Below, piece after piece: positions 1 to 39,368 of a DNA stretch of 39,368 nucleotides. How positions within the stretch are numbered: position 1 is the first letter of the stretch; each line of letters starts with the position of its first letter. Under the pieces are notes generated by a model. That model was not told the origin of the DNA. It did not search any database and worked only from the letters and a program-made list of their open reading frames with translations. The DNA comes from a virus, in IMG/VR virus record IMGVR_UViG_3300013131_000102, positions 1-39,368 of that record. One strand, given 5' to 3'. Position numbers and translations under genes: made by a program.

Positions 1-2
1 AA

Positions 3-101
3 CCTAAATATGAATTATGTATTAATATAAGAAATACAGATTCAAAATGTGGTAAAAACGGTAAATATTTTGTAAAACGATCTATCTTTAGTTTTCTTTA
101 A
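3..101 (+). CDS. 3' end of a truncated gene, unknown product
   Basis: An open frame enters from the left edge and gives 32 residues before TAA at 99-101. The tail is basic and holds one Cys. The gene starts outside the window and too little is visible to name it. It is followed by a promoter-like site and a tRNA gene. Confidence 0.5.
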   Translation, partial: PKYELCINIRNTDSKCGKNGKYFVKRSIFSFL

Positions 102-114
102 TAAAAATAACAAC

Positions 115-141
115 TTTACTTCTATATATTCTTACTATAAT
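115..141 (+). promoter_or_regulatory. Promoter-like site (TTTACT / TATAAT)
   Basis: AACTTTACT (112-120) and TATAAT (136-141) match the recurring promoter pattern of this window, but the spacer is 15 instead of 17 bp. It lies directly upstream of the first tRNA gene. Confidence 0.45.
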
Positions 142-152
142 ATAAGGTAAAA

Positions 153-228
153 GGTTCCATAGCATAATGGATAGTGTCCGGGTCTTCTAAACCCTGGGGT
201 GCGGGTTCGAATCCTGCTGGAACCGCCA
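153..228 (+). tRNA. tRNA-Arg (anticodon TCT)
   Basis: Acceptor GGTTCCA pairs with TGGAACC, and the discriminator G and CCA are encoded. The anticodon loop CTTCTAA gives TCT, which reads AGA, a codon favoured in A+T-rich genes. The T-loop is TTCGAAT. Confidence 0.93.
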
Positions 229-247
229 TTATTTTGTGAGGTATATC

Positions 248-793
248 ATGCATGTTAAGTATGGTACCAGAAAAAAAGACAAATTTATAAAAATTCAAGA
301 ATTAATGAACTTCATAATAATGGAAACGAGATTAAATATTTCTGATGTTCCTAAAATAGAAATAATTGATATAAATTCTAGAGTATTTGGACAGTTTCAT
401 TACAAAGAAAATAAGATTATAATTAATAAATGGACCATAAAAAATAGATTAATAATGTATTTGGAAGGATTAGATTATAAATTTTTAGATATTGTAAATA
501 TGAATTTATGGACATTTACAATAGCACATGAATTAAGACATTCTTGGCAATTTCAGAACGGAATATTAGATATAAAAACAAATTATGTGATATACAATGG
601 GTATATTTATGATTTAAAATCTACACTTACACAACCTTGGGAAGCAGATGCAAATAAATTCGCGATGTCTTATGTATTATCTAAACTAGATTTTGTGCCT
701 AGATATATAACATTAGAAGATTTAAACTGTATAAAATACGAAACTGCTGAGTCGTTGAAGATAGAAACCTATACCAAAGAAGCTATACAATGA
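248..793 (+). CDS. HExxH zinc metallopeptidase-like protein
   Basis: The 181-residue product has a zinc-protease helix HELRH (His94, Glu95, His98) followed by EADA at about 132-135, a spacing seen in phage and bacterial gluzincin-like or ImmA-like peptidases, where the second motif supplies the third metal ligand. No signal peptide is visible, so it probably acts in the cytoplasm. I chose ATG 248 over the in-frame GTG at 236 because GAGG (238-241) lies six bases before it. It follows tRNA-Arg closely and overlaps the next tiny ORF by ATGA. The substrate is unknown. Confidence 0.75.
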   Translation: MHVKYGTRKKDKFIKIQELMNFIIMETRLNISDVPKIEIIDINSRVFGQFHYKENKIIINKWTIKNRLIMYLEGLDYKFLDIVNMNLWTFTIAHELRHSWQFQNGILDIKTNYVIYNGYIYDLKSTLTQPWEADANKFAMSYVLSKLDFVPRYITLEDLNCIKYETAESLKIETYTKEAIQ

Positions 794-858
794 TCGAGTT
801 CGTAATAATGTTAATGGCTGGTGTGATAATATACTTGATACTCCAAGTTGGAAGATAA
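790..858 (+). CDS. Tiny membrane peptide (22 aa)
   Basis: ATG overlaps the stop of the metallopeptidase gene (ATGA), a sign of translational coupling. The 22-residue product is one hydrophobic segment with an acidic start and a short basic end, which suggests one membrane span. Function unknown. Several similar tiny membrane ORFs sit between RNA genes in this window. Confidence 0.45.
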   Translation: MIEFVIMLMAGVIIYLILQVGR

Positions 859-868
859 ATAGTACAAT

Positions 869-944
869 ACTCCATTAGCTCACCGGATAGAGCGCTTCGC
901 TACGAACGAAGAGGTAGAGGGTTCAACTCCTTCATGGAGTTCCA
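869..944 (+). tRNA. tRNA-Arg (anticodon ACG)
   Basis: Acceptor ACTCCAT pairs with ATGGAGT, and the CCA is encoded. The anticodon stem CTTCG/CGAAG encloses CTACGAA, so the anticodon is ACG. Reading CGN codons would need A34-to-inosine editing by a host TadA-type enzyme. Confidence 0.92.
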
Positions 945-964
945 TTCCAACAGGAGAGTATATT

Positions 965-1042
965 ACTGACACTGGTATAATAGGTTTAGTACGACAGATT
1001 GTGGATCTGTAGGTTTGGGTTCGATTCCCGAGGTCAGTACCA
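965..1042 (+). tRNA. tRNA-His (anticodon GTG)
   Basis: Acceptor ACTGAC pairs with GTCAGT, then A and CCA. The anticodon stem ACAGA/TCTGT encloses TTGTGGA (GTG). The T-arm is regular. Confidence 0.9.
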
Positions 1043-1054
1043 AAGAGGTATATA

Positions 1055-1423
1055 ATGAAAAGAGAAGTAGCAAATATTTGGGTAACAGCTCTTCGTTCAG
1101 GAAAATATAAACAAGGAATGGGATATCTTAATAAGAATAATAAATTTTGTTGTCTTGGTGTTTTGTGTGAAATTGCACCAGCAAATGAATTACAAATACA
1201 TAAACAATTAAATTTAGATTATATGACATATTCTGCTGGCGGAAATAAAATTAATAAAGTGGGAAGATTTCCACCAGTAGCAATATTAAAATGGGCAAAT
1301 ATATCTTTAGATTATAGGACATATATTCCTGAATTAGATAAAAAACTTTGGCAGCTTAATGATACAGGATATACTTTTGATCAAATTGCTGATATAATTG
1401 AAAAATATTGGGAAGATCTTTAG
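1055..1423 (+). CDS. Phage protein of the WVxALRSGKYKQG family, copy 1
   Basis: The 122-residue protein has the block WVTALRSGKYKQG near residue 10, then FCCLGVLCEIA (about 33-43) and a C-terminal ADIIEKYWEDL. I recognise this as a small conserved family found in many tailed phages, with no known function. The adjacent cysteines might bind metal, but there is no classic zinc-finger spacing. A paralogue lies at 2650-3003. The start has AAAGAGG upstream, just after tRNA-His. Confidence 0.8.
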   Translation: MKREVANIWVTALRSGKYKQGMGYLNKNNKFCCLGVLCEIAPANELQIHKQLNLDYMTYSAGGNKINKVGRFPPVAILKWANISLDYRTYIPELDKKLWQLNDTGYTFDQIADIIEKYWEDL

Positions 1424-1434
1424 ATAAAAACCGC

Positions 1435-1463
1435 TTTATTATGACTAAATAGAATATTATAAT
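1435..1463 (+). promoter_or_regulatory. Promoter (TTTATT-17-TATAAT)
   Basis: TTTATT (1435-1440) is 17 bp from TATAAT (1458-1463), as in other members of the set. It lies 11 bp before tRNA-Tyr and would drive the Tyr/CAT tRNA group and the secreted metallopeptidase. Confidence 0.6.
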
Positions 1464-1473
1464 ACTTCAACTA

Positions 1474-1560
1474 GGGTATAAATAACAACTGGTGTTGTGA
1501 GCGGTCTGTAAAACCGTGGCTCTACGGAGCAGTTTGGTTCGATTCCATCTATACCCACCA
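1474..1560 (+). tRNA. tRNA-Tyr (anticodon GTA)
   Basis: Acceptor GGGTATA pairs with TATACCC, then ACCA. The anticodon loop CTGTAAA gives GTA. A long variable arm makes it class II, as expected for bacterial tRNA-Tyr. The T-stem is weak, with only about three good pairs. Confidence 0.88.
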
Positions 1561-1568
1561 TTATTAAA

Positions 1569-1644
1569 GGCGGGCAGGACAAACGATTAAGTCGTCAGTC
1601 TCATAAACTGAAGGAGTGGGTTTAACTCCCACGCTCCGCAACCA
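1569..1644 (+). tRNA. tRNA with anticodon CAT (Met, fMet or Ile2)
   Basis: The anticodon stem TCAGT/ACTGA encloses CTCATAA (CAT). The T-arm GTGGG/CCCAC is perfect and ACCA is encoded. The acceptor has an apparent G1:A72 mismatch followed by four Watson-Crick pairs. The mismatch resembles an initiator, but the anticodon stem lacks the three G:C pairs of an initiator. Identity among the CAT isoacceptors is unresolved. Confidence 0.8.
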
Positions 1645-1756
1645 ATTTTAAGAATTGTTATGTTTCAAAAGTTGAAATAGAATAGGTACAACTGCTAAGA
1701 AAGCAGTTAAAGCTTATTGTAAAGTTCGCGATAACGAAGAAGATAAAAATAATTAA

Positions 1757-1832
1757 GCCTCACGGTAGGATTGGTATCCTAATTCCTCTCATAAGGGAAC
1801 AAACTGTGTTCAATTCACAGGTCGAGGCACCA
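1757..1832 (+). tRNA. Second tRNA with anticodon CAT (Met or Ile2)
   Basis: Acceptor GCCTC pairs with GAGGC, then ACCA. The stem TTCCT/GGGAA encloses CTCATAA (CAT). T-arm CTGTG/CACAG. Two CAT tRNAs in one cluster often mean one elongator Met and one Ile2 whose C34 is changed to lysidine. The sequence alone does not decide. Confidence 0.82.
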
Positions 1833-1847
1833 AACAAGAGATATATT

Positions 1848-2645
1848 ATGAAAAAAATTATTATTAGCAGTATTTTGGTTGCATTATCAACTACTAGTAG
1901 TTATGCACAGAATATTAAGTGGCCTAATACACAAAAATGTACTTCTACAATTAAAAATCAATCTATAGAAATATTAAAACAACATAGTCCTGAAGGATAC
2001 TCTATTTATAATAGAGGGAAAACTTCATATTTAGATAATGCTTGGTGGTATGATTGTTATAATGTTAAAGATAATATAATTGTAGCAGTACATGAAACTG
2101 TACATGATATAACTACTAGAACAGATACATATCCATTAATAAATGGTAAAAATATACCTGTTGTATTAGGAAATAATTTATTTAGACCTGCTCTAAATTT
2201 AAAATTGTTTAAATCAGATAGATTTACCGAACTTTATTTGGTGACTATACCAAACAGTATGTCTTCAGCTACAAATTTTTCCATCTTATTAGATGAGTTT
2301 AATGCATACACATATGGTTTACATGTAGCTAATAAATTATCTAGTAAAAAAGAAGAACATCAATGGAGAGATGGTGCAGTAGCTCTTATGAGTTATGTTA
2401 AAGCGTATTTAGATAAAGCTAAACAAGAATATCCTAAAGCTTGGAAAGAATTAAATTCTTCTAAATTAAAATACAATATTGTTACTTTATGGAAACAAGC
2501 AGAAACAGTAATACTTAATTCTTGTCAATTTAAAAGTAGTTCTAACGATGATGTACAATATATAAGATATTTGTGTAATTCTAAACCAGATGCAGTTAAG
2601 GAATTAATAGGAAATACTTTTTGTCCTAGACATTGTCTTAGGTAA
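1848..2645 (+). CDS. Secreted HExxH metallopeptidase-like protein
   Basis: The 265-residue product starts with a clear signal peptide (MKKIIISSILVALS, then polar residues ending SYAQ at about residue 21), so the mature protein should be periplasmic or secreted. HETVH (His82, Glu83, His86) is a zinc-peptidase motif, and an acidic DEFNAY about 60 residues later could hold the third ligand. Five Cys in the mature part, clustered at the C-terminus, may form disulfides. The true start is ATG 1848, after AAGAG. The frame is open upstream to 1806, but that part is inside the tRNA gene. No known family can be named. Confidence 0.7.
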   Translation: MKKIIISSILVALSTTSSYAQNIKWPNTQKCTSTIKNQSIEILKQHSPEGYSIYNRGKTSYLDNAWWYDCYNVKDNIIVAVHETVHDITTRTDTYPLINGKNIPVVLGNNLFRPALNLKLFKSDRFTELYLVTIPNSMSSATNFSILLDEFNAYTYGLHVANKLSSKKEEHQWRDGAVALMSYVKAYLDKAKQEYPKAWKELNSSKLKYNIVTLWKQAETVILNSCQFKSSSNDDVQYIRYLCNSKPDAVKELIGNTFCPRHCLR

Positions 2646-2649
2646 ATTT

Positions 2650-3003
2650 ATGAAAAAGAAAATAGCAGACCGCTGGGTAAAAGCACTTCGTTCAGGAAAG
2701 TATAAACAAGGAACAAAATATCTTAATAGATTAAATACATTCTGTTGTCTTGGTGTTTTATGCGATCTAGCTACTAAATCTAAATCATCTAAGGTAAAAT
2801 GTAATTTATATAATTCTACTCTTTTTTATGATTCTGAACCTTCGTATTTGCCAAAAACAGTACAAGATTGGTCTGGTGTAAATAGTATGGATGGTTCGTT
2901 TATTATTAAAGATAAATTAATATCTTTAACAAAATTAAATGATAATGGCAAATCGTTCAATAAAATAGCAGATATCATTGAAAAACATTATAAGGATATA
3001 TAA
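2650..3003 (+). CDS. Phage protein of the WVxALRSGKYKQG family, copy 2
   Basis: The 117-residue paralogue of the gene at 1055-1423 shares WVKALRSGKYKQG, FCCLGVLCDLA and a C-terminal ADIIEKHYKDI, while the middle has diverged. The stop overlaps the next start (TAATG), so the two are probably translated together. Function unknown. Two copies flanking a secreted peptidase gene suggest an old duplication. Confidence 0.8.
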   Translation: MKKKIADRWVKALRSGKYKQGTKYLNRLNTFCCLGVLCDLATKSKSSKVKCNLYNSTLFYDSEPSYLPKTVQDWSGVNSMDGSFIIKDKLISLTKLNDNGKSFNKIADIIEKHYKDI

Positions 3004-3296
3004 TGGTTGTAATATGTAAACAAATCATACTTAATTCATATGAATTATTATTACAACCTAAGAAAATATGGCATTTTCATGACGGAAAAATTCTTACTGT
3101 AGAATTACAGTATAATAATGTTGTAGTTTATTATACGAATGATACTAATGCAGACCAAGAATTTTTCTCATATATTATGGCAGTAGAAACAGGAAAAGAA
3201 ATTCCATACATAAATGGGAAAAAGACTAAATATCTTCGAACATTAATGTTTGATAATGGAGCATATGTTCTACATTTTTATACAAATGAAATATAA
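3003..3296 (+). CDS. Hypothetical protein (97 aa)
   Basis: The start overlaps the previous stop (TAATG). The product alternates hydrophobic and polar residues in a beta-like pattern and has no motif that I recognise. It has no signal peptide. Confidence 0.6.
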   Translation: MVVICKQIILNSYELLLQPKKIWHFHDGKILTVELQYNNVVVYYTNDTNADQEFFSYIMAVETGKEIPYINGKKTKYLRTLMFDNGAYVLHFYTNEI

Positions 3297-3326
3297 TTAA
3301 TACAAAATAATATAAGGAATATACAA

Positions 3327-4384
3327 ATGGCTACAAAGAAAAAATCTACAAAGAAAAATACAACTAATACTTCTGTAAAAAGAAAATAATATATAGGTAT
3401 ATCTAGAGATCATTCAGGATCAATGTATTCAATTGCTCGTGCAGCATTAAAAGATTATAACAACCAAATACAAACAATTAAAGATTTATCAAACAAATAT
3501 GATATTGATACATATGTATCAACAGTTATTTGCGACACATATGTTAAAAATGAAACATTTTTAACTGAAGTAAGTTTAATTAAACCATTATCGTATTATG
3601 GTACTGGTGGTCAAACACCATTATTTGATTCTGTAATGGAACTTGTTCGTATTATGAAAACTGTTCCGGATTATAATGATCCTAATGTAACATTTTTAGT
3701 ACAGGTTATTACCGATGGTGCAGAAAATGCTTCTAAAACACAGGTTCTAAATTAGAACAAACTATAAGAGAATTACAATCTACAGATAAATGGACCTTTA
3801 CTTTTAGGGTACCAAGAGGGTATACTTCTAACTTAACCAGATATGGTATACCTGCTGGAAATATTATTGAATGGGATCAAACTGAAGAAAGTATGCTAAA
3901 TACTACAGTAGCAACTACATCAGCGTATGATACATATTATTCTAATGTATCTAAAGGTTTAACCTCTACAAGAGGGTTTTATTCCGATTTATCTAATGTA
4001 TCTTCTGATAAAGTAAAAAATACATTAAAATCAGTTGATACATCAGAATTTGATGTGTTCTTTGTAGATAAAGAAGATGAACAAATTTCTAAATTTATAC
4101 AAAGAAAGAAAAATGTTACCTTAAATAAGGGTTCAGCATTCTATGAATTAACTAAATACGAAAGAAAAATACAACCGTATAAGAAAATTGTAATACAAGA
4201 TTTAAAAAACGGTGGTTTTTATTCAGGTGTACATGCTAGAAATTTGCTAGGATTACCATTGAATAGTGATTTTTCATTATCACCTGGCGATCATTCTCAT
4301 TATAAGATATTTGTTCAATCAACTTCTATTAATAGAAAATTGAAAAAAGGAACTAGTGTATTATATTGGAATAAAGCAGCATAA
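3327..4384 (+). pseudogene. Broken vWA-domain protein (nonsense plus frameshift)
   Basis: Three pieces form one von Willebrand A protein of about 350 residues. The first starts at ATG 3327 (AAGGA upstream), is Lys-rich and meets an in-frame TAA at 3387. The same frame then continues with the MIDAS motif DHSGSM (about 3411-3428) and TGGQTP. At the A run 3735-3738 the frame shifts: one extra A would join ENASK to NTGSKLEQTIREL and then WTFTFRVPRG, the typical end of such vWA domains. The rest (to 4384) is a C-terminal region of about 160 residues. Two separate lesions suggest a decaying gene or sequence errors. Confidence 0.75.
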
Positions 4385-4391
4385 GCTGTTT

Positions 4392-4466
4392 TGGGGTATT
4401 GTATAATGGCTATTACGCTGGGCTTTGGACCCAGAGATGTCAGTTCAATTCTGGCTACCCCTGCCA
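4392..4466 (+). tRNA. tRNA-Gln (anticodon TTG)
   Basis: Acceptor GGGGTA pairs with TACCCC, with an unpaired T1/T72. This fits the weak first pair that GlnRS prefers. Anticodon loop CTTTGGA (TTG), discriminator G, CCA encoded. Confidence 0.9.
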
Positions 4467-4505
4467 ATTACAAGTTAATTCGGTTGAATATACCAAAAAA
4501 AGAAC

Positions 4506-4534
4506 TTTACTTCCTAATTATTAGAAAGTATTAT
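4506..4534 (+). promoter_or_regulatory. Promoter (TTTACT-17-TATTAT)
   Basis: GAACTTTACT (4502-4511) is followed after 17 bp by TATTAT (4529-4534). It is a strong member of the recurring set. It lies upstream of two small coupled genes and the Y-RNA-like array, and may drive the whole 4.5-9.3 kb unit. Confidence 0.65.
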
Positions 4535-4563
4535 ACTCTATAATAGCTACTTGGAGATTCTTG

Positions 4564-4740
4564 ATGGAATGGATCCTAAGAAAAAATAAAAAGAATTGGG
4601 GGCCGTTTAAATCGAATGTTTATATAGAAGCTATAACGAATTATGGTTGTATAATAAGAGGCTATGCGATAGAATTTGACTGGTCTTATCCTTCTGGTAA
4701 AAGAAACGAGTATATAATCAAGGCTCGAGAGTTTAAATGA
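4564..4740 (+). CDS. Hypothetical small protein (58 aa)
   Basis: ATG 4564 follows GGAG with good spacing. The product is basic and Trp/Tyr-rich and starts MEWILRKNKK. Its stop overlaps the next start (ATGATGG). No recognised domain. It is the first gene after the promoter at 4506-4534. Confidence 0.6.
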   Translation: MEWILRKNKKNWGPFKSNVYIEAITNYGCIIRGYAIEFDWSYPSGKRNEYIIKAREFK

Positions 4741-4913
4741 TGGATAAAAACCTTGTAACACTACTACTGATGTTAAGATCATTTCTATTATGTTCGGTAA
4801 CGATACGAAATATATCAGAAATGATGAAATATCCTAGTAGATATAAGGTAGGATTAGTAGTTAATTTCAGTTTATTGTTATGTATATCAATTGTTTATTT
4901 GATAATTTTATAA
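4737..4913 (+). CDS. Small membrane protein (58 aa, two spans)
   Basis: Coupled to the previous gene by overlap. Two hydrophobic stretches (about residues 6-20 and 41-58) flank a basic loop, suggesting a hairpin in the inner membrane. Function unknown. Confidence 0.55.
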   Translation: MMDKNLVTLLLMLRSFLLCSVTIRNISEMMKYPSRYKVGLVVNFSLLLCISIVYLIIL

Positions 4914-4935
4914 ACGAGAACTTCTGGAATAATTA

Positions 4936-4995
4936 AGGATGCATTCAGCAAACAATTTACATTCGTTGTATCAAACGAGCAAGTAAAAGCATCCT
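4936..4995 (+). ncRNA. Y-RNA-like element 1
   Basis: AGGATGC (4936-4942) pairs with GCATCCT (4989-4995). The 5' side then has the bulge ATTCAGCAAACAA, followed by a second helix TTTAC/GTAAA and an inner hairpin TCGTT/AACGA. The 3' side has almost no bulge. Closing helix, asymmetric 5' bulge with CAGCA and variable interior are shared with five neighbours. A Y-type RNA for the nearby Ro-like protein is my inference. Confidence 0.5.
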
Positions 4996-5004
4996 GATAT
5001 TTTT

Positions 5005-5067
5005 GTATGGGTTCAGCAAAAAAATAGATCATAACTTCCATTATGTCTTGATCGACAAAAACCATAC
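5005..5067 (+). ncRNA. Y-RNA-like element 2
   Basis: GTATGG (5005-5010) pairs with CCATAC (5062-5067), followed by AG as in the others. The 5' bulge GTTCAGCAAAAAAATA carries the CAGCA motif. The interior is a hairpin with GATC/GATC and CATAA/TTATG. There is no tRNA-like part, so this looks like a minimal member of the group. Confidence 0.5.
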
Positions 5068-5083
5068 AGTTAACTTTAGATAA

Positions 5084-5172
5084 AGAAACCTTACAGCAAA
5101 ATAAAAATAGCTCAATGGTAGAGCACTTGTTTTAATACAGGAAGAACGGTTCGATTCCGTCAAAAGGTTTCT
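5084..5172 (+). ncRNA. Y-RNA-like element 3 with tRNA-like module
   Basis: A nine-pair closing helix (5084-5092 with 5164-5172) is followed by the bulge ACAGCAAAATAAAAA. The interior mimics a tRNA without its own acceptor: a D-arm (GCTC/GAGC, 5110-5124), an anticodon-like hairpin (CTTGT/ACAGG, 5126-5141, loop TTTAAT) and a T-arm with TTCGATT (5150-5156). There is no CCA, and the extra 5' bulge would block a normal tRNA fold. It ends six bases before a small ORF. Confidence 0.6.
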
Positions 5173-5177
5173 GTAAT

Positions 5178-5270
5178 ATGAACAACCCTAAATGGTTGGA
5201 TAAAATTGTATTAGTGTTAACAATATTGATGTTTTTAATAATATTAATGTTAACAAAAACTTTTGGATAG
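5178..5270 (+). CDS. Tiny membrane peptide (30 aa)
   Basis: An ATG after AAAAGG (5162-5167) gives a 30-residue peptide with a basic-acidic head and one long hydrophobic span. The Shine-Dalgarno-like bases are in the 3' strand of RNA element 3, and the last codons are in the closing helix of element 4, so it may be a chance ORF. Low to moderate support. Confidence 0.35.
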   Translation: MNNPKWLDKIVLVLTILMFLIILMLTKTFG

Positions 5271-5357
5271 ATACAGCAGAATAAATAATATTTGCAGTGT
5301 ATGCAAGCCACGTAAGTTTCGATTTCTCACGGTAATAAAAAAGTAGGCAGCTATCCA
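5264..5357 (+). ncRNA. Y-RNA-like element 4 with T-arm-like hairpin
   Basis: TGGATAG (5264-5270) pairs with CTATCCA (5351-5357). The 5' bulge is ATACAGCAGAATAAATA. Inside are hairpin TTGCA/TGCAA (5292-5306) and a T-arm-like hairpin GTAAG/CTCAC with TTCGATT in its loop (about 5312-5330). It resembles elements 5 and 6 in bulge sequence and the CAG after the helix. Confidence 0.55.
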
Positions 5358-5375
5358 GTAATATACTGTTAGTTT

Positions 5376-5475
5376 TGAATACTTGCAGCAACAAACACAT
5401 AAATTGTGTGTACTTGGTATTTCCTCCATAACTAGTAAATATAGCTCATAAGGTAGAGCAACAAAAAGGTATTCA
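5376..5475 (+). ncRNA. Y-RNA-like element 5 with D-arm-like hairpin
   Basis: TGAATAC (5376-5382) pairs with GTATTCA (5469-5475). The bulge TTGCAGCAACAAA carries CAGCA. A hairpin CACA/TGTG and a degenerate T-arm-like part come first, then a D-arm-like hairpin GCTC/GAGC (5444-5459). T-like before D-like is the reverse of a normal tRNA and agrees with element 6. Confidence 0.55.
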
Positions 5476-5506
5476 GTTATGACATTTTTGTATATAGAGA
5501 CAAAAT

Positions 5507-5728
5507 ATGATTAATATTTCATCAAACGAATTTTGGGGTCTTAGATCTGGTGCTTACAACGAAAATTTTGGTAAAAGCACTGAAAGAACATATTTTGAAT
5601 ATTATTTTCAACAAATGCAATGGACTAAGGCAAAATCTGGTAATAATAAAACTAAAACAAAAGGAAAAGATTATAAAAATCCTAAATTAGATAGAAGAAA
5701 TAAATCGTTTTCGTTATTTGGAAAATAA
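5507..5728 (+). CDS. Hypothetical basic protein (73 aa)
   Basis: ATG 5507 has GAGAC upstream and lies between RNA elements 5 and 6. The first half is rich in aromatic residues (about 5-45); the second half is very rich in Lys, Arg and Asn, which suggests nucleic-acid contact. A role in binding the flanking RNAs would be attractive but is only a guess. No domain recognised. Confidence 0.6.
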   Translation: MINISSNEFWGLRSGAYNENFGKSTERTYFEYYFQQMQWTKAKSGNNKTKTKGKDYKNPKLDRRNKSFSLFGK

Positions 5729-5741
5729 TTTACATTTTTTT

Positions 5742-5847
5742 TGAATAGATACAGCAAAATATATACTTGGTTCGATTCCAAGGCTCCCCGCCATATGGGG
5801 AGTTGGGCAGGTTGCCTGCTAGAGAAATCTAGTTTCCCCACTATTCA
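5742..5847 (+). ncRNA. Y-RNA-like element 6 with permuted tRNA module
   Basis: TGAATAG (5742-5748) pairs with CTATTCA (5841-5847); the bulge is ATACAGCAAAAT. The interior is a tRNA in circularly permuted order: T-arm CTTGG-TTCGATT-CCAAG (5766-5782), acceptor-like hairpin CTCCCC/GGGGAG (5784-5802) whose loop GCCATAT holds a CCA, then a D-arm-like hairpin (5805-5817) and an anticodon-like hairpin CTAG/CTAG (5819-5832). No linear tRNA can be formed. It ends 19 bases before the RlmN-like gene. Confidence 0.65.
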
Positions 5848-5866
5848 GTTATTATAAAGGATTATA

Positions 5867-6808
5867 ATGTTATACAATTCTTGGACATCCGTAAAAACGG
5901 TTGAAGATCAAAAAGAACATGTAACCAAATTTATCTTTAATAAAGATAATGCGGTTGCAGAAGCAGTTTTATATAGATACCCGACATATGCAGAACGAAC
6001 AGTAATTTGTTGTTCTACACAATCAGGATGTCCTGTTGGATGTAGATTTTGTGGTGCTGGTGATTATTTTGTAAGATCATTAACACCAGAAGAAATTGTT
6101 GATCAAGTAGAACATTGCTTAAAAAATACTGGTGTTTCACCATCAGAAATTAATAGACTTCAAATTATGTTTATGTCAATGGGTGAACCATTGCTTAATT
6201 TAAAAAACTTGATTGTAGCTATTGAGGATTTAGATATCACATATCCTCATGCAGCATTATTAATTTCTACATCAGCACCTAAAATAGATTATAATCTTGT
6301 ATATGATATATCTAGAAGAATTTCTAAAATAGGGTTACAATTTTCGATTCATGAATCAACTGATGATTCTAGAGATAAATTAATACCATTTAAGAATAAA
6401 TTAAACTTGCAACAAATTGCAGATTGTGGTACCAATTGGTTTTATGCAACAGGCAGAAAACCTTATTTCAATTATTGTACACATGATAATAATGTGTCCG
6501 ATGAAGATGTGAATAGATTATATAAACTGTTTGACCCAGGTAAATGGTGTGCAACAGTATCTGTAATATGTGAACGTTCAGAAGGTATTGAAGCTACAAA
6601 TCAACATCAAAGAGATTTAGCAGTTGATTTTGGTAACAAACTTTTATGTAAAGGTTATAATGTAAGAGTATTCGATCCGGCGGGGCAGGATACGATTGGT
6701 GGTGGTTGTGGACAATTGTGGTTTGTCCAACAATGGATGCAAGAAAATCCAGATAAAGTAAAAAGAACAATTGGATACGGTAAAGAAAAAGTCCATACAC
6801 CGATTTAG
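5867..6808 (+). CDS. RlmN/Cfr-family radical SAM RNA methylase, short form
   Basis: The 313-residue enzyme has the radical SAM cluster CPVGCRFC (Cys55, 59, 62), SMGEPLLN (about 104-111), an STSAPK motif and FSIHES. Cys48 matches the RlmN cysteine seven residues before the cluster, and Cys281 in GGGCGQL matches the catalytic methyl-Cys, so both mechanistic cysteines are present. RlmN methylates C2 of adenosine in 23S rRNA and tRNA. The N-terminal domain of about 100 residues found in bacterial RlmN is missing, so the RNA target may differ; the neighbouring tRNA-like RNAs are candidates. RBS AAAGGA. Confidence 0.85.
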   Translation: MLYNSWTSVKTVEDQKEHVTKFIFNKDNAVAEAVLYRYPTYAERTVICCSTQSGCPVGCRFCGAGDYFVRSLTPEEIVDQVEHCLKNTGVSPSEINRLQIMFMSMGEPLLNLKNLIVAIEDLDITYPHAALLISTSAPKIDYNLVYDISRRISKIGLQFSIHESTDDSRDKLIPFKNKLNLQQIADCGTNWFYATGRKPYFNYCTHDNNVSDEDVNRLYKLFDPGKWCATVSVICERSEGIEATNQHQRDLAVDFGNKLLCKGYNVRVFDPAGQDTIGGGCGQLWFVQQWMQENPDKVKRTIGYGKEKVHTPI

Positions 6809-13313: not shown

Positions 13314-13867
13314 ATATAATTGGAAAAAATATATGCTTTTCTGGTGGTTCTAAAGGTGCGGATAAATTATTTGGAGAGTTAGCAACAAAAGCAGGACATA
13401 AAGTATATCATTGGTCTTTTCAAGGACATTACTCGCCTTGTCCGAAAGAACAAATATATCAACTTTCTTATTCTAAATTATTAGAAGCAGATAAACATTT
13501 AAAACTTGCCAATGATTACTTAAAAAGAACATGGCCTACTAGTTCTGAATATGTAAATAATCTTCTTCGTAGAAATTATTATCAAATTAAATATGCTTCT
13601 CAAGTATATGCTACTACTCCTTTTGATGAAAATATGAAACCATTAGGCGGTACATCTTGGGCCATATTAATGGCTATGGAACGAAGAATACAAATTTACA
13701 ATTTTGATCCAAATGATCAACAATGGTACGAATTTAATTATGTTAAATGGCAAAAATGTAATGATGTTCCTACTCCTTCTGGATGGTATGCTGGAATAGG
13801 TTCTTCTGAATTATTAGATGTAGCTGCAAACGTAATAAAAGAACTTTATTCACCGCTTATTTCATAG
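13310..13867 (+). CDS. SLOG-family (DprA/YspA-like) Rossmann protein
   Basis: The 185-residue protein begins with a Rossmann strand and the phosphate loop FSGGSKGADKLF (about 10-21), and has a later GGTSWAILMA (about 114-123). These features suggest the SLOG/YspA-like nucleotide-binding superfamily. SLOG domains sense or process nucleotide derivatives and also occur in phage-defence systems. It is coupled to the upstream coiled-coil gene by ATGA. A promoter for the ligase gene overlaps its 3' end. Family call moderate, function unknown. Confidence 0.65.
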   Translation: MNIIGKNICFSGGSKGADKLFGELATKAGHKVYHWSFQGHYSPCPKEQIYQLSYSKLLEADKHLKLANDYLKRTWPTSSEYVNNLLRRNYYQIKYASQVYATTPFDENMKPLGGTSWAILMAMERRIQIYNFDPNDQQWYEFNYVKWQKCNDVPTPSGWYAGIGSSELLDVAANVIKELYSPLIS

Positions 13868-13873
13868 TATAAT
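13845..13873 (+). promoter_or_regulatory. Promoter (TTTATT-17-TATAAT) before the ligase gene
   Basis: GAACTTTATT (13841-13850) has 17 bp to TATAAT (13868-13873). It straddles the end of the SLOG gene, 27 bases before the ligase start. Strong match to the set. Confidence 0.7.
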
Positions 13874-13899
13874 ATACTATAAAATAATAGGGCTTACAA

Positions 13900-15024
13900 A
13901 TGATCACTTACAAAACACTATACGAATATGATACAACTGATCGTCTTCGTGTATGGTATATGGAACGCGATGGCGATAAATATCGCACAATATCAGGATT
14001 AGAAAATGGTGTAAAAGTAGAATCTGATTGGAAGTTGGCAAACCCCAAAAATGTTGGACGCGCGAACGAAACTACTGGTGAACAACAAGCAGAATTTGAA
14101 ATTGATGCTCATTATAAGAAGCGCCTTAAAATGGGCGCAGCAGAAACTGTAGAAGAATTAAATAATCTTTCCACTATGTTTGATCCTATGTTAGCGATCA
14201 AATATGAAAATGTGAAAACCCTTAAATTTCCTGTGTACTCACAACCAAAATTAGATGGATTTAGGTGTATTGTAAAGAAAGATGGGATGTGGAGTAGAGG
14301 AAGAGAACGAATAATTTCTTGTCCTCATATTTTTGAAGAATTAAATTATGTATTTAAAACGCTGCCGAATTTAGTATTTGATGGTGAATTATATAATCAT
14401 GATTTAAAAGATGATTTTAACAAACTTTCTTCTCTTTTAAGAAAAACTGTAAACATTAATCCAATCACATTAGCTGAAACATCAGAATTAGTTGAATATC
14501 ATATATATGATGTTGATTTGGGAGATAAAGACCCAAATTCTGGATTCTTTGAAAGATCTCAAGCATTAAGATTCTTTTTTGAAGATAATAAACAATTCAA
14601 AAAAATTAAATTCGTAGATACAACAATTGTAAACGATCAAGATCAATTAGATGCATTATATTCTTCGTATCTAGAAGATAGATATGAAGGGCAAATGGTA
14701 AGAATTGGCAAAATTCCTTATGAAAATGCTAAACGTTCAAAATCGTTAATAAAACGTAAGAATTTTTTAGATGAAGAATTTATTGTTCTTGATATTATTG
14801 AAGGTAAAGGTAATTGGGCTGGTAAAGCAAAAAGTATATCACTTCAATTGAAAAATGGTTCTTCTTGTGATTCTGGTATACGAGGAACTGAAGATTATTT
14901 AGCTCGTGTTTTAAAAGAAAAAGAAAAATACATCGGAAATCCTGCAAAAGTAAGGTTTCAGAATTATACACCAGATGGTAAACTAAGAATGCCAGTAGTG
15001 GTAGAACTTAATCGGGTGATGTGA
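13900..15024 (+). CDS. ATP-dependent DNA ligase
   Basis: The 374-residue protein has the nucleotidyltransferase motif I QPKLDGFR with Lys117 as the adenylated residue, FDGELYN (motif III region), EGQMVRIG (motif IV), KRKNFLDEEF (motif V) and a C-terminal OB-fold-like part (about 300-374). It seals nicks during replication and recombination. The N-terminal 100 residues before the core are longer than in T7-type ligases. It has its own promoter directly upstream. Start ATG 13900 follows a GGGC sequence; a strong RBS is not evident. Confidence 0.88.
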   Translation: MITYKTLYEYDTTDRLRVWYMERDGDKYRTISGLENGVKVESDWKLANPKNVGRANETTGEQQAEFEIDAHYKKRLKMGAAETVEELNNLSTMFDPMLAIKYENVKTLKFPVYSQPKLDGFRCIVKKDGMWSRGRERIISCPHIFEELNYVFKTLPNLVFDGELYNHDLKDDFNKLSSLLRKTVNINPITLAETSELVEYHIYDVDLGDKDPNSGFFERSQALRFFFEDNKQFKKIKFVDTTIVNDQDQLDALYSSYLEDRYEGQMVRIGKIPYENAKRSKSLIKRKNFLDEEFIVLDIIEGKGNWAGKAKSISLQLKNGSSCDSGIRGTEDYLARVLKEKEKYIGNPAKVRFQNYTPDGKLRMPVVVELNRVM

Positions 15025-15180
15025 TGACTGATGTACAGCAAATATATGTCTTATTAAAAGAAGCTTCTGTTTTAATGACTTCTGAAAAGAAAACAGATAG
15101 ACATAAAGCTGCTTTTATGTTTAGACAAATCTGTAATATTTCAGAAACTATTGCTTTAACATTAAAGGTAAAAAAATAGT
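15024..15180 (+). pseudogene. Small gene interrupted by one-base shift
   Basis: ATG overlaps the ligase stop. The frame gives 33 residues (MTDVQQIYVLLKEAS...) to TAG 15123-15125. Removing one T from the run 15120-15123 would continue it as FRQICNISETIALTLKVKK to TAG 15178-15180, a smooth 51-residue protein. Either a true frameshift or a homopolymer error. Function unknown. Confidence 0.5.
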
Positions 15181-15183
15181 GAC

Positions 15184-15657
15184 ATGAAACACATTAATTT
15201 GCCTATAGTTGTGGCATTATCAATAACTGTTTCTGCTTGTGATATTTCTGGTTCTGACAAACCTGCTCAAAGAGATGTTTATACTTCTTTAGAAGATTGT
15301 GTAATAGATTGGGGTGACACAGAACTCTGTCAACGAGAAATGAAAGAAGCTAGAGAACATGCAGAAAAAATGGCTAAAGCTTCTGGTAGTATTGACGGTG
15401 GGTTTGTTCCTATCTTTATGGGACCAACGTATTATGGAGATTCTAGGTCTGTTACCCATAACGGAAGAAAAATAACACCAATAACTACTTCTTCTGTTAG
15501 AACAGCTAATTTTACTTCTTTGCCTTCCGGTAATAAAAGTATTTCATATACAGCACCTAATACAAGAGCAACTAATAAATCTACATCAAAAATTGTTGGT
15601 ACATCTGTAACTAGAGGTGGTATAGGTTCTTCAGCTAGTTCATCTAGTTCTTCTTAA
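15184..15657 (+). CDS. DUF1190 (YgiB/YjfM-like) lipoprotein
   Basis: The 157-residue protein has a signal with a lipobox-like end (ITVSAC, Cys19), so it should be a lipid-anchored envelope protein. The part YTSLEDCVIDWGDTELC followed by REMKEAREHAEKMAKAS matches the DUF1190 pattern (YgiB, YjfM). The C-terminus is a low-complexity Ser/Thr tail ending in a Ser run. In bacteria this family is encoded next to glutathionylspermidine-synthase-like ATP-grasp proteins, as it is here. Confidence 0.75.
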   Translation: MKHINLPIVVALSITVSACDISGSDKPAQRDVYTSLEDCVIDWGDTELCQREMKEAREHAEKMAKASGSIDGGFVPIFMGPTYYGDSRSVTHNGRKITPITTSSVRTANFTSLPSGNKSISYTAPNTRATNKSTSKIVGTSVTRGGIGSSASSSSSS

Positions 15658-15667
15658 AGGATTTATA

Positions 15668-16795
15668 ATGTATAGAATGCAAACTTCGCCAAGAACAGAT
15701 TGGAAAGTTAAAGTAGAAGAAGTTGGTATGAATTATCATACCATTGATAATAAAATGTATTGGAATGAAAATGCCTTTTATTGTTTTTCTAGTGAAGAAA
15801 TAGATAAAATAGAAGCTGCTACAGATACATTACATTCTATGTGTTTAGAATATGTATCAAATACTATACGAAAAGGAGATTATGATAGTGATTACAATTT
15901 CGATGATTACGATATTAGTCTTATAGAAAAATCTTGGACATACGGGCATCCATATATCTATGGTAGATTTGATTTAGGCATAGGTGTAGATGGTAAAATA
16001 AAACTATTCGAGTATAATGCAGATACACCTACAGGATTATTAGAAGCTTCTGTTGTACAATGGAATTGGAAAAAAGATATTTTTAATACATCTAATGATC
16101 AATTTAATTCTATTCATGAAGAATTGATTAAATCTTGGTATAAAAAATCTAATAATAAAATATATTTTTCTACAAATAAAGAAGCTTCTTTAGAAGATTG
16201 GGGTAATATACATTATCTTCTTGAAACTGCTGCAGAAGCTAATAAAAATGTTTCATCTATAGATATTGAAGAAATTGGTTATTGTTCTGATAATAATATA
16301 TTTGTAGATATAAATAATAAACCAATAGAAGCTATATTTAAATTATATCCTTGGGAATGGTTTAAAGAAGATTCTTTTTATAAAAATATAAAGAAAAGTA
16401 CCACAGTATTCATTGAACCTCCATGGAAAATGTTATTATCTAATAAATTATTGTGTGTAAAACTTTGGGAAATGTTTCCAAATCATGACTTATTATTAGA
16501 ATCTCATAAATCTTCTAAAAAATGTTGGCCTTTTTATAAAAGAGTTTTAAGAAAACCTATGTTAGGAAGAGAAGGACAAGGCATTTATGATTTAACTTTT
16601 CTTTCTAAGAAAGAAACTGGTTATATAGAACAAGAAAAATTTGATTCATTAACATTTAATAATTTAACACCAGTTATAGGTTCTTGGATAATACAAAATA
16701 CTGCCTGTGGTATTGGAATTAGAGAAGATGTAGGAATAACGACTAATAATTCTTGTTTTGTACCACATATTTTTAATGAGGATGGATATGTTTAA
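15668..16795 (+). CDS. Glutathionylspermidine-synthase-like ATP-grasp (YgiC/YjfC)
   Basis: The 375-residue product is close to full length for YgiC-type proteins. It shows FEYNADTPTGLLEAS (about 119-133), LYPWEWF, EPPWKMLLSNK (about 252-262), LRKPMLGREGQGI (about 294-306) and a C-terminal GSWIIQNTACGIGIRED. These are the ATP-binding and substrate loops of the GSP_synth family, which makes peptide-like amide bonds with ATP. Only the ligase part is present, with no amidase domain. The real substrate in YgiC-like proteins is unknown. It lies between a DUF1190 lipoprotein and a DUF350 membrane protein. RBS AAAGGA. Confidence 0.85.
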   Translation: MYRMQTSPRTDWKVKVEEVGMNYHTIDNKMYWNENAFYCFSSEEIDKIEAATDTLHSMCLEYVSNTIRKGDYDSDYNFDDYDISLIEKSWTYGHPYIYGRFDLGIGVDGKIKLFEYNADTPTGLLEASVVQWNWKKDIFNTSNDQFNSIHEELIKSWYKKSNNKIYFSTNKEASLEDWGNIHYLLETAAEANKNVSSIDIEEIGYCSDNNIFVDINNKPIEAIFKLYPWEWFKEDSFYKNIKKSTTVFIEPPWKMLLSNKLLCVKLWEMFPNHDLLLESHKSSKKCWPFYKRVLRKPMLGREGQGIYDLTFLSKKETGYIEQEKFDSLTFNNLTPVIGSWIIQNTACGIGIREDVGITTNNSCFVPHIFNEDGYV

Positions 16796-17180
16796 TCATG
16801 ATATATATGCTTTTTTGAATTTTTTTCTATATGTATTTTATAGTTTGACTGCATTATTTTTGTTTGTTAAAATATTTGTGTATATTACACCTCACGATAA
16901 TATACAAAAGATAAAAGATGGTGATGTTCCACAGGCTATAATGTTAGGAGGAGTAAGTTTAGGATTTACTATACCTTTATTATCTGCTTCATATTCTGGA
17001 GCCAGTGTTTTTGGATTTTTAGAATTAGTATTAATCATAGGATTGTTTCAAATATTGTTAGAGAAAATATTAGATAAAATACTGACTAAAAATCTGTATT
17101 TGAACACAGCAACAGCAATACTACATGCTTTCTTTTCTATATGTGTAGGTTTAATTTGTGCTTTTAGTATCATTCCATAA
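16788..17180 (+). CDS. DUF350 (YjfL-like) membrane protein
   Basis: The 130-residue protein has four hydrophobic spans and the pattern QAIMLGGVSLGFTIPLLSA (about 45-63), as in YjfL/DUF350. Start ATG 16788 has GAGG just upstream and overlaps the end of the ATP-grasp gene by eight bases; the length then fits YjfL. It is the inner-membrane member of the cassette. Confidence 0.75.
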   Translation: MFNHDIYAFLNFFLYVFYSLTALFLFVKIFVYITPHDNIQKIKDGDVPQAIMLGGVSLGFTIPLLSASYSGASVFGFLELVLIIGLFQILLEKILDKILTKNLYLNTATAILHAFFSICVGLICAFSIIP

Positions 17181-17191
17181 GGGGAAATAAA

Positions 17192-17788
17192 ATGAACAGT
17201 ACTGGTGTTTTCGGTATAATAGTTACTTCATTGATTTTATTAGTAGGAGCAATTTGGTGGGGAACTTATAATGGTTTACAAAGTAAAGACGAAGCAGTAA
17301 CTGCTGCTGAAAGACAAATAGCTTCTTGTTATCAAAAGAGAGCAGATTTATTTACTAATTTGCAATCTACTGTAGAAGCATTTACTAAACAAGAAAAAGA
17401 TTTAGTATTAGGAAATGCAGAAATGCGTTCTAGAATTGGTCAAATTAAATTACCAGATAATCCAACTACAGAACAAATACAAGCTTTTGTTGAAGCTCAA
17501 AAAGGTATGGGTTCTGTAATGACACGATTATTAGCTGTTGCAGAATCAGTACCAAATATGGCTTCTTCTGCTAACTTTTTATCTTTACAAAAAGAGTTAA
17601 AACAAACAGAAAATCAATGTAATATGACTCGTAATAGATATATTGCACGTGTTCAGGCCTTAAATACATCTACAAGAACATTTCCATCTAATATGATAGC
17701 TAATTATCATAATATTAAACCTAGAGATCAAATTGCTTTTGATGATGAACAAGGAAATAGGCAATCTCCTAGATTATTTAAAAGATAA
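17192..17788 (+). CDS. LemA-family protein
   Basis: The 198-residue protein has one N-terminal membrane span (about 7-25), then YNGLQSKDEAVTAAERQIAS and YQKRADLFTNLQSTVEAF, the hallmark of LemA. The remainder is a helical bundle ending in a basic tail. LemA proteins are membrane-anchored and associate with envelope systems. It is the last gene of the DUF1190/ATP-grasp/DUF350 cassette, with RBS AGGGGA. Its role in a phage is unclear. Confidence 0.8.
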   Translation: MNSTGVFGIIVTSLILLVGAIWWGTYNGLQSKDEAVTAAERQIASCYQKRADLFTNLQSTVEAFTKQEKDLVLGNAEMRSRIGQIKLPDNPTTEQIQAFVEAQKGMGSVMTRLLAVAESVPNMASSANFLSLQKELKQTENQCNMTRNRYIARVQALNTSTRTFPSNMIANYHNIKPRDQIAFDDEQGNRQSPRLFKR

Positions 17789-17795
17789 AAGAAAG

Positions 17796-17824
17796 TTTAC
17801 CATAAATAAAATAGACGTTATAAT
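17796..17824 (+). promoter_or_regulatory. Promoter (TTTACC-17-TATAAT)
   Basis: GTTTACC (17795-17801) has 17 bp to TATAAT (17819-17824). It would drive the 244-residue protein gene and the two permuted tRNA-like RNAs up to the terminator at 18951. Confidence 0.65.
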
Positions 17825-17879
17825 ATACAGTACGATTATAAAATATAAAATATAACATATAACATATAGTGAGGTTAAA

Positions 17880-18614
17880 ATGACAACCAGATTGAATCAT
17901 ATTATAGCTATTGAGAAAGGTGTCAAGGCTCAATCTTATTCTAAATTAACAGAATTGAATAAAATTGCTCAAAAAGCAGAATTGTTTAATGGGTTTACTA
18001 AAAATTATGAAAGAAAAGATGAAGATGGAGAAACACTACCTTCGGAAAAGAAAATTGTTCAATATACAACACAAGCTTTATTAGAGGAAGGCAGACAAAC
18101 ATTATCAGATATAATACAAATAACAGCTAGGAAAGATTATACTAATTGCGTAGCTAATGCTGATGTTGTTCTTGACGGACAAGTTTTAGTTGAAGATGCA
18201 CCAGTATCTTTCTTGCTTTTCTTAGAAAAAACCTTTACTGACTATAGAACATTTATAGGCAATTTACCTATACTTGATGATGCAGAATCTTGGAAGATGG
18301 ATTCTGAGGCTGGTCTTTATAAGACTGAGCCTACGAAAACTCATAGAACAAAGAAACTTCAGAAGCCTATTGTTCTATATGATGCTACTGATAAGCATCC
18401 CGCTCAAACTCAGCTTATAACTGAAGATATATTGGTTGGTTATTGGAATCAGATCAAAACTTCAGGGGCTATTCCTAAATCTGCTAAGGCATCGTTACTA
18501 TCTAAAATAGATGTCTTATTGAGAGCAATCAAGGAAGCAAGGGAGACTGCTAATATGCAAGAAGAGGTAACAGTTTCAGATATATCTTCAAGAATCTTTG
18601 ATTACTTGAAGTAA
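17880..18614 (+). CDS. Hypothetical protein (244 aa)
   Basis: RBS GTGAGG. The soluble protein starts MTTRLNHIIAIEKGVKAQS and has a helical first half, a middle alpha/beta region (FLEKTFTDYRTFIGNLPIL) and a C-terminal helix. I have a weak memory of similar uncharacterised proteins in bacteria and large phages but no function. It is alone between a promoter and the permuted tRNA-like RNAs, so it may be linked to them. Confidence 0.6.
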   Translation: MTTRLNHIIAIEKGVKAQSYSKLTELNKIAQKAELFNGFTKNYERKDEDGETLPSEKKIVQYTTQALLEEGRQTLSDIIQITARKDYTNCVANADVVLDGQVLVEDAPVSFLLFLEKTFTDYRTFIGNLPILDDAESWKMDSEAGLYKTEPTKTHRTKKLQKPIVLYDATDKHPAQTQLITEDILVGYWNQIKTSGAIPKSAKASLLSKIDVLLRAIKEARETANMQEEVTVSDISSRIFDYLK

Positions 18615-18625
18615 ACGAATCCAAG

Positions 18626-18780
18626 CTCAATCTTGGTGTTAAGTTAAAAAAACAATCAACTGTAGGTTCAAATCCTACCCCTCCGACCAATGTATCAATG
18701 TAACGGAGGGTGGCGGAACGGTAGACGCGGATATGACAAGTATCAGGTTGTATCAATTTTAGCTTATTCGACAAGTTGAG
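18626..18780 (+). ncRNA. RNA with permuted tRNA-Leu-like module (A)
   Basis: A T-arm GTAGG-TTCAAAT-CCTAC (18662-18678) and CCCTCCG-ACCA (18679-18689) come before their partner CGGAGGG (18704-18710) and a Leu-type D-arm (TGGCGGAACGGTAGACGC). The acceptor helix is thus a hairpin with CCA in its 14-base loop. The ends pair: CTCAA-T-CTTG (18626-18635) with CAAGTTGAG (18772-18780), nine pairs and a bulged T. The same layout as RNA element 6. The first strand can also form CCAAG/CTTGG, an anticodon-arm-like hairpin with CAA in its loop. Confidence 0.55.
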
Positions 18781-18790
18781 TATTACTGTG

Positions 18791-18933
18791 CTGGATCTAT
18801 CAAGGTGTAAAAAACTGAAACAAAAAGACAATGGTTCGAATCCATTCTCGCGCGCCAATCATGTATGCGCGAGTAGCTTAGTGGAAAAGCGTTTGTATCA
18901 ATATGATTTTTTACATTAAACGCCGAGATCCGG
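18791..18933 (+). ncRNA. RNA with permuted tRNA-like module (B)
   Basis: T-arm AATGG-TTCGAAT-CCATT (18830-18846) and CTCGCGC-GCCA (18847-18857) precede GCGCGAG (18867-18873) and a D-arm GCTT/AAGC (18876-18890), so acceptor halves are in reverse order with a nine-base loop. A helix CGTTT/AAACG (18890-18894 with 18918-18922) takes the anticodon-arm place. The outer ends pair as CTGGATCT/AGATCCGG (18791-18798 with 18926-18933), eight pairs. A terminator follows 17 bases later. Confidence 0.55.
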
Positions 18934-18950
18934 GTGAAGTCGCAGTAGTT

Positions 18951-18990
18951 GGGAGGGGCATTTTGTGCTATAATGCCTCTCCCGTTTTAT
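18951..18990 (+). terminator. Rho-independent terminator
   Basis: GGGAGGGGCATT (18951-18962) pairs with AATGCCTCTCCC (18972-18983), 12 pairs with one G:T and a nine-base loop, followed by GTTTTAT. It ends the transcript that holds the permuted tRNA-like RNAs. Confidence 0.85.
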
Positions 18991-19002
18991 ATTAGAGGTT
19001 CT

Positions 19003-19110
19003 ATGAAAGAGTTAATAGATAAATTATTACTTTGGTTATATAACAATCAATATTTTCTACCAGTATTATCTGCATTAATGATAATAATAATACTAAATGT
19101 ATTAAATTGA
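19003..19110 (+). CDS. Tiny membrane protein (35 aa)
   Basis: AGAGG precedes ATG 19003. The peptide has an amphipathic start (MKELIDKLLLWLY) and a hydrophobic span ending the protein. It is the first ORF after the terminator; no promoter is seen between them. Function unknown. Confidence 0.45.
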   Translation: MKELIDKLLLWLYNNQYFLPVLSALMIIIILNVLN

Positions 19111-19124
19111 TAAAGAAACCCATC

Positions 19125-19154
19125 AATCTATGATATAATAGTGTATCATAGATT
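19125..19154. promoter_or_regulatory. Perfect inverted repeat over a TATAAT box
   Basis: AATCTATGATA and TATCATAGATT form an 11-bp perfect inverted repeat with an eight-base spacer. TATAAT (19134-19139) lies inside it. It could be an operator over a promoter for the genes from 19172 on, or a hairpin in the mRNA. There is no T tract, so a terminator is unlikely. Confidence 0.5.
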
Positions 19155-19171
19155 ATAAATAGGAGAGTATG

Positions 19172-19363
19172 ATGGACTATCAACAAGCTGGTACATATAT
19201 CATGCAGTTTTTTACTAGCATCATGTTATGTATTTGGAGTTTAGATCCAAATATGTTTGATAAAGTATTATACGAAGAATTTTATTATCTAAATATGTTA
19301 TGTATGATTATTATATTGTTTGTACAACTTTTTATAGATAAACCGGATAAAACAAAGGGGTAA
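19172..19363 (+). CDS. Small membrane protein (63 aa)
   Basis: AGGAG (19161-19165) supports ATG 19172 rather than the adjacent ATG 19169. Two hydrophobic stretches (about 9-23 and 38-54) and a basic tail. It ends directly at the start of the glycosyltransferase gene (TAAATG), so the two are co-expressed. Confidence 0.55.
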   Translation: MDYQQAGTYIMQFFTSIMLCIWSLDPNMFDKVLYEEFYYLNMLCMIIILFVQLFIDKPDKTKG

Positions 19364-20431
19364 ATGGCAAGAGTATTATTCATTCTTAAAAGAAGGGAAG
19401 ATTTCAATCCAGAGAAACATACAAAAATAGGGTTGATAACTGGTCTATATAATTCTGCTTCTTTTATGTCAGATTTACTTAACGATTTTAAGATAGAATC
19501 AAAACTTGTTGTTGTAACTGACAATAATTGTATTGATAGAGAAATAACATTATACAGACCTACTCATGTCATAATTGAGGCATTGTGGGTAGTTCCTGAT
19601 AAATTTTATATTTTACAAAAAATACATCCAACTGTTAAATGGATAATTAGAATACATAGTGAATTACCGTTTATGGCCAACGAGGGCATGGCTTTTAGAT
19701 GGTTTGGTGATTATATTAATTATAAGAATATTATTCTTGCACCAAATGCACCAAGAATGTATAGAGAAATGTTGGTCTTTTTAAGATCAAAAACTGGATG
19801 GGATTTTAAAGAACTAAATAGAAAATTGGTGTATTTACCGAATTATTATCCTCAAAAGTATGTTAAAACTTCTAAAATAAATTACGATAAAGAATATATA
19901 GATATTAGTTGTTTTGGAGCTGTTAGACCGTTAAAGAATCATTTAACTCAAGTTATAGCAGCAATTGATTTTTGTGAATCAATAAATAAGAAATTAGCCT
20001 TTCATATAAATACTGGCAGAGTAGAAATGAAAGGCGAACCAGTATTAAATAATGTACGTGGTGTATTTGAACATGTGTACGACAGAGGTCATAAGTTAAT
20101 AACTCATGAATGGATGCCAAGAGATGAATTTTTAAACTTATGTTATCAAATGGATTTAGGATTACAAGTTTCTTTTTCAGAAACTTTTAATATTGTCGGT
20201 GCCGATCATATTGTACAAGGTGTTCCTATAGTAGGATCTAGTGAAATACCTTGGTCTTTTAGTTTATTTAACGCAAATCCTGTTGATTCTATCTCTATAA
20301 GAGAAGCAATAGAAAAAACATATAATAATCCTAGATTAAATGTAATGACTAATAGGTACTTCTTAAGTAAGTACTGTAAAAAAACTCGCAAGATATGGGA
20401 AAATTACTTTACAAGAGAAATATATGAGTAA
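19364..20431 (+). CDS. GT-B fold glycosyltransferase-like protein
   Basis: The 355-residue protein has an N-terminal Rossmann half and a C-terminal half with CFGAVRPLKNHLTQVIAAI (about 186-204), then DLGLQVSFSETFNIVGADHI (about 264-283) and GVPIVGSSEIPW. This resembles GT4-type nucleotide-sugar transferases, where the E-x-F-N region binds the donor. T4-like phages use such enzymes on DNA bases or surface structures. The acceptor cannot be told here. It starts right after a small membrane protein and overlaps the next gene by eight bases. Confidence 0.75.
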   Translation: MARVLFILKRREDFNPEKHTKIGLITGLYNSASFMSDLLNDFKIESKLVVVTDNNCIDREITLYRPTHVIIEALWVVPDKFYILQKIHPTVKWIIRIHSELPFMANEGMAFRWFGDYINYKNIILAPNAPRMYREMLVFLRSKTGWDFKELNRKLVYLPNYYPQKYVKTSKINYDKEYIDISCFGAVRPLKNHLTQVIAAIDFCESINKKLAFHINTGRVEMKGEPVLNNVRGVFEHVYDRGHKLITHEWMPRDEFLNLCYQMDLGLQVSFSETFNIVGADHIVQGVPIVGSSEIPWSFSLFNANPVDSISIREAIEKTYNNPRLNVMTNRYFLSKYCKKTRKIWENYFTREIYE

Positions 20432-20618
20432 ATTTATTGTAGAACTATTCAAATGGAATGCTAAAGGACTAGAAATTAAAAAACACAAATTTGATTCAGC
20501 TAGAGAAGCTATGGATTTTGGTTATTTACAGCCATGGGATATATTGAAAATTTATGATCCTGATGGTGTGATGATGCATTTAAATGCATCGTCAAGGGAG
20601 AATTTTCAATATGCATAA
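20424..20618 (+). CDS. Hypothetical protein (64 aa)
   Basis: Overlaps the glycosyltransferase end by eight bases. The compact alpha/beta product has WDILKIYDPDGVMMH (about 37-51), a strand-turn pattern. It contains an internal basic helix. Function unknown. Confidence 0.6.
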   Translation: MSKFIVELFKWNAKGLEIKKHKFDSAREAMDFGYLQPWDILKIYDPDGVMMHLNASSRENFQYA

Positions 20619-20835
20619 AGATTTATTATTAGAAATTGAAAAAGCAATGAAATTAAATCCGGATTTAAGTATATTAGAAACTGTCGAATATGTATTAGAT
20701 ACATATCTTCCATACAGAAAAAAATGTATTGCTGTTTATGATAAAGATTATCAAATAGTCTTTACAAGAAGAACTAATAGTGAAATTTTAAAAGCATTAA
20801 GGATTCATAATGAAAGTAGAAATAGGCCCATATAA
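20611..20835 (+). CDS. Hypothetical protein (74 aa)
   Basis: ATG 20611 follows GGGAG and overlaps the previous gene by eight bases; the frame upstream to 20584 is not needed. Helical N-terminus (MHKDLLLEIEKAMKL) and a basic C-terminal half. Not recognised. Confidence 0.55.
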   Translation: MHKDLLLEIEKAMKLNPDLSILETVEYVLDTYLPYRKKCIAVYDKDYQIVFTRRTNSEILKALRIHNESRNRPI

Positions 20836-21343
20836 AGATTACGTTTCTTCTTATAAATATACTAAAAGATTAGAAAAATATCTAAAAGAATCCACAGTTG
20901 ATAAAATTGATAATACATTACAATCAATATTAAATTTCTTTTGGAATAATAGAAAAAATTCCAAAAGAAAAGTTAAAGTTCAAATAGAAAATTTTGATAC
21001 TTGGAATTTAGATCATACATTATCTTTAATAATATTACCTTTGTTAATACAGCTTAAAGAAACTAAACATGGTTCTCCACATGTATATCTTTCAGACCTT
21101 CCAAAATCTCTTAGAAAAAATGATGTACATGCACAATGGAATTGGATAATAGATGAAATTATTTGGTCTTTTGATCAAGTAGCCCATGATCTTCCAGGAG
21201 AAGAACAATTTATTATAGAAACAGATTCTCAGGATCCATTAGTAAAATATAAGATTGATATAAAAGAATATAGAAAATATCATAAAAAATTACAGAATGG
21301 ATTTAGATTATTTGGAAAATACTATCAAAATTTATGGGATTAA
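20810..21343 (+). CDS. Conserved phage protein, unknown (177 aa)
   Basis: TAAGGA precedes the start, which overlaps the previous gene. The segment FDTWNLDHTLSLIILPLLIQLKE is followed by a Gly-Ser-Pro turn and LSDLPKSL, then WNWIIDEIIWSFDQ. I recognise this as a common tailed-phage hypothetical family, especially in T4-like phages. Function not known. Confidence 0.75.
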   Translation: MKVEIGPYKDYVSSYKYTKRLEKYLKESTVDKIDNTLQSILNFFWNNRKNSKRKVKVQIENFDTWNLDHTLSLIILPLLIQLKETKHGSPHVYLSDLPKSLRKNDVHAQWNWIIDEIIWSFDQVAHDLPGEEQFIIETDSQDPLVKYKIDIKEYRKYHKKLQNGFRLFGKYYQNLWD

Positions 21344-21347
21344 TTAT

Positions 21348-21560
21348 ATGAAAACAACAATAAATAATCTAAAAATTATACCAGAATATGTATTACATAA
21401 TTGTGCTGATAATGCTGATCAAGAAAGCATGTTTCAAAAATGTATATATTTTGGAGAAATTTTTAGAAAAGTAGGGTTGACTCCAATGTATTTATGTGAT
21501 GTTGATAAACAGAAAGTATATGTAACTTCAAAAGAAAAAATGAATAAGCAATTACATTAA
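21348..21560 (+). CDS. Hypothetical protein (70 aa)
   Basis: ATG 21348 has GGGA upstream; the frame upstream lies within the previous gene. The protein has three Cys and ends with a basic helix. Not recognised. Confidence 0.5.
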   Translation: MKTTINNLKIIPEYVLHNCADNADQESMFQKCIYFGEIFRKVGLTPMYLCDVDKQKVYVTSKEKMNKQLH

Positions 21561-21575
21561 ATATGGAAGTATATT

Positions 21576-22100
21576 ATGAAAACTTTCGTTATATCAGATC
21601 AACATTTTGGTCACGCTAATATTTTGAATTTTTTAAGAACAGATGGAATAACAAAAGTTAGACCAGAATTTTCTTCTGTAGAAGAAATGAACGAAACTAT
21701 GGTATATAACCATAATCGTGTAGTTGATAATGAAGATAAAGTATATTTTCTTGGTGATATTGCTTTTAATGCACGTGTTTTTAATGAAATAATGCCAAGA
21801 TTAAAAGGTAAGAAATCTTTAATTCTTGGCAATCATGATAATTTAAGAATGTCAGAATATTACAAGTATTTTAGAAATATATATTCTGCTAGATATTTAA
21901 AACATGATAATGTTCCTATTGTTTTATGTCACTATCCACAACATTCTCAAACAAATTATCCTAAGTTTCCATTATGTATACATGGGCATATACACGAAAA
22001 AACTATAGTAGATGATAATTATTTTAATGTTTCTGTAGAAAAAATTAATTACACTCCAATAACAATTGACGAAATATTATCTAAATTGGGTATAAAATGA
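21576..22100 (+). CDS. Small calcineurin-like phosphoesterase
   Basis: The 174-residue protein is compact and has each motif: SDQHFGH (about 7-13), FLGDIAF (about 58), LGNHDN (about 85), LCHYP (about 122) and IHGHIHE (about 136). This short form is typical of phage metallophosphoesterases. Two metal ions are expected in the active site. It differs from the larger paralogue at 12257-13084. The stop overlaps the next start (ATGA). Substrate unknown. Confidence 0.88.
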   Translation: MKTFVISDQHFGHANILNFLRTDGITKVRPEFSSVEEMNETMVYNHNRVVDNEDKVYFLGDIAFNARVFNEIMPRLKGKKSLILGNHDNLRMSEYYKYFRNIYSARYLKHDNVPIVLCHYPQHSQTNYPKFPLCIHGHIHEKTIVDDNYFNVSVEKINYTPITIDEILSKLGIK

Positions 22101-22513
22101 ATATTCCTTTAAGATTATGGTTAGAAATGTTTAATAATAATGAATTTAATAATCCTTCCACAAAAACACAAATAAAAGCGGGATGGTATGATTGGTTTTG
22201 TAGAGATTCTTCTTTACATATAAAGACTGAAACTCTTGGAAAAATTGTTGTAAGAATATCTAAATCTGATAAAATAGATGTAGATAATATGTATGTATGG
22301 TTTAAAAATAATTGTCCTTTATATGGTTCTCTATATGACGATATAAGGTTTTCTGATATAAAAACAGGTACAAATATCTGGGTCGTTACACCAAAATGTG
22401 GGCATAAGTCTACTCCTAAAGGTAAAAAATCTAATGTATCTGGAGAATCTTCCGGATATGCTAATATAGTTACTGGCACTATGAAAGATGTTTATAACTT
22501 TTTTGGAGTTTAA
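22097..22513 (+). CDS. Conserved phage hypothetical protein (138 aa)
   Basis: Coupled to the phosphoesterase by overlap. Has AGWYDWFCRDSSL (about 28-40), then a beta-rich part and NIWVVTPKCGHKS, with a Gly/Ser-rich loop near the C-terminus. I recognise AGWYDWFC from other phage hypothetical proteins. No function known. Confidence 0.7.
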   Translation: MNIPLRLWLEMFNNNEFNNPSTKTQIKAGWYDWFCRDSSLHIKTETLGKIVVRISKSDKIDVDNMYVWFKNNCPLYGSLYDDIRFSDIKTGTNIWVVTPKCGHKSTPKGKKSNVSGESSGYANIVTGTMKDVYNFFGV

Positions 22514-22515
22514 AA

Positions 22516-22911
22516 ATGAAATTATTATATCATAGAAATAAATTATTGCACATATGTGATACTGCTATAACTACATTTTCTAAAAAATACGAACATGCTT
22601 TAGAAGCAGATAATCTTGAAAAGAAAAAAATAAATTCTAAAGTTGACGAATTAATTCAAGAAGGAGGTATCAGAAAATTATTTTGGTCTCAAAAAAGATA
22701 TCATGAAGAAGCATTAAAAATATTAGGACATGTTTGTTACAGTGAATATGGTGTACATTTTGAATATGAAAATAAATCTAATAGGTATAAAACACATTTA
22801 GAAAAATGGAAATTAAGAGAAGAAACAATATTAAATTCTACTACAGAACATATTTGGTTAACTGATGATGAATTTATACCTTATGCTAATTTTCTTAGTT
22901 TTGATTTTTAG
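22516..22911 (+). CDS. Hypothetical protein (131 aa)
   Basis: Helical and strongly charged, starting MKLLYHRNKLLHICD, with two long amphipathic helices and an aromatic end. Not recognised. Three bases after the previous gene. Confidence 0.6.
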   Translation: MKLLYHRNKLLHICDTAITTFSKKYEHALEADNLEKKKINSKVDELIQEGGIRKLFWSQKRYHEEALKILGHVCYSEYGVHFEYENKSNRYKTHLEKWKLREETILNSTTEHIWLTDDEFIPYANFLSFDF

Positions 22912-22946
22912 CCAATTATAGTATAATTAACCATTAGGAAAATATT

Positions 22947-23351
22947 ATGGATAATAATTTCTATTCAGCAGATATAAAAGTTACTCATGATTATGGTACA
23001 AAAAATGTACGAGAATATCGTGCTCCTACTGATGATTCTATAAAAATCTTAGAAGAAATGCGTGAAAAAACAATTAAAGGAATATTGGCTTCTCTTATTT
23101 GTGATGATAATTCTTTTAAATGTAAATGTTTGTTAGATAAAAACAATCTTGAATTGAATTATAGAATAATCGTCCAATATACTTTTAATGGATACGAAAG
23201 AATTGTAAAATTAGCCTTTACTGAACAAGACAAAAATAAAGGAATATCTCACTTAGGGTTTCTATTAAAACAAGCTGTAGCTGAAGATTTTGCTACGGTT
23301 ATAACTACACATTCTATGTATGATATTTACACACCATTAATTAGAGGATAA
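22947..23351 (+). CDS. Hypothetical protein (134 aa)
   Basis: AGGAAAATATT precedes the ATG. Beta-rich with a charged helix (IKILEEMREKTIKGIL) and a YRIIVQYTFNGYERIVKLAF block. Its stop abuts the DNA polymerase start, so expression may be linked. Function unknown. Confidence 0.6.
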   Translation: MDNNFYSADIKVTHDYGTKNVREYRAPTDDSIKILEEMREKTIKGILASLICDDNSFKCKCLLDKNNLELNYRIIVQYTFNGYERIVKLAFTEQDKNKGISHLGFLLKQAVAEDFATVITTHSMYDIYTPLIRG

Positions 23352-25814
23352 ATGAAATTTTACACAAATGTATTTCAACGCGGAAATAAAATATATTCTC
23401 GTGGTTACGAAGACGGTAGATCGTTTCAAAATATAGAAGAATATAAACCTTATCTGTTTTTACAAGGTAAAGGTACAGAGTATTCTACTATCAATAATAA
23501 ACGTGTTGGTAAGATAAACTTTGACTCTATAGCAGAAGCTAGAGAATTTATCAGATCATATGAAGATGTTGAAGGATTTAATATTTACGGTTTAACCAAT
23601 TTTACATATACATATATCTATGATAATTTTAGGAATATGGATTATGATACTTCTCTAATATCCATAGTATCTTTAGATATTGAAGTTGATTCTGCTGATA
23701 GCTTTCCTGATATGGAAAAGGCAGATAAAGAAATAACAGCTATCACTGTTCGTAAAAACGGCATTTCGTATGTCTTCGGTTGTGGTGATTTTACATCTGA
23801 AGATGAAAATATCAAATATATGAAATGTAAAGACGAACACCAACTACTTTCTAAATTCCTGGCTCTTTGGAATCATATTAAACCAGATATTGTTACTGGT
23901 TGGTATGTAGAGTTTTTTGACATCCCATATCTCTATAATAGAATATGTGTAATTTTAAGTAAATATTTAGCAGAAACATTATCTCCCTGGAAAATTGTAC
24001 AAAAAAGAACAGTAGAAATACAGAATAGGGAAAGCGATATATACGATCTAATTGGTATAACCACGTTAGATTATTATAGATTGTATAGAAAATTAAAGTT
24101 CTCTAATCAAGAATCTTATAAACTTGATTACATATCTCAAGTAGAGGGTGTTGGAAATAAATTAGATTATAGTAAATATGGTTCGTTAGATTCTTTATAT
24201 AGAAATAATTTTCAAAAATTCATTGAATATAATATTCAGGATACTATACTTGTAGACAAATTAGAAGAGAAGCTAGGATTTATTCAACAGGTTATAGCAT
24301 TCGCTTATGACGCATTAGTAAATTATGATGATACATTAGCCACGGTTAAACCTTGGGATGTAATTATTCATAAACACTTAATGAAGAAAAAAATTGTAAT
24401 TCCACAATTTAAAAAACAGAAAATGCCAGGGCCTCTGGTTGGTGGATATGTGAAAGAACCTAAAATAGGGCTAAGTCGATGGGTAGTATCTTTTGATCTT
24501 GATTCTTTGTATCCACATTTAATCATGCAATATAATATATCTCCTGATGTATTTATTGAAAGAATACCTAATTTCCCTTCTATAGACAGAATCATTAATG
24601 GGTTTTATGAAAACAAATCAGAATATTCTGTAACAGCTAATGGTTGTGTGTATAGTAAAGAAAAACAAGGGTTCTTGGCTGAATTAATGGAGACTATGTA
24701 TAACGATCGTGTAAAATACAAAAACTTGATGATAGAAGCCAAAAAGAAATATGAAGAAACTAAAGATCCTGAGTTAAAGAAAGTTATAGCAAAGTATCAT
24801 AATTCACAGTTAGCTAAAAAGATTCAATTGAATTCAGCTTATGGTGCATTAGGTAATGAATATTTTAGATGGTTTAGTTTTAATCACGCAGAAGCAGTAA
24901 CTACATCAGGACAATTATCGGTTCGTTGGATTGAAAAAGATATTAATATATTCTTAAATAATATATTGATGACTGATAATTTAGATTATGTTATAGCTTC
25001 AGATACAGATTCCATATATCTTAATTTAGAACCTTTAGCAAAAACATTAGGAAACGTTGATGAATTGACTATTGTTAAGGCTATAGATAAATTCTGTGAA
25101 GTCAAAATACAACCAATAATTAATAAGTCTTTTGAATCGTTATATAATACAATGGGTGCGTATCAACAAAAGATGCGTATGAAAAGAGAAACAATAGCCA
25201 ACAAGGGTATCTGGAAAGCTGCTAAGATGTATATTTTGAACGCCTGGAATATTGAGGGCGTTCAATTTAAAAAACCAGAATTAAAAATGACTGGTATCGA
25301 AGCAGTACGTTCTTCTACTCCTAATGCTTGCAGAAAAGCTATTAAAGATTCGTTAAATATTATAATGAATAAATCCGAAGAAGATTTAAAATATTATGTA
25401 TGTTCGTTTAGAGCTAAATTTAACACTTTATCTTTTGAGGAGATAGCATTTCCGAGAGGTGTTAATGGATTAGATAAGTATAGCGATAAGAATACAATAT
25501 ACAGCAAAGGAACACCAATACAAGTAAAAGGTTCGTTGTTGTTTAATAGCTTATTGAAGAAGAATGGTATTAAGAATATTCCTCCTATTAAAGATGGTGA
25601 AAAAATAAAATTCACATATCTTAAGAAGCCTAATCCTATAAATGATACAGTTATAGCTGCTCCTGATAAATTACCTATTGAATTCGAATTGGATAAGTAT
25701 ATTGATAGAGAAGAGCAATTTAACAAGGGATTTTTAGAACCATTAAAGAGTATAACCAATGTTATTGGATGGCAACCTGAACAGATATCAACATTAGAGG
25801 ATTTCTTTTCATGA
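23352..25814 (+). CDS. 43: DNA polymerase, family B (T4 gp43-like)
   Basis: The 820-residue replicative polymerase has proofreading motifs Exo I LDIEVDSAD (about 109), Exo II GWYVEFFDIPYL (about 184) and Exo III YNIQDT (about 293), and polymerase motifs A FDLDSLYPHLI (about 381), B KIQLNSAYG (about 488) and C SDTDSIY (about 550). The thumb contains KMRMKRETIANKG. The usual Asn of Exo II (GWN) is Tyr, and motif A has SLYPH where T4 has SLYPS. The length is a little under T4 gp43. It begins directly after the previous stop and overlaps the next gene by four bases. Confidence 0.96.
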   Translation: MKFYTNVFQRGNKIYSRGYEDGRSFQNIEEYKPYLFLQGKGTEYSTINNKRVGKINFDSIAEAREFIRSYEDVEGFNIYGLTNFTYTYIYDNFRNMDYDTSLISIVSLDIEVDSADSFPDMEKADKEITAITVRKNGISYVFGCGDFTSEDENIKYMKCKDEHQLLSKFLALWNHIKPDIVTGWYVEFFDIPYLYNRICVILSKYLAETLSPWKIVQKRTVEIQNRESDIYDLIGITTLDYYRLYRKLKFSNQESYKLDYISQVEGVGNKLDYSKYGSLDSLYRNNFQKFIEYNIQDTILVDKLEEKLGFIQQVIAFAYDALVNYDDTLATVKPWDVIIHKHLMKKKIVIPQFKKQKMPGPLVGGYVKEPKIGLSRWVVSFDLDSLYPHLIMQYNISPDVFIERIPNFPSIDRIINGFYENKSEYSVTANGCVYSKEKQGFLAELMETMYNDRVKYKNLMIEAKKKYEETKDPELKKVIAKYHNSQLAKKIQLNSAYGALGNEYFRWFSFNHAEAVTTSGQLSVRWIEKDINIFLNNILMTDNLDYVIASDTDSIYLNLEPLAKTLGNVDELTIVKAIDKFCEVKIQPIINKSFESLYNTMGAYQQKMRMKRETIANKGIWKAAKMYILNAWNIEGVQFKKPELKMTGIEAVRSSTPNACRKAIKDSLNIIMNKSEEDLKYYVCSFRAKFNTLSFEEIAFPRGVNGLDKYSDKNTIYSKGTPIQVKGSLLFNSLLKKNGIKNIPPIKDGEKIKFTYLKKPNPINDTVIAAPDKLPIEFELDKYIDREEQFNKGFLEPLKSITNVIGWQPEQISTLEDFFS

Positions 25815-26011
25815 AGTGTAATAAATGTGATATAGATATGAAATTAGGAACTGCATTATGGCCTTATGATAGAAATAATAGGTATAAATGGATTGCTAGT
25901 TTTATTCCTCTAGCAAAGCTTATTATTCCTTGTCAGAAATGTCCAAATTGCGGTAAATCTGAAGAATTAACTAAAGAAGAATATATGTCATTAAAAGAAA
26001 CTTTAAAATGA
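25811..26011 (+). CDS. Small zinc-ribbon protein (66 aa)
   Basis: Two CxxC pairs, CNKC (about 3-6) and CPNC (about 43-46) with another Cys just before, suggest a zinc ribbon with a long insert. ATGA overlap with the polymerase gene and with the next gene shows tight packing. Probably a nucleic-acid or protein-binding factor; function unknown. Confidence 0.6.
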   Translation: MKCNKCDIDMKLGTALWPYDRNNRYKWIASFIPLAKLIIPCQKCPNCGKSEELTKEEYMSLKETLK

Positions 26012-26382
26012 CTAAAATTTATATAGCTATCTCCAAAAAAAGGGGACGTGGTATTTTTGCTGCTGTAGATATTAATAAAGGAGAAATCATAGAAGCTAAT
26101 TACACAATATATATTAACAAGAATGACTCCGATATTATTAAGAAAACAAATCTTTGGAACTACTATTTTGAATTTCCTGATGGAACTTCCAGAATTGTAT
26201 TAGGTTGGGGCACTATTATAAATCATTCTTTGAACCCTAATGTTGAAAAGATTTGGGATAGTGATCCACTTTATGGTGATATTGTTTATTTTGTTGCCTT
26301 ACGAGATATTAAGCAACATGAAGAATTATTTCATGATTACATGTTTGATGCGGGAACAGAACCAGATTGGGCGACAGAATAA
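26008..26382 (+). CDS. SET-domain protein (lysine methyltransferase-like)
   Basis: The 124-residue protein carries the SET pattern: RGRGIFAAVDINKGEIIE (about 12-29) for SAM binding, INHSLNPNVE (about 71-80) with the NHS motif, and VALRDIKQHEELFHDY (about 95-110) with the catalytic Tyr region. Such stand-alone small SET proteins transfer methyl groups to lysine. Targets in phages are unknown. It sits between the polymerase and UvsX genes, so a replication or host protein could be the substrate. Overlaps the zinc-ribbon gene by ATGA. Confidence 0.82.
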   Translation: MTKIYIAISKKRGRGIFAAVDINKGEIIEANYTIYINKNDSDIIKKTNLWNYYFEFPDGTSRIVLGWGTIINHSLNPNVEKIWDSDPLYGDIVYFVALRDIKQHEELFHDYMFDAGTEPDWATE

Positions 26383-26717
26383 GTGTAACATATATAAATT
26401 GTTATGATGAAAACGGCAAGTATTTAGATAGAACTAAAAGAATAGAAGAATATATAGATATAGGATACATTATTGAAAGAAGTTTGCCAGAAGGGTATAT
26501 TAATTGGGAAATAACCAAGATTATGTATGTGATGGATCATGGCAAATATTGGATTATGGATGTAGAAGTAAAACAACATCCATATATAAAAACTCTTTGT
26601 GAACATGAATGGTTCAATTGGCAAAATATACCATATTTTTATAGAAAATGTTATAAGTGTCAAGAATTTCAAGAGTATAATTATACAACTTGTAAATACG
26701 AAGAAAGTTCAATATAA
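26367..26717 (+). CDS. Hypothetical protein with C-terminal zinc-like motif (116 aa)
   Basis: There is no ATG near the 5' end; TTG 26367, overlapping the SET gene by 16 bases, is the first candidate and has no clear RBS, so the start is uncertain. The C-terminus has CEHEW and then CYKCQEF, which could bind metal. The stop overlaps the next ATG. Confidence 0.5.
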   Translation: MGDRISVTYINCYDENGKYLDRTKRIEEYIDIGYIIERSLPEGYINWEITKIMYVMDHGKYWIMDVEVKQHPYIKTLCEHEWFNWQNIPYFYRKCYKCQEFQEYNYTTCKYEESSI

Positions 26718-27064
26718 TGACAACATGGGATCAAGGTGGAGGATGCCCTTGTGGTGTTTTTAAAGTATGTGATTGTGCAAACAGACATAAATATTTAGAC
26801 GACTTGGCGTTTAATGGATTAGCAGGTAAGAATTGGAGTAGTACAAAGATGAAAACAGATTTTGATTTTGGGTTTTCTACACACAAAGAAATAGAACTTA
26901 CAATAGAAGATAAAACAAAACTATATGGTCTAAGAGATATGATTTTGCCATTATTGAATAATTTGATGGCAAATCCTGATAACGAAATTATTAAGTGGCC
27001 AAACAGAAAACCAAAAATAGAAGAATTTATTAAGAAAATGAATACTTATATTGAAGGAAAATAA
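26717..27064 (+). CDS. Conserved phage protein (115 aa) with Cys cluster
   Basis: Starts MTTWDQGGGCPCGVFKVCDC, with four Cys in a C-x-C then C-x-C arrangement that might hold zinc. The rest is helical (LRDMILPLLNNLMANP). I have a weak memory of similar T4-like phage proteins. Function unknown. Confidence 0.6.
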   Translation: MTTWDQGGGCPCGVFKVCDCANRHKYLDDLAFNGLAGKNWSSTKMKTDFDFGFSTHKEIELTIEDKTKLYGLRDMILPLLNNLMANPDNEIIKWPNRKPKIEEFIKKMNTYIEGK

Positions 27065-27065
27065 T

Positions 27066-27219
27066 ATGGATAAGAATTTAGGTTATAAGTTGTTGATGAA
27101 TAATACTTTTAGAAACGAATTATACAAAATATGGTGTATTAGACCTTAAAACGACAAAAAAACATAAGAAAGAATACCCGACATATAAAGAAGCAATGAG
27201 TATTATTGGAAAAATATGA
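27066..27219 (+). pseudogene. Small gene interrupted by one-base shift
   Basis: ATG 27066 gives 27 residues to TAA 27147-27149. Removing one A from the run 27126-27129 would read through as KYGVLDLKTTKKHKKEYPTY and on to TGA 27217-27219, giving a 50-residue basic protein. The second part has good coding character, so I regard both as one interrupted gene. Confidence 0.5.
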
Positions 27220-27269
27220 ATACAGAAATTATACGACAAATATGTAGAAAGGTAATAGATAATACATGA
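27216..27269 (+). CDS. Possible 17-residue leader peptide before UvsX
   Basis: A 17-codon ORF (MNTEIIRQICRKVIDNT) overlaps the previous frame's stop and the UvsX start by ATGA. Translation through it could help ribosomes reach the UvsX start, whose own AAAGG is 13 bases away. Weak support. Confidence 0.3.
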   Translation: MNTEIIRQICRKVIDNT

Positions 27270-28309
27270 GTTTAAGAGATAAATTAATAAAAAATAGTAC
27301 AATCAAATATACATCAAAATTAACAGAATCAAAAATATACGGCAAGAAAGATATTATACCGACTCCTGTTCCTATGATTAATGTAGCATTATCAGGAACA
27401 TTAGATGGTGGATTAACTCCTGGACTAACTATGTTAGCAGGTCCATCTAAACACTTCAAAACAGGATTTGCTTTATTATTAATTTCAGCATTTTTAAAAA
27501 AACATCCTGATGGTATAGTTTTATTTTATGATTCCGAATTCGGAACACCAGAATCTTATATTGATTCCTTTAATATTAATAAAGAATCCATAGTACACAC
27601 ACCAATTACTGATATAGAAGAACTTAAATTCGATATTATGAATCAATTGAAGAATATTGATCGTGAAGATGAAGTTTTGATAGCTATTGATTCTATCGGT
27701 AATCTTGCTTCAAAGAAGGAAGTAGAGGACGCTTTAGATCAAAAATCTGTAGCAGATATGTCTAGAGCTAAGCAATTGAAATCATTATTTCGTATGGTCA
27801 CGCCACATTTATCTTTAAAAAATATACCAATGATAGTGGTTAATCATACCTACAAAGAAATAGGAATGTATCCTAAAGATATTGTTGGTGGTGGTACTGG
27901 TGCATATTATGGTGCGGATAATATCTGGATTCTTGGTAGACAACAGGATAAAGATGGTACTGAAATAGCAGGATATCATTTTGTTATAAATGTTGAAAAA
28001 TCAAGATATGTTAAAGAAAAATCTAAAATCCCTATAACTATATCATATGAAGGAGGAATCAATAAGTATTCAGGCTTGTTTGACGTAGCTTTAGAGGGTA
28101 ATTACCTAGCTAAGCCCAAGGCGGGTTGGTATACGTTAGTAGACCGTAAAACAGGTGAATTAGGAGAAAAAAATTACCGTGCATCAGATATTATAGATAA
28201 TTCTATTTTCTGGAAAGAACTTTTAGAAAAAACAGATTTTAAAGATTATATAGAAAACAAGTATAAAATAGGTACGGTGATACTACTAAATGATGAAGGA
28301 GATCAATGA
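27266..28309 (+). CDS. uvsX: UvsX recombinase (RecA family)
   Basis: The 347-residue protein has Walker A GPSKHFKT (about 59-66), matching T4 UvsX (GPSKxFKx), Walker B VLIAIDSIG (about 137-145), and KIPITISYEGGINKYSG near the C-terminal third. UvsX forms filaments on ssDNA and drives strand exchange for repair and recombination-dependent replication. It overlaps the helicase gene by ATGA, a replication pairing similar to T4. Confidence 0.95.
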   Translation: MSLRDKLIKNSTIKYTSKLTESKIYGKKDIIPTPVPMINVALSGTLDGGLTPGLTMLAGPSKHFKTGFALLLISAFLKKHPDGIVLFYDSEFGTPESYIDSFNINKESIVHTPITDIEELKFDIMNQLKNIDREDEVLIAIDSIGNLASKKEVEDALDQKSVADMSRAKQLKSLFRMVTPHLSLKNIPMIVVNHTYKEIGMYPKDIVGGGTGAYYGADNIWILGRQQDKDGTEIAGYHFVINVEKSRYVKEKSKIPITISYEGGINKYSGLFDVALEGNYLAKPKAGWYTLVDRKTGELGEKNYRASDIIDNSIFWKELLEKTDFKDYIENKYKIGTVILLNDEGDQ

Positions 28310-29703
28310 ATTTTACAGATTTAATACTTACAAATCTAGTATATAACGAACAATATACCAGAAAAGTTATTCCATTTATAAAAGAAGAATATTTTTCTGA
28401 ATATCCTGATAAAATTCTTTATAACATAATAGATTCTTATATAAAGAAATACAATAAGCTTCCCTCAAAGGAAGCTTTATTCGTTGATTTAGATAATGTA
28501 AATACAAATGAAGAAACAAATAAAAAATGTAAGGAAATTATATCTAATCTACAATTAAAACAAGAAAATTTAGAATGGTTAGTCGATAAAACTGAAGAAT
28601 TCTGTCAAGAAAGAGCAATTCATAATGCTTTGTTTAAAAGCATTGAAATTGTAGGTGATAAATCTGGAAAAGTATCTAAAGGGTTAATACCACAGATACT
28701 TTCAGATGCTCTTGCAGTATCTTTTGATACCCATATTGGGCATGATTTTATAGCAGATTATGATAAAAGATACGAATTCTATCATAATAAAGAAATAAAG
28801 ATTTCTTTCGATTTAGAATACTTTAATAAAATCACCAATGGTGGTTTGTCTAGGAAAACTTTAAATATTATTTTAGCAGGAACTGGTGTTGGTAAATCGT
28901 TCTTTATGTGTCACTTTGCTGCTGCTAATCTTTTAGCAGGGTTGAATGTATTATATATCACTATGGAAATGGCAGAAGAAAAAATAGCAGAACGTATTGA
29001 TGCTAATTTGATGAATATTACTATAGAAGAATTAAAACAATTACCAAAAGATGTATTTGAATCTAAAGTACATAAACTTAACAATAAAACTAATGGAAGA
29101 TTAATTATTAAAGAATATCCTACTGCGAATGCTGGTGCTGCTAATTTTCGACATTTAATTAACGAGTTAAGAATTAAGAAGAAATTTATTCCAGATATTA
29201 TCTATATAGATTATATCAATATTTGTATGTCTTCTAGATTAAAAGCAGGGGCTAATGTTAATTCTTATACTTATGTAAAAGCAATAGCAGAAGAGTTAAG
29301 AGGATTAGCGGTGGAATTTAATGTTCCCGTAGTTTCAGCTACTCAAACAACAAGAGGAGGGTATAATAATAGCGATATTGGATTGGAAGATACTTCTGAA
29401 TCTTTTGGATTGCCAGCTACTGCTGATTTAATGTTTGCGTTAATATCTACAGAAGAGTTAGAACAACTTAATCAAATCATGGTTAAACAATTAAAGAATC
29501 GTGATGCAGATCCTTCTCATAATAGAAGGTTTGTGGTTGGTATTGACAGAGCAAAAATGAAATTATATGATGTTGAACAAAATGCACAAGAAGATATATT
29601 AGACGGTCCTATAATGGATAAAACAACTTTTGGAGAAGAAGAAATAGAAAGATCAAAGAAAAAGAAGAAATTTTCTACAAATATGTTTGATGATTTTGTT
29701 TAA
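28306..29703 (+). CDS. 41: Replicative DNA helicase (DnaB / T4 gp41-like)
   Basis: The 465-residue protein has a DnaB-type N-terminal part (about 1-150) and a RecA-like motor with Walker A GTGVGKSFF (about 192-200), ITMEMAEEKIAERID (motif H1a), DIIYIDYINIC (Walker B, about 298-308) and SATQTTR (motif H3). It forms a ring that unwinds the fork together with the gp61-like primase encoded at 35993. The C-terminus is Lys-rich. Translationally coupled to UvsX. Confidence 0.95.
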   Translation: MNFTDLILTNLVYNEQYTRKVIPFIKEEYFSEYPDKILYNIIDSYIKKYNKLPSKEALFVDLDNVNTNEETNKKCKEIISNLQLKQENLEWLVDKTEEFCQERAIHNALFKSIEIVGDKSGKVSKGLIPQILSDALAVSFDTHIGHDFIADYDKRYEFYHNKEIKISFDLEYFNKITNGGLSRKTLNIILAGTGVGKSFFMCHFAAANLLAGLNVLYITMEMAEEKIAERIDANLMNITIEELKQLPKDVFESKVHKLNNKTNGRLIIKEYPTANAGAANFRHLINELRIKKKFIPDIIYIDYINICMSSRLKAGANVNSYTYVKAIAEELRGLAVEFNVPVVSATQTTRGGYNNSDIGLEDTSESFGLPATADLMFALISTEELEQLNQIMVKQLKNRDADPSHNRRFVVGIDRAKMKLYDVEQNAQEDILDGPIMDKTTFGEEEIERSKKKKKFSTNMFDDFV

Positions 29704-29712
29704 GAGGACAAT

Positions 29713-29913
29713 ATGATAAATTATAGATTAAAAAATAAATCAGATATACATGAAACTCAAACAGATCAAATTATACAATCTATTTCAGACGAAAAAAAAG
29801 CTAAAGAACGATTAAAACATCTAAATTTAGGAGGAGGGTTTGATGGATGGACTCCAGCGTTTTTTTTAATTGAATTTAAGTATATTTTACATAAAAAGAA
29901 CTTTACTTCTTAA
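29713..29913 (+). CDS. Hypothetical protein (66 aa)
   Basis: AGAGGACAAT precedes the ATG. Charged helix then LNLGGGFDGWTPAFFLIEF (about 39-57). Not recognised. The promoter of the following moron lies across its end. Confidence 0.5.
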   Translation: MINYRLKNKSDIHETQTDQIIQSISDEKKAKERLKHLNLGGGFDGWTPAFFLIEFKYILHKKNFTS

Positions 29914-29930
29914 AATAATAATACTATATT
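29902..29930 (+). promoter_or_regulatory. Promoter (TTTACT-17-TATATT) of the moron
   Basis: GAACTTTACT (29898-29907) has 17 bp to TATATT (29925-29930). It starts inside the end of the preceding gene and lies 45 bp before the G+C-rich ORF. The fit to the set is very good. Confidence 0.7.
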
Positions 29931-29974
29931 AATATTATTGAGGGGTACTCCTTCAATACAAAAACGAAAGGAAT

Positions 29975-30166
29975 ATGGCTATGAAGAACTTTTTGATGGT
30001 GTTGTTCGCCGCTTCTGTGTTCGTCGTCCCGATCTCTACGTCTTCGGCCGTCGGCGCTACGACCAAGAACACCTGCACCTACTTCAAGACCGTCGGCGCG
30101 ACGATCGTCTGTCCTTCCTACTGGAAGCGGTTCTGGAAGATTCAGGAGGATTACTCCGGCGACTGA
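29975..30166 (+). CDS. G+C-rich secreted small protein (moron)
   Basis: The 63-residue product has a signal peptide (basic start MAMKNF, hydrophobic core, small residues before SAVGA) and a mature part of about 35 residues with two Cys (TCTYF and VCPSY), perhaps disulfide-bonded. RBS AAAGGA. The DNA is strikingly richer in G and C, and its codons end mostly in C or G, unlike every neighbour. It has its own promoter and terminator, so it is probably a recent acquisition from a high-G+C genome. A longer frame (29938-30192) on the same strand gives an Arg-rich product without such features, and I reject it. Confidence 0.75.
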   Translation: MAMKNFLMVLFAASVFVVPISTSSAVGATTKNTCTYFKTVGATIVCPSYWKRFWKIQEDYSGD

Positions 30167-30192
30167 TCGCCGAGCAGTCTATCGTCGATTAG

Positions 30193-30228
30193 AAAAATCC
30201 AGGGGAGCAATCCCCTGGATTTTTTTGT
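30193..30228 (+). terminator. Rho-independent terminator of the moron
   Basis: ATCCAGGGGA (30197-30206) pairs with TCCCCTGGAT (30211-30220) around a GCAA tetraloop, with A's before and a run of seven T's after. Very strong. Confidence 0.93.
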
Positions 30229-30230
30229 TA

Positions 30231-30238
30231 TATAAATA
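30231..30238 (+). promoter_or_regulatory. TATAAATA late-promoter-like box
   Basis: TATAAATA matches the T4 late promoter core and lies 23 bp before the 314-residue gene, directly after the moron terminator. A second copy is at 31270. In such an A+T-rich sequence chance matches are possible. Confidence 0.45.
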
Positions 30239-30260
30239 TGTAAAAATATTGAGGATGTAA

Positions 30261-31205
30261 ATGAAAAAATTTAAAGATTATATAGTAGAAGAAAATATAT
30301 TTGATTTAGCAAACAGAAAACAAGTACAATTTCTTCCATTATATCATAGTCATGAAGGCATAGCTACTTCACATGATATGTTAGAAAATTTAAGGAAAAC
30401 TATGTTAGGGCGTAAATCTACTATGAGAACAATGGTAGATTTACCAGGAACGCCAATTACTTTTGGTATACATCCTAAAACCAAAAAATTTTTCGTATCT
30501 AATGGTGTTAATGATAGTTTTTCTCCAGAAGAAATAAATCACGATTATAAAACAAATCCTGTTCTTGGTAAAAAATTAAAAGTTTCTTTATCAGAATTAC
30601 CAAAGATTATTCCTGCAAGCGGTGGTATGTATAAAGGAAGAGTATTGTATACAGATAAAAATGATATACCAGATTATCTACCAAAATCTAATGCTAATAT
30701 GGGTATTGCTATTGAGTCAGATCATCAAGGAAATTTGTTGACTAATGCACACAAAGCAAAGTTTCAAGTTCATCCAGATGTATATACTGTAAATCCAGAA
30801 ATAAGATCAAATCCTTTGCATTTTGATGTTGATTCTCAACACGAATTCAGAATTCATATGAACGCTGTAAGAAATTCTTATTCAAAATTAGATCCGGATG
30901 ATTTTGATGCAATAAAAGGTCATGAACGTCATATAGAAGATTATATTCAACATGGTATGCAAGAAAAACATACTGCAGAAAGCTATTTGAATTATTTTAA
31001 ATCAAAATTATCAGGAAATCCACAGAAATTTGGTAAAATGTCAGATGAAGTATATGAAAATAAGAGAGCATTTGATTCTACACTTAGTGTAATAGGTCAT
31101 TTGCATAAAGCAGCTGGTGTATTATCGAGAATATCTGTTAAAAATGGTAATCCTGGTAATGTTAATATGTTCAGGGGCACAAATACTGCTGTATTAAAGG
31201 TTTAA
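30261..31205 (+). CDS. T4-like phage protein, DUF6267-like (314 aa)
   Basis: RBS TGAGGATGTAA. The protein begins MKKFKDYIVEENIF and has LENLRKTMLGRKSTMRTMVD, then GTPITFGIHPKTKKFFVSN (about 64-82). This order (helix, then substrate-like strand with FFV) reminds me of DUF6267 proteins of T4-like cyanophages, which have a nucleotidyltransferase-like look. His-rich segments lie at 220-240. Function unknown and the family match is from memory. Confidence 0.6.
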   Translation: MKKFKDYIVEENIFDLANRKQVQFLPLYHSHEGIATSHDMLENLRKTMLGRKSTMRTMVDLPGTPITFGIHPKTKKFFVSNGVNDSFSPEEINHDYKTNPVLGKKLKVSLSELPKIIPASGGMYKGRVLYTDKNDIPDYLPKSNANMGIAIESDHQGNLLTNAHKAKFQVHPDVYTVNPEIRSNPLHFDVDSQHEFRIHMNAVRNSYSKLDPDDFDAIKGHERHIEDYIQHGMQEKHTAESYLNYFKSKLSGNPQKFGKMSDEVYENKRAFDSTLSVIGHLHKAAGVLSRISVKNGNPGNVNMFRGTNTAVLKV

Positions 31206-31269
31206 AAGAAAAAATTGTGAAAAAATAAGATTTAGATTCGTTAAAACAACCTATTAGAAAATTAAAATA

Positions 31270-31277
31270 TATAAATA
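31270..31277 (+). promoter_or_regulatory. TATAAATA late-promoter-like box
   Basis: TATAAATA with G after it, 70 bp before the gene at 31348. The region 31278-31347 is a leader without an RBS-supported gene; only a nine-codon ATG ORF (31300) was seen there. Confidence 0.4.
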
Positions 31278-31347
31278 GAACTGTTAGTGCAGTAAGGCCA
31301 TGAGTAGACCTGCATATGTTCTTGGATAAGCCTATAGGGAACCTCCA

Positions 31348-31890
31348 ATGGTAAAGAAATTAGTAAACATTATTGAACCTCAGCAACTTGTAGAACATTT
31401 AGGTTCTACCATGGCCATACCATCTAAAGTAAAATTATCTTTGTATAAAAAATCAAAAATTTCTGGATTATCTTTACCTATTTTAGAAGAAGTATATTAT
31501 AGAGGATATACTATCTGGAATAAAGGATTTAAAGGAACTAGAACACAATTTGCGTTTGACAGGGTTAACTCGTTTATTGCGGGTGGATTTGCAGCAGATT
31601 TAGATAGAGATTTAATAGAATCAGAAGAAAAACATACTAAAAATTCTAAATTACCTAGTTCTAGATTTGATGGGTCTAGAGAATTAGTTGATAATTATAA
31701 AAAAAGTACTCCTGGCCAAACTTTGACTGTTATTAAAAGAATTGTAACTAAAGCTCAAATACAAAATAAAATTATAGATGAAGAAGATCATGATTCTAAT
31801 TGGGTTAAACCAACTGAACCCAAAAATAAAAATAAAAAGAGTTCTAATATAATTATTAGACCAGATATTAAGAAAGCGGAAAAGGAATAA
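31348..31890 (+). CDS. Phage structural or assembly-type protein, unknown (180 aa)
   Basis: The protein has IPSKVKLSLYKKSKISGLSL (about 24-43), VYYRGYTIW and FAFDRVNSFIAGG (about 68-80), a combination that I recall from hypothetical proteins of T4-like marine phages next to similar genes. The C-terminus is Lys-rich and disordered. The start follows GGGAACCTCCA. Four bases separate it from the next gene. Confidence 0.6.
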   Translation: MVKKLVNIIEPQQLVEHLGSTMAIPSKVKLSLYKKSKISGLSLPILEEVYYRGYTIWNKGFKGTRTQFAFDRVNSFIAGGFAADLDRDLIESEEKHTKNSKLPSSRFDGSRELVDNYKKSTPGQTLTVIKRIVTKAQIQNKIIDEEDHDSNWVKPTEPKNKNKKSSNIIIRPDIKKAEKE

Positions 31891-31893
31891 TTT

Positions 31894-33366
31894 ATGTATA
31901 TAAAAAAATTCGGTCTATCTCAATCTTTAATAGATACAGTAAGTAAAGTATTAGGGAATAAAATAGACAATATAAATGAAGAAAAAGAACCAGTTATTCC
32001 TCCTTTAAGAGCTGTTAAAGCTCCTGATAAATCATATTATAGAAAGAAAATAAATTCTCTTTTAAGACCATCAGTAAGAAAACCAGGTGATAACGATAAT
32101 ACTGAAGGAATTGATAACGAATTAGCTGTTGCTGTTAAAAGAAGTAAATTTAGAATAGCAGAATCTAAATCAAAAGTACAACGAGAAATAGCAGATGCAG
32201 ATCCTAAAAGAGAATTAAGAAACAGACCAAAAGGCACTCTTGTAGCAGGAAAAACTCAACAATCTATATTAGCTAAAAGGGTATTAGCAAACCAAAGACG
32301 TTTATCAGGTTTTCAAGATATAGATCCTATTGGAGCATATGCAGATAAACATGGCCTATATGATAAATGGAAAGCGGCTAAATCTAAATCTGAACCAAAA
32401 GCAGGAAAAGGTGCTGTAGATGCTGCAATGGCTGCGTCAGGACATAAAATAAGTGTAGACGAACCAAAAAAAGTTAAACCTAAATCTAAACCTAAATCAA
32501 CTGCTGGTAAAGGTGCTGTAGATGCTGCAATGGCTGCATTAGGTAAGAAAATTCCAATAGATACAAAAAAGGTAAAACTTCCTAAACCACGTAACCCTAC
32601 AGTTTCTGATGAACTAAAAGCTGAACCAAAAGCAAAAGCTGAACCAGTAGCAAAATCAGTAGTAAAGACTGAACCAAAAGCAAAAGCTGAACCAGTAGCA
32701 AAATCAGTAGTAAATACTGAACTAAAGGCAAAAACAGCATCAGCAGCATTAAAAGCTACTAGAACAGCAGCACCATTGGATGTTAATCAAACTAAAGCAC
32801 ATTTTATAAGATTAACAGCAACAAAAGGTCATCAATATAAAGTTGGTATACAAGCTCTTAGAGATGATTCTAAAATGAGAGCAACAGAAATTCATCATTT
32901 ATTAACACATCATTATGAACACGAAGGTCCTTTACCAAAAACTAAGGCTGGTATGATAGATCATATTGCTACATTAGAAGGAAAAAGTAAATCTATAATT
33001 GCAGCGCAAGAAAGAAAAACACCGGCCGCTAAAAAACCTAAATTAGAAATAACTGGTGATCCTGAACATTTCCATCATAGACATATGTCTGTTGCAAATA
33101 ATAAAGGTGATTCTGAATCTTTTGCATTACATTTACATCATGCTAGTAGAAAATTAGATGCTCCTACTTTTAAGAGTTTGACTAAAAAAGTAACAGGATC
33201 ATTACCAGATAAACCTACAAAAGCTAACAATCATGCACATTTAAAAGCATATTTTGAAAAAAGACATAAAGTTAAATTGGTCGAAGAATATTTTGATTCA
33301 AAAATGTACGATTATTTTTCTGAAGAAGAATTGTTAAAAATAGAAGAAATTGTAGAAGGTGTATAA
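31894..33366 (+). CDS. Lys/Ala-rich repeat protein (490 aa)
   Basis: Long, basic and mostly low-complexity. Two copies of AGKGAVDAAMAA (about residues 170 and 207) and two tandem copies of EPKAKAEPVAKSVV (about 245-275) are seen. A more ordered part (about 290-465) has His-rich helices, and the end is an acidic helix (EEELLKIEEIVEGV). It could be an internal head or DNA-associated protein, which is a guess from composition and place. Its stop overlaps the next start (TAATG). Confidence 0.65.
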   Translation: MYIKKFGLSQSLIDTVSKVLGNKIDNINEEKEPVIPPLRAVKAPDKSYYRKKINSLLRPSVRKPGDNDNTEGIDNELAVAVKRSKFRIAESKSKVQREIADADPKRELRNRPKGTLVAGKTQQSILAKRVLANQRRLSGFQDIDPIGAYADKHGLYDKWKAAKSKSEPKAGKGAVDAAMAASGHKISVDEPKKVKPKSKPKSTAGKGAVDAAMAALGKKIPIDTKKVKLPKPRNPTVSDELKAEPKAKAEPVAKSVVKTEPKAKAEPVAKSVVNTELKAKTASAALKATRTAAPLDVNQTKAHFIRLTATKGHQYKVGIQALRDDSKMRATEIHHLLTHHYEHEGPLPKTKAGMIDHIATLEGKSKSIIAAQERKTPAAKKPKLEITGDPEHFHHRHMSVANNKGDSESFALHLHHASRKLDAPTFKSLTKKVTGSLPDKPTKANNHAHLKAYFEKRHKVKLVEEYFDSKMYDYFSEEELLKIEEIVEGV

Positions 33367-33494
33367 TGGCAGAAGAAAAACCAAAGGTTGGTAAACCTGA
33401 AAAATTTATAACAATTGTTATAAATGGTAAAGAAAAAAAGATAAGAGCACAATCTCAATATATTTTAAATATGCTTATAGTAGAAGATAACTAA
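33366..33494 (+). CDS. Small basic protein (42 aa)
   Basis: Starts MAEEKPKVGKPEKF; one beta-hairpin-like part (ITIVINGKEKKIRAQSQ) and a short end. The start overlaps the previous stop (TAATG). Unknown. Confidence 0.5.
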   Translation: MAEEKPKVGKPEKFITIVINGKEKKIRAQSQYILNMLIVEDN

Positions 33495-33526
33495 ATAATA
33501 AAAACAATTAATTACGAGGAAATTAT

Positions 33527-34222
33527 ATGTCATTATTCGGTAGAAACGATCAATCAGTAACTGCTAATTCTACTACAACAGTAGAAAGCACAACTGGAGC
33601 ACCATTAGGCACATATACAGCAGTTAAGTTAGGAGGCGGGGCTAACGCTCACTTTGGAAATACTTCTGCCGGATCAAGAGCATCTGTAAATGTTAATATG
33701 TTTGGTAATACAACACCAGGAGCATTTATGGAAAACGTAGCAGTTGGTATTTTTGGTGCTGATGCTGCAGAAACTACTGCTCAAGCCGGGAAATTAGCAC
33801 ACGCAGGTTGGCAAATAAGAAAAGCAGGAACAGGATCAATAGCTAGTGTTTCTTATACAGGAACTGCTACAAATTATGATAATACTGACGTTATTACTGT
33901 ATCTTCTCCTGCAGCTGGAGGTAATGCTACTGCTACTGTAGCTACTAATTCTACAGGCGGAGCATTAGTGCTTACATTAACAAATGCAGGATTCGGATTT
34001 ACAGCTGTTAATGCTACTCCTAATGTAGCTATAGCTAATTCTACAGGCGGAGCATCTGGAGGATCTGGTGCTACTTTTACTTCTCGTGCAGGTGGAAGAG
34101 CAGGAAGAATTCATTATGAAACATTAGTAGCTATGGGATCACTAGGTGCACAATCTGCTCCTTATGGTACACCAGCTTCTGTAGCTGATGCTTCTGACGA
34201 TTCAGTATTGCCTGACAGCTAA
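33527..34222 (+). CDS. Virion-type protein (231 aa), Gly/Thr-rich
   Basis: MSLFGRNDQSVTANS is a start that I recognise from structural proteins of T4-like cyanophages. The body is beta-rich with Gly, Ala, Thr and Asn. NSTGGALVLTL and NSTGGASGGSG show a short internal repeat. RBS CGAGGAAATT. Probably a head decoration or neck/tail-associated protein. Its stop overlaps the start of the next gene. Confidence 0.65.
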   Translation: MSLFGRNDQSVTANSTTTVESTTGAPLGTYTAVKLGGGANAHFGNTSAGSRASVNVNMFGNTTPGAFMENVAVGIFGADAAETTAQAGKLAHAGWQIRKAGTGSIASVSYTGTATNYDNTDVITVSSPAAGGNATATVATNSTGGALVLTLTNAGFGFTAVNATPNVAIANSTGGASGGSGATFTSRAGGRAGRIHYETLVAMGSLGAQSAPYGTPASVADASDDSVLPDS

Positions 34223-34500
34223 TGCCTAATTCTTCTAAATCTTTAGCTAATGTTACTTTAACGACATCTTTATCCTCATCAGATAGACTGGTGGGGATAA
34301 AAAGTCCAGCAACAACTGCTAATGTTATAGTTATTACTGTAGGCAATTTTATTAATTCAGTATCAATATCTAATTCTGTGCCAGCTAATTCTACATCTAA
34401 TGGTACACCAGGAATGATTAGAGCAGATAACACGTATATATATGTTTGTGTATCTAATAATACTTGGGGAAGGGTTTCAATTAATTTAACAAGTTTCTAA
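34222..34500 (+). CDS. Virion-type small protein (92 aa)
   Basis: The C-terminal part PANSTSNGTPGMIRAD followed by NTYIYVCVSNNTWGRV is a motif seen in many phage tail or decoration proteins. The N-terminus is Ser/Thr-rich. Coupled to the previous structural gene and to the next gene by TAATG overlaps. Confidence 0.65.
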   Translation: MPNSSKSLANVTLTTSLSSSDRLVGIKSPATTANVIVITVGNFINSVSISNSVPANSTSNGTPGMIRADNTYIYVCVSNNTWGRVSINLTSF

Positions 34501-34883
34501 TGATATTAACCGATGAAAATTTTATTCTATTTTGTGCCTCTCATTATGATAATTATGGATATCATTCTACCGAAGAATTCATAGAAGATATTAATCGTAT
34601 AAAATATATTAAGAAACTTATAACTCGTTATATAGAAAAGGGCGAGTTAAAAGAAAGATTAATATTAAACCATATAATTGTTTTAAACAATTGTTTTGGT
34701 CCGGAAGCATTATCTCGTATATTGTATTTAAAATTAAAACATCAAATGAAATATGTTAAACCATTTTTAATATTGTTAAATATATTGCCTGATAAAATAT
34801 ATAATGTAGGAAAAGAACAAGTTATAGATACCAGAGAAATTTCTATGGATGATTTAATTATCTATAAATTAAGGAATATTTAA
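34500..34883 (+). CDS. Conserved T4-like phage protein (127 aa)
   Basis: Has FCASHYDNYGYHSTEEFIED (about 11-30), RIKYIKKLITRYIEKGELK and ERLILNHIIVLNNCFGPEA (about 52-70). I recognise this pattern from a widespread hypothetical family of T4-like phages (DUF7207-like). No known function. Overlaps both neighbours by one to a few bases. Confidence 0.7.
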   Translation: MILTDENFILFCASHYDNYGYHSTEEFIEDINRIKYIKKLITRYIEKGELKERLILNHIIVLNNCFGPEALSRILYLKLKHQMKYVKPFLILLNILPDKIYNVGKEQVIDTREISMDDLIIYKLRNI

Positions 34884-35176
34884 TGAAAAATTTAAAAGAA
34901 ACAGAATCTGTTATTCCTGCTAATTCTATTGGAGATGGTATACCAGTAGCTTCTTTTGACCCATTATTGAAAATAAAAAAAATGTTTAAAAGATGGAATC
35001 CTATAGAAGTAGATAATTCTAGACATACAGGACCAACTCAAGTACACGGAATTAAAAACAGTTTAAATAATAAAAACATGAGAAGACCTTGGTACGAAAA
35101 ATTACAAGATCAAGCAAAAGCTGCATTGCCAGGAAAACCAAAAAAAGCTAAATCGTTAAGAGATATTGTTCAATAA
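34883..35176 (+). CDS. Hypothetical basic protein (97 aa)
   Basis: Mostly disordered, Lys/Pro/Asn-rich, with FDPLLKIKKMFKRWNP (about 26-41) and a basic end. Overlaps the preceding gene. Unknown; may be a structural accessory protein by position. Confidence 0.5.
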   Translation: MKNLKETESVIPANSIGDGIPVASFDPLLKIKKMFKRWNPIEVDNSRHTGPTQVHGIKNSLNNKNMRRPWYEKLQDQAKAALPGKPKKAKSLRDIVQ

Positions 35177-35216
35177 TATTTTGTTATTATAGCGATAATA
35201 AAAAGGGACAAAATAA

Positions 35217-35510
35217 TTGAAATTACCAGAAGAGATTTTAATACTTCTTTTAGCATTATTTGGAGGTATAGCAAGATATTTAGATACATATTTAAAAGGA
35301 ATAGAAACTTTTTCTATTTCTAGAATGGTTGCTACTATTGTAGTTTGTTCGTTTAGTGGTTATATGTGTTCCATGTTTGTGAATTTCTTTTATCCTACTT
35401 GGATATATGTTTCTGCTGGAATAGGTGGATATGCTGGTGTTGAAGCGCTAAATTTCATAATAAATTTCTGGAAAAATAAATTAACAAATGGACAGGGCCA
35501 AAATAAATGA
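35217..35510 (+). CDS. Holin-like membrane protein (97 aa)
   Basis: TTG start after AAAAGGGAC. Three hydrophobic spans (about 4-17, 31-52 and 58-85), with a basic loop and a basic, polar C-terminus. Size and layout fit holins, which make holes at the time of lysis. The next small membrane gene overlaps by ATGA, as in holin/antiholin pairs. No endolysin is in the window, so the call rests on shape only. A hairpin TTATTAT/ATAATAA (35184-35201) lies just upstream. Confidence 0.5.
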   Translation: MKLPEEILILLLALFGGIARYLDTYLKGIETFSISRMVATIVVCSFSGYMCSMFVNFFYPTWIYVSAGIGGYAGVEALNFIINFWKNKLTNGQGQNK

Positions 35511-35674
35511 TTCATAATTCGTTGTTAATAACAATAAAAATTATTGTAGCAGGAAGTATCTCTTACTTATATTTCAATGGTACCAATTTTGATATAGACC
35601 TTCTTAATATTTCAATTGCTTCTGTTCTTAGTTTTATTTCTACTAAAGCAGTTGATTTTCTTACTGAAAGATAA
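35507..35674 (+). CDS. Small membrane protein (55 aa), partner of the holin-like gene
   Basis: ATGA overlap with the previous gene. One hydrophobic span (about 4-22), an acidic middle and a second weaker span (about 35-48). It could be an antiholin or second holin. Inference from context. Confidence 0.5.
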   Translation: MIHNSLLITIKIIVAGSISYLYFNGTNFDIDLLNISIASVLSFISTKAVDFLTER

Positions 35675-35681
35675 TCAGAAC

Positions 35682-35710
35682 TTTACCTGTTTTTTAAAAG
35701 ATAGTATAAT
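35682..35710 (+). promoter_or_regulatory. Promoter (TTTACC-17-TATAAT) before the primase group
   Basis: GAACTTTACC (35678-35687) has 17 bp to TATAAT (35705-35710), 38 bp before ATG 35748. It restarts transcription for the primase, ThyX and NrdJ genes after the holin-like genes. Confidence 0.72.
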
Positions 35711-35747
35711 TTACTGTATTTAATGATGTATTAAAAAGGTTTGTTTC

Positions 35748-36005
35748 ATGGACAATCAAGTTCCTACTGGTCTTATAGAATTAATGTTTTCTGATAATGA
35801 AGTATCTAGTGGATTATATCTAAGCAATGAAACACGTGAAAAATTTACTGAATCTTTAGAAAAGCTTATGTTGTATTTTCAAGACAATATGGATCAAAAT
35901 ATGGCAAGATATTGTGATTATGTAACATTATTACAATTGTATGAATTAATTTCAATTGGTACTAAAAACAAAAATTATTTTATGGTGTGTGATTGCTCGA
36001 AATAA
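35748..36005 (+). CDS. Hypothetical protein (85 aa)
   Basis: First gene after the promoter. Acidic and helical; two Cys at the very end (VCDCSK). Overlaps the primase gene by 13 bases. Not recognised. Confidence 0.55.
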   Translation: MDNQVPTGLIELMFSDNEVSSGLYLSNETREKFTESLEKLMLYFQDNMDQNMARYCDYVTLLQLYELISIGTKNKNYFMVCDCSK

Positions 36006-36997
36006 AATACATAACATTATTATCCTCTCGTTTACGTAACTTCAAAAGAAAAGGTAATGTTCTAAATTTTAGTTGCCCTTTATGCGGTGATTCTCAAAAT
36101 AAAAAAAATAAATCTAGAGGATACATTTATCTAAAAAAAGATAAATGGATGTATCATTGTCATAATTGTGGTGTATCAATACTTGCATCGCAATTATTAA
36201 AAACAATAGATCAAGGATTGTATTCTGATTATGTATTAGAAAATTTACAATCTAATAAAACTGAAAGTAATAAATCATTTGTAGATAAACTGAAACCAAA
36301 AAAATATGAACAATCTATTATATTAAAAGATCTTAAAAAAGTATCTCAATTACCTTCTAATCATATAGTAAAGAAATTTGTAACAAAAAGAAAAATACCA
36401 ACAACATTTCATCATAAATTATATGCTTGTCCTAATTTTATGGAATTTACTAATAAGATAATAACCAATAAATTTTCTAAAGATGCATTAAATCACGACG
36501 AAGCTAGGCTATTAATCCCATTTATAAATAGCAATCAAGAAATACATGCTTTTCAAGGAAGAGCAGTACATATTAATTCTGATATTAGATATATAACAAT
36601 AGTTATAGATGAAACTATACCAAAAGTATATGGATTAGATACTGTAAATTTTAATATTCCAGTTCGTGTATTTGAAGGTCCAATAGATTCTATGTTTATA
36701 TCCAACAGTATTTCAACTGCTGGTGGAGATTTAGGGTCTATTAAAGGTTTTGATAGAGAATCATTGATTATTGTGTATGATAATGAACCAAGATCAATAG
36801 AAACAATAAAGAAACTTGATAAAACCATAAATCAAGGATATAAAGTATGTATATGGCCAAATAATATACAACAAAAAGATGTAAATGATATGATATTAGC
36901 AGGATATTCTGCTACTGAAATAGAAGGTATAATAGATAAAAACACATATTCAAACTTAACTGCTAAGTTAATGTTAAGTAAATGGAGAAAAATATGA
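35993..36997 (+). CDS. 61: DNA primase (T4 gp61-like)
   Basis: The 334-residue protein has an N-terminal zinc domain with CPLCGDS (about 28-34) and CHNCG (about 57-61), then a TOPRIM-like core with VFEGPIDSMF (about 226-235) and IIVYDNEPRS (about 260). It makes RNA primers and works with the gp41-type helicase. A TTG start is used: no ATG fits, and GGTG lies upstream. It overlaps both neighbours. Confidence 0.88.
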   Translation: MLEIKYITLLSSRLRNFKRKGNVLNFSCPLCGDSQNKKNKSRGYIYLKKDKWMYHCHNCGVSILASQLLKTIDQGLYSDYVLENLQSNKTESNKSFVDKLKPKKYEQSIILKDLKKVSQLPSNHIVKKFVTKRKIPTTFHHKLYACPNFMEFTNKIITNKFSKDALNHDEARLLIPFINSNQEIHAFQGRAVHINSDIRYITIVIDETIPKVYGLDTVNFNIPVRVFEGPIDSMFISNSISTAGGDLGSIKGFDRESLIIVYDNEPRSIETIKKLDKTINQGYKVCIWPNNIQQKDVNDMILAGYSATEIEGIIDKNTYSNLTAKLMLSKWRKI

Positions 36998-37269
36998 TAG
37001 AAGATATATTATATAATATGAGCGCAGAATTATTTCTATTGGTATTATTTTCTTCTTCAATTATATTTGCTTTGATATTTATATTTTCAGTTTGTTGGAT
37101 AGTAGATTATTCAATGGATTCTTATTGGGCAGAAAGGTATGTACATTCTTGTGGTCATGTTGAATCTTGGTCTCTAAATACCGTATTATGCAGAAAATGT
37201 GGAAAAAAAGGTGTTTGGGTTAGAAAACTTACAAAAAGAAAATTTTTCGGAGGATGGAAGATTGAATAG
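36994..37269 (+). CDS. Membrane protein with zinc-ribbon end (91 aa)
   Basis: GGAG (36984-36987) supports ATG 36994, which overlaps the primase stop; the in-frame ATG 36982 is less likely. One long hydrophobic span (about 12-38), then HSCGH and LCRKCGKKG, a possible zinc site, and a basic tail. Function unknown. Confidence 0.55.
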   Translation: MIEDILYNMSAELFLLVLFSSSIIFALIFIFSVCWIVDYSMDSYWAERYVHSCGHVESWSLNTVLCRKCGKKGVWVRKLTKRKFFGGWKIE

Positions 37270-37274
37270 TTTCT

Positions 37275-37547
37275 ATGAGTAAATACAAAGGAATATATCA
37301 GTTTGCACAAGCAGAAGATTTTAAATATGCTATAATAGCACATGATGATGAAGATTTAGTACACGTATGTTTATATCCTAATAAACCTACAACTTCTGTA
37401 TTAAATTCTTTAATACAGGAATTAGATAATGATGAAGATTTAGGATTAGTAGGTATAGCAAATTATTTAGACTATACTTGCAAAAAAATAACCAAAACTG
37501 ATTATCCAAATAGATGGAAATCTATAAAATTTGATCAATTAAATTGA
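37275..37547 (+). CDS. Hypothetical acidic protein (90 aa)
   Basis: Alpha/beta with IIAHDDEDLVHVCLYP (about 20-35) and QELDNDEDLGLVGIANYLDY (about 48-67). Five bases after the previous gene. Not recognised. Confidence 0.5.
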   Translation: MSKYKGIYQFAQAEDFKYAIIAHDDEDLVHVCLYPNKPTTSVLNSLIQELDNDEDLGLVGIANYLDYTCKKITKTDYPNRWKSIKFDQLN

Positions 37548-37554
37548 GGAAATT

Positions 37555-38211
37555 ATGAAAACAAATATTATTGCCATAACACAACCTGTAGATAATTTAA
37601 TTACTCCTAGCGAATTTATTGCCTATTGTGCAAGAGTGTCTAATCCCTCTAATCAAAATAACGCACTAACATCTAATAAACTTATAAAATATTTGGCTAA
37701 ACATAAACATTGGTCACCATTTGAGATGATTAATGTTGTGATGGAAATTGAAACAACCAGAGATATTGCTAGACAAATATTAAGGCATAGAAGTTTTAGT
37801 TTTCAAGAATTTTCACAAAGATATGCTGACCCTACTAGTGATTTGGGGTTTATTATTAGAGAAACAAGATTTCAAGATACAAAAAACAGACAAAATTCCA
37901 TAGAAATAACAGATGACGATCTAATTTTAGATAGAGAATGGAAAGCTAGGCAAAAAGCTACTATAGATCTAATAGAAGAGAATTATAGATGGGCTGTTAT
38001 TAATGGTATAGCTAAAGAACAATCTAGAGCAGTTTTACCAGAAGGATTAACAATATCTCGTATGTATATGAATGGATCTTTACGTTCTTGGATACATTAT
38101 TGTAATTTGCGTATGGGGCCAGAAACTCAAAAAGAACATAGAGAAGTAGCTTTATCTTGTTGGAATAATATAATAGAACATTTTCCTGTATTAAAGGATA
38201 TTGAACTATGA
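37555..38211 (+). CDS. thyX: FAD-dependent thymidylate synthase ThyX
   Basis: The 218-residue protein has the ThyX signature RHRSFSFQEFSQR (about 78-90), WSPFEMI (about 53-59) and the C-terminal LRSWIHYCNLRM region. ThyX makes dTMP from dUMP with methylene-THF and NADPH through FAD, and works as a tetramer. It boosts thymine supply for this A+T-rich genome together with the ribonucleotide reductase two genes on. RBS GAGGAAATT; the stop overlaps the next start. Confidence 0.95.
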   Translation: MKTNIIAITQPVDNLITPSEFIAYCARVSNPSNQNNALTSNKLIKYLAKHKHWSPFEMINVVMEIETTRDIARQILRHRSFSFQEFSQRYADPTSDLGFIIRETRFQDTKNRQNSIEITDDDLILDREWKARQKATIDLIEENYRWAVINGIAKEQSRAVLPEGLTISRMYMNGSLRSWIHYCNLRMGPETQKEHREVALSCWNNIIEHFPVLKDIEL

Positions 38212-38375
38212 ATTGGTTAAGAAATATGTTTATGACAATTTCAAATAAACCATCAAACAATACTGTAATACTATTACAAACAAGAATAGATATATTAGAA
38301 TTAAAACTTAAACATTTACAACGTAGACTAGATAGATTAGATCCATTGGGTATAACCAGGGACAAAGGAGAATAG
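38208..38375 (+). CDS. Small coiled-coil protein (55 aa)
   Basis: ATG overlaps the ThyX stop. A hydrophobic start (MNWLRNMFMTI) and a strong heptad helix (LQTRIDILELKLKHLQRRLD). Its end abuts the reductase gene start, whose RBS (AAAGGAGAA) lies in its last codons. Function unknown. Confidence 0.55.
   Translation: MNWLRNMFMTISNKPSNNTVILLQTRIDILELKLKHLQRRLDRLDPLGITRDKGE

Positions 38376-39368: not shown

What the first reader, a model, noticed from the sequence alone, without database searches (positions are those of the whole stretch)
5742..5847. Circularly permuted tRNA module inside a Y-like RNA
T-arm, then an acceptor helix closed by a seven-base loop that contains CCA, then D-arm and anticodon-like hairpins, all inside an outer helix. 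The order is the reverse of a tRNA gene and the ends are joined through the outer helix. It may be recognised by T-loop or D-loop modification enzymes or RNase P without being aminoacylated.
Basis: seen in the sequence. Interest (0 to 1): 0.85.

Follow-up and report, generated by a model that had tools for sequence, protein, structure and literature searches.

The report
Phage Y RNA with rearranged tRNA
A phage carries a row of small RNAs that share one docking stem, apparently for a Ro60-like ring protein encoded next to them; the one flagged here carries a tRNA-shaped head with its parts in swapped order, and relatives in other phages and microbes carry the same head cut open at the opposite end.

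Summary
The structure is real. 5742-5847 is the last of six tandem cassettes (4936-5847). Each has a 7-bp end-to-end helix of different sequence, three bases, CAGCA(A), a variable head, and a G after the 3' strand. Downstream, 6860-8311 encodes a DUF2828/DUF7788 protein whose model matches Ro60 (VIA Z 19.2; the ten best entries are all Ro60/TROVE). Near DUF2828 genes in 95 sources the same cassette occurs 233 times on the gene strand and twice on the other (shuffles 1.8). The flagged head has a perfect T-arm, a 7-bp acceptor closed by GCCATAT, a weak D-arm and a GAAA hairpin where the anticodon arm would be. That is the order of YrlA Y RNAs, but Rfam YrlA does not match it. Strict permuted heads: 34 on the gene strand, 0 on the other; 30 of 34 follow CAGCA. 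Two extensions I did not find in print: RNAs with ordinary tRNA ends and the Y helix as a hairpin beside or in place of the anticodon arm, i.e. the opposite circular permutation (23); and a shared terminal design with dictyostelid Class I RNAs, reported as unique to dictyostelids. Binding, processing and function are untested.

The parts
5742..5748 (+). outer (Ro-type) helix, 5' strand TGAATAG
   Evidence: strict cassette scan
5749..5757 (+). ATA linker and CAGCAA motif
   Evidence: CAGCA with 7 WC pairs: base after it is A in 270 of 308 relaxed hits
5766..5782 (+). T-arm CTTGG-TTCGATT-CCAAG
5783..5789 (+). acceptor 3' strand GCTCCCC
   Evidence: 7/7 pairs with 5797-5803
5790..5796 (+). closing loop GCCATAT; G-CCA stands where N73-CCA of a tRNA would be
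   Evidence: N-CCA at this place in 11 of 34 permuted modules (counted on the list)
5797..5803 (+). acceptor 5' strand GGGGAGT
5805..5817 (+). D-arm-like hairpin, weak
5818..5833 (+). hairpin with GAAA loop in the place of the anticodon arm
   Evidence: MFE
5841..5848 (+). outer helix 3' strand CTATTCA and conserved G
4936..4995 (+). sister cassette 1; Rfam Dicty Class I RNA 22.4 bits (below cut-off 41.5)
5004..5068 (+). sister cassette 2
5084..5172 (+). sister cassette 3: D-arm, anticodon-like arm and T-arm in normal order, Y helix in place of the acceptor; Rfam tRNA 30.3 bits for 5108-5160; Dicty Class I 19.5 bits
5264..5357 (+). sister cassette 4
5376..5475 (+). sister cassette 5, with a D-arm-like hairpin
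6860..8311 (+). DUF2828/DUF7788 protein with Ro60 fold
   Evidence: Pfam 2.5e-18 and 1.2e-42, phrog_850 5.7e-136, AF2 pLDDT 90.9, 1yvp Z 19.2 over 406 residues
5867..6808 (+). radical SAM gene whose ATG lies 19 nt after the cassette
   Evidence: Pfam 9.7e-07

Best explanation
It is a phage Y RNA. The end-to-end helix followed by three bases and CAGCAA is the docking end, read by the DUF2828 Ro60-like ring encoded downstream (inferred from adjacency, fold and conservation; binding not shown). The head folds as a tRNA elbow cut open at the variable region and closed at the acceptor, so it can engage tRNA-handling proteins but cannot decode. In each phage several cassettes put different heads on one ring, so the ring is tethered to, or screened by, different partners; I think the tRNA-like heads most likely recruit or divert tRNA enzymes and tRNA-cutting nucleases (function inferred, about 0.4). 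A cassette often lies just before the DUF2828 start codon, suggesting that the protein also controls its own mRNA (inferred).
For: 233 strict cassettes on the gene strand vs 2 on the other in 95 sources, shuffles 1.8, nine scrambled motifs 0-3; 27 vs 1 in 42 genome contigs. Undemanded features conserved: second pair G-C 253 of 308, 3' G 283 of 308; helix positions 3-7 show all four pair types. Ro60 fold: Foldseek 9kop 5.3e-9, 9nf8 6e-7; Z 19.2-11.4 for ten Ro60/TROVE entries, next 9.9. 30 of 34 permuted modules follow CAGCA. Rfam YrlA matches cassette heads L013 39.8 bits, L009 35.9, L101 41.6. Nearest cassette within 40 nt of the DUF2828 start in 53 of 83 loci with an upstream cassette.
Against: No binding or expression data for this phage. 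Rfam YrlA does not match 5742-5847 at E<=10. 8 of the 95 sources lack a strict cassette, and several phages have convincing cassettes only in a distant tRNA cluster. Pfam TROVE does not match the protein. D-arm weak. The cassette 19 nt before the radical SAM ATG could act only in cis. The gene overlapping the DUF2828 stop (exonuclease-like) has homologs in only 2 other sources.
Confidence: 0.77

Rival explanations
1. A cis-acting leader element only: the DUF2828 protein binds cassettes in mRNA leaders to control translation or stability, and no free Y RNA is made.
For: 53 of 83 loci with an upstream cassette have one within 40 nt of the DUF2828 start, usually directly followed by a purine-rich ribosome-site-like stretch; 5742-5847 ends 19 nt before a radical SAM ATG.
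Against: Many cassettes are far from the start of that gene (median upstream distance 287 nt) and sit among tRNA genes; tRNA-like heads are not needed for a leader.
Confidence: 0.15
2. A permuted tRNA gene that is cut and ligated into a working linear tRNA.
For: N-CCA stands exactly after the acceptor 3' strand here and in 11 of 34 modules (list); T-arm is canonical.
Against: No anticodon loop (GAAA instead); 23 of 34 modules lack N-CCA; 30 of 34 sit behind the CAGCA end.
Confidence: 0.03
3. A two-piece RNA: RNase P and 3' processing open the GCCATAT loop, giving a chargeable N-CCA end, as in permuted tmRNA.
For: G-CCA followed by TAT and the 5' acceptor strand; the same layout in 11 of 34 modules (list).
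Against: Many relatives have tight loops such as TTCAT, ACTT or CTA with no CCA; no processing data.
Confidence: 0.07
4. Chance or relic: debris of tRNA gene duplication in a tRNA-rich phage region.
For: Lies in a tRNA cluster; D-arm degenerate.
Against: Strand bias 233:2 and 34:0, motif and helix conservation across unrelated phages and bacteria.
Confidence: 0.02

Closest known systems
YrlA / bacterial Y RNAs of TROVE-type Ro60 (Rfam RF02553)
   Same: T-arm, acceptor hairpin with closed loop, D-arm inside an end-to-end helix (model shown); encoded near a Ro60-fold protein
   Different: CAGCAA docking end is absent from the YrlA consensus; 5742-5847 not matched; keeps a hairpin where the anticodon arm would be and a G-CCA in the loop; partner is DUF2828, not Pfam TROVE; six cassettes with different heads
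Putative Y RNAs of mycobacteriophages and Listeria phage CKA15
   Same: non-coding RNAs beside a Ro-like gene; proposed as Y RNAs for CKA15 (PMC12282133, passages seen); DirkDirk gp51 is annotated 'Ro-like RNA binding protein'
   Different: no common end motif or paired permutations are described in the passages seen; Chen 2014 itself was not available
Dictyostelid Class I RNAs (Rfam RF01414)
   Same: short terminal stem starting with G, 11-nt motif with T3, C6, C9, A10, A11 just after the 5' strand (PMC7919456, section 11); Rfam consensus CUUACAGCAA...CUG; variable interior
   Different: one more base between stem and CAGCAA in the Rfam consensus; no phage cassette reaches the cut-off (best 33.2 of 41.5 bits); the only direct binder named in the sections seen is the RRM protein Rnp1A
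Permuted tmRNA (RF04321)
   Same: T-arm, acceptor with CCA in a loop, then the 5' acceptor strand (model shown)
   Different: no match at 5742-5847; no tag part seen

Membership tests
Y RNA (Ro60-bound RNA) | 5' and 3' ends pair into a helix with a conserved docking motif | tested here: met
Y RNA (Ro60-bound RNA) | encoded near a Ro60-type ring protein | tested here: met
   DUF2828 gene 1 kb downstream, Ro60 fold Z 19.2
Y RNA (Ro60-bound RNA) | bound by that protein | not testable with these tools
   needs pull-down or gel shift
Rfam YrlA RF02553 | score over the gathering cut-off (69 bits) | tested here: not met
   no match at E<=10 for 4900-5900; best relatives 35.9-41.9 bits
Rfam YrlA RF02553 | order T-arm, acceptor hairpin, D-arm inside an outer helix | tested here: met
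   model order
TROVE/Ro60 protein family (PF05731) | Pfam TROVE match | tested here: not met
   no TROVE match
TROVE/Ro60 protein family (PF05731) | helical-repeat ring plus vWA fold of Ro60 | tested here: met
tRNA (RF00005) | covariance model match, acceptor ends open, anticodon loop | tested here: not met
   no tRNA match at 5742-5847; GAAA loop
Dictyostelid Class I RNA RF01414 | score over the gathering cut-off (41.5 bits) | tested here: not met
   5742-5847 not matched; sister cassettes 22.4 and 19.5 bits; best phage cassette 33.2
Dictyostelid Class I RNA RF01414 | terminal stem with G plus CAGCAA-type motif beside the 5' strand | tested here: met
   18 of 19 model hits with E<=0.1 in 14 whole phage records fall on CAGCA cassettes

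The most novel reading that the evidence does not exclude
DUF2828 proteins are a second Ro60 superfamily with its own Y-RNA code (helix, three bases, CAGCAA). Their tRNA-like Y RNAs occur as both circular permutations of one RNA: ends in the docking helix with a closed acceptor (this finding), or ends in the acceptor, sometimes with encoded CCA, and the docking helix closed as a tetraloop hairpin. The 'dictyostelid-only' Class I RNAs are the eukaryotic branch of the same family.
Probability: 0.3. Interest if true: 0.92.

Novelty: new variant of a known kind. Interest (0 to 1): 0.75.

Why it matters
It gives a sequence code that finds Y RNAs beside DUF2828 Ro60-like genes and shows that one ring protein is served by many exchangeable heads. 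Two circular permutations of the same tRNA-plus-helix RNA would show that selection acts on the folded shape and not on where the ends lie.

Tried and rejected
A single-protein search of viral contigs found no relatives; the alignment search did. AF2 without an alignment was useless (pLDDT 37). Sequence search of the PDB gave Ro60/TROVE only weakly (E 0.39-0.43, below a ribosomal S21 chance hit at 0.02). An exonuclease partner was considered because 8311-8730 overlaps the DUF2828 stop: homologs in only 2 other sources, so dropped; the radical SAM gene is in no other source. A first permuted-module detector was too loose (242 and 115 hits outside cassettes on the two strands) and was replaced by the strict one. 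T4 species 1 and 2 RNAs: not of this design, and 50 kb of T4 holds 0 strict cassettes. Permuted tRNA gene and permuted tmRNA: see rivals. Anticodon-nuclease decoy: anticodon-like 7-nt loops with a 2-3-bp stem in 8 of 23 opposite-permutation RNAs by a loose test, best CTGTTAA in three and CTTTTAA in two; too weak to claim. Absences from the Foldseek and VIA lists were not used as evidence.

Papers: passages seen of PMC12282133, PMC8394870, PMC7790460, PMC4726728, PMC7824862, PMC7765460, PMC11208441; passages plus sections 11 and 15 of PMC7919456. Chen 2014 (RNA), Sim 2018, Sim 2020 and Wang 2018 are not held: nothing seen. I recall that Chen 2014 reports Y RNAs near Ro60 in over 250 bacteria and phages with a tRNA-like domain. 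That the opposite permutation and the Class I link are not in print rests only on searches of the held library.

Full report
WHAT IS THERE. The outer helix, T-arm, acceptor hairpin and two further hairpins are all at the stated place. ARAGORN and Rfam see no tRNA there. The region is one of six cassettes in tandem, 4936-5847, 60 to 106 bases long, all on the + strand: a 7-bp helix whose sequence differs each time, three bases, CAGCA, a head, the second helix strand, then G. All six have G-C as the second pair. The heads differ: small hairpins in cassettes 1 and 2, a normal-order D-arm/anticodon-like arm/T-arm without acceptor in cassette 3 (Rfam tRNA 30.3 bits), a D-arm-like hairpin in cassette 5, and the permuted tRNA head in cassette 6.

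THE PARTNER GENE. Downstream lie a radical SAM gene and a 483-aa DUF2828/DUF7788 protein, phrog_850 'RNA-binding protein' at 5.7e-136. tblastn finds it in 681 of 50,697 phage records, all below 60% identity; mycobacteriophage and Ochrobactrum records call it Ro-like. Pfam TROVE does not match. AlphaFold2 on 65 aligned proteins gives pLDDT 90.9. Foldseek's best two PDB matches are a TROVE structure and Ro60; VIA-align ranks ten Ro60/TROVE entries first (Z 19.2 for 1yvp, 406 residues, rmsd 4.1, 12% identity; tenth Z 11.4) before the first other vWA protein at 9.9. So it is a Ro60-fold protein outside the TROVE family model. Its D275-S277-S279, T354 and D386 are invariant in the 65, as a metal site of the vWA type needs (recalled).

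THE CASSETTE IS A FAMILY. In the window, 14 phage loci and 80 IMG/VR loci (945 kb, oriented by the DUF2828 gene) a strict rule gives 233 cassettes on the gene strand and 2 on the other; five shuffles average 1.8; nine scrambled motifs give 0-3; 87 of 95 sources have one or more. These counts include near-identical contigs (L037-L039) and probable chance hits (L002, L003). In 42 bacterial and archaeal genome contigs: 27 against 1, 15 of 42 contigs, four of the 27 being a duplicate contig. With only 7 Watson-Crick pairs, three bases and CAGCA demanded (308 hits, 136 sources) the second pair is G-C in 253, CAGCA is followed by A in 270, and G follows the helix in 283, while helix positions 3-7 use all four pair types. 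The seven named phages without a convincing cassette beside the gene have one or more in their tRNA clusters (those stretches were chosen from weak model hits, so this is no blind test).

THE PERMUTED HEAD RECURS. A strict T-arm directly followed by a 7/7 hairpin and a D-arm with GG occurs 34 times on the gene strand outside ordinary tRNAs and 0 times on the other strand; 30 of 34 have CAGCA within 80 nt upstream (three of the 34 are the same sequence in L037-L039, and L030:7148 looks like chance). Acceptor sequences differ almost throughout, so the pairing is kept while the letters change. N-CCA stands right after the acceptor 3' strand in 11 of 34, which points to real tRNA ancestry. Rfam YrlA matches several of these heads, below its cut-off: L013 39.8 bits, L009 35.9, L101 41.6, L138 41.9, L139 40.3. 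The flagged RNA is not matched, because (inference) its D-arm is poor and it keeps an extra hairpin: it is opened at the variable region, whereas YrlA-like heads are opened at the anticodon arm.

THE OPPOSITE PERMUTATION. Some RNAs annotated or scored as tRNAs, such as the 122-nt 'tRNA-Val' of Aeh1 (L007:9193-9314), have ordinary acceptor, D-arm and T-arm, but beside or in place of the anticodon arm stands the same docking helix, 3' strand first, closed by a loop starting with the conserved G, then 5' strand, three or four bases and CNGCA. A scan of 142 sources finds 43 such hairpins, 23 of them in a full tRNA frame with a 7/7 acceptor; 20 of 23 have a four-base loop and 9 of 23 encode N-CCA. 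Six scrambled motifs give 79 hairpins, 6 in a tRNA frame. In six genome contigs (L105, L110, L111, L118, L121, L136) such an RNA lies within about 310 bases upstream of the DUF2828 gene; in L112 and L122 it lies farther off (positions, gene starts). Cut the circle at the docking helix and one has the flagged RNA; cut it at the acceptor and one has these.

THE CLASS I RESEMBLANCE. Rfam RF01414 (dictyostelid Class I RNA) matches two window cassettes (22.4 and 19.5 bits) and other phage cassettes up to 33.2 bits, always below the 41.5-bit cut-off; all 10 matches listed at E<=10 lie on strict cassettes. In 14 whole phage records (2.7 Mb) 19 matches have E<=0.1; 18 lie on CAGCA outer-helix cassettes and the 19th is an opposite-permutation RNA. 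Against this: the same search rings at E<=1 in 7 of 14 control genomes, so weak single matches mean nothing, and the flagged cassette itself is not matched. PMC7919456 describes a stem with a fully conserved 5' G, an 11-nt motif with T3, C6, C9, A10, A11, a variable interior, and calls the RNAs unique to dictyostelids. Whether dictyostelids have DUF2828 could not be tested here. Convergence on a similar stem-and-motif end is not excluded.

HOW IT PROBABLY WORKS. Shown: structure, conservation, linkage, fold. Inferred: the ring binds the helix-CAGCAA end; the tRNA-like head engages tRNA-binding proteins. Known analogues: YrlA tethers Rsr to PNPase and is modified by DusA and TruB (PMC8394870, passages), and may compete for an anticodon nuclease (PMC7790460, passages). 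In 53 of 83 loci with an upstream cassette the nearest one ends within 40 nt of the DUF2828 start (206 cassettes upstream, 22 downstream, 5 inside the gene), which suggests feedback control. In Listeria phage A511 three cassettes precede the gene, which fits the report of abundant non-coding RNAs upstream of the Rsr-like gene of phage CKA15 (PMC12282133, passages).

VERDICT. The RNA is a new variant of a known kind, the Y RNAs. The opposite permutation and the Class I resemblance are the parts most likely to surprise a specialist.

Noticed in passing
window 18805-18931: A second permuted tRNA-like RNA without the CAGCA end; 18805-18919 matches Rfam YrlA at 33.8 bits, E 1.2e-5 in a 501-base search, with GCCA in the acceptor loop and a possible outer helix GGATCT/AGATCC.
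   Followed up: partly
window 18640-18760: A third permuted module: Leu-like D-arm, acceptor CCCTCCG-ACCA...CGGAGGG; no CAGCA, and TGTATCAAT occurs three times around here.
   Followed up: partly
L007:9193-9314, L008:1979-2098, L137 (KVP40), L139:6567-6691: RNAs annotated or scored as long tRNAs carry the docking helix as a hairpin beside or in place of the anticodon arm.
   Followed up: yes
L012:3507-4058: Listeria phage A511 has a ROOL-like RNA (87.5 bits, cut-off 99.1) at record positions 26196-26747. The most abundant non-coding region reported for the related phage CKA15 is 26,236-26,727 (PMC12282133), so that region may be ROOL and not a Y RNA; the two genomes were not aligned.
   Followed up: no
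L001:780-1076: Permuted tmRNA (111.9 bits) in Synechococcus phage BUCT-ZZ01, upstream of the cassettes.
   Followed up: no
L084:6572-6755, L044:4758-4921 and similar: Many cassettes of 150-200 nt carry other structured heads that are not tRNA-like.
   Followed up: no
window 1757-1831: Sequence ending in CGAGGCACCA looks like a further tRNA that neither ARAGORN nor Rfam listed.
   Followed up: no
window 3391-4384: Two adjacent reading frames look like one vWA-type gene broken by a stop (DHSGSM just before 3423); seen by eye.
   Followed up: no
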